Assembly (NCBI RefSeq): GCF_026151205.1
Contig: NC_087082.1
Span: forward strand, 11,169,997 to 11,231,996
Length of the DNA: 62,000 bases
Direction of reading: 5' to 3'
Source: Bolinopsis microptera
Lineage: Eukaryota > Ctenophora > Tentaculata > Lobata > Bolinopsidae
A program made the translations under genes and the position numbers. The notes beneath the pieces are model-generated. The model searched no databases, was not told the DNA's origin, and saw nothing but the letters and a program-made list of their open reading frames with translations. Of the stretch, positions 1 to 62,000 are shown one piece after another; within the stretch, counting starts at the first letter, position 1; each line of letters begins with the position of its first letter.

Positions 1-2187
1 AAGTTATAAAGTGGGGGTTCATTAGATACGGGAGGGGGTAAAAGTTAAAAGCTGGTGAGTCATTATGAGTACGGGGGGGGAGTACAATTTAAAACGTTAA
101 ACAAAGATCACTTTAACAACGAATAAACAGCCGAAACTCAGTGGCGTTACTAACAAGCAAGGGTCCACGACTGGGAGCAGGACACATCGCCTGGACACCG
201 GACACCACTCTTACCCGCACATCTGCACTACAACGTGAAGTCACAGCAAAAATCGCAATACGTGTCTAAGCAGACTTCAGAAAGGGGGAGACTCACTTCG
301 ATTCTAGCACGGGAGATTTGCCACGGACTTTACTGAGTTACTGAATAGACTCTTTACCCCCATCTTTATCGTCTTGATATTATACTTATTGTCAACGTTA
401 TTTTTATTCGTTTTTTTATCCAACTGTTTTAATTGTTCAACGTTAGACAGGACCTAAAACTAATAGCCAAATAAACGGGCCCATTTATATACAGGGAGGG
501 GAGTATCAAATTATATTGGCTTTGCCAAAACACACATTGAACTAAAGCTGATACAGATGCAGCTTCTTGAAGTATAAGCTATTAATTACTTTAGCCCGTA
601 ACAGTAACACCAAGGCTGGGTCACTTTTGGGTAATCTTTACCCCCGACACGTTAGTTTCCATGGTAACACGTGACAATGGTATCTTTATCTCTGCTCCGG
701 TCTTTTTATAATTAATTAGGAATAGGATACACAAATACAAACACAAACTTGGGTGCGGGACAACAAAATGCAATTATGATATCGATTACTTAATCGGGTT
801 AATATAGGATCAGACGAAGTTTTTCATTTTAGGACAGAACTTGAAAAGATCTGTAATGAACTGAGGGACAAAACAATATTTTACAGTATGTGATTGATCT
901 AATTAATCGAAATTATTACAATTACACAAATTTTATTTACCCTGTGTTTTGGGTTCCACCCCAGCAACTTATCTATACTATATTTTAAACTTGACGAAAT
1001 TTCCCCGGCAACGGGGACATAGAAGAAAAAACACCGACAATCGACCTCAAAATGTCCCTCTGGGTGAATCCCAAACCCAGCTCCAAATGGAGTTGGAAAC
1101 CTCGCCCTGTTAGCAGGGGTTGTAGTAAAAGGATAGATATATGCTATAGCATTCTTAGAATTTTGATTTAGCTTTAGATTTTTTATAATTAACGTCGGAA
1201 GTGAGGTTAAATAATCGTTGAATAATGCGTTATTTTAGCAAAGGTTTACTGCGCTGTTGCGTAGCAACGATAACAAGAAATGCGGCCGCTTTTCTTTTGT
1301 GGATGGCCGCTCAATTTCCCGATCCGTGATGGCGTATTTATCATTTTCCATACAACCTGGGGACGGCCCAGTCTTACTGTTTATATAAACATGCAAAATG
1401 GCGAAGTGACATGCCGACTGCCGAGCGCCGCCCAGTTAACTATAATTCTATATTGAATTTGAAAATCGTGTATACTTCTATGTAACCATATGTTTATTGT
1501 TTATGCACCTGACACGGATCTGTGCAAACAATAGTAATACTAACTCAAAATAATAATAATATGCTATCAATTAGTGCCAGTGGGATACGCATCCTGATGA
1601 AATTAATCAATGTACTTGGTTCGGTTCAGCGCCGCGCGCCAACAATTATATAATTCAGATTATCACGCAAAATTTAAATTGCGCAGGTAGTCACGTGGGC
1701 GATAACAGTGCTCGCAGGCACGTACGCCGTACGCACGCACGCACGCAACGCTCGGTTTCGCAAAGCACCATATACAAAAAAAAAACCTCGATCGCTAACC
1801 CTTGTCCTTGACTCTTTTGTGCCTTCGGCACGAGTCATGGATCGGGAAAAAATGCACGTGCGCGAGCAAGAACATCTTAACTACGCGCGTTGTTTATGCT
1901 GTATGCTACGTCATAACTTCAAAACTAGCTCACATTTACGCTCACGCTATGATTTTATATTCATAACTTTGGTTGTGATTGGTATTTTTTGATGCGGTAA
2001 AAAGTATCGTTTGGGAATCCGATACTAACAACGCTGTCGCCATTGTTAAATAAATTCCATTATGTCTACTAGTACTGTATAACAGAGCTGTATGATGAAG
2101 AAAATTAAAACATAACTGTTTTTTAAAAATTTCCTCGAACAAAGCTTTCGACTAGCGGGTTTCTAGTACAAAATTTAGTACACGCCG
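1..2187. other. No gene recognised
   Basis: AT-rich single-copy-looking sequence. A 94-codon frame at 1708-1992 opens with GTG and has no recognisable features. Confidence 0.5.
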
Positions 2188-2306
2188 ACAAATTTAGTCT
2201 ACCATAAATTTAGTCAAACTTTTGACATTTTGTAAACCAAATTTCATGAGACTAATTTTTTGGCGACTAATTTCAAAGGAGACCAAAATTTCAGTAGAGC
2301 AAATAT
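2188..2306 (+). repeat. Dispersed repeat, copy A
   Basis: About 119 bp sharing TAAATTTAGTCAAA, TTTTGTAAACCAAATTT, GAGACTA and GACCAAAATTTCAGTAGAGC with 11703-11828 in the same orientation. Non-coding. Confidence 0.8.
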
Positions 2307-2639
2307 GACATGAATATTATTAAGCTAATATTGTTTATAATTAATATATGACATCACCGTTCCTACTGCACAAAACCATACCAAATCCTATTGCATTTTG
2401 ATTTAAAGGGTTATATTAGAGCTCCTCTTGGACATTACATTTTAAACGATCCATCCCAATGCATGCTCTGTTGAAAAGGCTGAAGGATCATATCGATGTA
2501 AAAATGGTAAAGTCCGAAAAAGGGTGAAAAGGAAAATGAAAAAGTGTACGAAAAACTTAGTGATACAGAGTCACAAACTCTGGATCTGATGTTATTGAAA
2601 TTCTTGAGTAATGCTTGCAGCTTAATCTGTAATGCTCAG

Positions 2640-3760
2640 ACGGGGTATACTAAATTTGTCTTTTCGAAGGGTAAAGGGAAGGGGAAAATTTGGGTCTGGG
2701 AAAAGCCCGAAAAATGTGACAAAAACCCTGTTTTTCCCTGTAGACAAAAAATTTGCAAATTTTGGGGGACAAAAAATTAGGGAAACCCCAAATTTAGGGG
2801 AACCAAAATTTTTTGGCCCTAAGGAAAGCTAGTGCCTAGTCCCCTAGTAAAACTAAAGTAACAAAAGACAAGGGTCCCGTTCAGGGGGAAAACGTTCCCT
2901 TTTTGGCCCCCCCCCCCGGCTAAACTAAAAAAAGCGCCCCCCTTTCGGAGCGCGCTCGGCTTCGCTCGCGGGTTTTTCCGGGGGCCCTTTTGCCATCACA
3001 ATTTTTTAATTTTAAAACGGAATATAAATGTGTGCCAATAAAAAATTTAAAATTTTGGAAAGAAAAGAAGCCCCCGCGAAAATAATTTTACTTTGAAAGG
3101 GCCGCGCGATTTAGTAATTAAAATCGCATAATTTGCGTATGATTGTTTTCGCTTTTGGGTAAAATATTATCTGGGTGATACATGTTAACGGTTGTGTTTG
3201 GGGGATATGCAGAGGGGACGCCCGGCTTTTAGGGAAAAATTTAAATGAAAACTGTGGGGGGAACATAACCCGATAATCGGCTTATAATGAAAAGTGGGGT
3301 TACAAAAATTCAGAAGCTTGTTCGCTTTTTTTGTCGTTTGACATTATAGAAAGGGGAAAAGGGGGTCGATTTAAAGGGGTTTCCCCTTTGGATTTGAATT
3401 TTTCAAAGGGATTTCTAAACGGAATATGGTAGTTGGCCCCCTACAAACCCAAAAAAAATTTAAAACTTTTTGGCCAATTTTTATCTCAACAGAAAAAACA
3501 TTTTTCCCAATTTTTTTTACCCCCTTTTTGTACCATTTTTCCCTGGTTTCCCCAAATATCTTTATTTGGGAACGTCTTAGAAGGCGAAAATTAACCTAGA
3601 ATGTTTATCTTACAGGTTAAACTTTTGTATAAAAAAATTTTTAAAATTGGACAATCCCCCTTTAATTGGATAATTACCAATTATTTAAATCAAAAAAAAA
3701 AAGGTTGAAAATTTTTTTTTGGGTTTAAAATGATTAAAAATGTTTGAAAACACGGAGAAA
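2640..3760. other. Probably corrupted consensus sequence
   Basis: Runs of 3-9 identical bases replace mixed sequence. Where it overlaps the foldback left arm (3340-3760) the clean right arm gives the original text: e.g. GTGGTATTCCGTTGGATTCG there, a G- and T-inflated version here. ORFs in this stretch should not be trusted. Confidence 0.7.
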
Positions 3761-6722
3761 GGGAGTTTTTAGAAAAACTTAAAAAATTTTTTTACTTAAA
3801 ATTTTTTTTCGAGATTTCAAAAAAAAAGTTTGAAAATTTAAAAATATTTTTTCCGCCAAAAGTGTCGAATTGCATGAAACGTGATAAAAATGTCTTGCAG
3901 AAAAATTTCGAAGATTTTTAGATTGAGGAATACTAAAATCATCAATATTTGAAGTTGAGTCAGTAAATCTCGACATATTTTAGTAATTAGGAATAGCTTA
4001 GCGGAAAGGGCTGGACCTGAAAAAGGTTAACGACACAATATTAGAGTTTCGTAACTAATTACAATACAGCTTTATCAAATTCCACATAAAGAAACAGCAA
4101 AAAAGGACCATTTAAGATCGAAACCGATTTTACCTGCTGTACTATCATTGTTATTGATTTCAATGATCAAAACCTCTGTCAATCTTGCCAATCTATACCG
4201 GGTATCTGAATGTACCGGACCTCTTATTTACCTCTATAATTAGACCCAGTTGTGCAAGAAATGCGATTTCTCACAGGGTTTCTTTAAACTGTGCACTTTT
4301 TATCACTCTCGCAACTCGCAAGAGGCCTGGTATTATAGGGGGGGTATAGGAAGCGAGTGTACATATACCTTCCATCATCCATTGTGGCTTTTTTGTATTG
4401 TGAATGCGCATGCCGCTTCGTTTGCTATGCCATATACCTCGAATAACCCCCATATGTCATTGCCAGGGTCGGGATAGAGCTGGAGATAGCATTGAAAAGT
4501 TGCTAGAAATAGCTAGATTTAGAGTAAACTGGTGGTAGCTGGTGGTGCTAGCATGGATGTAGCAGAACGTAGCTACACGGGGTTCGGTTGGAGTTGGTTA
4601 TTTTAATGGCCAAAGAGTGCCGAACTAAAGTTACTTAAGATTGCAGTTTAGGGGCAGTGTAAACCACGTGTAGTCAGGGACACAGAGCTACAGTGCAGGA
4701 GTACTGCAATAGAACAGTGCAAGTGATACAGTCTGCAACAGTAAAACGCCGACGAAGCTAGACTTAGAGTGAACTGATGGAAGCTGGGTGGTGCTAAAAT
4801 GGAGGTAAGCAGAACGTACTACATGATGAAAACAGGAAAACTAAGGCTGGGTTGAGACCTAAAAAGATGTGAATCTGTCCTGATAGATCCAGTGAAGAGC
4901 GAGTAGCGAAGATTTTGATCACTAACCTAAAGCTCTAAACAAGAAGAGGGCTAAAGAGACTCACTTTGATCAATAAATCCGGTACGGGCAGAGGTCTGTA
5001 GCCTTGATAAGAAGATACCATGAAGAATTCATGCAGAAAAGTCGATTTATATAAAGGGTTTCTTTGGATCTAAAAAGGGTGGGTCAGTCTCTCTGTTTTC
5101 ATAAGATTCTGAGGAATGCTGTTAAGCTCAGGACGGTGATCTTAATAGGTCGGATACTGTATCTGGTGCTTCCAGCCCACCCTTGTCGCTTGAAAATAAG
5201 TTCCTCACCCCTCCTCTTCCAAAATACAGTTACCAGAGCATGAAACTCTTCTTCCTCCTCTTCTTTCAACACAAACAACAATCAGGGTTCCAGCTACTCT
5301 CCTCCTCTGCAGCATCAATCTTATCTCCTTCTTCGGAGTTTTACTGTTGCAGACTGTATCACTTGCACTGTTTTTTGCAGTACCTCCTGCACTGTAGCTC
5401 TGTGTCCCTGACTACAACCGTGGTTTACACTGCCCCTAAACTGCAATCTTAAGTAACTTTAGTTCCGGCACTCTTTGGCCATTAAATAACCAACTCCAAT
5501 GAAACCCCTTGTAGCTACGTTCTGCTACATCCATGCTAGCACCACCCAGCTACCACCAGTTTACTCTAAATCTAGCTATTTCTAGCAACTTTCAATGCTA
5601 TCTCCAGCTCTATCCCGACCCTGGCAATGACATATGGGGGGTTATTCGAGGTATATGGCATAGCAAACGAAGCGGCATGCGCATTCACAATACAAAAAAG
5701 CCACAATGGATGATGGAAGGGTATATTTACACTCGCTTCCTATACCCCCCCCCCCCCCCCCCTATAATACCAGGCCTCTTGCGAGTTGCGAGAGGTGACA
5801 AAAAGTGCACAGTTTAAAGAAACCCCTGTGAGAAATCGCATTTCTTGCACAACCTGGGTCTAATTATAGAGGTAAATAAGAGGTCCGGTACATTCAGATA
5901 ACCCGGTATAGATTGGCAAGATTGACAGAGGTTTTGATCATTGAAATCAATAAAATGATAGTACAGCAGGTAAAATCGGTTCGATCTTAAATGGTCCTTT
6001 TGTGGCTGTTTCTTTATGTGGAATTTGATAAAGCTGTATTGTAATTAGTTACGAAACTCTAATATTGTGTCGTTAACCTTTTTCAGGTCCAGCCCTTTCC
6101 GCTAAGCTATTCCTAATTACTAAAATATGTCGAGATTTACTGAACTCCAACTTCAAATATTGATGATTTTAGTATTCCCCAATCTAAAAATCTTCGAAGT
6201 TTTTCTGCAAAGCATTTTATCCACGTTTCATGCAATTCGATCACTTTTGGCGGAAAAAAATATTTTCAAATTTTCAAACTTTTTTTTTGAAGTCTCGAAA
6301 AAAATTTTAAGTGAAAAATTTTTGAAGTTTTTCTAAAAACTACATTTCTCCGTGTTTCAAACGATTTAAATCATTTTAAGCCAATAAAAAATTTTCACTT
6401 TTTTGGTGATTAACTAATGGTAATTATCCAATTAGCTGATTGTCCGATGTAAAAATTTTTGATACAAAAGTTTTACTCTTGATAAGATAAACATTCTAGG
6501 TTAATTTGCAGCCTTCTATGATGTTTCACAACTAAAGATATTTGGCAAACCAGAAAGGTGGTACAAAGGTGGTAAAAAGTGGTAAAAGTGGTGTTTCCGT
6601 TGAGATACAAAATTGGCAACAAGTCTAATTATGTTCGTAGGGGTCCTAACTACCATATTCCGTTGAGAAATCCTTGTGAACATTCGAATCCAACGGAATA
6701 CCACTTTTCCCCTTACTATTAG
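3340..6722. repeat. Large foldback structure (two ~1.4-kb arms)
   Basis: Left arm 3340-4757 and right arm 5327-6722 are inverted copies around a ~570-bp loop. Examples: GCTAGCATGGATGTAGCAG at 4547 against CTGCTACATCCATGCTAGC at 5522, and ATCGATACC-free shared blocks such as AACGGAATATGGTAGTT. No coding function or target duplication was found. The left arm's outer third is full of homopolymer-like substitutions absent from the right arm. Confidence 0.85.
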
Positions 6723-8224
6723 ACATTACATCCGAAACAGCCCGCAGCCGTTAAGTAATTTGTCATTCGTCTGATTAGTGATGTTACTGTTAATTTGTGA
6801 TAAACAACGAAACAATTTGTGAATTGTGTGTATTATATATTGTTAGTGTAACGAGGAGAACTGTTTTAAGCTGCTGTATATGTTACAAAAATGTATATTA
6901 TATAAGGTTACCGGTTGTTCATGTAAATTGTAATCATCAATGGGCCATGGGGTAAAATATCAAATATGCCGTACTAAGTTTACGCGAACATTTAACATTA
7001 TGCGAATGTATGTTATTATGAATATCCTCACAGCTGGTCGAATATGTACTATGTAGAACTGCATTGGGAGTCTGGAAGGTGTACAATCAATTTTTACTAC
7101 TGAGTTGTTTTAGCAGTTTCTACTTTTAGCTCAGTCTTTATTACGAGGAACTGATTCAGTGGAGATAAGTTAATTTGTAGAAACTCATTGTTCAGTGGGT
7201 CGATTGACTGAACACGTTTGCACTTGGTATTTAAACTTACCAGTAGTTTATTTATGTATGTACCGATGATAATTCAATTAGGATAACAACTAGGTAAGCC
7301 GTAAGTCTAATTCAAAACACACCGACACCGTACACTCCAGTCTCCAATCAATATTACTATTTGGTAGACCGGGTATTTTGGCGGGAATTCTGTTCCCACG
7401 GCACTGTTCTGATAGAAGCTACTGCTACTAATGGTCCCAGAGGAACGGTCGTAAAGTAGCCAGACTTCTTGTCTCCTGTACTGGCTGACACATGCGGATT
7501 ATAGTTGGAAATTTCGCTATGATATAAATATAATTGCTTATTGCTCTCGGAATTGAACAAACTCCTACTTATCTAGATACTTTCTAAATTCGTTAGAGTT
7601 TCATGGACTGGGGAAAAATAATCGGTACAGTCTCCCTGCATGGCATACACAGCTGACTAACACAGTCACTCAAATTTTAGAATTATGACTATTACCCTAG
7701 TTCTCTAAAATCCTTATAGTTTTGGCTATCATCCTAAACTAAAGGAATAGCTGATTGGATGTACAGTGCTCACGTCATGATTTTAAACAGTGGTATAGGT
7801 TCTTGAACAGTGGCGGATGAATGTACGGTTAGAAACTTTCTGCTATTACAACTTATGTCATATGTGATAATTTTGAATTGTTTTCATTGCTTAATTACAC
7901 AAGCAGGGAGCTGGGAGACTGTTACCGTGAGTATTTAAACATTTGCAGGTTCATTTCCATAAATGTCCATCAATGACTGGACTTACACAACTTTACAGTT
8001 AACTTTAGAGAAACTCATAAGTCCATTTATCTCAAATTAAGCTGTTAGTGTCCATGATCAACCTGTGGCGACAATGAGTAATATAAAAAGTGTATTTTTA
8101 GATTAAAGTGCTAGCTCAGAGTTTTAGAATTGTATGGATTAAAGTTGGTTGTTTAGCCATCTAACAATCGATCGTGCTGTAATATATGGCCAGAGAATAA
8201 TAGGGTCTTGGAAATTCTATAGTT
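6723..8224. other. No gene recognised
   Basis: AT-rich sequence between the foldback structure and the LINE remnant; nothing identifiable. Confidence 0.5.
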
Positions 8225-8690
8225 GTTCTGAATTGAGCATGACCTGCAAGTCTGGGCCTTCGTTGGGTGATCTTTGAGCTGACTTGAGAAGTTCACTGTA
8301 CAGGCTGTGGTTGCTGACATGGTCTCGATATTGATTGATGGTTAAGGGCCATTCATAACATTCGCGATAACAACCATCAACCATCTCCAAGCCTTTTCTG
8401 TCAAAGTCTCGGAACCGTACAAAAACACACACTCGACAAGTGCTGTAAACACTCTGATCTTGATAGACTCCTAAGCTTATAACCTTTTTTTCTGCGTGTG
8501 TGGCATGCTCCCCATGCTCTTGATTCCCAACCTGTTATCACTCTCACTATCTCTGATTTCTGGATCCCAGATAGATGAAGTCTTCGTCTTCCACATGCTC
8601 TATTGTACTGTTACCCAGGGATTGATGGAATCATGGTTCTCGATGTTCTGAGTAATGAATTTGGTCGGGACTGGTAATAAATATCATTAA
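8225..8690 (-). pseudogene. Degenerate LINE 3' fragment
   Basis: Read in shifting frames on the minus strand: HVEDEDFIYLGSRNQ, then RVFTALVECVFLYGSETLTE, KAWRWLMVVIANVMNGP and QYRDHVSNHSLYSELLKSAQ. 'DFxYLGS' followed by 'ALVxxVxLYGSExxT' and a 'RDxVxNxxLY' segment are the C-terminal landmarks of non-LTR reverse transcriptase proteins. Frameshifts and stops show it is dead. Confidence 0.6.
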
Positions 8691-8829
8691 ACTGCTGTTA
8701 ACTAATTGAAGGTAAGGTACAATATCGTGCACAGTGTTGTGATGGTGACCTATATATTATACAATTTTAAAAGTTTGGGGTGGAGCTGACCTCACTGTAA
8801 GATTGTCCCTTATCTAATGCTGTTTGTTT

Positions 8830-9665
8830 AGGGGGGTTTTTTGGGGGGGGGGGTGGGGGGGGGGGGGGGATGGGTGGGGGGGGGGGGGGGGGTTTTTAAA
8901 TGTTTTTTTTTTATTTGGGGGGGTTGGGGGTTAAATTGGGGGGGGATTGGTTTTTTGGGGGTTTTTGGGGGTTTTCAGTTGTTTGCCCCCACTTTTTTTT
9001 GGGTTCCCCGGTTGAAAAGGGAAAGGCCCGTTGAATTTTGGGTTCCCCCCCCTGATCCCCCCCAAAAATACCCTTTAATTTTAAAGTTCCCGTTTTTAAA
9101 AAATATTTGCCCCCCTTTAACATTTGAAATTTCCCCAAAAAAGCCCCCTGTTTTAAAATGCCCCACCCTGCCGAAGCCGATATGTGTGGAGGGGGTGGTT
9201 TCTCCCTGTTAGGGAGAGTTGGGAAAGTATGAAAACCCCCGAAAATGTAAAGGTTTTTAAAATTTAAACCTGAAAGGGTTTAAAATTGTGCATCTGTGGG
9301 AAAATTTAAATTAGGGTTTTTTCCAAACCCCCTGGTTTAAAAATTTTTAGGGAAGTTGGGTTTCCGATTTTCTTTGGGAAATTAAACCCCTTTCCCAAAT
9401 CGGTTTCGTTTCCCGGTGGAAGAAAGTCATGGCCCCCAAAATTCCCAAGCCCAAAAGTGGAGTCAAATTTTACGCTTGGGGGAAAAATGCCCAAAAAAAA
9501 CTGGCCAGCTCCACAAAACCCGACCGACTGAAGAAAATTTAAAACTTTTCCCACGGACTTGCCAGCCTTCAAATTGTTTTTGGTGCCAATTGGGAAAAAC
9601 TGAAAAGGCCCCAGGGGACCCAGCAAAATGGCAACAAAAAATCCCCCCCAAAAGGGAGTAAAAAG
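8830..9665. other. Probably corrupted consensus sequence with possible coding remnant
   Basis: Extreme homopolymer text (long G, then C and A/T runs) like 2640-3760. Long frames on both strands are artefacts of low complexity. Just downstream, 9750-9835, clean sequence reads QERIRAVRTRYELRRAIRRP then VWKLFHTEG and a stop on the plus strand, which could be the C-terminal end of a real or mobile-element gene whose body is unreadable here. Confidence 0.45.
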
Positions 9666-9839
9666 CACGGGGACTTTATCCCCACTACTCGGTTTTCAGT
9701 AGGGCTTTAAAACATCCCATATTTCACCAAAAGAAATTCCCAAGAACGTATCAGGGCCGTCAGAACTCGTTACGAACTAAGAAGAGCGATCAGACGACCC
9801 GTCTGGAAGCTATTTCATACGGAAGGGTGAAATAGTGAA

Positions 9840-11702
9840 GGCTGATAAATGAACTTGAAGATTTTGTATCGTGTGAAATGTTTTGTCTGTGCATTTACGA
9901 GTGTGCCTCTCGATTTATCATATATTTTGACCACAGCTTACAATTAATGATTTGCTTTTAATTTTGTTATATTGAGTATCACAGATCACATTTCATTCTT
10001 GCTTGAAGGGCCCATCTTTTGCGAGCGTGACTTGTCATGCATTCATCGTGTTTTGGTGTCCCGTCATTATTTACAGACGGAAGCCCGAAGCATGTTTTTA
10101 CCAGTTTTATTTTCTGATCGATTTATTGCTGTTCTGTAAATTCTGAAAAGATTTTCATTAAAAAAAAGCCAGTACTGAAAAATCCTTTAGCAAACTGAAG
10201 CTATTTAAAAACTCCGAAGCACAATGGGTAACTAAACGATTTACGATAGATTAAGCAGTTCACAGTTTAGCCATCATCTCAATCGAGAACTTAACAGCAA
10301 GACAACTTGACAAGAAAGAGCTGGCCAAATTTGATGCTCTTTCCAAACCTAAGAGAGTTGCTTGGAATATGAACTGTACGGTAATGTAAATATTTAAATG
10401 TATTATCGAAAAATGTAATTTGTTTTTTATTTCCATATTTTTATTTGTTATTGCTACCTGTTAGATGTTGGTGTTTTATTTGTGAAGTATCATAATACTA
10501 CAATAGGTGACTGCCGATTAAATTGGGATCTAAGTTAAAAGTAAACATTGATATATAAAATTGCCAGAAAATCAAAACATTCTCACGCGCGAATTTTGTG
10601 TACCACGTTTGTATAACAATTGCAATATCGTTATCACTTACCACGTGTTTTTTGCGCGCGCTGGCTGCTTGCTTTGCACTATATTTAATTTTAGAATTTT
10701 ACAAATCTTAGAACAGTAGCACGATATTTAACAACTTTTGCACCTTATATACCAAGTATTTTATTACCGGGGGCGCCATATTTCTAGGGGGCGCCAAATT
10801 ATGAGGGGGCGGCAGAATTTTGGCGCCCCCCTCTCACGGCGCCCCCCCGCATAGCGGGGTCTGCGGGGCCTTACGTTACGCCACTGGTGCCGTTCTCCAT
10901 GCGGTTCGGCTTCGTATTAGAGATTCCTTAAGCTCTTAAGGTAAGCTAATCGAGAATATACGACTTCAATTAGTCTCCGTCGTACTCCGTTTTATCGAAT
11001 CGCATCTACCTGGATATAAATTATAATAGCTTATATAAGTTAAAATATAGTTATACAGTTATACGTACATTTGAACAAAACTCATAATTGGGTAGAGTGG
11101 ACCGCTTTTCCTATTCATTCACGGCTTACGAATTGTAATAAGTTTCGATCAATTACATCAATCACATGCTGTACAAATCTCTTTGGGTTGCTTTTATATC
11201 AGGTCGATACCTAGTATTTCGGGATAAGGGCGGTATAGTTAGTGTCAAATTAGCTGATGTTTATTGAATCTTTATTGCCGAGTACAGCTGCCTTCGAACA
11301 GTTCTTCTTAATTTATCACAATTGTAAATGAATGGGAAAAGCGAGCGACCGATTTCATTCTCGGTATCATTTTGCATTTGCAGACAGTCATTCAAATTAA
11401 TATCATTTCCTTTTGTTTGGGAGCCGGAAAGAGAGACACTGGCAGCGATCCAAGTCCACTCTACCCAATTATGGGTTTTGGTCAAATATCATCTCTTTTT
11501 GATAATTTATGTCAGGGTACTTTACTAAGTCGAAATATAAAGTGATAACTTCATTAATAAGGAGGTAATTTCAACGATTTCGAAATTTTACCTTTGAAAA
11601 CATTTCCTTGTGTTAAGATAAGCATATCTGTCGATCACTGACTGAATATGCCACTTTATACTCATTCAAGTTGGCATTAAATTCATATATACCTTAAGAA
11701 CG
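9840..11702. other. No gene recognised
   Basis: AT-rich except a short G/C patch at 10765-10880 (GGGGGCGCC words on both strands, a likely hairpin). No coding evidence. Confidence 0.5.
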
Positions 11703-11828
11703 ACAAATAATTTGTCTATCATAAATTTAGTCAAAATTTTGACTAAAATTTTTGTAAACCAAATTTATTGAGACTACATTTTTGGCGATTAATTTAGAAG
11801 CAGACCAAAATTTCAGTAGAGCATATAT
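11703..11828 (+). repeat. Dispersed repeat, copy B
   Basis: Second copy of the repeat at 2188-2306; it directly abuts the outer edge of the nested inverted-repeat complex. Confidence 0.8.
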
Positions 11829-11897
11829 TAGGTAGTGCGCCATCGACAGTGAGCCGCGCGTGCCGACTGTAGGATGGTTTTTTAGCGCTAATTTCGG

Positions 11898-12273
11898 CGG
11901 ATGATGATTAATCACTCTACACTCGACTGTCACGTGACTTTTTCAACCCGTTCTCTAGCTAGTTCTGAACGACTTTTCGAAACCCTAACCCTCTAATCTG
12001 ATCCCAACCCTAACCCTAACCCAATCCTTAACAAAAACATATGCTGAAACCCTAACCCTAACGAGAAATTAGACTAACTTCCTTATATGGTCATATCACG
12101 TGATCGATACAGTTTTTCGCCAATATCTCGTCAGGGGAGCATTTTAACCCTATGTCATGGGGGGTGATTCGGAATCAGCGTCCGTAAATACATCGATTGA
12201 AGTGGGTTACAACCGTCGGGGGCCCTTTTAGAACAATCTCGAAGATCGACTGTAGAGTGATTTAGCACGCTCG
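11898..12273. mobile_element. 376-bp insertion with 8-bp TSD carrying telomere-like repeats
   Basis: AATTTCGG flanks both sides (11890-11897 and 12274-12281). The inverted partner arm has the same site uninterrupted at 14927-14934, giving a built-in empty site. Imperfect inverted ends share AATCACTCTACA(C/G)TCGA. The interior holds the CCCTAA tract. Non-coding. Confidence 0.85.
11981..12062. repeat. Interstitial (CCCTAA)n telomere-type repeat
   Basis: Three short runs of CCCTAA with point changes, about 80 bp. Same unit as the metazoan telomere (TTAGGG). It lies inside the 376-bp insertion rather than at a chromosome end. Confidence 0.85.
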
Positions 12274-12823
12274 AATTTCGGCCAGCACAATTTTCTTCAA
12301 ACAAATAAATATTAAGTATCCTTCCCAACTTCCAATTGCAACAAAAATTGGTAAGCTTACTCATAGACTTACAAGGAAAGTGTCCGAAAAATTTAAAGCA
12401 TATCCAACCATCAAACATTATGTTACAGCTAAAAGCAGCGTATTTTGCCCCATTTTGATCACTATATCAACTCCGATATCCACCAAATTTTTCGGACAGT
12501 TGTCAAAGCCCTATTGGAAGGTCGTCGCCAATTTCCAGAATGATCTCATTTAAGGAACTGAAGATAAATCCGAATAATACGACCAAAATGGTCAAATTTG
12601 GACGAATTTGGTCAAATTACGCGACTTTTACAGCTACTTTTGCTCCAAAAGCCGCGCACCATCAAATATGGCACCTAGGCGAAACTCACTGATCTTTCCA
12701 AAAAGGTATGACAAATTTGGTATTGTGAAAATTCTCACAGTCTCTAGAAAACAGTGGTACAAAAATTTTTAAAATCCGAGCAAGTTTATTTTTATCGTGC
12801 ACCCCCTACATATATGGATTTAC

Positions 12824-12917
12824 GTACTTTAGTTCGACATGCACTATAGTTCGACAATTTAAGTTCGCCTGCAGATATCATCCCTGTCGAACTTCGGTAA
12901 GTGTCGAACTAAAGTAC
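12824..12917. repeat. 94-bp hairpin element
   Basis: Perfect 16-bp inverted ends GTACTTTAGTTCGACA / TGTCGAACTAAAGTAC enclosing more TTCGAC/GTCGAA words. Looks like a miniature inverted-repeat element; no unambiguous target duplication. Confidence 0.6.
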
Positions 12918-14022
12918 AGGTAGCGTACTCGATCTAGTTCAACAAATAATTTCTGCTTGTAGTCCAACGGTTATTACCGGGTCCTCATCAATACTGATAT
13001 GATGCTTAAAGCATGGAATATTTAATGCACGATAACCTGCATTTGAGGAAGATGACCTTTAACGGGTGATACTTACTTGTAAAATATTTGTTTCAGGACC
13101 GTCGACGAGGATCCAACTCGGCGCGCGTCTTGGTAGGTTATAATTATAAACCTACAAAATGACTTGTGATTATATGAATATGATCATCAAAGCTGGTCAT
13201 AATATTTCGTATCTATTGTCATGTTTTTACACAACTTTCATAATCGCGATCATCCCAGGAAAAGTTACCGGCTGGTGGTGGTACTAGAGTTGGTTTAATT
13301 TAAACAAACGGCTTGACCTCGCGCGCGACAACAAGCATGATTTGCACGCGTGGCGTATTCGATTGTTCAAGCAGCTTCCACGTGACACAATTCAGCCAAC
13401 CAGAGTACCGGAATCCGCAAAGTTAAAGTTGCAAACTTTTGATCGGCCCGGAAGGGGACTTTTCTGGAGATTTTGAGATAACTCAACAATTACGTTGTCT
13501 TGAATTTTCCTCCTGAAGAGGTAACGTTACTTTTAAAAGAGGCCAGGAACATGTTACAAAAACCGGAAGTCTCCAACTCTTTTACTTTCAAAGTTAAGCC
13601 CCATCCGGTCAGGGTTCCTGGGATAGATACTGATCTACTGATATTTTGACATTTTTTACAGCTTAACACATAACAATTGCCTTTTTTTGACGGATGTTAC
13701 TCGTCTAAATTTCTTCGAAGTAGCGCCGCCGCTTTCTTCTCGAAGTAGCGCGCGCCGGGCCAGATCATTAACAATGGTCAATCTTTTTTGCCCATTGAAT
13801 GAAAAATTAATTTACAAATTATTTAATAAAAGATGAAAAAAATTTAGATGTTTGATGATTTTGAATGCCTTCGAGCGTTCATTTTAATGTTCAATAAAAT
13901 ATGCTGTTTTATAGCAATAATATATTTGAGATTATGTTATATGCTATTGTTTTGCCTATCGCTCCCTTATCTGTTATCTAACTAGACTATCACTAACGCG
14001 AACGAGCTAGTTTAACGAATAT

Positions 14023-14148
14023 TTGTAGCGCGATGCACTACTGGGTCGCGCCGCGCATCAAATAATTCTTCTCGCAACCACTTCGGTAGATCGGCGAGAT
14101 GCACCACTGTGCCTCACCGAGCTGCGAAGGATTGACATCGTGAATCAA
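14023..14148 (+). mobile_element. Short element with 9-bp TSD, copy 1
   Basis: 126 bp from TTGTAGCGC to GTGAATCAA, flanked by AACGAATAT on both sides (14014-14022 and 14149-14157). Nine-base duplications fit Mutator-like elements among DNA transposons. Weak inverted ends TTG...CAA. Confidence 0.85.
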
Positions 14149-14510
14149 AACGAATATATGACATCTAACTTAGCTCTACTTGTCCATTGTTAATGGACTA
14201 GCCCGGCGCGCGCTACTTAGCTTCGTAGCACTTGCCTCGGCTTGTACTGTAGGGAGTGCACCATATAAAAATAAACTTGCTCGGATTTTAAAAATTTTTG
14301 TACCATTGTTTTCTAGAGACTGTGAAAATTTTCACAATACCAAATTTGTCAAACCTTTTTGGAAAGATTAGTGAGTTTCGCCTAGGTGCCATATTTGATG
14401 GTGCGCGGCTTTTGGAGCAAAATTAGCTGTAAAAGTCGCGTAATTTGACCAAATTTGACCAAATTCGTTGATTTTTGTCGTATTATTTGGATATATCTTC
14501 AGTTCCTTGA

Positions 14511-14642
14511 TTGTAGCGCAATGCACTACTGGGTCGCGCGCGCATTAAATCATAAATAATGCTTCTCGCAACCACTTCGGTAGATCGGCGAGATGCACCA
14601 CTGTGCCTCACTGAGCTGCGAAGGATTGACATCGTGAATCAA
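14511..14642 (+). mobile_element. Short element with 9-bp TSD, copy 2
   Basis: 132 bp, about 90 per cent like copy 1, flanked by GTTCCTTGA (14502-14510 and 14643-14651). The opposite arm of the complex shows the uninterrupted site near 12545-12560, confirming insertion after the inverted duplication arose. Confidence 0.88.
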
Positions 14643-15170
14643 GTTCCTTGAATGAGATCATTCTGAAAATTGGCGACGACCTTAACCAATAAGGCTTTCA
14701 CAACTGTCCGAAAAATTTGGTGGATATTGGAGTACAGTTGATGTAGTGATCAAAATGGGGCAAAATACGCTGCTTTTAGCTGTAACATAATGTCTGATGG
14801 TTGGATATGCTTTAAACTTTTCGGACACTTTCCTTGTAAGTCTATGAGTAAGCTTACCAATTTTTGTTGCAATCGGAGGTCGGGAAGGATACTTAATATC
14901 TATTTGTTTGAAGAAAATTGTGCTGGCCGAAATTAGCGCTAAAAAACCATCCTACAGTCGGCACGCGCGGCTCACTGTCGATGGCGCACTACCTACTTGT
15001 AGGTTTACAACCTACCAGGACGCGCGCCAAGTTGGACTCGTCGACGGTCCAATATATGGAACAGATATTTTACGAGTATCACCCGTTAAGCCTCGGCACT
15101 CGCCGGCCATTTCGAGAAGAAAGCGGCGCGGCGCGCGCTATACTTCGAAGAAATTTATACGAGTAACATA

Positions 15171-16869
15171 CGTCAAAGCTCTACAAATATATTATTTTTC
15201 GCCGTAATTTTCGCCCTCAATAATCGCGATTTTTTGTCCTTGTTGCTAGAGCCAGAGGTTCACTTTTATTTTAGACTTTAGTCAACTGTAATATTCGACC
15301 ATCACCAAGCAAAAGGCGTAGTTGTGTTGCAGTTTTTGTACAAATAAAACATAAATTAAAAACTTTGCAACGTTAATCTAGATCACTATCAGCATATATA
15401 CAAAAACTAATTCACAAACGTGATATGCACTTTCAAGTTCAACTTAATGTCTCGTATGGAAATTAAATAAATAATATACAGCCTATAAGGCAACAGAATA
15501 ATCACAGTTATTCCGTCCAGTCTATTAAAATGAGAGCAAAAACATTGAACTATGTTTTCACTCACAATTCTAATTCTAGTAAAATACATACGTTTTATAA
15601 TTATATGGTTTAAATCTGACATAAATGAGTACAATTGTTCATATTGTAAATTTTAAAAATGAGATGGTCACCGTCAAAATACATCTGCAAAACTAGCAAT
15701 ACTTCAAAGAGGGTCCATCTAGTCTTAGCAGTAAAAAACAAATAAATGAATAATCAATATGTATCACTATCAGTATCATCAAAATATGATGTTCATAGAC
15801 ATATTATGATTATCATCTGCCTAATTGACGGTTACAATTAAAATTTCCATGAGAGAAAATAGATATTTTTGAAGTGTCATAAAGCAGCTAAGTCAGCTCA
15901 AAATTAACTTAAACGCTGAAAAAAAAATCGTTTATAAGTTCTATTTTTGTTAAAAATAAACATTAATTTAATTTCTTTTTTGTGTTAAATAATTTTAACA
16001 ATCATACAACGTAAACTGTAAACAAAAAAGGAAACAAAACATGTATTTTCTGATTTCAGGACTGTTTTCAACGAATATAAGTTAAAGTATACTAAAGTAG
16101 ATTAAAAAGTACTATACTTGAGCAGCTGATAGTTTTTTAGTCGCATAGTATGAACTTTTGTTTAGATAGATGTTCTTTCTCTGTTCGAATAAGAGTAAGT
16201 GACGAATTGTTTTAGGTAAAAATTTAATTGAGTAATTTTCTGACTGTGACGTCCATAATCGTTTTAATACTTTCAATACAGCTATATTATAATAATAACA
16301 AATAATTAGAGATTATTGTGGACGTGTCAGCCAGATGATTATTTTATGAAAGTTTTACCAAAAACAGCTCATCACCTAGTCGAACGGAGAAAGAAAATTA
16401 ATCAAAAGATTTAAAAAAACCAAATTATCATGGTTATAACTTTTTCGTTCTGGACAAGTAAATGCGACAGACAACAGAATCATAATAATGTAATCCAAAA
16501 ACCTATAAACAATCAAATAGCTTGGGTACCTTGAATCTATATTCAATGAATCTTAATTACAAAATAATTTATGTAAGGTAAACGAATAAACTTATCTACA
16601 ACTATCTACATTAAATAACAACTAATGGACTTTCTACAACATTAAATAACGATTAATTTGCAATTCACGGCTCAACCAAGTAACGGTTGTTATACAATAT
16701 TTTTTCAAAGTCCTTTCTTATAGGACAAGTTTATTATTATTAACAAGTTTTGTAGATTTACATTTTTATCAGTTCATCTATTATTAGTTAAATCGTATTC
16801 GTTGTTCCCTGTTCTCAAGAAATATAGAAGCTACACTCTATATCCAGATTTAACTAGATTGACCTACTG
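15171..16869. other. No gene recognised
   Basis: Very AT-rich flank beyond the orphan terminal exon; nothing identifiable. Confidence 0.5.
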
Positions 16870-16990
16870 TTAATCTAGTTCCATAACGTCTGCAAATTCG
16901 TCATACAAGAAGTCGCCTCTGTGACCGTATTCGACCAGTGTGACCACTTTCTTTCCACTTAAAGACCCTTTTTCCACTCTACAACGTGCA
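16870..16990 (-). CDS. Unassigned terminal exon-like ORF
   Basis: Acceptor CATCAACTACAG followed by a 39-residue frame reading ARCRVEKGSLSGKKVVTLVE then YGHRGDFLYDEFADVMELD and TAA. Composition and codon use look coding, unlike its AT-rich surroundings. It needs an upstream exon ending two bases into a codon; exon 24 already has a stop, and exon 21 has the right phase. It may be an alternative last exon of the phosphodiesterase gene or the end of another minus-strand gene. I do not recognise the peptide. Confidence 0.45.
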
Positions 16991-17668
16991 CTGTAGTTGA
17001 TGGGGCAGTATCACTTTCACTTTAGTATTTTGTTCTCTGTTTAACATGCTCTAGCATGTACTGGCATTATTTGAACGCCAGTTCTTGTATGTGTACATTT
17101 CTATATTATTAGTATTACCTTTTGTTATTTTGTGTGCCTTTTTGGAATCTGTATTAGAAAAATTTGAGCGTCTGGGCTGGTGTGTACTATGATTACATTG
17201 CTTTGAATTTGTATATTGAATTATATTGTATTTTAGTGCTATGTAACCAGGCGGCAAATTTGAAATGCGTTATGATGGGGTCCGTAGTCCCCACACATAG
17301 TATCATGTCCTTGTTTTACTGACTACTTCAATGAAGATCGTACATATATATGAGATCGCGAGTATATATATATACAATCTTACAAAGCAAGATTAAGAGT
17401 TATGTAAGCAATAGGAGTCAGCTACGAATCTGCCTGTAAAATGTAGCTAATTCAAATCTAAAAGTGAACCTAGTGGTGGAAATCAGTTGACGATATAATA
17501 TGAAACTGTCCAATTACAATAATTGCCCTCACAATTGTCTCAGTTTGTGCGGTTCAATCTACCGATTATATCTCTATTTTACCCTATTTTAATCAAATAT
17601 ACACTATATCAGTTGGTTTATGTCCTAAAATGTAGAGTTAACCGGCCAAACAATGCGAATAAAATAAA

Positions 17669-17821
17669 CTATCGCTGTCTATATTTAGAGTACATTCCAC
17701 TGTATTTGCTGACAGCTCCAGAGGATGATATCTTGTTGTTGTTGTTGTCTCCTCTGACGATCGGTTTAGATGCAAGAGCAGCTCTGTTTGTCTGAACGTT
17801 TTGGGCGCCCTGGTTGAGATA
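17669..17821 (-). CDS. Probable PDE10-like terminal exon 24
   Basis: Acceptor TTTCTAACAG, phase 0 from exon 23. Reads [20 protein letters not shown] then [20 protein letters not shown] and [10 protein letters not shown], stop TAG. An Asn run and Ser/Lys-rich disordered-looking end. A possible ATTAAA poly(A) signal lies near 17588-17593. Confidence 0.6.
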   Translation of the reverse strand, partial: YLNQGAQNVQTNRAALASKPIVRGDNNNNKISSSGAVSKYSGMYSKYRQR

Positions 17822-20800
17822 CTGTTAGAAAGTTATCTAGAATAGGATAAAAAACGTTTTGGGTGCAGTGAGATTTTTAAGGTAATGTGATATTGGGCTT
17901 TCTAAAAATATCTGCTGGGAACCTTCACAAGAAAAATCTCGGAGTCGCATTTTTATCTGAAGACAATTGCACAGTTAACACAATTTCGCAGTAAAATCTT
18001 ACTGCAGGTCTAAGTTTACGAAAGGATTTCTTGGCCCCGGCCTCCTTGTAAGCCACCCCAGGTTCCAGATACTTCCTCATAGGTCCAGTTATCTGTTGTT
18101 TCTTGTAGCTCAGCCAGCTGTCGCCCGTCTTCTTGGGGTTGATCCAGGTGTCTGTACCGGCAATCTTCTTGCTCCGGGAGTCCAGCCTGGTGTGTCTGGC
18201 CGTGTACCGGTTTTCAAACCCCCCGTTTAGCGATAAACGTTTACCACTGATAGACTCTATTGAGACCTGGGTATTATTTAGAGGCTTTTAAGGCCACAGG
18301 GGGGGGGGGGGGGGGGGGGGGGGTCCGAGGTCAATTTTGAGATTTTGAGATATGTTGAAGAGCTCGATCTAAATTTTCAAATGCTTTTGTCCTTACTGTT
18401 AACGGGCTCTTCTCTTGTAGTTTTGGGAACAACGGAAACAACAGTTTAGGAGAAGTGGTTTAAAAATAAACTAACTTTTACGACACGAAACATCTGTATT
18501 TATATTACCTGCCGTGCCGATCTTAATAACTATTCTGACGTCACACTAATGTTTAGTGCTCGAGCTGACCGAGGTTAAATGAGGCTTAGTCCACCTGCTA
18601 TGGTCATGTGACCTAGGTCACATGACTTACAACCAATGGACGGCTACCTCGCCTAGTTGTCAACCAATGGTAAAATTCCAGTATATTTTGCACAGCATCT
18701 CTTAGTCAGAGCGTTCACTTAAATGCATGGTTGAATGAACTGACCCTAATGGTCCTAGAAAGGTCACGATCAAGACACCTGTGTCCTGTTCAATATCATC
18801 TTAATCATAATTATGCAATCCTATTACCTAACATTACCGAAAACAAAGTTTCCTATTTGAAGATATCGCGCGTTGAATTTTGAGGTTTACCTGTAATTCT
18901 ATTGTAAATGAAAACTTTAAATGCAATTGTGTTCAAAATCTATCTTCTTTTTTAGTTTATGACTTAGAACCTTGTAACTTGCCAACAATGTTCTTAAAGG
19001 TATTTTGAGTTTTTGTTATGTAACGATTTATGATATCTTGCTCCAAAGCTGAGATATGAGGTTAACCATGAGCGAGAATTACAAAATTTACAAAATTTAA
19101 AATGGTTAACCTCCTAAAAAGAGTTAGGAGCAAAATTACAACAATCGTTACATAACAAACTTTTAAATTTATGTCAGGAACATAAGTTCCAAATTTGAGG
19201 TGAAATGGATAAAAGCTCTAGGAGAAGATAGGTTTTTGAGGTGGTAAATAAATTGTTCAGGAGAGTCAAAAGACCATGATTCTGAGAAAATATGTTAACC
19301 TCAATTTTCCAACAAATAAAGGACATATAATAGTTCTGTTCACATTGGATGGCCAATTGATACCCATTGATAAGTTTAACTTGTGACGAGAGCAACAAAA
19401 TGTTAAGAACTGGTTATTTGTGAGGTTAACTGATTAAAAAGGCAATAGTTAACCTCAATTTTACGACAAACTAGGCGCTCTGGGGGGCTAAGGGTGGTGT
19501 GCAAGCGTCAGATAGTACGTGGTCTGCCAACTGGCAAAAAACTTTTTTTCGACCTCGGACCCCCCCCCCCCCCCTGTGGCCTTAAAACGTCTATTTAATT
19601 GGGTGACACCTAATTTTCGGGTGACTCGTGAGCTGTGAAACTGTTAGCGTTGAAATTTGAGCTATAACTCAAGCTAGGATTAGTGTGAAACATACTGTGG
19701 GTGGGAAGAAGGGGGGGGGGGGGGGGCGGGTTCATATTTCCAAGTTTCTATGACTACTTTAGATGACGATGTCTTCTCCGGTGAGGTTGAAGCCAGGGCC
19801 CCAATTACAAAGTGACAACATGTCAGCTGCCAGGCTGACCTGTTCATGTTGGGGGGGCGGGGGGGGGGGGGGGGGGGGGGGTGGGAAGAAGAGAATACTC
19901 TACTTATAATCAATGTTATTGGTATTCCTTCAGCGCTTTACCTTGTGGGTAGGAAATCTATCCTTGCCAACATTCTTCCCCTTTTTGTTTCCGTTAGTTT
20001 TGGTCCGTCTAAGTTTAGCGGCCGGCTTGGTAACCTCCTGATTCTCCACATTATTTGTTGGAATTTCAACAGCTTCGGGACCATGTTTAGCCACTGTCTC
20101 CCACTTTTTAAGGTTACTCCTACAGTAAATATAGGTCGTTATTTGGAAGCAAGAGCGCTGTCTTGGTTTTTTGGTTTTTTATAATACGAACAATATACGA
20201 TAAACATTTACTACGTATTTGTTTATTTGTATATTTTTCAAAAAGTTCAATCATAAACCTATAAACTAATAAAACCTAGACAACAGAAATGATTGGAAAA
20301 TATCAGTATATATAACTCACAGTGCCCCCTCGTACATAGGTGAGGTTGATGGCATTAATTCGGAGAGAAGCTTGTAAGCTGGCAAACACACCGAGGTTAT
20401 GAAATCTACCTGAGGTTATCAAGGTTAAATACTGCTAAACACAGAAATCGATCAATTACAAAACCGAAGTTATTCGTTTTACTGTGGGTGGTTCCAAACT
20501 GCTAGTTTGTAAAAGAATCAGCCAACTGGAAAAATAAACCTGGCTTTGAGCTGTTTGGGTTTCTGCTTTAGCACGGTCCATCAAAGGTAGAGGTTCGAAC
20601 CCAAGAGCCTTTTCCTGGTCTCCCTGGAAATGGTTTATTGAATTTATTCGTGCAAAACTGACTATCATAAATTGTAACTGAACTACCAATTTGGTAAAGG
20701 GCTGGCATGTATCAAAATGCATAATAAATATTTGTCATATAAGTGTGCCTGATTGAGAAACTATCCGCTCTACTGCAGTTTAATAAGTTCAGCATAGTAC

Positions 20801-23800
20801 TATGTTTACAGTACAATGTACAATAAGTGCAGTACCTGGTTGTGGAATTCTTCATTTATATGCTCCACAACGATCTTCTGAACATTCCATGGTTTGGTTA
20901 CCGCACAGAGATCACAACAGGTCATGATCAGAGCTCTGAGTCTCTGCTTGTGTTCCCTGTCATCAGAGTTGAACCTGCAGATAAGGTTCATTATAACTGA
21001 CATCAGACAAAATTGATCTTCATATGTTGGATATTTTCAAATTCTAATATCCTGGGCCGGAATTTCAGTTTTGAGGTAAATTGCCGAAGAATGGAAAAAT
21101 CGTATTCTCCCATTTTTTGTCCCATTTTCAGTTTTTAAAGACGGAATTTCCCCGACAGAAATTTCACAGTTTTGACCGAATTTTTGTCCAGAAACTAACT
21201 AGTCAGTCAACTTTAGATGGCATATGACACAATTGAGGTGGTTTACTACAGAACGCTTAATACAAAAAAAGAACATAATGATAAACTTACAAATTCTTGT
21301 TGTGAAGCTCTCTTAAAGTGGTCCTATTGTCGAAGTAAAGAGCAAGATCAGTTGCTATGATAGCGTGCTTCATGATCGCGATTACGTTAACATAGTCATC
21401 TGGCTTCAGATTAGCAAACACGTTCAAATCTTTTTGCTGAAAAATTAAAAGTTTTTTGTCAAACACAGTCTTGTAATGGCACTTTGTTCTTATATTATTA
21501 AAACCTTATCAAAGTTTCCATAGCAAAATGTGAATCAAGCGTTCAATAACAAAATCTATAGTATTGGAGAGTGACTTTTACCATGAGTAACTGGAGGGTC
21601 TGTTCGTAGTGATGATTCTCCATGATGCTGCTGGAGTAGATAGCAGAGAGGGGGTGTGCGGTAAGCTTCATGAAGCTGTTCGTGTAACCTCTGTGGTCTA
21701 GATCATGACAAATGCACCCTACAAATAAGGCTAACATCTGAAAAACAAATCAAGTCAGCCAACAAAGTCAGCCAACAAAGTCTATATTAATAGAACAAGA
21801 AATTTTCTTAATTTGATAGAGATTTCTGCGTTTTTTCGTTCGGCTTATTTGTTTTAATTTTGATGAAAAACAAATCCGTGTTTCGAGTTCATGAATCAGT
21901 TTTGAGCAACTGAGAAACAGAGGCAACACATTAGTGCGGAGGGAGCGTATAAACACTATTGGCCGTTTTCTGCACATATTTGCACTAACAGTAGAGTGGT
22001 TCATTTTACCAAAAGTTGTTCAAATAATTAGACATCATATCTTATTAGTTGCTCTATAGGGTCAGGAACGACCAAAAAAATTTTTTTGACTCTAGTGTTC
22101 CGGATATGGTCCGCACATGCCACGCCCATTTTTATAGCGTTTCTTATACAGGTAAAATAGGGAAAATCGCATTTTTTAACATGAAAGCGTCATTTCTGTG
22201 CTTTGAGACTTTCTACTCTAATATAAATGTGATGATGGCATTTCGTTTAAACATATTTTCAAAACTCTGTGACCACGCCCTGGCCGTGGACCACGCCCCT
22301 ATTTCTTATACACATAAAAACACGAAAATCGCAGATTTTTAAATGATTGGATTGATTTAGAGCTTTGAGACTTTCTACTCGAATATAAATGTGACCCAAG
22401 CATTTCGTTTGAACATGGTTTAAAATTCCTCCCCAGTCCCATTTTCAGTCTTTGCAATAGCCAATATTTGATTACAGTCCTCTTGGACAGCCACTATGGC
22501 AAGTCGATTAACACTCCCAAACCCTCTCAAATTTGGTAATAATTTAGCATCCTCGTACTTGGCTTCCCGAGCAAGCTTCTTCTCGACCACAGCCTTGGTT
22601 TTGAAGTCCCGAGTTGAAGAAATCTGCGCATCCCAGTGATGGAGTAGAAACTGTCTGTCATCTTTATGGACTCTAGAGGTGAAGATGAGGGATCTATTTG
22701 AGATGTCAAAAAGCCCTGTGTCTTGAGGACGTCTCCAAAACCAGCATACTCCCAAACGGACACGACATCGTTCTTCACAGTAACTCTAGCTAACTCTCCC
22801 GCAGCATTACCGAAATTGTGCTCAAGAATAAAGAAGAGTCTCTGTAGAACAACTTGGTTAGTGGGTAGCTTGGAGTCAGGGATTCTGTCGAGGAGCTTTC
22901 CTATCAATGGAATCTCTCTTCTAGGCTTTCTTCGCTTTCCTTTGGAGGTTGACATTGTTGGTTGACTGATAATTACTCATCGTTTTTAGTTCTTTTAAAC
23001 GTTATTGCCGGTGTCAGCACTTACCAGGGTTTGTTATGTGACTCGTGGACGCTACAAGGATGTCAAGGGCCAGATCTTGTTCAACATTCATTGACCATGG
23101 ACCATGGTCCATGGTGTCCATGGTGTCAACGGTATCTTTTGGCTCACATTTCTGGACCTCGTTAGTCTTTAGTCATGTTATGCTGATCCAGTTAGTGACG
23201 AGCTATGAAGTAATCATTCGATCTCATTAATACTGATCCTATCAATGACGATCTATAGAGTTATCAAATTTTAAACCATGTTCAAACGAAATGCTTGGGT
23301 CACATTTATATTCGAGTAGAAAGTCTCAAAGCTCTAAATCAATCCAATCATTTAAAAATCTGCGATTTTCGTGTTTTTATGTGTATAAGAAATAGGGGCG
23401 TGGTCCACGGCCAGGGCGTGGTCACAGAGTTTTGAAAATATGTTTAAACGAAATGCCATCATCACATTTATATTAGAGTAGAAAGTCTCAAAGCACAGAA
23501 ATGACGCTTTCATGTTAAAAAATGCGATTTTCCCTATTTTACCTGTATAAGAAACGCTATAAAAATGGGCGTGGCATGTGCGGACCATATCCGGAACACT
23601 AGAGTCAAAAAAATTTTTTTGGTCGTTCCTGACCCTATAGAGCAACTAATAAGATATGATGTCTAATTATTTGAACAACTTTTGGTAAAATGAACCACTC
23701 TAACTAACAGTTGTTTTTCGAATTTTTTGCACAGTTCGGAACTTCCCGCACAATTTTTCACAATTCTAGTTTCATATTAATCAAAATTGGATCTAACTAT

Positions 23801-26800
23801 TGATAATTCGAATGCTTTCAGGACAATTGGTGGCTGATCATGGATCATTTTAAAACGCCCAGCACCGCCATTATCCTATCCTTGTAATCATAAGATACGG
23901 TAATAATATTACGAAGTATGTTATCAATATATAATTCTGTAATAAATATATGTAATACACACCTCATTAGTAGTAAAGCACATGACTTGGTTTGACTTTA
24001 ATATCGAGTACATACAGTTAGCCACGCAGAAGGCATGTTCCCAATTATGGTACGCTACTTTTCGGTAGTTCTTCCTGAAGATAAAAATGGAGGATTTGAG
24101 CAGTATTCGAGCGTTTATCTTGATGATATAATCACTAAAAGAGTGCATATATTATATAAGCACTTTGATACACAGGATAAAATGGTTAACACCGAATTCT
24201 AACTGTCTAATGATGTAGTATTGGAGATGATCGGTACTAATTTGGTCTTGTCAAAGCATATGAGCACATGATTGTACCATGTATCTGCATCCTATAAAAG
24301 GAGTGGGTAACAAGTATTTGAAATAATTTGCCATAATTTAACGAACTTGACAGTAAGTGTGAATCTAATAAGTAAGTCTCTGTCGTAGAGTCCCGGGAAA
24401 AGGTCCTCAAATAGTCCGATAAAAAGTCTGACTTGAGTCTCCTGACTGCAACTCCACGTGTCAAAATCGTACCTGACATAATAATAATATGGCAACATGT
24501 GGGTCTAAATCATGTGATCCGTATTGGAATTAACCACACGAGAGTAAACATTCAGTATTACTCATAAGAGTGGGCAGTATTCAGGGTAGGTAAACTAGTA
24601 AATAACCTGGAGAGCTGAAAGGAAGAGACCTGCATAGGAGGCAGGGCGGTAATGACGTCACACTCATCCTGTGAACAAACCCGGTAGTAGTTCAAAACGC
24701 TCATGTTTATCTCTCGAGCCGTCAGCATCTGTTAATTAGTATCTGGTTATTTAAACAAGTCGCTGGTTTTCGAGCTTTACTTTTTAGCTTTCGGACAAAG
24801 TGAACCACAATAACTCACTCTAGCCAGCACAAAGTGAACCACAATAACTCACTCTAGCCAGTACAAAGTGAACCACAATAACTCATTCTAGCCAGCACAA
24901 AGTGAACCACAATAACTCACTCTAGCCAGTACAAAGTGAACCACAATAACTCACTCTAGCCAGTACAAAGTGAACCACAATAACTCACTCTAGCGAGTAC
25001 AAAGTGAACCACAATAACTCACTCTAGTCAGTACAAATTGAACCACAATAACTCACTCTAGCGAGTCTCCTTTCCAGATTGTTAGTATAGAGAGCTAGGC
25101 CACAGAAAACTGTCAGCGTGTAAAACGCTCGCTCGTCACTCAGGGAAAATCCTCGCTCCTTGGAAGTATATGTAATCAGTCAACTACCTATGTAATTTGT
25201 TAGCAAATTGACCAATAAGTTCTTGCTATTGAGAACACTCGGCGGTGAATGGTGGTGAAGCAACGTCAGCATTTGGAATGCAGCCCTCTGTTTTATAATA
25301 AACTGGGTTATTCTAACATTCGTGTGTGCAGAAATACCTTAACTCCAAAAATGTTTTGACGTCAATTATGGGGGCCAACTGCAGTTTCTGAGGCTATTTT
25401 CACCTCAATATTAATTAATGTCCAACATAAAAATATAATAAAACTTACAAGTTTTTTATTGACCATTTCCGTGACCCCTATTATTCCCTTATCAGAGTGT
25501 ATTGGTATACACAGTAGATTACGTGTCTTGAAGCCTGTCAGCTTGTCAATCTCCCTGTTTGGATGGAACCGGTTAAGATAATGATATGTCATTGAACCCA
25601 AATTGTTAAATTAATATGCGCACTATTTGTTACTCAGTATTATAAGACTTACGGCGATTAGTTTCTTGCGTTAGGGAAATAGTTGACCCTTACTTCAACA
25701 ATTGACAGGATCAATATTGATCTTTGAAATGTTTACGATTTTCTATCCCAAATTCGGGCACCCGAATATTGCATCTGCACTGCATGACAGGTGATTTCAC
25801 CCACTTACTTATTAAATCGCTCGTCACTGTCCACATCCTCGATCCTGTTAACATTTCCTGTCTGAAAGGTGTCTCCAATAACCCCTTTCTTACTAGGTGT
25901 CCGTATAGTCGAGCTCTGAAACAGACAAATTTTGTCAGAATTTAATGCTTTATTTTAAGAAGATTCGCTTATTGCAACATTTAGAGGCTTAAATAAAAAT
26001 ATAGGCCTTGGCGAATAAATCTCAGGATTACCTTGCAAAAACGTCAGGATTTAAAGCTTTTTTTCATTTAATGGCCTAAAAGACGCTGCTGTCTGATGCT
26101 AAAGTGCAGTTATATTTTTGACTCATGTTTGTGTTATTGATTTTTAGATTTAAAAATAAAATAAAGTGCGCTTTTATAATACAGCTTTATTATTCGAGGT
26201 AATGGATGCAACGAGTGCGAGTGCTCGAAGTGAAAATATAATATTAATGTAATAAAGTTATCTAATATTTAAAACAATATGATAATATGGCTCTCTTATC
26301 TAAAGCAAACCGGCAACCGCCCAGTGGCAGTGTGACGCCTGTTGCATATTGCGTCAAAAAACACCCTTAAAATCATCCTTACATATTACTAAGTGAACCT
26401 ACAAATATTCTAAGTTACTTAGCAGTCTGGTCGTCGTTAATTAACATCTTTCTTGACAATTGTATTTGTGTAGCTAGGAAAAATTAAATTTAAAGTTTGA
26501 GCTGATTTGGTTATTACAAAACGCTAGGACGTCGACCAGTGCATGCTCGACAGTAGATTAAATTTTGAATCGTCCGTTGTCGGATGTGTACAGGATATAC
26601 TAGGATAGTAGTAATGAGAGAGGCAAGGTGATCTTCATTCCTTCAAGCTGTCAAGCAGCAAATTTACCAGTGTTCACGCATATCATTATATAACTTGCTA
26701 CCTTTTAAGGCCAGAGGGGGGGTAAAAGTCGATTTTCCAGTTTTCACATATTTGATTAGAGCTGCTGAAGACGAACAAGAGGAAAAAAACAGGACCGAAA

Positions 26801-29800
26801 TCTGACCTTGCGTTTTTAAGATATCGCGCGCCAAATATTGAGGTTTACATGTAATTACATGTAAAACTTTAACTTAAACTGTAAAAAGTTAAAACGCCCT
26901 AAGTTGAGAAGACTGGCCACACCCAGGAGCTGAAACTTGGCACAAGTGTTCCTTAGACTGTTTTACACAATTCTATTGTACAAAATTTTTATATTTGCTT
27001 CTGTTCTTGAGATATGAGGTTAACTTTACCCCAAATTCAACAGTTTTTCGACAGTTAACCTCATAACTCAAGAACAAAGGCAAATATCAAAATTTTGTAC
27101 AATAGAATTGTGGGTGACAACCCAAGGAACACCTGTGCCAAGTTTCAGCTTCTGGGTGTGGCCAGTATTCTCAACTAAGGGACGTTTGTATGAAAAAACC
27201 TGTTTTGAGTAAAAAGAGTTTTGGTGTTTTTATTTCACTGCCAAAATCTCAAATTGTGCATTATTTTCCGTATTTAGTAGCGTCTCCATACAATTTTTGC
27301 TTTAAGGTGAGAAGATGTTTATTGAGATACTTTATGTTGGGAAAATCAATATCATAAACCAAAATTTGTCTAAAAATGAGGTTAACTATCACGATATTTT
27401 GTAGTAGTAGTAAAAATATGATTGTTAACCTCACTATAGACCATATAACAATGGAATTGGTTTATCAATATATTGTTAGACATGTAATGAAAACATTTGC
27501 CCAGTGTAACAATTAAGATTTTGAGGTTAACATGTGATTGACTGGGCCGATATTCAACAAATGAGAGGTTAACCTCATTTTTTAGCTATTCATGGGTGAA
27601 CTCTTCTACTTATATATGGTCAGTCCTAATCACCTTTGTCTCATGATCATATTTGAGGCATTGGAATACAAATAGATACATCACTGAGATATTGTGGTAC
27701 ATAACAAAAGTAAGAATCTTGTGTAAATAATTCTTAAACTACCAAATGATATGGTTAACCTCATTTTTCAACACTTTCTCGAGATAAAATGAAGTAAATC
27801 AGCACTACATCTATTAAGAATTTTGTATGTCGTAATCTTACGATAAAAATAACAACTCTATCACCTAATCTATTTTCGCTATACCTAAATTAAGAGGTTA
27901 ACCTCATTTAATCACGTTTGGATATTACTTTTTCTGATAATTATGAACCTAAAATTTAGAGTTTACATTTGCTGACCGAAAAAAACAAAAAATTATGGAG
28001 TGTAATAAAATATTAACCTCAATTTTATTAACCTCAATGTTGTATAATCAATTTTGTGAAAATCGGTTAACCTCAATTATAAAAAAAAAGTTAAGCAGCT
28101 ACAAATATGTGAATAGCAGCAATGTTTTTGTCATCGAAAATTAAATTGATTTAGAAAATAATATTTTGGTCGATTTTTTTTGACCCCTTACCCCCCCCTC
28201 TGGCCTTAACCTTCTAGCGATTGGCATTAGTGGACAGTAAGCTAAGAGGTCAGGGGAGAGTGAAACCTTTGAGTTCTTAACTTCCTTTCATTTTATTCCT
28301 TTCATCTTTTAAAGCATTTAATTTCAGAATGGATCTTAAACTTTGTTCCATTTGTCTTTATTCGACCTTTGATATTTTTATGAAATACTCCTTTCATCTT
28401 TTAAGGTATTCATTTGTCTCGAATTTCCTTTTACTTATGGCCTTCTGATGCTACTATAACGGGCACTTTGCACAATTATTTTGTCTTTAGTAAATTTATA
28501 CAGGTATGTTAGTTCCTCACAAAACAATTACTATTAGATATATCGTACCGGAGTGTTAAAATTGGAATTATAATCGCAGGACAACAAAGCTATTTTCATT
28601 ACTCTTGTTAAACTACTCGTTATTTCTCTTGTCAATTACAGCAACTCTCTTGTTCTAAGTTGGTCTAAGTTGGTCTAAGTTGGTCTAAGTTGCTCTTAGT
28701 TGGTCTAAGTTGGTCTAAATTGGTCTAAATTGGTCTTTTACATTACAACAAATTCAACTAAGTGGCGATTCATACTTCGCTACCGAAATCATAATAAGCT
28801 ACCACACTAGAAAAAGACTAAGTTATAACACTAATTTTCCAATTAAACTGGTGAATGACATTTAACAATTAATTAACATCTAGTAACCAGAAATTATTAT
28901 TCATTCAGGTAATATTTCTGGTAGAAATATAACCTGAATTTTCATATTTACTTGACGTTAATATTTTAATGAAATAAAATGATCGAGTTTATAATTACAT
29001 AACGCCTGTGTTACTTAGTCAGTGCCAGTTTAATGAAGTGGTGACAACTGACAAGAACAGTTAGGAGTGGCGTGGTGGGGGGGGGGGGGGGGGGGGGGGG
29101 GCAACCTCATTTTTGTCTATCGATATTCGACCAAAAGTTAAGGAATAAAGGGGTCATTTTCATCATTTGGTCAAAATCGGTCAAAATCGAAAAATTAAAA
29201 CATAACTATTAGTATATAATATAATAGCTGTACAGTGTACTTGCTAATTAATCAGAGGACGGCAATCACGATGGCGATGTTTATTTTCACCATAACTCAA
29301 GTTTTAGCTGTTTTTAAGGCTTAAAAACAGCAATGCCAATCGATGCCATGCCCATTTGACTAAAAGTTGGGGAATAAATGGGCAACAGGGTTGTCCCCCA
29401 CCCCTAGTTTTTTAACCATGGTTTCACTGCGCTAAATATGCTAAACGATCATTTTATAATTTAATCATTTCTAAAAGGTTTCTTTGAACAGTTTCGTTTA
29501 ATATAGAGTATAGACATCTCTCCCTGCTTTAATTTCATGTAGTTCCAAATGCTTTTCGAATATTGAAGATTACGCCTCAGCTAAATTTGCTTGAAATGGA
29601 ATGGATGGATCATAATTCTATTGCACTATTAAACTTACGCTAAAAACTTGATTAAAGCTTTTCGCGTCTCATCTTCCTCTTAATTTTATTGTTCAGCCAT
29701 TAAGCTGACTATTGTGTTTCTGAGGTTTTATGTCTTTTAATTTCCAAGCTACCATTATATTCTCAGTATAGTCTGTTTAATAATATTTTCTCCTACTTCT

Positions 29801-32800
29801 TCTACTTTCTCCTACTTCTTCAACTACAGTCCTCTTTCAGTTCCTGTGAAATAAGGGCTGTTGTTGAAAGACATACGAGATATTACTTTCACGAGACTTT
29901 CTGAACTAAATATCATCATTAACCTGGATTTATAATCAGCTGCTACATGATAATATATTCCTTTTAAGTTTCAGTACCTTCAAGAGCCTCTGAGGGCTAG
30001 TAAGAATAGTACTTACAAAAAATACCCCAGCGGAGTGAAAGGAGGACGTACTTGATACTGTTGTCCTGATCCCAGCCAAACCTACTCTAAGTATTCTAGT
30101 AAGTATATATAGTAAGCAATATTAAAACAGTAACTGCCATTACTATTAGTGTCTAAAATTTACTGCATACGTTCCCCGGCTCTTCACTGATCAGTCAATT
30201 AAACGCTACTGAGCAGCTGCTTATAAAAGGTGATAACATTGACGATTGTAATGACTTACAATTAGTAATAACTTATAATGACTTAGTACAATTATTTAAC
30301 TTACGATCAAGACTGGAACTCCCAAGTTTTTAAAAATTTTGGCTTAAATGTTCTCCAGTTAGGCAGTTAAATTTAAAGCCTGTCGACCTCTTTTTGGCTT
30401 GTTTGGTAATTATGATATTTTGAAATGCTTACATTCCAGTAATGACTGGTATTTAGTCTGGGAAAAATCAACAATCAAATTTTCCATTAAACCTGGTATG
30501 TCTCTATGTGTGGCATATTATGATTTCCCTCGTGCTGTTCAGCAAACACACTTGGAATTCTACTTTCTTTAATAATCGCTAGTCTATCATTTGTTTCTGT
30601 ATTATCTCAATTCTGAACAAGTGAATTGTGCTTTTTAATTATAAAATTTGGACAAATCATGTTTATAAAACTAAAAGCGTGCGAAAAATATCCCTGTATT
30701 ACGTTAATATTTAACGATCAAAAGAGTTTAATATTAAAATAGTAAAACAGCAATATAGTATTCGATTTAACACGTTAAAGTCTACGCGGAACCATTTTGA
30801 TGTCAGACTTAAATTAAATTTTCCTTATGCAGGCATTAAAGTTAGAAAACGAATCAAGATGGTTCCTTCCTGTCCAAAATATTAATTAAATTCAAGTGCT
30901 TCAGATAGTAAAATGCATCTGCGGGACGATTTTACGGAAATCAAATCAATTTTACTTAAAGTAAGGTCGACTAAAGGACTAAATGATATTCGATTCAATT
31001 TCAAATAATATTTCAGTTATGGTAATCTTTCTTCGCTTTTATGAGTGGGTCGATCATATAGTTTGATAGGTGGGGACGGAGTGAGTATAGTATGGAGTTT
31101 TGTAAAATATTGTAGGTATTTCACAGTTATATTGATAGTTATATTTATAGTTATACAACAGATTATTTTAACATTGTAAATTGCAGCTATGTAAGCTATT
31201 GTATTTGTAACATCCTGTCTATACTCTATGACAAAGGCGTGTGCCGAAACGTCGACAACTATTTGTTTTGAAACACTGAGTGGAGACTCTCACTTCGTCC
31301 CCAACTATCAAACAATATTTGAGTTATCCATTTCAATACTTATGTAAAACATAGCACACATAAGTTATTGAGGCAGATTGGTGGGGTTTCGGTTTATTAA
31401 ATATAAATATATATATACGTTATAAATATATATATATGTACGTTACGTACATATATATATGTACGTAACGTCTTTTACGAATATTTCCTTTAGTGGCGTG
31501 ACGTATAATTTTTGTTTATGAACTATAGTTTTATTACATTATTAGACTTATATCGATGGTGGCGCATGGTTCCAGTTTTGTTTAGCCTCGACCGAGGCTT
31601 TTTGTATTAGTTTATTGTTCGTTAACCGACAAGTTTTCTGATATTACTTTACATACATTTCTGGCCCCTTGTAAATACTAAGCAAGTAACTTAGTGACTA
31701 CTAAGCAAGTAACTTAGTAACTATTAAGCAAGTAACTTAGTAACTGTTAAGCAAGTAACTTAGTAACTGTTAAGCAAGTAACTTAGTAACTATTAAGCAA
31801 GTAACTTAGTAACTATTAGGCAAGTAATATAACTTAGTAACTACTAAGCAACTAGCTTAGTAACTATTAAGCAAGTAACTTAGTAACTATTAAGCAAGTA
31901 ACTTAGTAATTATTAAGCAATTAGCTTAGTAACTATTAAGCAAGTAACTTAGTAACTACTAAGCAACTAGCTTAGTAACTACTATGCAATCTAGGTAAAC
32001 TATAGGTAAAAATATAATATTAATCATAAGCTAAAATGTACTAATCTTTGTATTCTAAATGGGGAAAAAGAAGAAACATTGTCAGTCAGTCGAGAAAATT
32101 GTCAGTAAGGCTATATGGCAGCTTTGTAGATGTTGTGACTTTGCTAGTAGTGGTCCCAGGCTTGCGACTGGAATTGCGGTGTTAAATCGATTTAATGGTA
32201 TACCAACGATCCACCTCCCACTTGTTGTTTGGTACTTAGCATTAATAGTCTTAGCTGTAGCCATTTATAGCAAGAATCTTAAAACTAAAGGGGATGACAA
32301 GGAAAAGAGGAAGGAAAAAGAATAACGGAACAAACAATTAATTAAAGTATTTATAGGAGCATTAGATATTGTAATTACAAGCTTCAATAATAAATCACTG
32401 ACTAAAACTTCTAATTAAAATGACACTTGGTACGCTCGCCCATTTTCACTGGTCAGTCTGAACTTCGGTTTAGCACGTTGTACACTTATTCACCTAAGTT
32501 TCAGAATTTGTTCAGTTTAGCAGAGTTAGTACCCGTGTTTCAATAAATCAAAAGATATCAGGGGAGTTCTTTAATAATGTTATGGTCATCTAGAATACCG
32601 AACTTCCTGAAAACGTTATCATATTTCCTCAGACAACGTTTAATGCCTTTAATCAGTCTATCACGGCTATATCCTCTATCAATTAGAATTTTGAATATTT
32701 TGTGAAGATGGGAGGTAAAGATATCCAATCTAGTGCAAACATTACCATATCTAAGAACTTGACTTGAAAAAACGTTGTAGCCAACCTCGGTTGGGATGTT

Positions 32801-35800
32801 ACTGTGAGGAAATGTAAGGGATACAACATGAAAATTAAAATCATCAGTTTTGTTATACACTGATATTTCTAGTCCTTCTGTGGAAATATTAATATTTAAA
32901 TCAAGGTAGTTAATGATTTTATTATTGGAACCAGCTCGCTCCATCTCCAATGAATTAGGATAAATATCTTTAATCAATTGATGAAAGTAAAGGTAGTTAA
33001 TAATAGATAAATCGTCAACATATCGTTTATTATTGGATAATATCTTTGCTAATCCCATTTTCTTTTCCTGAAGTAAACGTTTCATATAATTAAATTCCTT
33101 TTTGCCAACAGTGAGATCAGCTATAGGGGAACTTGAATTTCCACCCATAGGAATACCCTTGGTTTGTATGAATACAATCCCACCGAAGACGACATAAGTG
33201 TTATAAATAATAAATTTAACAGCCTCTTTTAGGTCATCTTGACTAAAGCAGGCATGAGAATCATAGGTTTTATTGGAAAAGAAACATGTATTACTGTCTC
33301 TTTTAGAAATACAAATATATTTATTACGGTCTGAAAATATTAAATCAACAACTTCATTAATCATATTCTCTACTTCAATCAAGTCTAATCTGGTATAAAG
33401 AGTAGTAAAATCATATACTTGTATATTATAAACATCGCTATTTTTGATAGCTTCAAGGAATTCACTTGAGGAATCTATGCTCCAAAACATGTTTATACCG
33501 CTGTTGTTGTAGATTGCCTCGCAGTATTTCTTGAAGTATTTCCTCAAAAGTTTCAGACAACAGTTAACTTGGACGTTAAGTTGTTTCGTAACGCAAAAAC
33601 GGGCACCTGCAATGAACCTCGCCTTGTAAGGGTTCTTATGAAGCTTAGGGTTCCAGAAGATGCGTGCTAGTCGCAAGTTTTTATCTTCAACTTGTACATT
33701 AAATCTCTCCTTTAGACTCTCAGATATTTTATTGACATAATGAGTCTCGTCTTCGCTACAGGGTTTATATGTATCATTACCTATACATTCTAGAGTATTA
33801 GGATAATACAGCAATCTCTAATTTGGGGACAAGGGAACAATCCCTCACTGCTATAACTCTATCAATTTCCAAGTTAGGCAAGTTGCGTATCCGTTGTCCT
33901 GCACTCTGCAGTCTGCACCAGACTTTTAAAGATACGATAACTTTAACTACACCCCTCAACTCTCATATACAGGAATTAAACATCATATCATATCATATCA
34001 TCATATATAACACCCTATAAACCCCTCACAAAACCTCAATTCATTCCCATACTTTACACTTTTACACATGTTGTCCCAACTCACCCTCTTCTAATTTGAT
34101 TGCCTCACAATCAGATAATACAATTGAGTAAAGGAGTAGATCCTTGCGGTGTGTCTACGTTTTAGCAATCAAAACTCACTTTCCGAGCAAATATTCACGA
34201 GCCTATATTGTCTTTTTAAGGAGTCGGTATCCTGGCGTTCATAAAAATAACCTTATGCTCGTATGGAGACAGTAACATCAATTTGAATGCTTAAATTCGG
34301 TATACAGTATACACTATGAATTAGCCTGGCAAATTAGTATAATAATTTGTATACTAATTTAGAAGTACAAAGCTTTTTAATTTACATAAATAAATTATAA
34401 ATTAAATTTAAAAAATATGCTGATTACCTTTGACTCGTCGCTGCCCGCACCAATATCAAATGCTTTGGCGTAGAGTTCGTCTGTTTCTTTATCGATCAAA
34501 AACAGAGAACATCTTTCTGCGTTTATCAAATCTTTTGCTTGTTCCTGGATGGATAATTATAGATTAATAGTACTTACGGTGTAATAGTATACTTTTAGTG
34601 TACTATACTACAGTAAAACACCGATTTACCGTAGTTTTGGGAAAGGAAAATAGTACAAAGAAAAGCAAGTCAACTCTCTTCAAGTCAACTCTTCCATTTC
34701 ATAACATCAAAGATTTATTATCAAAACATTAAAAGTCAATTTAAAGAATAAACTGTTGACAGGATTCTACTATTTACGTTATTTGTTTTCAAAGTGTAAT
34801 CAGACAAATAGACCCTCTCACCAGAATCTGATCAATAACAGATAGATCGTCAGCTGTTTTGCCCTGCACAATATCCGTGTATAACGACCTGAAAACGAGT
34901 CATGCTTTAGATTTACCTGTTATAAATCAAGAGGCTTGCATATAATGAACATATTGACACGGGAGCAGAGTTGAGTCTGTACGGAACCTAGTAGTTTCAG
35001 ATCCTTGTTTAACTTGCCGTTCAGCAAGGTCATCCACTACTTTAGCCCGGCGAGGCACATAACTCCCTCTACAACTCCATGACAAATGTTTCATATATAC
35101 TAGCCGAGTTCACAAGAATATATCCTTGTGTTTGAGAAGAGCTCGTTAGAACTGCTTCCTTTCCCTTCAGTATCCCACAGTCTCTCGAGTTTCGTAACTG
35201 CCAGAGAACTCTCTTAAACAATTACTAGACTCGGTGATTATAAATCAAGAGGCTTGCATATAATGAACATATTGACACGGGTGCAGAGTTGAGTCTGTAC
35301 GGAACCTAGTAGTTTCAGATCCTTGTTTAACTTGCCGTACAGCAAGGTCATCCACTACTTTAGCCCGGCGAGGCACATAACTCCCTCTACAACTCCATGA
35401 CAAATGTTTCATATATACTAGCCGAGTTCACAAGAATATATCCTTGTGTTTGAGAAGAGCTCGTTAGAACTGCTTCCTTTCCCTTCAGTATCCCACAGTC
35501 TCTCGAGTTTCGTAACTGCCAGAGAACTCTTTATATCATAAAAGTAGACATAAGACAGTAATCAGTATTATCTCCCTTTTATTGAGTTTAAAGTTGATTG
35601 TTTTCAAGTTTTTAACGCAAAGAACGCAGCAAACCACATAGGTCGACACATGATGTCATTAAAAAATTAATTTTGTATCATACAGACTTTGTTGTAACTT
35701 GTATGAAAAGCATTAATATCTTATTTTTTGAAGAAAAAGTGACCTAAGAGACCAGCCAACGGTCAATCCTACCGATTTTTGGGTTTTGGTAATTTGTAAA

Positions 35801-38800
35801 ATTAATGCTTAAATATATAAAAGTATAAAGTAGTCACTATACTAGTTGGGTTGTCGAATGTCGAAGTATTCTACAGCATTAACAGGAGGAATATTCTATA
35901 TCCGTTCATTATATCATTTCGTTGTTTTGATTGTTCTAGCGCGTTAGTTACCTGCTTTGTGTTCCTTTTGACTATTGTTTGCTTACAAGCCGGCTTGTTA
36001 GCAAAAAGCATCACATACATAGTCAACATAGATAATAATTCGTACTGCCTCATCACATTGTTCAGTTATAATACACATAATATGTAAGCTTTGTATTGCC
36101 ACGCCTCATGTAGTTGCTCACCAAACATTTACGGTGTATACAGTACACATTACCCTGATCAGCATTGAATATTAATATACATATTTTTTAATGATTTGTT
36201 TTTTTCTATTTGCTTGTTTGCTTAGGGACATTTTCCGATCACTTAATTGTTTACATGGCTTAAAATCAAACGTCACTGATTGAGAGACGTGAGATACCGC
36301 ACTTTATGGTTGGAAATTACACTGACATCTAGCGGAATTTCCAGTTTTGAGTTTCTCAGTTGAAATTATACGGATAATTTTTTGAAAAGAGCAGGAAGTT
36401 ACAAACTTATATTCTTATCGAGGGGGCCCTGACAGACGGAGCTGCCATCAAGAAGAACAACCCGTAGATGTCACAATCTTCTGGCCGTGTTTGTTGATGG
36501 TCAGATTGGTAAAATAATGACTGAAGTCTGAATCTGAGACCTATAATTTGCCTGGTAACTGCATTACATATTTCGAACTACTTTTGGCCGGTCGTATCGA
36601 TCATGTAAACAAAGCGCGCGGCGCGCGCCTTCTATCAGTTTCTGTCACGGTGGATGCTGAAATATTTAAATATAAACTTCGCGCGTTCCAACTCTTCCAA
36701 AAACCAAAGTGACCGCCTCTACAGATACTGGCACGAAGTAACAAATCGCGAGATTAATTTTACTTTCAAGCGACACAGTCAACACATTGCATCTAATGAA
36801 CCGAGAAGGTAACTGTTTGCATTGTTTAACATGCAGTCAAACGTAGGCGAACTTCCAATTCATTTCACCCGTGTAAGGTACATGCTATATCCGTGATATG
36901 ACATCATTTCAATGAACATTCACACTTCCCCTTGCTCTTGAGCAAGCAATTGTGGTGAAAATTCAACAGAAGGCCCGTTAACATAGATATAAAAATGAAT
37001 GTATGAGTTTATCGTTTTTAATCGATAACAATGTAGTCAAAACATTGAATGGCTCTCAAACTTGATTTACTGTACAGTGTACACTGTACAGTAGTGTTTC
37101 AAGTGTTTGAATACAGTACAGTGTTATATAAGGTGTAGCTAGCAAACTCACTTCGTTACGTTTAGTAGTAGGTCGTTAAAATCCGTCTGATGTTTTACTG
37201 CTTCATACAACTGAATAAATCATTTATTTTAATGATTGAACGATTCGTTTACTTAACAAATATATTTTACAATCATCAATTAATGTTGAACGCAACCCAC
37301 ACATTGATAATTGCATTTGATGAATTTGATGAATTTGATGAATTTGATGAATTTGATGAATTTGATGAATTTGATGAATTTGATGAATTTGATGAATTTG
37401 ACCAATTTTATCAATTATTATGCAAGTTCATAACAAACTTGAATAATAATTGAGTTTAAATATAATCTAATATAGCATTAAAGCAATTAAGCTATTAAAA
37501 TGCGGCAGAGTAAAGATTGTATTGGTCATAAATTATGTAATTTTACGTTTTGAATTGAATTGTAGGAATCGTGAAATTAAATTGAACTCATTCAAGGATC
37601 TCTAATCAGTGCTGAAGTTTACAACGCCTTTAATTACATTATTATTATCTTGTTATCGAAAATCAGGGGGGGAGGGGGGGGGGGGAGAGGCAAAATTCAG
37701 TACACATACTTTGGGGCTTATTTATCAGTTATTGAGTGCCCGGTTGAAGTAATACTTTCTGGTATGACTTGCTATTATCACTCATTCGAGGAATATACAT
37801 ATCATATTATACCAAATAATAGCGATGTTCATTTTTCCGAATGAATGTTTATTTTCGCGAATTTTTTGATATTTGAATGATACTTCAACAAACACGAATA
37901 TAAGCAAATTGGGCGTGGTTTCTAAAAATTAAATTTACAAATTTTGGCGACGGAATCCTCGAATGAGTAGTTACAATTTACCATTTGCAAAGTTACAGGT
38001 CTCAAATATAAAACATGACGATCTTGTAAGACCCAACGGGAGTATAAGTACTGACTTTTGCCCCCCCCCCCCCCTTCCTGTAAAATGATCAAAATTTAAT
38101 CTTTTTTAATCTATGAATTCAATAAAATTAATTCCGGAAATACAAATTAGCCTAATTAATATCTAGTCGTGGAGGTGACGCAAATTATCTTTCATTGGGG
38201 AGACAATTTCCATCCAATCCCCGCCAGAAGTCAAATTGCATATAATATAATACTTATCCCTCTTTCCTACGATATCATTTATCAATATTTTTCCATGTAG
38301 TCGTTGCTTAAATTACATAGTCGGTGGTAAAGTGTGAATTCGATTTTGTTGATAGTTTATTGTTATCCTGAGAAGTAGTGATATATCAATAGTTATAATT
38401 TGTTATCAATTATTTATAAAAATAGTTCACCTTAGCATATCTGACGACTAGTTCGCCCCACTTGGAATAATTTCGTAACAACTGAAAAAATCGCTGTTAA
38501 TAATCCATTTAAATAAATTTCTCACATTCAATTTTGTGTACAAATTTCATTGATGGCCCAGGACTTTTGTTAAAGGAAACAAGAAGATAAATAAATAATC
38601 AAAACTTTAAAAAACAAAAAAGTAAACCTGCTCGTCGTGTTGTGTAAACTGTGGCTTCCCAAAGTCTCGACATATCTCGATCACACCTAAACAGATACAA
38701 TATAACAATCACAGAGGTTAAACTGAATTTTCTCCATGGTTAGACTATGATCTTAAAATGTAATAATGCAACAATGTTCAATATGACGTGTTCATATGAA

Positions 38801-41800
38801 TGTACTGCCACGGACAACTTATGAAATTAAGCAAGATAAGAGCAAGATAAGAGCAAGAATCTTCTTGTCTTTATTCCAGTGTCTATCTCCTTTTCACATA
38901 ATCAAGCTAATTTCCATGGCAGAAGTTGAGCTCTCCTCAAAAGGTAAACGACTACTCCGATTCAACATATAATAATACCGTTTATTTAGTAAGTTAGTAT
39001 TGTCACAAACTCCAGGAGGTCTCAAGTCTGCCTATTACATACTAGTGATACTAAATAATATATAGGTAATAATCACTATTACATACTGGATAATAGTGAT
39101 TATTATAAACCATTATTGTTCAATATTATCATCACAACTCATCAACATGACACTGATGTGGTAGCAAATCATAATCATCCTGGGTCCAATTAATGATTAT
39201 AGCTCTATAACGGGATACGGGGAATAATCAATTTATTATCCTATCGATACACTCAAATAACAATACATTGATAGTTTGTGTTGGCCTTGAATAATTGTTG
39301 ATGTCTAGTGGCAATATAATTTTATAGCTAGGCTGGTAGATCATAAATATAGCTTTATAAAGCTTTATAAATTTTTATAAACCCAAGTCTTAAATATTAC
39401 TTATATAATTAAGTACTGCTGCCCTTAATTATAAAGATTATTATCGAGAGAGTGCTAATTATCTATGAGTGATCTTTCCTTTCTTATTTTCTTAGAGGAT
39501 ATTTCTAGTTGGTTATGCAATGATTTCTTTAGTTCCTGCCTGCCTGTTTGCTCAATACTTGATTGTTTTCTCGAACTTTGCTCCTAATTCTTAATGATTA
39601 AAAGCGGGATAATTTATCAGTTTATCTGTTAATCTGTTAATCTGTTAATCTGTTAATCTGTTAATCTGTTAATCTGTTAATCTGTTAATCTGTTAATCTG
39701 TTTAGCTGTTTATCTGTTTATCTGTTTATCTGTTTATCTGTTTATCAGTTTATCAGTTTATATCAGTTTATGAACGCAACAGAGATGTCCAAAAATAACG
39801 ACTAGTCACTAGCTTCAATCTATAAAAAGTCTCATGACCATGTGTGTCTTATAACGAGTGTTTTTACAGGATCATATCACGTACCTCGAGGTACTGTTGA
39901 TAAATCACAGCTGTTATAATGGCAACCTGCAGGCCTGATTACAAAGTGTATAGTCGTGTAACGACACTTTAGGAATACAAGTCTTACAATATCTGTATAT
40001 AATAAGGATTAAATAGTACATCGTATCGATAATCAATATAGATACCACCTCAAGGACTACAGTCTGGTAATGTGTATCTATAAACAGATGACTTATAAAA
40101 TATTAGGCTAGGCTCCAGCGTGAGATTTGTAGAACCTTGGCCCTCAGGTTACGTTCACAACTTATATACGGTATGCAGGCATATGCCACGGCAATAAGAA
40201 AATTTGGGCATTAAATTGAAGATTAAAATTTTAAGCAGATAAGTCACATTATCCGAATTCCTTCACGTTTTTCCATTTATAAACTGTCGAACTTGTCGGT
40301 CCACTGCTAATTCCTAGCAAGAATCTCCATCTCTCAGTTGATCGACAAATAGTTCAAGATGAGTTTGACCACTTGTTGTTGATTTGTCAAAATAATCTAG
40401 GGAGACGCAACTGGATATCCTCCATAGTCCACAGCATTTAATTAAATGCAATCACCGTCGCGTCAGCCAATCTTGTGCCAAATCAGGAGGTGACCGGGAT
40501 TGGCAATTTTGAGCTATCCCGGTCCCGGTCCCGGTCAAGTCACATTTTTCATCCCGGTCCCGGTCCCGGTCCCGGTCAAATGCTGATTTATGATCCCGGT
40601 CCCGGTCCCGGTTAATTCAGGATTCTTGGTCCCGGTCCCGGTCCCGGTCAATCACTCAAATTTGCCGGGATTTTGAGTGTTCACTGCACTGCCCTGCTGT
40701 GTAGTGTGTACACAGTGTAGATCAAAGCTATTTCTACTCGGTAACTAATATCGTTACATAACTCATAAGTGCAAAGTAACATCAAGTTTTCAACTCGGGC
40801 TACGCCCAATTGTCAATTGGAATTGGAGAATGAAACTGTTGAATAATTTGAGGGATCATTGATTGAGGAATGAGGAATGAGGGTGAACTTGAGTAATCAG
40901 TACATGAACATTATTGGTGTAGTACATTAGAGCATTAGGCCCATGCCCCATATTGACGGGTTTTTTCTAGTTTTTTCTAATTAAATATTCTAGTTATTAC
41001 TTATTCAAATTGTTCAATTATAATGTAAATGAAAGTTGCAGCTTTCAATATGAGAATACCAGTTTTGGTCCCGGTCATCCCGGTCATCCCGGTCATCCGA
41101 GTCATCCCGGTCAAATCCCGGTCATCCCGGTCATCCCGGTAAAATTGGATTGTTGGTCACCTCCTGTGCCAAATATGTCGGACCGACATAAAGAGATAAA
41201 GGCTGCGGTGCCCTCTTTTCTGAACATTCGTCTTAAATAATAATCCATGATTGGTGACTTTCACAATGTTATAATTCGTTGCACACCCTTACAACTTTAC
41301 AATTATTGTGTCCCTCGAGCAGAGCCCCTGTCGTATGACTATGAGCTGGTCAGTAGACTTGCTGAGTCGTATTTATCTCAACATTAATAACTACTGACTG
41401 CTCACCCACTGAACTTTAGATGGCAGATTTTGGGACACAGTACTGTATCGTCAACAGTTGTGTGCCACCCACTTTGCACGGTCTATACTTACAGACTTAC
41501 CCTGACGGTACGTAGGTATCTGGTGTATGGATATTGGATATGAGAGTTCTGTTACAAGTGTAATTAGACTGCTGGATGAGATGTATTATATGGATTATAA
41601 GATTAAGATTTATTACAAATGTCAGCAAAATTTAGGGATTTGCTAATTACAACTTAGTGCAGACGTGCAGTGTAAATACGATGATATTATTATGTAGTGT
41701 ATTAATCCAATTGCAAGCCTTGACTTTATGTTTTATAATTCTTGCACTGGTGTCTAACTATCGATCTAATTAACTAGAGCTCTGAACGTCGTGTAGGGTA

Positions 41801-44800
41801 TCTAACAAGACACCAATCCTACAAGTAACTTTAAACAGCAGCTGGATAATGGATATATTAGGTGGAATTGTCCTAATTATAAGGGAATAATTGTGGAACG
41901 TAAGCCTAATTCGCGGTTATAAGCATATAATATACGAGTACACTGTACAGATAACCCTATTTTTATTACTAGGCATTTTACTAAAACTTCATTTTTATTT
42001 TCTCGATTATCTCAATCCCTCTAAAAATGCGTGTAATTTGAGCCTACCCAAAATTTATCTTTCCCCCGATTCTACAACTTGGAGAGGCCAACAAATGTTG
42101 AGTCCTCTTACCTCAGCTCTACTATGAAGTACAGATGATCATTCCATGCACAACCGATCAGACTATAAATGAACAATAAGATAAAAGTTACGATAACATT
42201 AAAGTCGGAGAGTTATCGAATCAGGGTCGGTATAATTGAGTTACTTAATTCTACCGAAGGACATTTTCTATAGTTTTAAAATTTATATTCAATAAAACTT
42301 TGTTAGCTTATAATTAGTTAGAGTGTTATTCTTATTACAGACCTGACCGAATTCTCATATTCTGATAACTGATGAAGTGATGATCATTGATCAGTCCCCT
42401 TTTTAACAGGTCCAGCAATCTGACTTTTAGTAAGACTCGATATTGATCGAAGCATGATCTGCTAGTTTTCAAATAAGATTGGTTCTTCATGTTCTATTGT
42501 TCGGACACAACATTTACACTGTATGACAAGTGATTACAAAATTCACAACTTTTAAACTTCAGTCTTTCACCATATTAAAACATTCCATTTCGTGTTTAAA
42601 TCCAGTCATTAAACTTATAATATATTAATAGTTCATATGAGTTATTATCAGATGCAACTCCAGGACTATTCGTTGTTTCTCCGGTACTTTTAGTTGTTCA
42701 TATCTAATACAGTTCATATCTATTTATTTGTTCCATAATAATATCTCACAATCTTCTCTCCCGGGATCTCTCTTTACTTCTAGAACTTCACTTTCAGTTC
42801 CTATCTTCCGTATTTTCTCTCACATCCTGTTATCATTGTTCAGTTTCATTCTGTGCCATCTTTAGAGGCTTTGTTTAGAGGCACTCGTTCTTACAGCGTC
42901 CTTTCGTTTCGTCTTTTCGCTTCATCTATTTCCATCTTTTTTCGATGGTATTTAAGTTATTATATTTGAATCCAGTTCCCTTATAGCACACCTTCTAGAT
43001 TCCTAGCACCAGTTACTTTTAGGTCACGCGTGGACACTGGACAGTCTTTGTTTCATCCACAATTTCATGTACAACCGTAGTATTATATATAATATACTAT
43101 AATACTACTATAAATAGTAGTAAACTTAGAGCATGAGACCCTCTAATTACGTTCTTTTAAATTTCCAGCTCATTCTCATTCTCATAATATATAAAGATTG
43201 AGATTGAGACTTACACCCCTTGATTATGCTATTATCATGCCACATAGTAATAACTCTCAGCTATTCCAGTGTTTTCTCTAAGCGTGTTTTATCCTAGACT
43301 CCCCATTTACCTCATGGCCCTCGCAACACAAGTAATTTATATTCGTTTAACATCTTTCCCAAGGAGTATTTAGTCATTATGCACTTTGCAGTAGGTTCCA
43401 TTTCTTGATTATACTATTAGACCCTCTGATTATGTTGTATCTTGAGACACGGCATCGTTTATATGTTATAGTTCTCAGCTCTTTTCTCTTCATTGGCCCG
43501 TTTACCCTGCACCTGTCTGCAAATTGCCGGTCGTTTCGATTTTTAGTTCCCTTTGATTTGACTCTCTCTCCTTTACGCCTCTCTTTAAAGAGAATGATTT
43601 TGTCACTATTCTCGTAACGCATTTAATTACCCTTGGCCTTCTGCCATTTTCTATCAATCACTCATTCTTCAAATACTACTATACTTTAAATAACAGATAA
43701 ACTCATGGCGGGTCTAGTTGCCGACTAAATACGTCATTATCTTTGCGAAAATAAAGGAATTAGTGTGAGGAGATATTCCATACATTTGGTATCCGAATCT
43801 GAATTTTACTGCGGTATTTTTACGAAAATAAGAGCGCGTAATTGAACATTCCATACTCTATTTTTCGTTACATTTCATCACTTCTTACAGTAACTTATGT
43901 AGTTAAAGAAATGCTTACCGTTTACAAACTATAACAAGTACTTGTGACTCACTATCTGAACAAACTAAAGTAGCCACAAATCCTTTCACTCTATTTTTGT
44001 TTAATTTCATTACTTCTTATTCTGAAAAGAGATGGTCTCTCTATTTCATTACTCATTTTCCTTCTGTTTTTTATAAATGAAATCTTTTGTTTCAAAGGCA
44101 GCCTAAACATTATTTGTGTGATTGTATTTGATTAGTGCAATTGTTTTATTCTCTCTTACTCCGGAGCATTGATTCGTTGGAAACAGGGAGTTGTGCAGAT
44201 CCTTTGTATGAAAACGAAATTGTTTTCAATCAAAATGATCCAAATCCACTGTACTGTACTGCGCCATATTCTCTCTTAATCATCTCAATCAACCTGAAGT
44301 TTCCGGTTCTCAGGACCCCCCCCCCCCCCAAATATGCACTGCCGCAATGGTGTAAAATTCTTGATTTTCGGGGCAAGTAGTCAAGTAAACGGGGATCCAG
44401 GCCATGATTAGGGTTTAATGAATGGCGTTTGGAATTTTTTGGATAAATAGCACAAATCTGGAATTTTCGGGAACTTTTTGTTGATATTCGTGCCAGTAAG
44501 TAAGTCAGTACTATGTTTGCAGTATGTAGTGAAGGGGTATCCTAGGAAGTTTATTGAACTTTTAACAGGTACCCCTCTTCATTTAACTCTCAATCAAGTT
44601 TCCTATCATTCGGCTGAGTCGACCGTGGTGATTGCATAGTCAAGACAGTGACTCTGGGTTTCATGTCTGAAAGCTGATTAGCTAATCGTTGCCAAATGTC
44701 CGGTACCGACCCAATTTCTAAACCTATTAATAACTAACTTATTTGAAGTATCACTGATTTACCTGCACATTGTTCATTATCTAACAGGACCGGAACTGCC

Positions 44801-47800
44801 AGTACTGCCTGTGTCTTCGGTCCTGAAATAAATGTCATGATCATACTGTGCTTAATTAATCTGCGATACCCGCAGACGAACACAAAGATTAAATCAAATT
44901 AAGAATAATTATATTAAACATAGTCACTTGGCCCACATAGGAATTCGTGATGCTATTAACAAGACCCTTCAGTATCGCGAAGAGCAGGCTGCAGCAAAAG
45001 TAAAAGCAAACCCGAAGTACTTTTATAGTTATGCCAAGAAGTTTTCCAAAAAGAAAAGGAATATCAGCATGCTATTCGATGAGAACAGTAACATCCGTTC
45101 TCATCCTAAGGAAATGGCAGACCTTTTACAAAACCAGTTTCTATCCGTATTTAGCGACCCCTCCAAAACTGAGTTAGACGCTGCATCATTCCCTCCTCCG
45201 GATTTAACATATCCGTTCACGGATCAGATTCTGGAATTCTCTATCAGTGATGTTATCGAGGCTATTGATGATATTAAGCCAAATGCTTCATCTGGTCCTG
45301 ATGAGATCCCAGTTGCTCTACTTAAGAATTGCAAAGATGCTATGGCGATTCCTATCCATCTGATCTGGTCAAAATCCCTTGCATCTGGAGAAGTACCTTC
45401 ATTTTATAAGTACTCCCACGTTTCTCCGCTCCACAAGAAAGATAGCAAGGCGTTTCCTTCAAACTACAGGCCCATTTCACTCACCTCCCATATAATCAAG
45501 GTGTTTGAGAGAATCATAAGGAAAAAGCTAGTCTTACATCTAGAAATGAACAACTTGCTCTGTAGCAAACAGCATGGCTTTAGATCAGGCCGCAGCTGCC
45601 TTACACAGCTTCTCCACCATTTCGACGACGTTTTTGAGTCATTAACCAACAAAGCTGACTTTGATTCTATATATCTTGATTACGCTAAGGCGTTCGATAA
45701 AGTTGATCACAAATTGTTGATCAGGAAACTTCACCTCTATGGCTTAAATCCAAAAATCATCAAATGGATTGAATCTTTTCTGTCAGACCGGAAGCAAGCT
45801 GTAGTGGTCGACGGCCACTTGTCATTTCTCGCTCTGATCATCAGTGGTGTCCCCCAGGGAACAGTCCTCGGGCCGATCTTGTTCCTTATTTTCATCAATG
45901 ATATTGAGCATTGCATAACTGAATCCATCATCAGATGCTTTGCAGACGACACTCGTGTTTCAATATCGGTAACCTGTGAACAAGACGTATCTGTGTTACA
46001 AAACGACTTGAACAGTGTCATAAAATGGTCTGAACGAAACAATATGGCACTACATAAAGACAAGTTTGAGTACATGTGTCACAGACACAATCGACGTAGT
46101 GCTCTCGTCGAACTTCCTTTTGTTAGTGAACTATACCAGTACTCAGTATCCAAAGACAAGTCACTCGCACCTGTAGGTCAACTAAGAGACCTCGGGGTTC
46201 TCGTCTCCAACGATCTATCTTGGCAACCCCACATCAAGACCGCAGCAAACAAGGCTCGACAAAAAGCTGCCTGGGTTTTCAGTGTCTTTCAGACAAGATC
46301 TCCAGTCATAATGCTTACGCTTTACAAGTCGATGGTTCGTAGTTTACTGGAATACTGTTGCCCGCTATGGCACCCCTCCAAGATATGTGACATCCAGGAG
46401 CTTGAAAGCGTACAGAAAGCTTTCACCGCAAGGATTACTGGAATGCGTGATCTCCATTATTGGGACCGTCTTCAACGGCTATCTCTGATGTCTCTACAGC
46501 GTCGCAGGGAGCGGTTCATTTTACTTCATATGTGGAAGATTCTCCATCACCATACCAGCAACGACATTAACGTGCAGTTTGTCTCCAGGCCACGTTTTGG
46601 AAACCTTGCAGTCATTCCATCTGCATGCAGACACAGCTCAGCAGCAAATCAGTCACTGTATGATAATTCATTTGCAGTCATAGGCCCAAAATTGTGGAAT
46701 GCAATGCCTTACCATTTGAATTCCATCGGCGACCGAGAGCATTTCAAATCGCAGCTCACCCAGTTCATGCTATCTCTTCCGGATACACCGCCCATCAGGG
46801 GCTACACTCCTCAGAACTCAAACTCGCTGCTTTGCTGGAGGAATGACAGAGAGATCTCCTCTCTGTGGGGTGGTCACACAATGTGATGGCCCTGTTAAAG
46901 CTTAACGAATCTCAACATAGGTGACATAGGTAGGTGACTCACGGCTCACCATTACTAAAAACAGTCGTCCTACTTTCTAATTATCAGAGCTTTGAATATT
47001 TCACAGCCGTCGTTATTTATAACGATATGCATATTACATAATATGTGTATATAATATATATTATATGTATATGGTGTGGCAAGTCCCCATTTATTTCACA
47101 GCTTTGTGAGTTGTGTAACTTTATTTGTTCAGTTATATTTTATCGTTATTCTTATCTTCGTATTGTGGTATTACTGGCACGTGATGTGAGTTTTGATTGG
47201 TCGGCCTCACTTTAGTGATTCTGAGGAGTGGGGTACGAGATATATAATATCTCGGAGATATTGGAAGTTTATTATTATTTATTTTCAGTCTTCAATAGCC
47301 ATTGAAATTTCTGTTAGAAAACCCGAATAAGTTGTCTTTTATTGCATTATTGTTGACGGAAAAGGACGTTAGCGATTAATTCATTCCATAATTAAATATT
47401 TTTGGATAGTTTCTAATTGAATTTGAACACATAATTCAAGATTTTATGTAATACATTTAATTATATAATAATATGCATTATATATACTTTCGAAAGCATC
47501 CTTCTGTTGCTCCTTAGATGGCAATTTCTTCTATTATGATCTAACGTGTAATTCTATAGACTATTATTAGTATTATCACAATGTTTGTTGGGATGTTTTA
47601 CGAGGTCTTTATTCATGCAAATTTGTGGCTTTGTACTCGGTATTTCACATTTTGGTTCCTATTTAAATTGTCACTAAAGATATCATTCTTTGCTATCAAT
47701 TGGAACATTTGTTTGACGTAACCTAGCCTGTCGTTTCATTTTGTATGTATATGCAAATTATGCATGAACAGTAATTTCACCCTTGCTGCTGCTGCTGGTA

Positions 47801-50800
47801 TCTACATTCTCACATTGCCATGGGGTCCCTGACCCAGGCGACGAATCGATAGAATCTTGTGGATAGCCGGTATGCCGTATGGGTAACCGCCCGGATGGGG
47901 CCAATTATACTCATACAATGAATGGTTATCGGTTATTTACCACTTCACTTACGTCACTTACTACGGGCCGACCTTATTACGTAAATACGGCACTAACATG
48001 TGGCACTCGCGGCACTAACATGCGGCACTCGCGGCACTAACATGTGGCACTTGCGGCATTAACATGTGGCACTCACGGCACTAACATGTGGCACTTGTGG
48101 CACTATTATTATATGTAAAATGCGGCACTTGCGGCACTAACACGCGGCATTTGCGGCAATAAAATGTACGTCATGTGGCACTTGTGGAATTAAAGTGAGA
48201 CTAGTGTAATTTTATTGAGATTATTGGTCCTTACACGGCTGAGTGAGTGCAGTGTGTATCGTGAGAGTACTTGTGAGCAGGCAGAGATTATCACTGGTAC
48301 GCCCCTGGAGGACTAGTCTGGTTGGCCGCCTCTATTTTACGCTAAAGACATTTGCAGCATTTAATATGTAGCTCATGTAACTTATGTATTATACCCGATC
48401 ATACCCTTAACTACTATTAAACTTATGCAATAAGAGCTCAACTTCTAAAGCTAATAATACTTAATAGTGTGTGCCGCAGTGCCGCGATTACGTGTTTCAA
48501 GTTTGTTTGCTTACTACTTCATGCTGTATTAGTGTATTATGGGCAAGTGAGGGTAAACATCTTAAGATAAGGGCTTTACCGTTGTCATGACATTCTGTAG
48601 TTTGTTTGCCGATATTTACCAAAATAAAGCTTGCAACCGAGGAGTATTTGAGCTGGTTTGAAGAGTTGTAGCAGTTTCATTGTTTCAATGGGAGGGAGGG
48701 AGGGAGGGAGGGAGGGAGGGAGGGAGGGAGGGAGGGAGGGAGGTAGGGAGGGAGGGAGGGAGGGAGGGAGGGAGGGGGGGAGGGAGGGAGGGAGGGAGGG
48801 AGGGAGGGAGGGAGGGAGGGAGGGAGGGAGGGAGGGAGGGAGGGAGGGAGGGAGGGAGGGAGGGAGGGAGGGATGGATGGAGGGAGGGAGGGAGGGAGGG
48901 AGGGAGGGAGGGAGGGAGGGAGGGAGGGAGGGAGGGAGGGAGGGAGGGAGGGAGGGAGGGAGGGAGGGAGGGAGGGAGGGAGGGAGGGAGGGAGGGAGGG
49001 AGGGAGGGAGGGAGGGAGGGAGGGAGGGAGGGAGGGAGGGAGGGAGGGAGGGAGGGAGGGGGTTTTACTGTATTGAGATCCCTATTCTGTGGAACTAAGT
49101 ACTAGCGACACGCAGGTCGCAGACTATCGGAGTTTTGCGTAGAGGATACTATTACTAAAAATATCCAGATCAAAGTGCCTATAGTATAATAACATCCTTG
49201 CAAAAATATTTGCAGACATTGATCATATTAAATATTGATAATCCTCTTGAGGTTGCGACCAACTAAAGGAATCAAGCGTTTCACATTACTTTGTGATTCT
49301 ATCAAGCCAGTGGATTTTTGACTACATAACGTTGTCGGCCATAGTATTCCTTGTTGCTTTGCTATATTTTTTAATTACGAAAAATTGAACAAACAACAAC
49401 TTTCTTAACCCCAGTTACATATAATCAGGAACAATGGAAAACACTACCCTCTCACCGACCTCCACCTTCGACATGACAGTCAGCGCCTGGTATGAAATCC
49501 CAATCTGCGCGCTAATAGCCCTGCTCGGAACCCTCTTCAACACTCTCTCCCTGGTCTACTTCATTAAGTACGAATCTGAACAACTCGGCAGCAAGCTCCT
49601 CATGCTGCTCAACGTGTTTGACTTGTGTGTCTGCACCTCCTCTGCTCTTATTGTCTTCATGGAGATACTGAGAAGCAGCACCTCAAATACCCACACTCTG
49701 GATATACTGATGGCGGTGTACGTGGTGGCCAGTGAGAGCACGTCCTTCTCAACGTGCTTGTTGAGCGTGGTGCGCTGTTGGTGCTTGTGCCTTCCTTTTA
49801 ACAAGGTTAACAACTGCCACCTTGTATTTTCTACCGTGTGCTTCCTGGCCTATGTTATCGGCAGAGAAATAGCTTACACAGCTATAAGATGGAACGGTGG
49901 TGGTGATTTGTTCATAACTTTCGGATTAGTGCGGGAGTACCTGACAATTGCATCAATTTGCAGCATAATTATTATTGTGATAGTTTCCAACATTATATCA
50001 ATAAAGAAAGTGATAGCGGCGCGAGGCAGTAAAGACTTGATCGAGGTAACCAAACGAGCTGCAGTTACAGTCTTCCTAGTCTCCAGTATCTTCTGTCTTT
50101 ACAACACCAGCTTTATCGTCCTGTTTTGCATTTTTCTGAACATTCCAAGGAGCTCTGATTTGGGAATGTACTTCTTAGAATTCCTAACATTTCGAGTGTT
50201 TCTGCCCATGAACTCTGCGACAAATCCTTTGATTTATCTGCTTAGGAAAGTTGAAATGAGACAGTTTGTGTTAAGCTGGTTGTACAGAATAAAGATAACT
50301 ATTTTAAGACTATTCGGAAGACAGACTCTTAATGGGACCGGTCAGAATGGAGAGGATCAGGAGCTAGCATCTTTAACCGAAAATGGGAGAACTGGAGCTT
50401 CGATCGGATATGCGAACGAGAAGAAATATTTAAAACAGAATAGTTAGTAATTAGTATTAGTTAATTAGCTAATTAGTTGATTATCATTAGTAGAGCTGTA
50501 AATGTTTTCAGCTGACTCATCGTTCCTATAGTTTGCTCATTGCTCATGCTGGCTGCTGGCGAAAGACTATATTGTGTAATTTAATGGAACTAAAATATGT
50601 GTAAACTGACTCTAATTTTTGTAAATGTATCTTTAGAAAGTATATAATCCTAGGATGTAATCAGTTTAATGGGTCTATTATATTGTGACATACTCTCTAA
50701 TATCAGTAAATTTTACTGATATTATAGAGTATGTCACAATATAAATTGTAGAGTTAAAACTGGTAGTTTTGTTTGGTGGGTCTTACATTTTATTTGAATC

Positions 50801-52383
50801 TTAGTATTTGGGCCTTTATATTATAGTTCTTTTCACACTACTGTCCTACTGAGTATCAGAGTACAAGTGTCAGTTAATTATAGTACAGTGTTTATTAAAC
50901 ACTATTTATTATAATAATTATAGCGTGTCGTGTAACTTATGCTGCCTTTAATTCTTTAACTTATATAATATGTACCTTTACAAACTCAACTTCTGAATTG
51001 ATCAACCGAATTTATTATTGCTTTATCAGATATTTGCGATGTGGCATAAGATGTAATATAAGAAATTGTTGTTAAAGAATGAATTTATGGAATTGCGAAA
51101 AAAAAATTAAATAAACAAAATTTAAAAACAAAAATATAATTATAGCAATGCAATATTTCATCCTCCATGCCTGCCCAATTCCTTGTCAAGTTGTCCTCTT
51201 ACCTCGTTTGCCAATACCGGCAGGGAACTTGGTGTCCTCTTGAAGAACATCTCCCACGTTGACGATATTCCTGGTATGGACTACGTGAGCAGCGACAGTA
51301 ATGTCCTCGCAACGTTCCGTCACGTCAAAGTGTTGGGTTAGGCAGCTGTGACACCTGGTAAATAAATTGATTCAGTCATCCAAATTATCTAATAACTTAA
51401 TAAATCATAATATCGATCATTAATTAAATTAAATCAATTGATTCCGAATTGATCACGTAAATGACCGGGTTATCTAGATTCTAGATGCGGTCTGAGATAA
51501 ATGGAACGTCTGAACGCTCACTTCCAAGATATAAGTTAATAATACTAACGTGTGCTGTGCTTCTGAAGGGTTGTAAAGGTGCAGCGTGTTTGAATATTCC
51601 TGCTTGATGTACATTGAGTACAGATCACCTCCAATCACTGAAACGAGATGTCAGGAAATAATTAGTTAACGTTTTTTGGAGTACCAAATTGAAATAATAT
51701 CGGTATTGGTTGATACAACCCTCTGTTGCACTATTTCTGAGCAAAACACTAGCTATTCGGTAGTATACAATAAGAAGACACCCTGTCTTTCTTCTTCTAC
51801 AGCCCACACGTAAGAATATGCACTGGACCTCTTTTTTGACGATTTTTTGAGGTCGAAGATTTTCAAAATTGAATAAAAAACTTTTAAAGGGTCATAATTG
51901 GGTGTGCTGTGTCACCCTGTAACCCAGTAAAACACCCGTGATAACTCACGTTGGAAGGCGTGCCGGGTGATTGTAAAGAGAGTAAAGTAAGCGTCATCCA
52001 CACAGCTGGGTGTCCCTATAGTCATGTCTAGAGGAAGGAGGTCCTCTTTTTCTAACGTATCTGAAACAGGAGCGATATAGAGAGGAATTTAGCTAGTTTT
52101 ACAGGCGCAATTATCACATGTTTTACATTTTAGTTAATCACTGTACAGTGTACATACTGTGAATACGAATATGAATGTTAAAGTTGCCGTGACAGCACCT
52201 GTTGAATTGTAAGACCATTTCAAAATATTTTTAACACAAAGTTTTCCATTTCTCCGGAAAGCCTATAGGCTATAGAATTACACTTCCACCTCCCCTGGTG
52301 TCATAAAACAAGAACTGTCAAATCAAATGAGTAATAATCACATTTACCTCCCTCACATCCAGTGCAATTAAAACTTCGCTCTA
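17669..52383 (-). CDS. PDE10-like dual-GAF cyclic-nucleotide phosphodiesterase (24 exons, 5' end missing)
   Basis: Whole-gene entry; exons are listed separately. The spliced product is about 885 residues from the first exon found. Seen: GAF-A ([16 protein letters not shown], then [13 protein letters not shown] and FTQHDE), GAF-B ([20 protein letters not shown] to the NK...FSLSDE motif), and a class I catalytic domain with metal ligands in [16 protein letters not shown] and [11 protein letters not shown], plus the purine-binding Gln and clamp Phe in SQ|VDF. Family knowledge: such enzymes hydrolyse cAMP and/or cGMP in the cytosol and are controlled through their GAF domains. The match to PDE10 (TVKKNYRKV before the HNW motif, CDLC, the GAF spacing) is better than to PDE5/6/11. 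All intron phases agree. The tail after the catalytic domain (exons 22-24) is long, lysine-rich and unlike vertebrate PDE10. The 5' exon(s) and start Met were not located; a Met in exon 2 right at the GAF-A start is a fallback. Substrate preference cannot be read from sequence. Confidence 0.9.
18003..18266 (-). CDS. Probable PDE10-like exon 23, novel basic tail
   Basis: An 88-codon stretch on the minus strand with G/C-rich third positions, acceptor TACCCAG and donor GCA|GTAAGA, phase 0 at both ends, as exon 22 requires. Reads [20 protein letters not shown], then [20 protein letters not shown] and [18 protein letters not shown] onward. I recognise no domain. Strongly basic; might mediate localisation. 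It could belong to a different gene, but no promoter or start separates it. A TTAA-flanked element ends 21 bp upstream. Confidence 0.65.
18292..19581. mobile_element. TTAA-flanked palindromic element, copy 1
   Basis: TTAA at 18288-18291 and 19582-19585 encloses inverted ends GGCCACAG-(G)n-TCCGAGGTC. Inside, an imperfect inverted repeat of about 60 bp per arm centres near 19083 with GAGGTTAACCAT at its tip, and GAGGTTAAC/GTTAACCTC recurs about five times (19059, 19100, 19296, 19422, 19448). It shares AAGATATCGCGCG...TTGAGGTTTAC with copy 2. No coding capacity: non-autonomous. TTAA targets are used by piggyBac and Kolobok superfamilies; which, if either, is not shown. Confidence 0.8.
19942..20119 (-). 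CDS. PDE10-like exon 22, last helix and basic tail
   Basis: Acceptor TTACTGTAG, donor AAG|GTAAAG. Reads [20 protein letters not shown], then a lysine/arginine-rich stretch ending GKDRFPTHK. If the intron were retained, translation would stop after VKR at 19930, giving a short-tailed isoform about the length of vertebrate PDE10. Both outcomes are plausible. Confidence 0.82.
20321..20409 (-). CDS. PDE10-like exon 21, end of catalytic domain
   Basis: Acceptor AACCTCAG, donor CT|GTGAGT. Reads [20 protein letters not shown] then STSPMYEGA. Carries the clamp Phe. Confidence 0.88.
20540..20623 (-). CDS. PDE10-like exon 20, catalytic domain
   Basis: Acceptor ATTTCCAG, donor CAG|GTTTAT. Reads [20 protein letters not shown] then ETQTAQSQ. 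The last residue is the conserved nucleotide-binding Gln, split from its Phe by the intron. Confidence 0.92.
20836..20974 (-). CDS. PDE10-like exon 19, third metal ligand
   Basis: Acceptor ATCTGCAG, donor CAG|GTACTG. Includes [20 protein letters not shown]; the Asp of CDL is a catalytic metal ligand. CDLC is the PDE10-type wording. Confidence 0.95.
21291..21436 (-). CDS. PDE10-like exon 18, catalytic domain
   Basis: Acceptor ATTTTTCAG, donor TTT|GTAAGT. Includes [20 protein letters not shown], matching the conserved '[10 protein letters not shown]' helix of PDE10. Confidence 0.94.
21582..21737 (-). CDS. PDE10-like exon 17, HDLDHRG metal site
   Basis: Acceptor TTTTTCAG, donor ATG|GTAAAA. Reads [20 protein letters not shown], then [20 protein letters not shown] and [12 protein letters not shown]. 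Carries the HD-motif metal ligands. The intron before it contains the 1.7-kb foldback element. Confidence 0.95.
21992..22427 (+). repeat. Left arm of the foldback element
   Basis: 436 bp, inverted relative to 23267-23702; inner boundary at GGTTTAAAATT. No coding function is inferred for the 97-codon frame within it. Confidence 0.92.
22430..22955 (-). pseudogene. Frameshifted gene fragment inside the foldback element
   Basis: Starts [17 protein letters not shown], continues [20 protein letters not shown] and [14 protein letters not shown], then a frameshift near 22710 moves the similarity to [14 protein letters not shown] and [13 protein letters not shown], ending at a stop near the arm. The wording (PTxxxVLQRLFF, LFDI, DRQFLL) recalls a multicopy protein family of invertebrate genomes of unknown function; this is from memory and unverified. 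Not a transposase that I recognise, so probably captured cargo or a decayed element gene. Confidence 0.5.
23267..23702 (-). repeat. Right arm of the foldback element
   Basis: 436 bp, same length as and apparently identical to the left arm in inverse orientation. Confidence 0.92.
23963..24074 (-). CDS. PDE10-like exon 16, HNWxH metal site
   Basis: Acceptor TATCTTCAG, donor GAG|GTGTGT. Reads [20 protein letters not shown] then [17 protein letters not shown]. Contains the first catalytic His signature. Confidence 0.95.
24347..24472 (-). CDS. PDE10-like exon 15, catalytic domain
   Basis: Acceptor TATGTCAG, donor AA|GTTCGT. Reads [20 protein letters not shown] then [21 protein letters not shown]. 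The weak-looking donor is supported by an exact TVKKNYRKV join with exon 16. Confidence 0.88.
24607..24728 (-). CDS. PDE10-like exon 14, start of catalytic domain
   Basis: Acceptor AATTAACAG, donor CCAG|GTTATT. Reads [20 protein letters not shown] then [20 protein letters not shown]. An internal CAG|GTCTCT was rejected as donor because only the downstream one restores phase with exon 15. Confidence 0.85.
24795..25066. repeat. 34-bp minisatellite built on a splice donor (8 copies)
   Basis: Eight consecutive 34-bp units starting ACAAAGTGAACCACAATAAC. On the coding (minus) strand every unit contains CTAGAGTGAGT, the exon 13 donor context; the terminal unit includes the last 10 coding bases of exon 13. 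Confidence 0.95.
25057..25158 (-). CDS. PDE10-like exon 13, GAF-B end
   Basis: Acceptor ACTTCCAAG, donor AGA|GTGAGT. Reads [20 protein letters not shown] then [20 protein letters not shown] completes NKFDE. The last 10 coding bases and the donor lie inside the terminal copy of a 34-bp minisatellite. Confidence 0.9.
25449..25554 (-). CDS. PDE10-like exon 12, GAF-B
   Basis: Acceptor CCAAACAG, donor CTT|GTAAGT. Reads [20 protein letters not shown] then [15 protein letters not shown]. The NK of the NKFDE motif is here; it closes with exon 13. Confidence 0.93.
25809..25915 (-). CDS. PDE10-like exon 11, GAF-B
   Basis: Acceptor CTGTTTCAG, donor TAA|GTAAGT. Reads [20 protein letters not shown] then [15 protein letters not shown]: the 'I-x-P-x-x-x-G-I-x-G' strand of GAF-B. 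The intron separating it from exon 10 is 8.5 kb and holds several mobile elements. Confidence 0.9.
26709..28205. mobile_element. TTAA-flanked palindromic element, copy 2
   Basis: TTAA at 26705-26708 and 28206-28209 encloses inverted ends GGCCAGAGGGGGGG followed by a TAA(A/G)...TCGA-containing stretch. An inverted repeat of about 150 bp per arm centres near 27042 with GAGGTTAACT at the tip. GAGGTTAAC/GTTAACCTC or close variants occur at least ten times (27014, 27053, 27377, 27422, 27521, 27566, 27750, 27894, 28011, 28024, 28065). Same plan as copy 1 and homologous near its left end (AAGATATCGCGCG). No ORF. Lies in intron 10 of the phosphodiesterase. Confidence 0.82.
28651..28737. repeat. 10-bp tandem repeat (TGGTCTAAGT)n
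   Basis: About nine decamers with a few changes (AAGT/AAAT, GGTC/GCTC). Confidence 0.92.
29074..29405. mobile_element. Possible small foldback element with poly-G end
   Basis: GGTGGGG-(G)n-GCAACC at the left is matched by GGTTGTCCCCCACCCC at the right in inverse orientation, and inside them (G)ACCAAAAGTTAAGGAATAAA on the left resembles GACTAAAAGTTGGGGAATAAA on the right in direct orientation. No clear target duplication was found. Confidence 0.4.
29406..31054. other. Intron 10 sequence, nothing recognised
   Basis: AT-rich intronic sequence between the poly-G foldback and the inverted-repeat module. Confidence 0.5.
31055..31315. repeat. Inverted-repeat module with hammerhead-like motif
   Basis: GTTTGATAGGTGGGGACGGAG near 31058 is inverted at 31290-31312 (CGTCCCCAACTATCAAAC). 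Between them lies CTATGACAAAGGCGTGTGCCGAAACGTC: a GGC-GTGT-GCC hairpin followed by GAAAC-GTC as in hammerhead ribozymes of retroelements, but the CTGATGA box is degenerate (CTATGACAA). Confidence 0.4.
31393..31470. repeat. AT-rich hairpin/palindrome
   Basis: Alternating TATATA flanks a GTACGTTACGTAC core, with ACGT-TATA blocks on both sides; able to form a long hairpin or cruciform. Confidence 0.75.
31676..31990. repeat. 23-bp minisatellite
   Basis: About 13 degenerate units of AAGCAAGTAACTTAGTAACT-type sequence; each holds a small palindrome AAGTAACTT. Confidence 0.92.
32059..32325 (+). CDS. Hypothetical small single-pass membrane protein
   Basis: 88 residues from a clear ATG. Lysine-rich N terminus (MGKKKKH), a Cys-containing middle, one strong hydrophobic segment [18 protein letters not shown] and a charged K/E tail. 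Its topology looks sensible, but length is within chance for this sequence, no homologue is recognised and it sits between repeats near the Penelope remnant, antisense in an intron. Could be part of a mobile element. Confidence 0.25.
   Translation: MGKKKKHCQSVEKIVSKAIWQLCRCCDFASSGPRLATGIAVLNRFNGIPTIHLPLVVWYLALIVLAVAIYSKNLKTKGDDKEKRKEKE
32558..33814 (-). mobile_element. Penelope-type reverse transcriptase remnant
   Basis: 418-codon frame with RT motifs: [27 protein letters not shown] (motif A region), [17 protein letters not shown] (motif B), [16 protein letters not shown] (YVDD, motif C), [11 protein letters not shown] and [13 protein letters not shown] favour a Penelope-like element because of the GIPMGxNxxPxxAD/YVDDLxxIN set; exact clade uncertain. 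The frame opens after an in-frame TAG with no ATG and no GIY-YIG endonuclease follows the stop, so the copy is truncated. Same strand as the host gene, inside intron 10. Confidence 0.75.
34428..34544 (-). CDS. PDE10-like exon 10, GAF-B
   Basis: Acceptor CCATCCAG, donor AAG|GTAATC. Reads [20 protein letters not shown] then [19 protein letters not shown], the canonical start of GAF-B. Confidence 0.92.
34822..34888 (-). CDS. PDE10-like exon 9, linker to GAF-B
   Basis: Acceptor CGTTTTCAG, donor CTG|GTGAGA. Reads [20 protein letters not shown] then IL. A 293-bp tandem duplication begins 32 bp upstream of its first base. Confidence 0.87.
34920..35212. repeat. 293-bp tandem duplication, unit 1
   Basis: Repeats at 35238-35530 with only about two differences seen (GGGAGCAGAG/GGGTGCAGAG, CCGTTCAGC/CCGTACAGC). 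Starts 32 bp upstream of exon 9. Non-coding. Confidence 0.93.
35238..35530. repeat. 293-bp tandem duplication, unit 2
   Basis: Second unit, separated by a 25-bp spacer from the first. Confidence 0.93.
37068..37093. repeat. Perfect 26-bp palindrome
   Basis: TACTGTACAGTGT followed directly by its complement ACACTGTACAGTA, no loop. Lies about 60 bp beyond exon 8's donor on the gene strand. Confidence 0.85.
37152..37186 (-). CDS. PDE10-like exon 8 (35-nt microexon)
   Basis: Acceptor AACATCAG, donor GAA|GTGAGT. Reads [11 protein letters not shown] plus two bases; with exon 9 it gives [19 protein letters not shown], matching PDE10 'TELNDFLLDVSKTYFDNIV'. The match to the expected gap in length, phase and sequence supports this very small exon. 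Confidence 0.8.
37313..37402. repeat. 9-bp tandem repeat (TTTGATGAA)n
   Basis: Nearly perfect nonamers, about ten copies. Because the unit is divisible by three it keeps a frame open (Phe-Asp-Glu repeats), but no gene context supports translation. Confidence 0.95.
38431..38481 (-). CDS. PDE10-like exon 7, GAF-A to GAF-B linker helix
   Basis: Acceptor ATTTTTTCAG, donor TAAG|GTGAAC. Reads [17 protein letters not shown] without its first residue, i.e. [16 protein letters not shown], the connecting helix. Phase 0 at both ends; 51 nt. Confidence 0.82.
38628..38686 (-). CDS. PDE10-like exon 6, GAF-A end
   Basis: Acceptor CTGTTTAG, donor GCAG|GTTTAC. Reads [20 protein letters not shown]-x3-DE is the second half of the NKFDE motif; the N/K half is replaced by EICRD. 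Confidence 0.87.
39616..39776. repeat. 8-bp tandem repeat (CTGTTAAT)n to (CTGTTTAT)n
   Basis: About 20 octamers; the unit switches from CTGTTAAT to CTGTTTAT midway, then to CAGTTTAT. Confidence 0.93.
40534..40655. repeat. (CCCGGT)n hexamer array
   Basis: Blocks of CCCGGT hexamers separated by short unique spacers, near the left end of the hAT-like element. Confidence 0.9.
41066..41142. repeat. (ATCCCGGTC)n nonamer array
   Basis: About eight nonamers near the right end of the hAT-like element; related in sequence to the left-end hexamers but with an extra AT-C step. Confidence 0.88.
41175..44762. other. Intron 5 sequence, nothing recognised
   Basis: AT-rich; only short chance frames and a C-run at 44317-44328. 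Confidence 0.5.
44763..44822 (-). CDS. PDE10-like exon 5, GAF-A
   Basis: Acceptor TTTATTTCAG, donor GCAG|GTAAAT. Reads [19 protein letters not shown], the strand that contacts ligand in GAF-A. The antisense LINE begins only some 35-60 bp upstream of its acceptor. Confidence 0.85.
44845..46886 (+). mobile_element. 5'-truncated CR1/jockey-like LINE, RT and C-terminal domain
   Basis: An open frame runs from about 44856 (no ATG; the frame simply opens after a stop) to TGA at 46884-46886. Upstream residues [20 protein letters not shown] look like the linker before RT, so the element starts near here and lacks the endonuclease. RT motifs in order: [75 protein letters not shown] (FADD near 45939). 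The C-terminal part has [12 protein letters not shown], typical of CR1/jockey clades. The frame is uninterrupted for over 650 codons, so insertion is young. Antisense in intron 4 of the phosphodiesterase. Confidence 0.9.
46887..47988. other. LINE 3' flank and intron 4 sequence
   Basis: Probably includes the LINE 3' UTR, but I could not find its end or a target duplication. AT-rich thereafter. Confidence 0.4.
47989..48190. repeat. ~21-bp minisatellite (GCGGCACTAACATGTGGCACT)
   Basis: About eight degenerate units of GCGGCACTAACATG-TGGCACT(C/T). Confidence 0.9.
48690..49062. repeat. (GGGA)n microsatellite, 373 bp
   Basis: Over 90 tetramers with very few interruptions (one GTAG, one GATGGATG). 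Purely purine on this strand. Ends 371 bp before the GPCR start codon. Confidence 0.98.
49434..50447 (+). CDS. Rhodopsin-like (class A) G-protein-coupled receptor, intronless, orphan
   Basis: 337 residues, seven hydrophobic segments: TM1 21-44, TM2 54-78 (D63 at the conserved Asp position), TM3 about 91-116, TM4 130-150, TM5 168-190, TM6 207-235, TM7 245-270 with NPLIY at 264-268. An N-glycosylation site NTT lies at the N terminus and a hydrophilic C tail of about 65 residues follows. The E/DRY motif is VRC (R114 kept), and the TM6 CWxP motif is absent (FCLYNTSF). The start is favoured by GGAACAATGG. It sits in intron 4 of the phosphodiesterase gene on the opposite strand. A 373-bp GGGA repeat ends 371 bp before the ATG; an AATAAA is at 51110. 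Ligand unknown; family 'class A' is secure, subfamily not. Confidence 0.93.
   Translation: MENTTLSPTSTFDMTVSAWYEIPICALIALLGTLFNTLSLVYFIKYESEQLGSKLLMLLNVFDLCVCTSSALIVFMEILRSSTSNTHTLDILMAVYVVASESTSFSTCLLSVVRCWCLCLPFNKVNNCHLVFSTVCFLAYVIGREIAYTAIRWNGGGDLFITFGLVREYLTIASICSIIIIVIVSNIISIKKVIAARGSKDLIEVTKRAAVTVFLVSSIFCLYNTSFIVLFCIFLNIPRSSDLGMYFLEFLTFRVFLPMNSATNPLIYLLRKVEMRQFVLSWLYRIKITILRLFGRQTLNGTGQNGEDQELASLTENGRTGASIGYANEKKYLKQNS
50679..50743. repeat. 65-bp near-perfect hairpin in the GPCR 3' region
   Basis: TATATTGTGACATACTCTCT then AATATCAGTAAA is mirrored by TTTTACTGATATTATAGAGTATGTCACAATATA with one mismatch near the middle. Could be a miniature element or a structured 3' UTR segment. Confidence 0.85.
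51110..51115 (+). promoter_or_regulatory. Candidate poly(A) signal of the GPCR
   Basis: AATAAA in an A-rich context 663 bp after the GPCR stop codon and about 90 bp before antisense exon 4 of the phosphodiesterase. No nearer AATAAA was seen downstream of the stop. Confidence 0.4.
51203..51354 (-). CDS. PDE10-like exon 4, GAF-A core
   Basis: Acceptor TTTACCAG, donor CGAG|GTAAGA. Fifty codons include [20 protein letters not shown] and [12 protein letters not shown], aligning with the 'VAAYVAKSR...VEDILGDERFPRGTG' region of PDE10 GAF-A (family knowledge). Confidence 0.9.
51550..51637 (-). CDS. PDE10-like exon 3, GAF-A
   Basis: Acceptor CTCGTTTCAG, donor CAC|GTTAGT. Reads [20 protein letters not shown] then YNPSEAQH, matching the beta-strand region of GAF-A. 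Phase links to exons 2 and 4 are exact. Confidence 0.85.
51950..52060 (-). CDS. PDE10-like exon 2, start of GAF-A
   Basis: Acceptor CTGTTTCAG and donor C|GTGAGT. Reads [20 protein letters not shown] then [16 protein letters not shown], the first helix of GAF-A. The internal Met (DMTIG) could be a start if no upstream coding exon exists. Confidence 0.82.
52348..52383 (-). CDS. PDE10-like exon 1 (tentative, 36 nt)
   Basis: Tiny exon inferred from a TTTTTACCAG acceptor and a GAG|GTAAAT donor. It reads [11 protein letters not shown] and joins exon 2 in phase (G+AT gives Asp). It begins two bases into a codon, so at least one more upstream exon would be needed. Its size makes it the least certain exon of the model. 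Confidence 0.4.
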
Positions 52384-55300
52384 CTGGTAAAAACGGAGCT
52401 CACACATCGAGCAGAACGGCGTGTCCTCATTGGCTAACTCGGGGGATCACGCTACTTCTATTGGCTGGCAGGGGTCACGTTCAAACCGAAATCAGGACAA
52501 AAACACAATATAAGCCCTCATAAAAAGGGAGAAACATTGCACTGCTGTCATGGGCATCTGTAATAAGACGCAAAATTTGGACATGTCACAGTAGTGTTAC
52601 TACGATGCGTCATGATGCTCCCAAGTAAAACTCTAGCTGTCATCTCCAGTAATATAACTACTCTCCTACTACTGCTCGGAGATTTCAGAGGAAAAGTTAT
52701 GTACTACAGCAAAGAAATGTATTTGATGTTATATTTAAAGATTTAATACTGTGACACCCAGTGACGATCTAGTACTGCAATATCTCAACGATTTTGAATA
52801 ATATAATTCTACTTTTTTTAAATTTGAAAATTCAATCAATTATTACATACATAGATACATAAATCAAGCGTTACATTTCAGCCATGCAAGATTGCAATGA
52901 CATTATTTAGATATATTATTACCAATTGATAAATGGTACAGATGACAACTAACTAAACTAGAAAAATAAACTTGGATATATAATAATTAATTCAGCTGAA
53001 CCAACACAATAACACATAGCAAGAGCCACATCAACGTCGGGGCCGTCGACATAATATTATCGTATTTCATCCCTAGCACTACATTCCAGCACACTCCTTG
53101 ATTACATTACTATTTAAACAAATACTATAATATACATTATTAATGCGCTACTGTACATTAATATTGTCATGTTATTTAACAAACTATTTTTACGTATTAG
53201 CTATACTGCCTTACAACAATTACTTTTACCCATGTTTTTTAATTAATTTTAATAGCAAGTTAAAAAACAAAAGCAGGACATTTGAACGGCTAATAGCCAT
53301 ATACCAGGCGGTCGGTACCTACTTGCCGGGAGAACATGATATGACTCCGGACCCTTGTTAATTGTGGTGACAGTGCGATTCTAACATGGTTTCAACTTTC
53401 ACGGTGTTACTGTTATAATATCGAACCAGCCGTATGAAAGGATGATGAACGGAGTAGTAAAAGAGTGAATGTGAAGTTTCGACGGCCCCTAGCTAATATA
53501 GAAACCACCCGATGTCGACAGTCGACACAGGAAACGTACAGTAGCGATCTTTAAGTTAGTGTGTGTAAAGTAGTGCAAAACTGGGGGAAATTAAGGACTC
53601 TTTTTTTTAACAGTTTGAATTATAATCGATTGTAAAAAGAGACAACTAATAACGAGACGGATTTATGATAGCGTTTCAATTAAAAACGAAAGTATGGTAA
53701 AAAGCAGCTAAAAACATCAACTGGCTGAAAATTGTAAATTAATTTAAAGTTTACACTGAACCGACAGATGAAATAGACAGAAACTACTCGCTCTTAACCT
53801 TGTCACAGCTATACTACAACCAACACTCACCAAGAACTTAAGGTTTACTAATTATACAAACACATTATTTAGCAGCATAGTAACTGAGCTTCTACCCGCC
53901 AAAACACACGTCCACGAGGAGGTTGTCATAATCGAAGACACTCAAAAAGCTGGGCATCAAGGCCCTATCAAACCGGAAAATCCCCTATTAGACAATTCAC
54001 AGATACAATTGCTGGTAGCATGCTTAAAATATTTCAGCATTATACGGTGTTATATGCACTTTATCTCTAAGTTAGTTATAAGAAGAGACTGTAATTAATG
54101 GTGAGAGAGGTTTTCTAGAATATATAAATTATCACTTTCTCTCTTAAGAACGGTTTCCACGTGGAATCATTGTCATAGCAACCCATCCATCACGTGATAC
54201 TCACACTTCAAACGTCCAATCACAACTCAGAGCTATCAATATGCCCAGAATGATAAAGTATCTTATATATGTAATATTTCATTCCACTAGATGTATGACT
54301 TGGCACGTGTCAAAACCGTGGTTTGTATGGTCAGGAAGCTCAGGTTAGGTAACGTGCCAGGTCTGGTTTTGGACGTGCAAGCCGGATGAAGGATAGCAAT
54401 TGTTCATATCTCCCCTCCCCTTGACAAATACCACGCGGGTTCTCCTGCTCATGGCTATAATTACACTTGACATTGTTTTACCACTAGTTGCGTGCAGCAA
54501 GACCAGTGAAATCTAGGTTACTCAGACAATAGAAGCACTCCCGTGATTCCTTTCAGAATTATTAGCTACAATGCCACTAATGAAACCATAGGCTTGTATC
54601 AAAACTGTCCACAGTAGGTTCCCAGTCCATCACCTCAAACAGCCATTTACTCAGAAGCCATCAAGTCTAAAAAACTTTTGGCAATGATTTTGATGACCAA
54701 AAAATGCAGATAAATAGCATGTTCTTCCTTGATCAGGTTAACCACGTGACACACGCCGTGAGATTGGGTAAACAACTAGTTCATTTACCGTTGCTGGGTA
54801 CTAAAGCACTAGCTACACAATATATCAACTCTAATTTGTCATGAAATATGACTATTTGATCGACAGAATTCCTAGAATCTAGGCTATAACACTATAAAAT
54901 ATAACATATGATGTGTCAGTACTCAAATTTGAACACAACAGCCGCCCTCGCTCAACCAGGCTCTCTTTTCGAGAAATACCCCGCTCTGGTATGTACAACA
55001 ACCCTCCCATAGCAGGGATGTTGGGATTTTAGAGAAGGGTAAGAAAATATTGTTCCTGTAGTATGTTGTATCGTGGATAAATAAGGACTTGTGGTAGGTT
55101 ATAGTGGACAAATAAGGGTCCTTGGTATAACACGTACTTTTGGGTGATGTTATTGGCTTTATTAAAGAGACAAAAAACTGGGAGGGGGGCGATCCAAAGT
55201 GTCTGAATTTGTTGTTTTTTGCGTTGGTCAAAAATAGAAAAACATCACAACTTCATTTCGCAGTGTTTCTTACAATATATGTTATGAAACTGTTAATCAA

Positions 55301-56350
55301 AAGGAGCTTATTGAAATAAACCGCATATTGTGTTATGGACAAAAAACTCAAATGAAATCTAGAACCCTGTATAATAGGGTATAAAGCTAAGATGTTTATC
55401 TAAAAGTTAAGACTTGCTCTTGAAGTCTTGACCGGGTTATATGTGTTAGGATCGAGAGAGATGTAACAAAAACACACCCCGCACCAGCCAACTCATCCCC
55501 ACCACTTCAGCTCACTCGGTTTTGTGTCACGTGGACTATTCAGCCAAACACAAGCCGTATCCCTCTCTCTGACCTTTGACGGCTGCTTAATTGAGCAGAG
55601 AGGGAATGGGCGAAATAACGGCTACTGATTGGTGGAGAGAGGTCATGCGTCACAAATTAACGCCATATGATTGGTCAATAAGAAGAGTCAGTGGCCATTA
55701 AACCAGGTAGAATTTGTAGTCATAACGGTAATTTCCAGTTACGTCTCTAAAAAGTCGGCGGTGAGTGATTGTTAAGTAAGTAGGATCCGATCTTTCTGAA
55801 TCTTGTTTCCATCACCTTCTTCAAATCCAAACGAGCTTAGAGATACGAGCTAAAGTCTAAGACCGTATGCTACACTTGTTAAATTGATAATAACAGTGTT
55901 AAAGTAACCCATAACATTAAAACCTCTAATCGGGCAAATCTAAACCGTCATTGGTCATACTGATATAGATGATTTCATTCACGGATCTCTCAAACTGTAT
56001 CGCTGTGTGAAACTAATCAGACGTAAAACAGTTACAGGTACTGCCAGTTGGAAACGAATTAAGCTCAACGTTATTAGGAATTTGGTGACTCATATCTACA
56101 AGGAATCCAGCGTAATTTGTTAAATAATATCTGAAGGATGCGTATGTTTACTGGGATGCTTAGAAGAATGTCAGTCGTATCATTTTAAGAAATTCAATAG
56201 CAATAGGTTACGTGGTACGTTCCTTAGATGGCTTGTCACACTAAGTGGGAACATTTTGATCAATCTTTTGGTTCCAAATAAAATGAAATTATTTTATTAG
56301 TACCCTCCCTCTTGGGTCCACCCCCCCCCCCCCCCCCCCCCCCCCCCCAG

Positions 56351-56414
<64 letters not shown>

Positions 56415-59354
56415 TTTTCGGATGGCTCAGGTCCCACCTCAATGTTTAACTGTTTTGACTTACCAAGTTTGCTCTAAACTTGCTATGAAGACAGTATCTC
56501 GACTTGATTGAAGCTGCGATCCTTCATATTTTAACATTTAACACAAAGTCATAATCCGCAATGAAAATCTTCAGTTCATTTTTATTTTTAACTATAATTA
56601 CAAACAAACGGGGATTTTGTAAAGAATAAAATTTTATTTGTTTAAGATTGTCCGATGGTCGGGTCCCTTGCTACTTATCTGATCAAGTGTCCGTGGTATT
56701 AAACAGGAGTAGTTACGTGTATCTAATTGAAACTTAAAACACAGCAAACGGTCTAGTCAAAAGTGAAACTGTACTTCGAACAGCGTTAGCTCATTAGTAA
56801 ACGTCGATACTGTTTAATGGTTGCCACACTCGACCATCACGGATCCTGTCCAGACTTTATTTTAAACTCTCAGCTAACTGTTGTAATCAACTTAATATAT
56901 ATCATTATTGTAAGTAAAAATTTTCACACGATTATGTTTCTCATCAATTAGCTGATCATGTACAATGTTAAAAGCATCTACGGGAAATACGTTCAGTTAC
57001 TAGTATAACGTATATAATGCAAGATTTAAATGACTTCTAACAAGCGAATATTGACCTTGACACGAAATTATGACTTGAAACTATAAAAAAGTTGGAATTT
57101 GTTTAAAAACAGAGCAAGTCGCAATCCTGACATTGGCTTTGATGCTACAAACTACCCGGCAATAATTGATGATTTTCATCACTTCAGAATCTCCGATACA
57201 TTTGTAAATAGTTGTACTGGTGATTGCACAAGCGTTACTGGTGATTACACTGGCTTGTGATGCTGCCGGAATTAGTGTGTGAACACTTCCGGAACTTGTA
57301 GCAGTACACTTATAATTTGCACTTTCTATTGTACCTGATCAGTTGACAGGATGACAGTAAGTTAACCTTATTTAGTTAAATTAAGAACATATTAAGTTAA
57401 ATAATAACGAGATGTTATTGAAAGTTGATGTGACTCTGAACGGATTGGGGATAGAGGAAGTTCGCTTAAAATTATCAAATCTTACATCGAGGTATACGTG
57501 TTGACAGAGCGTTTGCTCAGTAACCACGTGACAACTCCATAGCAACCCAATCATCAGCGCCGGTTAACCTCACGTGGTAATTGTTGATCAAATGGGAAAA
57601 AAATGGCTATAAACTTAATGGGTTAATTTAGTTAATGTCCGGCGGAGCTGTAGTTTTTTCCTAAAGTACAGGCGAGGGTCTACAACAGGGGTAGTGTGGG
57701 TTTGTACCACTGTACCTTGTTAGTGTCAACTTGACGCACTAATTGGTTTTAACTTGTGAAATGACGATGTAAACTCTGTGTTGTAAGGTATTTTATTTTT
57801 GAGGCCTAGTTATGACAAGGTCAACTGTAACTTCCAGGCCGTTTTAACCGTTAAATGCACAATGAACATAGTTTTAATCCGGCTATTATATAAAATATTT
57901 TTGGTGCTTGCAACCTGAAAAATATCATAAAATGGGGAAAAAGTAGAAGTTCACAGGGAAAAATGTAGTTTTAACAAAATGGTTATATAATTCAGCGTGA
58001 AAACCCGCGGCGCCGACAAATTACCCACCTAGGCATTGACAAATTAATTTCTATAATGAGCCTGGTCCGGTTGGTAAATAAGCCTAATCACCACTATATA
58101 TTGGTAAAATTTCTGTCTCTCTGCAAACTAGTTATAATAATACAACCGTGGCAATTTGACCTAAAATGACCCGCAAGTATAATTTGCAGCTATACTATTT
58201 TTACGTGATGCTTAGAAGAAAAACAAGAATACTTTTAATTTATATTTGTAGTTGGCCAAAGTTGAAACCTGGGCTCTTTGTACACATGAACATCAAAACG
58301 TCGGGGAGGACGACCATGAAACAACAAGATTATACAGAGGAAACGCGGACAAAACTACCGAGATTTAAAGCAAAGTAAAGGTAATAATAGTAAAGGTAAT
58401 TAGTAATATAATATAATATACTATTATCAAGCTTTCATTTCCATCTGTTTTTACCTGACGGACTCTAAAACTCAGATGTTCCACACGTATTATAACACAA
58501 TAAACTAGGAAAAATATCCACCAGAAATGTTCAGCATAATTAAATATTCACCGTAGAATATAAAAATCCACTAAATCACATCTTCACGCCGGAACAAACA
58601 TGGTTAAAAACAATGAATATGGCGGCTATCTTATACGAAGCTTTATGAGAATATCTGAAGACCCATTCTAGAACTTCTATCACCTAGCGACACCTCAGCG
58701 TCACTCGCAAACATGAACACCCTATTTATGTGTACCATATTCACATTTAAAAGGTTTGTAGACACGAGCGTTATTAATTATGCATGTTTTCCAATAAGGA
58801 ACTACAAACCTGCGGCTGAACAACCATGGAAAATTAACCACTCCCCCTTGGAACGTATATTTAATTTAATCTTTTCAAATTGAATTTGAACAGAATAGAA
58901 CAAACAGTTTCAGTACACTGCATGGTCACTAAACGAAGAACAGAGGAACTGGAATGCAGATCTTACACCAGATAGTCTAAGATATGAAGTAACCTATCCG
59001 GGAAGGATCAAACCCCACAACAACCTTATGAACATATTTTCTGCATTTAAGAAATTAAGCTTCATTGTTTCTAAATTAGGAACTTGTAAGACGTGTCCAC
59101 TATATTAAAGTCACTATTGTGACTATATTAATACACAAATGAGACCGAGAGACGTTAGCTGCAACTGAGCACTTAGCTGTGAGCTAATGCTTGGAGAAAA
59201 ATTCCACTTGCTGGGGATACTTGGACCAAATTGTGATGTATGTGGTTTGAAATTGGCTAAATTACTCTATTGCTTTGGGAGGTAGTCGACAATTTAGATT
59301 TGAGGATGTGGTGCGCCTGTCTCTGTGACGTTGTTTCTTTAGTCTTTGGGATGG
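52384..59354. other. No gene recognised; may hold the 5' exon(s) and promoter of the phosphodiesterase
   Basis: Good minus-strand donor-like sites occur at 53830 (CTTG|GTGAGT) and 56460 (CTTG|GTAAGT) but neither exon frame joins exon 1 or 2; they could be untranslated first exons. A frame without ATG is open on the plus strand at 53770-54095. Confidence 0.4.
56321..56414. repeat. Poly-C tract (~94 bp)
   Basis: Nearly uninterrupted C (one AG). Length is probably uncertain in the assembly. Other long G/C homopolymers occur at 18299-18323, 19560-19574, 19710-19726, 19855-19881, 29077-29101, 38060-38074 and 5742-5762. Confidence 0.9.
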
Positions 59355-59865
59355 CTAGTAGTGACTACAGTAGTGACTACAGTCTTGACTACATAGTGAT
59401 ACAGTGTGGACAACAGTTGTGACTACAGCAGTAGTAGTGACAACAGAGTGATACAGTAGATGACTACCGTAGTGACTCATTAGTGTCTACAGTAGTGATA
59501 CAGTAGTGACTACAGTATTGACTACAGTAGAGACAACAGTAGTGACTTACAGTATATTGCAACAAGTATTGGCCTCCAGTAGTGACCTACAGTATTGACA
59601 ACAGTAGTGACTACGATAGTGACTACAGTAGTGACTACATTAGTGACTACAGTAGTGACTACAGTAGTGACTACAGTCGTGATACAGTAGTGACTAAGTA
59701 GTGACTACAGTATTGTCAACAGTCAGATGCCTCAGTAGTGATACAGTATTGACAACAGTAGTGACTACAGTATGACTAACAGTAGTGACGACAGTAGTGC
59801 TAAGTAGTGAACTACATTCGTGACTACAGTTCAGTGACTACTGTAGTTAGGGTTATATTGATTTG
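59355..59865. repeat. Degenerate 12-bp minisatellite (GTAGTGACTACA)n
   Basis: About 40 imperfect units of AGTAGTGACTAC, many with single-base gains or losses, which is also what homopolymer-independent indel errors would give. Confidence 0.92.
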
Positions 59866-62000
59866 TATAATGAGTGGTCCTTCTTCAGGTCAGGTATTTC
59901 GGTCGAATGATTAAAACCACTTATTCCAACCACTGAACGTTCATAATAAGCAGCAATACTAATAATAAACGTATTCTTTCATATGGACGGCAATTTTAAT
60001 TAGAGGAAATTATTCAATCATTTATCGTTTCTAATTAATTTAGAGGACAGTTATCTGCAGTTATAGAGTATTGTAACCTCATTAAAACGTGAGCGGTCAT
60101 TGGGTTTATCTGTAGTTGGAGCCTCCACTTGGTCCACGTTTTTAACACTGTAAACATTATCTGTCCTTCAGAAAACTGTCACGAGGTGTGGACAAAATGG
60201 TCACGTGTGACATATGGTCAGGTCAGTCAAGCACCCACCAGTGCCATGTACTGCATTTCGTAGCCCAAAACTTCTGCATGGAGATGGGTGGATCAAAATT
60301 CAATCTGATTTTTAATGACTCCGAAAATTTTAAAAGCATTTTTCTATCATAAGTATCTGTCATAGTGCGGTTGGTTTAGAAAACATTAACACTTTAATTC
60401 CGTTCAAAGATTTTTTTGGGGCATGTAACAGGAAAAAGTTGATAATTTAGAGTAAAGACTAAACATGACACCGAATCGACTACCAACTATAGAATATTAC
60501 AACAGCTGAAAACTGAAAGTTATCCCAACATTAAAAATATTAAACGTAGAATGTATCCCTATTAACATAGTTTACTGGGCGGCGCTCAGCCTGTCTTTCG
60601 CGAATCCTCTATTCGTAAATCTAGCTATTTATTTAAGGAATATAGCTGGGTCCCCAGGTTTAAAACATAGTATGAATAGTTTTCAGGTTGCAAATGTTAA
60701 ATAAGCTCTCCATCACATGCATGGCTGCCATTGTTCTGTAAAAAATAACGAACTAGAAGTGTTATAACTAACAATCAACTAAATTTTTACGATAGAAAGA
60801 TGGAACAAAACTGAAACGTACGCGAAAAAGAACACGTGCTCTCTAATATTCGCTCCCTGCACTTAAATCTATATCAAATCAAATGAGACCTTGTGTTTGT
60901 TCAGTGTTTATATATCCCGAAGGCCCGTTAACTCTATAGCACAGGTTCTGGGTGGCCGATCTGCAGATGCATGGGCCTATAGAATTAAATTAGATAAGAC
61001 ATTCGGCACTGTCGGCACATGTAACGGGGTTGGGGATCATTTTTGACGACATTTTCTCCAACGTATTGTGTGCTTGCTCCCACCCTAAAAAAATTTTACT
61101 TAAACTGGTGTTGTTATGAGTCGTGTCATCGTGTGATGTGGTTCCAGACACGCCGGTTACAGGCAATTAGTTCGGATTAAAGATACCATTGTCATATCAG
61201 CCATACTGAGTATGACAGTTATAATGTATAAGAATGAGAAATAGTTTGTGATTATGATATCCTCCACATGTCTCAAAACGGTTGTCTGGGTTAGGATGAT
61301 TTATAGTATGATTTATAAGGCACATGGACAACTGATATCCAGGAAGTAAATTAACCCCCAGTAATGAAGTACAGATGGTAGCAAACATCAGGGGAGGTAT
61401 CCTCATGAAGCACTTCAAATAGAATCCAGGCCATTAAATATTTAACAACATACGGCGGTCGTTTGTTGTAGACAGATATTTTTACGGAGATCACGAATTC
61501 GTTACGCAAATATGAAAAAATTAAGTGAGGGTAAGTAATTGTTTTTAAACATTTTAATCATAATGAAATTCATAATGAATCAGATAATGATACAATTTTA
61601 TTATGATATTCCACATCTTTATGTTTGACCTCTTCTCATAAATATTTTTTACCCCGGATGATGATGGAGGCTGTTCCAGATTATCATTTATACCGCTTAC
61701 TCAAGTCTCAACCTGATTCTAGGACACGCCAAGATAAGCCCTCCGATAAAATCTAAAACAGGCGGGGTTCAAATTAAATATTGACATGAGAGGAACAATG
61801 TTGCTCCAAGGGAACAGGAGAACGCAGGGACATGACGGTTTACATTTTCAGCCTCGGTGTGTCGGACTGGGGTTCTTGAGAAGTTTAACAGTCTAGGTAG
61901 GACCTTAGTAACCTCCGGTACCATAATGTAATTGTTACTACGTAATTGGATATTATAGCATAAGCCTAGAAAGTGTCAAAATGTCACCTCATTCTGGCCT
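59866..62000. other. No gene recognised
   Basis: AT-rich sequence to the window end; a 73-codon hydrophobic frame at 61197-61418 (minus) has no supporting context. Confidence 0.5.

Follow-up and report, generated by a model that had tools for sequence, protein, structure and literature searches.

Two families of TTAA-flanked MITEs in Bolinopsis microptera fit the Kolobok superfamily and keep an array of a putative transposase-binding word

The window, that is, the whole 62,000-nucleotide stretch of Bolinopsis microptera DNA under analysis, holds two MITEs, element 1 (family A) and element 2 (family B), each with TTAA on either side and inverted ends made of TTAAGGCCASAG and a G run (Table 1). 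These ends are exact and 100% complementary, over 26 nt in element 1 (TTAAGGCCACAG plus G run) and over 18 nt in element 2 (TTAAGGCCAGAG plus G run). The word GAGGTTAAC was observed 17 times on the two strands of the window, as against 0.42 expected from shuffles; five of these exact copies lie in element 1, 11 in element 2, and one is isolated at 57563. Both elements have a central inverted repeat with the motif at its tip, and both carry AAGATATCGCGCG together with GAGGTTTAC. Stop-to-stop frames reach at most 79 codons in each element, leaving no capacity to encode a transposase. All these traits had been described in a previous sequence-only reading, with motif counts of about 5 and at least 10, and were borne out. 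That reading also gave the correct edges for both elements, but the extent of element 1 includes a later insertion: the element is an approximately 857-bp MITE interrupted by a nested insert of 437 bp. Alignments of copies elsewhere to element 1 break off at query position 127 and resume at 565, overlapping by about 4 bp, and the insert is covered by no other match among those listed for element 1.

Table 1. Coordinates in the window of the two MITEs and their parts
Feature	Position	Strand	Remark
Family A MITE (element 1)	18288..19585	+	Window copy 1298 bp with nested insert; TTAA at both edges (18288-18291, 19582-19585)
Left terminal repeat, element 1	18288..18323	+	TTAAGGCCACAG + G run
Right terminal repeat, element 1	19560..19585	-	C run + CTGTGGCCTTAA
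Nested 437-bp insert, element 1	18397..18833	.	TG...CA ends, solo-LTR-like
TTAC duplication around nested insert	18393-18396, 18834-18837		
Subterminal island AAGATATCGCGCG...GAGGTTTAC, family A left-type end	18860..18890	+	
Central inverted repeat, element 1	18988..19183	.	Arms 18988-19047/19124-19183, 72%; GAGGTTAAC tip 19058-19066 +, 19105-19113 -
GAGGTTAAC site, element 1	19294..19302	-	
GAGGTTAAC site, element 1	19422..19430	+	Homologous site of another copy is the L068 insertion point
Inward subterminal GAGGTTAAC, right-type end, element 1	19448..19456	-	104 nt inside C run
Family B MITE (element 2)	26705..28209	+	1505 bp; TTAA at both edges (26705-26708, 28206-28209)
Left terminal repeat, element 2	26705..26722	+	TTAAGGCCAGAG + G run
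Right terminal repeat, element 2	28192..28209	-	
Subterminal island AAGATATCGCGCG...GAGGTTTAC, element 2	26818..26848	+	GAGGTTTAC 118 nt inside G run
Long central inverted repeat, element 2	26897..27181	.	Arms 26897-27025/27053-27181, 88%; GAGGTTAAC tip 27016-27024 +, 27054-27062 -
Tip site, element 2	27016-27024	+	294 nt inside G run
Inverted GAGGTTAAC pair, element 2	27378..27432	.	27378-27386 +, 27424-27432 -; kept in 3 subfamily consensuses
GAGGTTAAC and palindrome GAGGTTAACCTC, element 2	27523..27576	.	GAGGTTAAC 27523 +; GAGGTTAACCTC 27565-27576
GAGGTTAAC site, element 2	27754..27762	-	
Palindrome GAGGTTAACCTC, element 2	27894..27905	.	
Inward subterminal GAGGTTAAC, right-type end, element 2	28066..28074	-	117 nt inside C run

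A genome search with the end sequence, as that reading had proposed, returned 508 exact copies of TTAAGGCCASAGGGGG and none of the reversed word. Counts were 3584 vs 1691 for GAGGTTAAC and 248 vs 11 for GAGGTTAACCTC sites. Sixty-two of the 68 loci fetched have both ends with no mismatch to TTAAGGCCA/TGGCCTTAA; among the other six, L067 has both ends but exceeds the 7-kb pairing limit, and five show one end or none in the stretch. Since the best-scoring copies were sampled, the sample leans to intact elements. L003 and L004 are one element. Apart from element 1, paired family A copies measure 823-866 bp. Similarity running past the TTAA, or an equal motif density in ordinary introns, had been named as observations that would speak against the families; neither was seen. 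Similarity among copies ends at the TTAA, with unrelated flanks, and paired copies hold 462 motifs in 72,238 element bases vs 2 in 160,458 flank bases, a background level (L065 left out, L003/L004 counted once). One of the two flank motifs (L068) falls inside an outer copy. The search for empty sites was also successful, yielding two with a single TTAA: one at L062 compared with a repeat at L050 (87% over 519 nt), the other at L068, which is inserted inside another family A copy. Insertion shows a mild preference for GTTAAC, with G at 43/122 flank positions vs 18%, and GAGG ahead of the target TTAA is absent from the wider insertion target of the copies. The TTAA core of GAGGTTWAC resembles this target. 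These sequences are identified as MITEs by their inverted ends, the duplicated target and numerous near-identical copies in unrelated flanks, and their lack of coding capacity together with their many copies indicates that they are non-autonomous.

Kolobok elements duplicate TTAA and have 5'-RR and YY-3' termini (PMC9587614). With their GG...CC termini and TTAA duplication, the MITEs fit the Kolobok superfamily, and not piggyBac, as judged from their sequence. The idea of a new class of element was not upheld, such MITEs being known from Xenopus as T2 (PMC6004289). The genome contains 22 Kolobok transposase matches, and its Kolobok genes include a 796-aa ORF with a THAP domain, present in three copies 99% alike; a divergent KolX gene (P2RX7_C, E 1.4e-15) lies upstream of it in the copy scanned, and its flank is 99.5% identical in a second copy. 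Another THAP protein, L076 (738 aa), is not among the 22 matches. No transposase-bearing copy could be linked to the MITE ends over the end positions listed for C1 and for C2 to 18.9 Mb (right-type end positions were listed as far as C6 7.4 Mb), and none of the exact ends listed lies within 26 kb of the two Kolobok copies on C1. Likewise, the upstream sequence read for the Kolobok families L074/L075 and L085 (1.56 and about 0.8 kb) contains no GAGGTTAA, and the motif is absent from the 1.56 kb read upstream of the 796-aa family.

The sequence-only reading had also expected a larger copy encoding a transposase. Larger copies do exist, but no transposase appeared in the parts read. L065 (6754 bp) is a family B palindrome plus an unrelated inserted element with an 8-bp duplication (GATTTCGA) and 331-bp inverted arrays; the dispersal of the 331-bp unit and the 8-bp duplication speak against an internal amplification like that of Xenopus Xmix/Xstir. 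L066 (2788 bp) holds a minisatellite and L067 a LINE (named by eye). In a 17.6-kb end pair on C2, the approximately 5.3 of 17.6 kb sampled contained LINE-like reverse transcriptases (by eye) and no transposase.

The motif words keep a fixed register at the ends. Families A and B are barely alike at their left-type ends, and both have GAGGTTTAC at 118 nt and GAGGTTAAC at 294 nt inside the G run. When the left-type ends of an A copy and a B copy were compared at equal offset, 35 windows reached at least 10/12, as against at most 4 at 160 other offsets. In 59 of 64 left-type ends GAGGTTTAC stands at exactly 118, and genome-wide an inward GAGGTTAAC lies at the right-type distance in 184 ends (control, 0). 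Overall, inward GAGGTT(T/A)AC lies at 118 and mostly 294-305 nt in left-type ends, and at 104 or about 115 nt, plus some 155-170 nt further in, in right-type ends; further copies inside the elements often form inverted pairs or a perfect palindrome. Six of the 129 ends examined lack such a word within 140 nt. L072 lacks any exact GAGGTTAAC, carrying just GAGGTTTAC at each end, and a single exact GAGGTTAAC is present in L070; both stand between TTAA despite so few motifs, indicating that the full array is not needed.

We then have the question of how well the word is kept. Consensuses of three subfamilies, built from 25 copies (L011, L014, L020 and L031 left out, then included again for the mutation, shared-variant, TTAA-retention and register counts), were identical at 11/11 sites and 87/87 motif columns, as against 88, 76 and 74% identity elsewhere; shifting the columns equalled this conservation in 1/1451, 0/1451 and 0/1463 cases. 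Shared variants, within subfamilies and family A, affected 0/306 motif columns vs 158/4705 others (p 6e-5). TTAA within motifs was retained in all three subfamilies (9/9), as against 1/14, 1/15 and 1/12 outside motifs; other A/T-only 4-mers were retained in 90/292 cases (reference B0), and TTAA loss outside motifs was not clearly faster than theirs (p 0.07, 0.025, 0.12). Private mutations were also rarer in the motif (13/3750 cells vs 443/57,828 others, odds ratio 0.45, p 0.002), so that the conservation may be due in part to a lower mutation rate. By our own arithmetic, however, about 9 changes would still be expected in the 87 columns at 0.45 times the 24% divergence, and 0 were seen. The conservation looks like selection for mobility, and a short word left unchanged while the remainder drifted is probably the landing site of the moving enzyme. 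The GAGGTTAAC array most probably consists of multiple putative transposase-binding sites, subterminal as well as internal. Conserved words and spacing do give it the look of a protein-binding array, as the sequence-only reading had proposed; the binding itself we infer.

Taken together, these data make it probable that the elements are Kolobok-type MITEs, mobilised in trans by a transposase of that superfamily that would be encoded elsewhere and whose putative binding site is the motif, which would be kept for that reason. By the habit of the superfamily, the enzyme would cut between TTAA and GGCCASAG followed by about 8 G, and reinsertion would occur at TTAA, preferably GTTAAC, with the duplication and preference observed above. 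Each end usually comprises the terminal repeat and inward GAGGTT(T/A)AC at its conserved distances, this word being the most likely specific binding site of the transposase, perhaps via a THAP zinc finger. By analogy with the THAP-bound sites and subterminal repeats of the P element, the bound word would load and pair the two ends. Copies losing it may move less and leave fewer descendants, which would account for the observed pattern of a stable word amid drift.

An alternative, which we find unlikely, is that a host transcription or chromatin factor binds the motif of what would still be Kolobok MITEs, the array being kept for locus opening, transcription or replication. The spread of sites throughout the element, not near the ends only, is consistent with this, inverted pairs and perfect palindromes would suit a dimeric protein, and regulatory roles of T2-MITEs have been discussed for Xenopus Kolobok (PMC6004289). 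Yet a host benefit would act on inserted copies, whereas private motif mutations do occur and shared, propagated ones do not; moreover, the subterminal register at both ends points to end recognition.

It is very unlikely that the elements are piggyBac MITEs, with a motif irrelevant to the superfamily. piggyBac ends usually begin with C (CCY or similar), whereas the MITE ends start with GGCC and follow the Kolobok rule. The TTAA target, which is also that of Sola3, is shared with piggyBac, and the genome has 26 piggyBac transposase matches, one family consisting of four ORFs of 678-681 aa. Repeated subterminal binding sites are known, too, from piggyBat (PMC11707139). Nevertheless, one piggyBac copy, whose end was not located, has neither TTAAGGCC nor the motif in the 236 bases that precede its first ATG, and no exact MITE end among those listed lies near the copy at C2:389475.

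We give still less credit to the notion that elements inserting into each other's TTAA left the motifs as scars, or used them as landing pads, with the array a by-product. The sequence-only reading had raised preferred self-insertion, and there is one real event, L068 sitting exactly at CAG-TTAA-CCTC of a family A motif, along with the mild preference for GTTAAC, the motif core. Beyond this the case is anecdotal, being one event in a locus fetched for its close-set ends; the wider target has no GAGG before TTAA, and a by-product would leave the 87/87 columns and the fixed spacing unexplained. Least credible is the view that the conservation is an artefact, produced by a mutational cold spot or by gene conversion between nearly identical copies. 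The rarity of private mutations in the motif would favour this view, but conversion would homogenise flanks, and the 80 nt around the conserved sites are 50-96% identical between subfamilies, while near-miss words (GAGGTTAAT) turn over.

Returning to the Kolobok reading, a bolder and less likely version is that GAGGTTWAC is the Kolobok transposase word, that long arrays help MITEs compete for the enzyme and that the TTAA core also serves target capture. If so, one word would serve end recognition, loading and target capture, and MITEs would be transposon parasites tuned by array size. A testable prediction is that a Kolobok transposase recognises GAGGTTWAC through its THAP domain or through another of its domains. 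Hundreds of copies in several subfamilies make up a natural mutagenesis record, in which a nine-base word is kept at fixed places amid drift, and this pattern suggests that, in the moving lineage, selection acts on the non-coding interiors of MITEs, usually treated as filler. End recognition by Kolobok transposases is, to our knowledge, little understood. In the open literature, as covered by titles and the start of abstracts outside Repbase and subscription journals, we found no account of these families or of such an array in Kolobok.

In Ac/Ds and En/Spm, which belong to other superfamilies, the protein encoded by the element binds a short word repeated many times in either orientation, and the arrays are limited to the outer few hundred bp. 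piggyBat and piggyBac differ from our elements in terminal bases and in motifs. They resemble them in the TTAA target and in repeated subterminal binding motifs, some of them palindromic (PMC11707139). Xenopus T2-MITEs (Xmix and others), presumed non-autonomous Kolobok, share the TTAA target and RR ends, and are likewise short, with many copies, young members and Kolobok transposases in the genome; their ends are AGGRR instead of GGCCASAG plus G run, and the available part of the source makes no mention of a conserved internal word array (PMC6004289). The Kol0 lineage (Kolobok-1_XT group) follows the same TTAA and RR/YY rules (PMC9587614) and has copies with a THAP-transposase and a KolX-like gene in the B. 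microptera genome itself, whereas the window elements code for nothing and no Kol0 copy is tied to their ends. Finally, the P element and the zebrafish THAP9 transposon have an 8-bp target duplication, as opposed to the 4-bp TTAA found here, other ends, and one subterminal repeat per end with no array. Yet the layout of the MITE ends, a terminal repeat followed at a fixed distance by an inward subterminal repeat, is like that of the P element, which has a terminal repeat, an internal THAP-bound 10-bp site and a subterminal inverted repeat about 100 bp in, and the THAP9 transposon has its subterminal inverted repeat 400 bp in (PMC7776569).

Elements 1 and 2, the family-A and family-B MITEs of the window, proved to be real and to lie where the sequence-only reading had placed them, both positions and inverted ends being checked in the window. 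Their region contains minus-strand pieces of a gene that, judged by eye, is phosphodiesterase-like, one of these pieces being an ORF, and an intronic location is therefore plausible. The genome holding the window measures 264.65 Mb in 232 contigs and, from its gene and retroelement content, is eukaryotic. There, the best 40 of 342 candidates comprised element 1 and 39 other copies at 92-99% identity. Among the matches listed, query positions 128-564 of element 1 were covered by its own match only; this segment is a later insert into the window copy and, from its sequence, looks like a solo LTR. For element 2, scoring covered the best 40 of 335 candidates, among them close copies (95-99% identity, mostly full length), a second group at 84-89%, and a third of partial likeness (left part 69-72%, right part 87-88%). 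The window also holds a tandem repeat and another palindromic element, apparently young.

Features of the window and of related genomic loci (window positions unless labelled)
Feature	Position	Size	Description
Element 1	18288-19585		family-A MITE
Insert within element 1	18397-18833	437 bp	begins TG, finishes CA, TTAC either side
Long G runs	19710-19726; 19851-19885		outside the elements
Phosphodiesterase-like ORF	21543-21749		minus strand; presumed gene piece
Palindromic element	21992-22427 / 23267-23702	436-nt inverted repeat	100% complementary; 839-nt spacer
ORF in palindromic element	22527-22976	149 aa	minus strand
Tandem repeat	24795-25066	34-bp unit	8 copies, 95% alike
Element 2	26705-28209		family-B MITE
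Element with inverted tandem arms	L065 827-6894	331-bp units	8-bp duplication GATTTCGA; one end CAGTAGATGAATCC
Swollen A- and B-type elements	G000 C2:13484832-13502410 (L077-L083); L067		LINE-like retroelements (judged by eye) inside
Kol0-kind Kolobok transposon (L074 / L086)	C1:16945300-16948260		THAP transposase (x3, 99% alike) and divergent KolX-like gene

Genome-wide, the exact end TTAAGGCCASAGGGGG occurred 260 times forward and 248 times in reverse, against 0 for the reversed control word. Paired ends were recovered in 62 of 68 fetched loci, which were the best-scoring copies; each had TTAA at both edges, and flanks were unlike one another across the 62. As for the six unpaired loci, both ends are present in L067, which is too long for the script (7-kb limit), and L001, L002, L021, L023, and L063 yielded one end or none. 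Both empty sites (n=2) carried a single TTAA. In 61 distinct insertions, a G preceded TTAA in 43/122 cases versus 0.18 for background TTAA (p 9e-6). Apart from two ends with only one G, the G run of the ends was 5-29 long, with a mode of 8 (47/122 ends). Poly-G seems common around the window elements, so the run may grow by slippage.

Taking the inner boundary of the G run as the reference point, we found the repeated nine-base word GAGGTTWAC in register with the ends. We examined 129 ends, 64 left-type, 59 right-type, and 6 others, leaving out 3 with a broken G run. Left-type ends carried GAGGTTTAC at 118 (59/64) and the exact motif GAGGTTAAC 176-187 further in (54/64). In right-type ends, GAGGTTAAC stood at 104-105 (28/59), at 115 (24/59), or elsewhere from 111 to 124 (7/59), the next one following 151-173 further in at 55/59. 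Six of the 129 ends had no such word within 140 nt (L010, L011, L020, L035, L065, and L070); L035 has a nested insert and L065 an insertion. Global alignment of left-type positions 1-117 and 128-292 between one A and one B0 (a family-B subfamily) copy was no better than shuffled. At equal offset, these ends had common islands at 91-135 and 284-305, with 35 windows of at least 10/12; none of 160 other offsets gave more than 4. In a genome-wide pattern count, 184 right-type ends had a correctly spaced word, against 0 for the control.

In the fetched copies, GAGGTTAAC was ~500-fold denser inside elements than in their flanks (462 in 72,238 vs 2 in 160,458 bases, L065 left out; counting the single element L003/L004 twice gives 473 in 73,751). 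The genome holds 3584 occurrences versus 1691 of the reversed word, an excess of ~1900 that is roughly the content of some 250 elements. By consensus, three B subfamilies (7, 7, and 11 copies) shared 11/11 motif sites at homologous places, and 87/87 motif columns were identical in every comparison versus identities of 0.878, 0.762, and 0.741 outside the motif, with sequence flanking single sites down to 50%. TTAA was kept in all three at 9/9 places within motifs versus 1/12 to 1/15 outside. Since other A/T-only 4-mers were kept in 90/292, TTAA outside motifs fared only slightly worse, if at all (p 0.07, 0.025, 0.12). Within these subfamilies and family A, which represent few independent lineages, variants common to at least two copies struck 0/306 motif columns versus 158/4705 ordinary ones. 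Private variants did strike the motif, in 13/3750 cells versus 443/57,828 ordinary cells. This is the pattern that selection on still-moving copies would leave. That private variants were scarcer in the motif (p 0.002) nevertheless calls for caution, as this may reflect part selection, part mutation rate.

Relatives differed in architecture. L069 (691 bp) is a single palindrome of two left-type ends with a motif pair at its tip, L072 resembles it without exact GAGGTTAAC, and mosaics built from A- or B-type ends are seen in L070, L071, and L073. Thus, an element with only left-type ends has moved, GAGGTTTAC is the most regularly present part, and the inner array was dispensable at least once. 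Separately, the 331-bp unit of L065 occurred, among the matches listed, on at least 10 of 13 large contigs, often in minus-then-plus arrays. The sampled part of the swollen C2 copy held what we take, by eye, to be at least two different reverse-transcriptase ORFs.

TTAA target duplication is common to Kolobok and piggyBac. According to PMC9587614, Kolobok termini are RR...YY; the GG...CC termini of the window elements fit this pattern, which tells Kolobok apart from piggyBac. The genome contains Kolobok genes. A 796-aa ORF with THAP, present in three copies 99% identical, matches PF20700 in its middle part (E 3.7e-6; 26.6 bits, cut-off 26.5), and its opposite-strand upstream neighbour matches PF20478 P2RX7_C (E 1.4e-15); PMC9587614 describes such a resemblance to the C-terminal part of P2X7 for KolX in the Kol0 lineage. 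None of the 22 Kolobok (fragments included) or 26 piggyBac transposase matches in the genome could be tied to GGCCASAG ends, and no autonomous partner emerged among them, so the elements are putatively Kolobok by ends and target only.

What might bind GAGGTTWAC? GAGGTTWAC would be the loading site of the transposase and the G-rich terminal repeat its cutting site, as proposed by analogy with P elements, in which, according to PMC7776569, a 10-bp internal site is bound by the THAP domain, with another subterminal repeat ~100 bp in. The chief alternative is a host protein instead of the transposase; of the data, only the register and the way selection has acted speak to the choice, and they favour end recognition. 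The MITEs similarly carry GAGGTTWAC, a putative binding site, at set distances. Their repetition of it also recalls piggyBat, where repeated subterminal sites tune activity up or down (PMC11707139).
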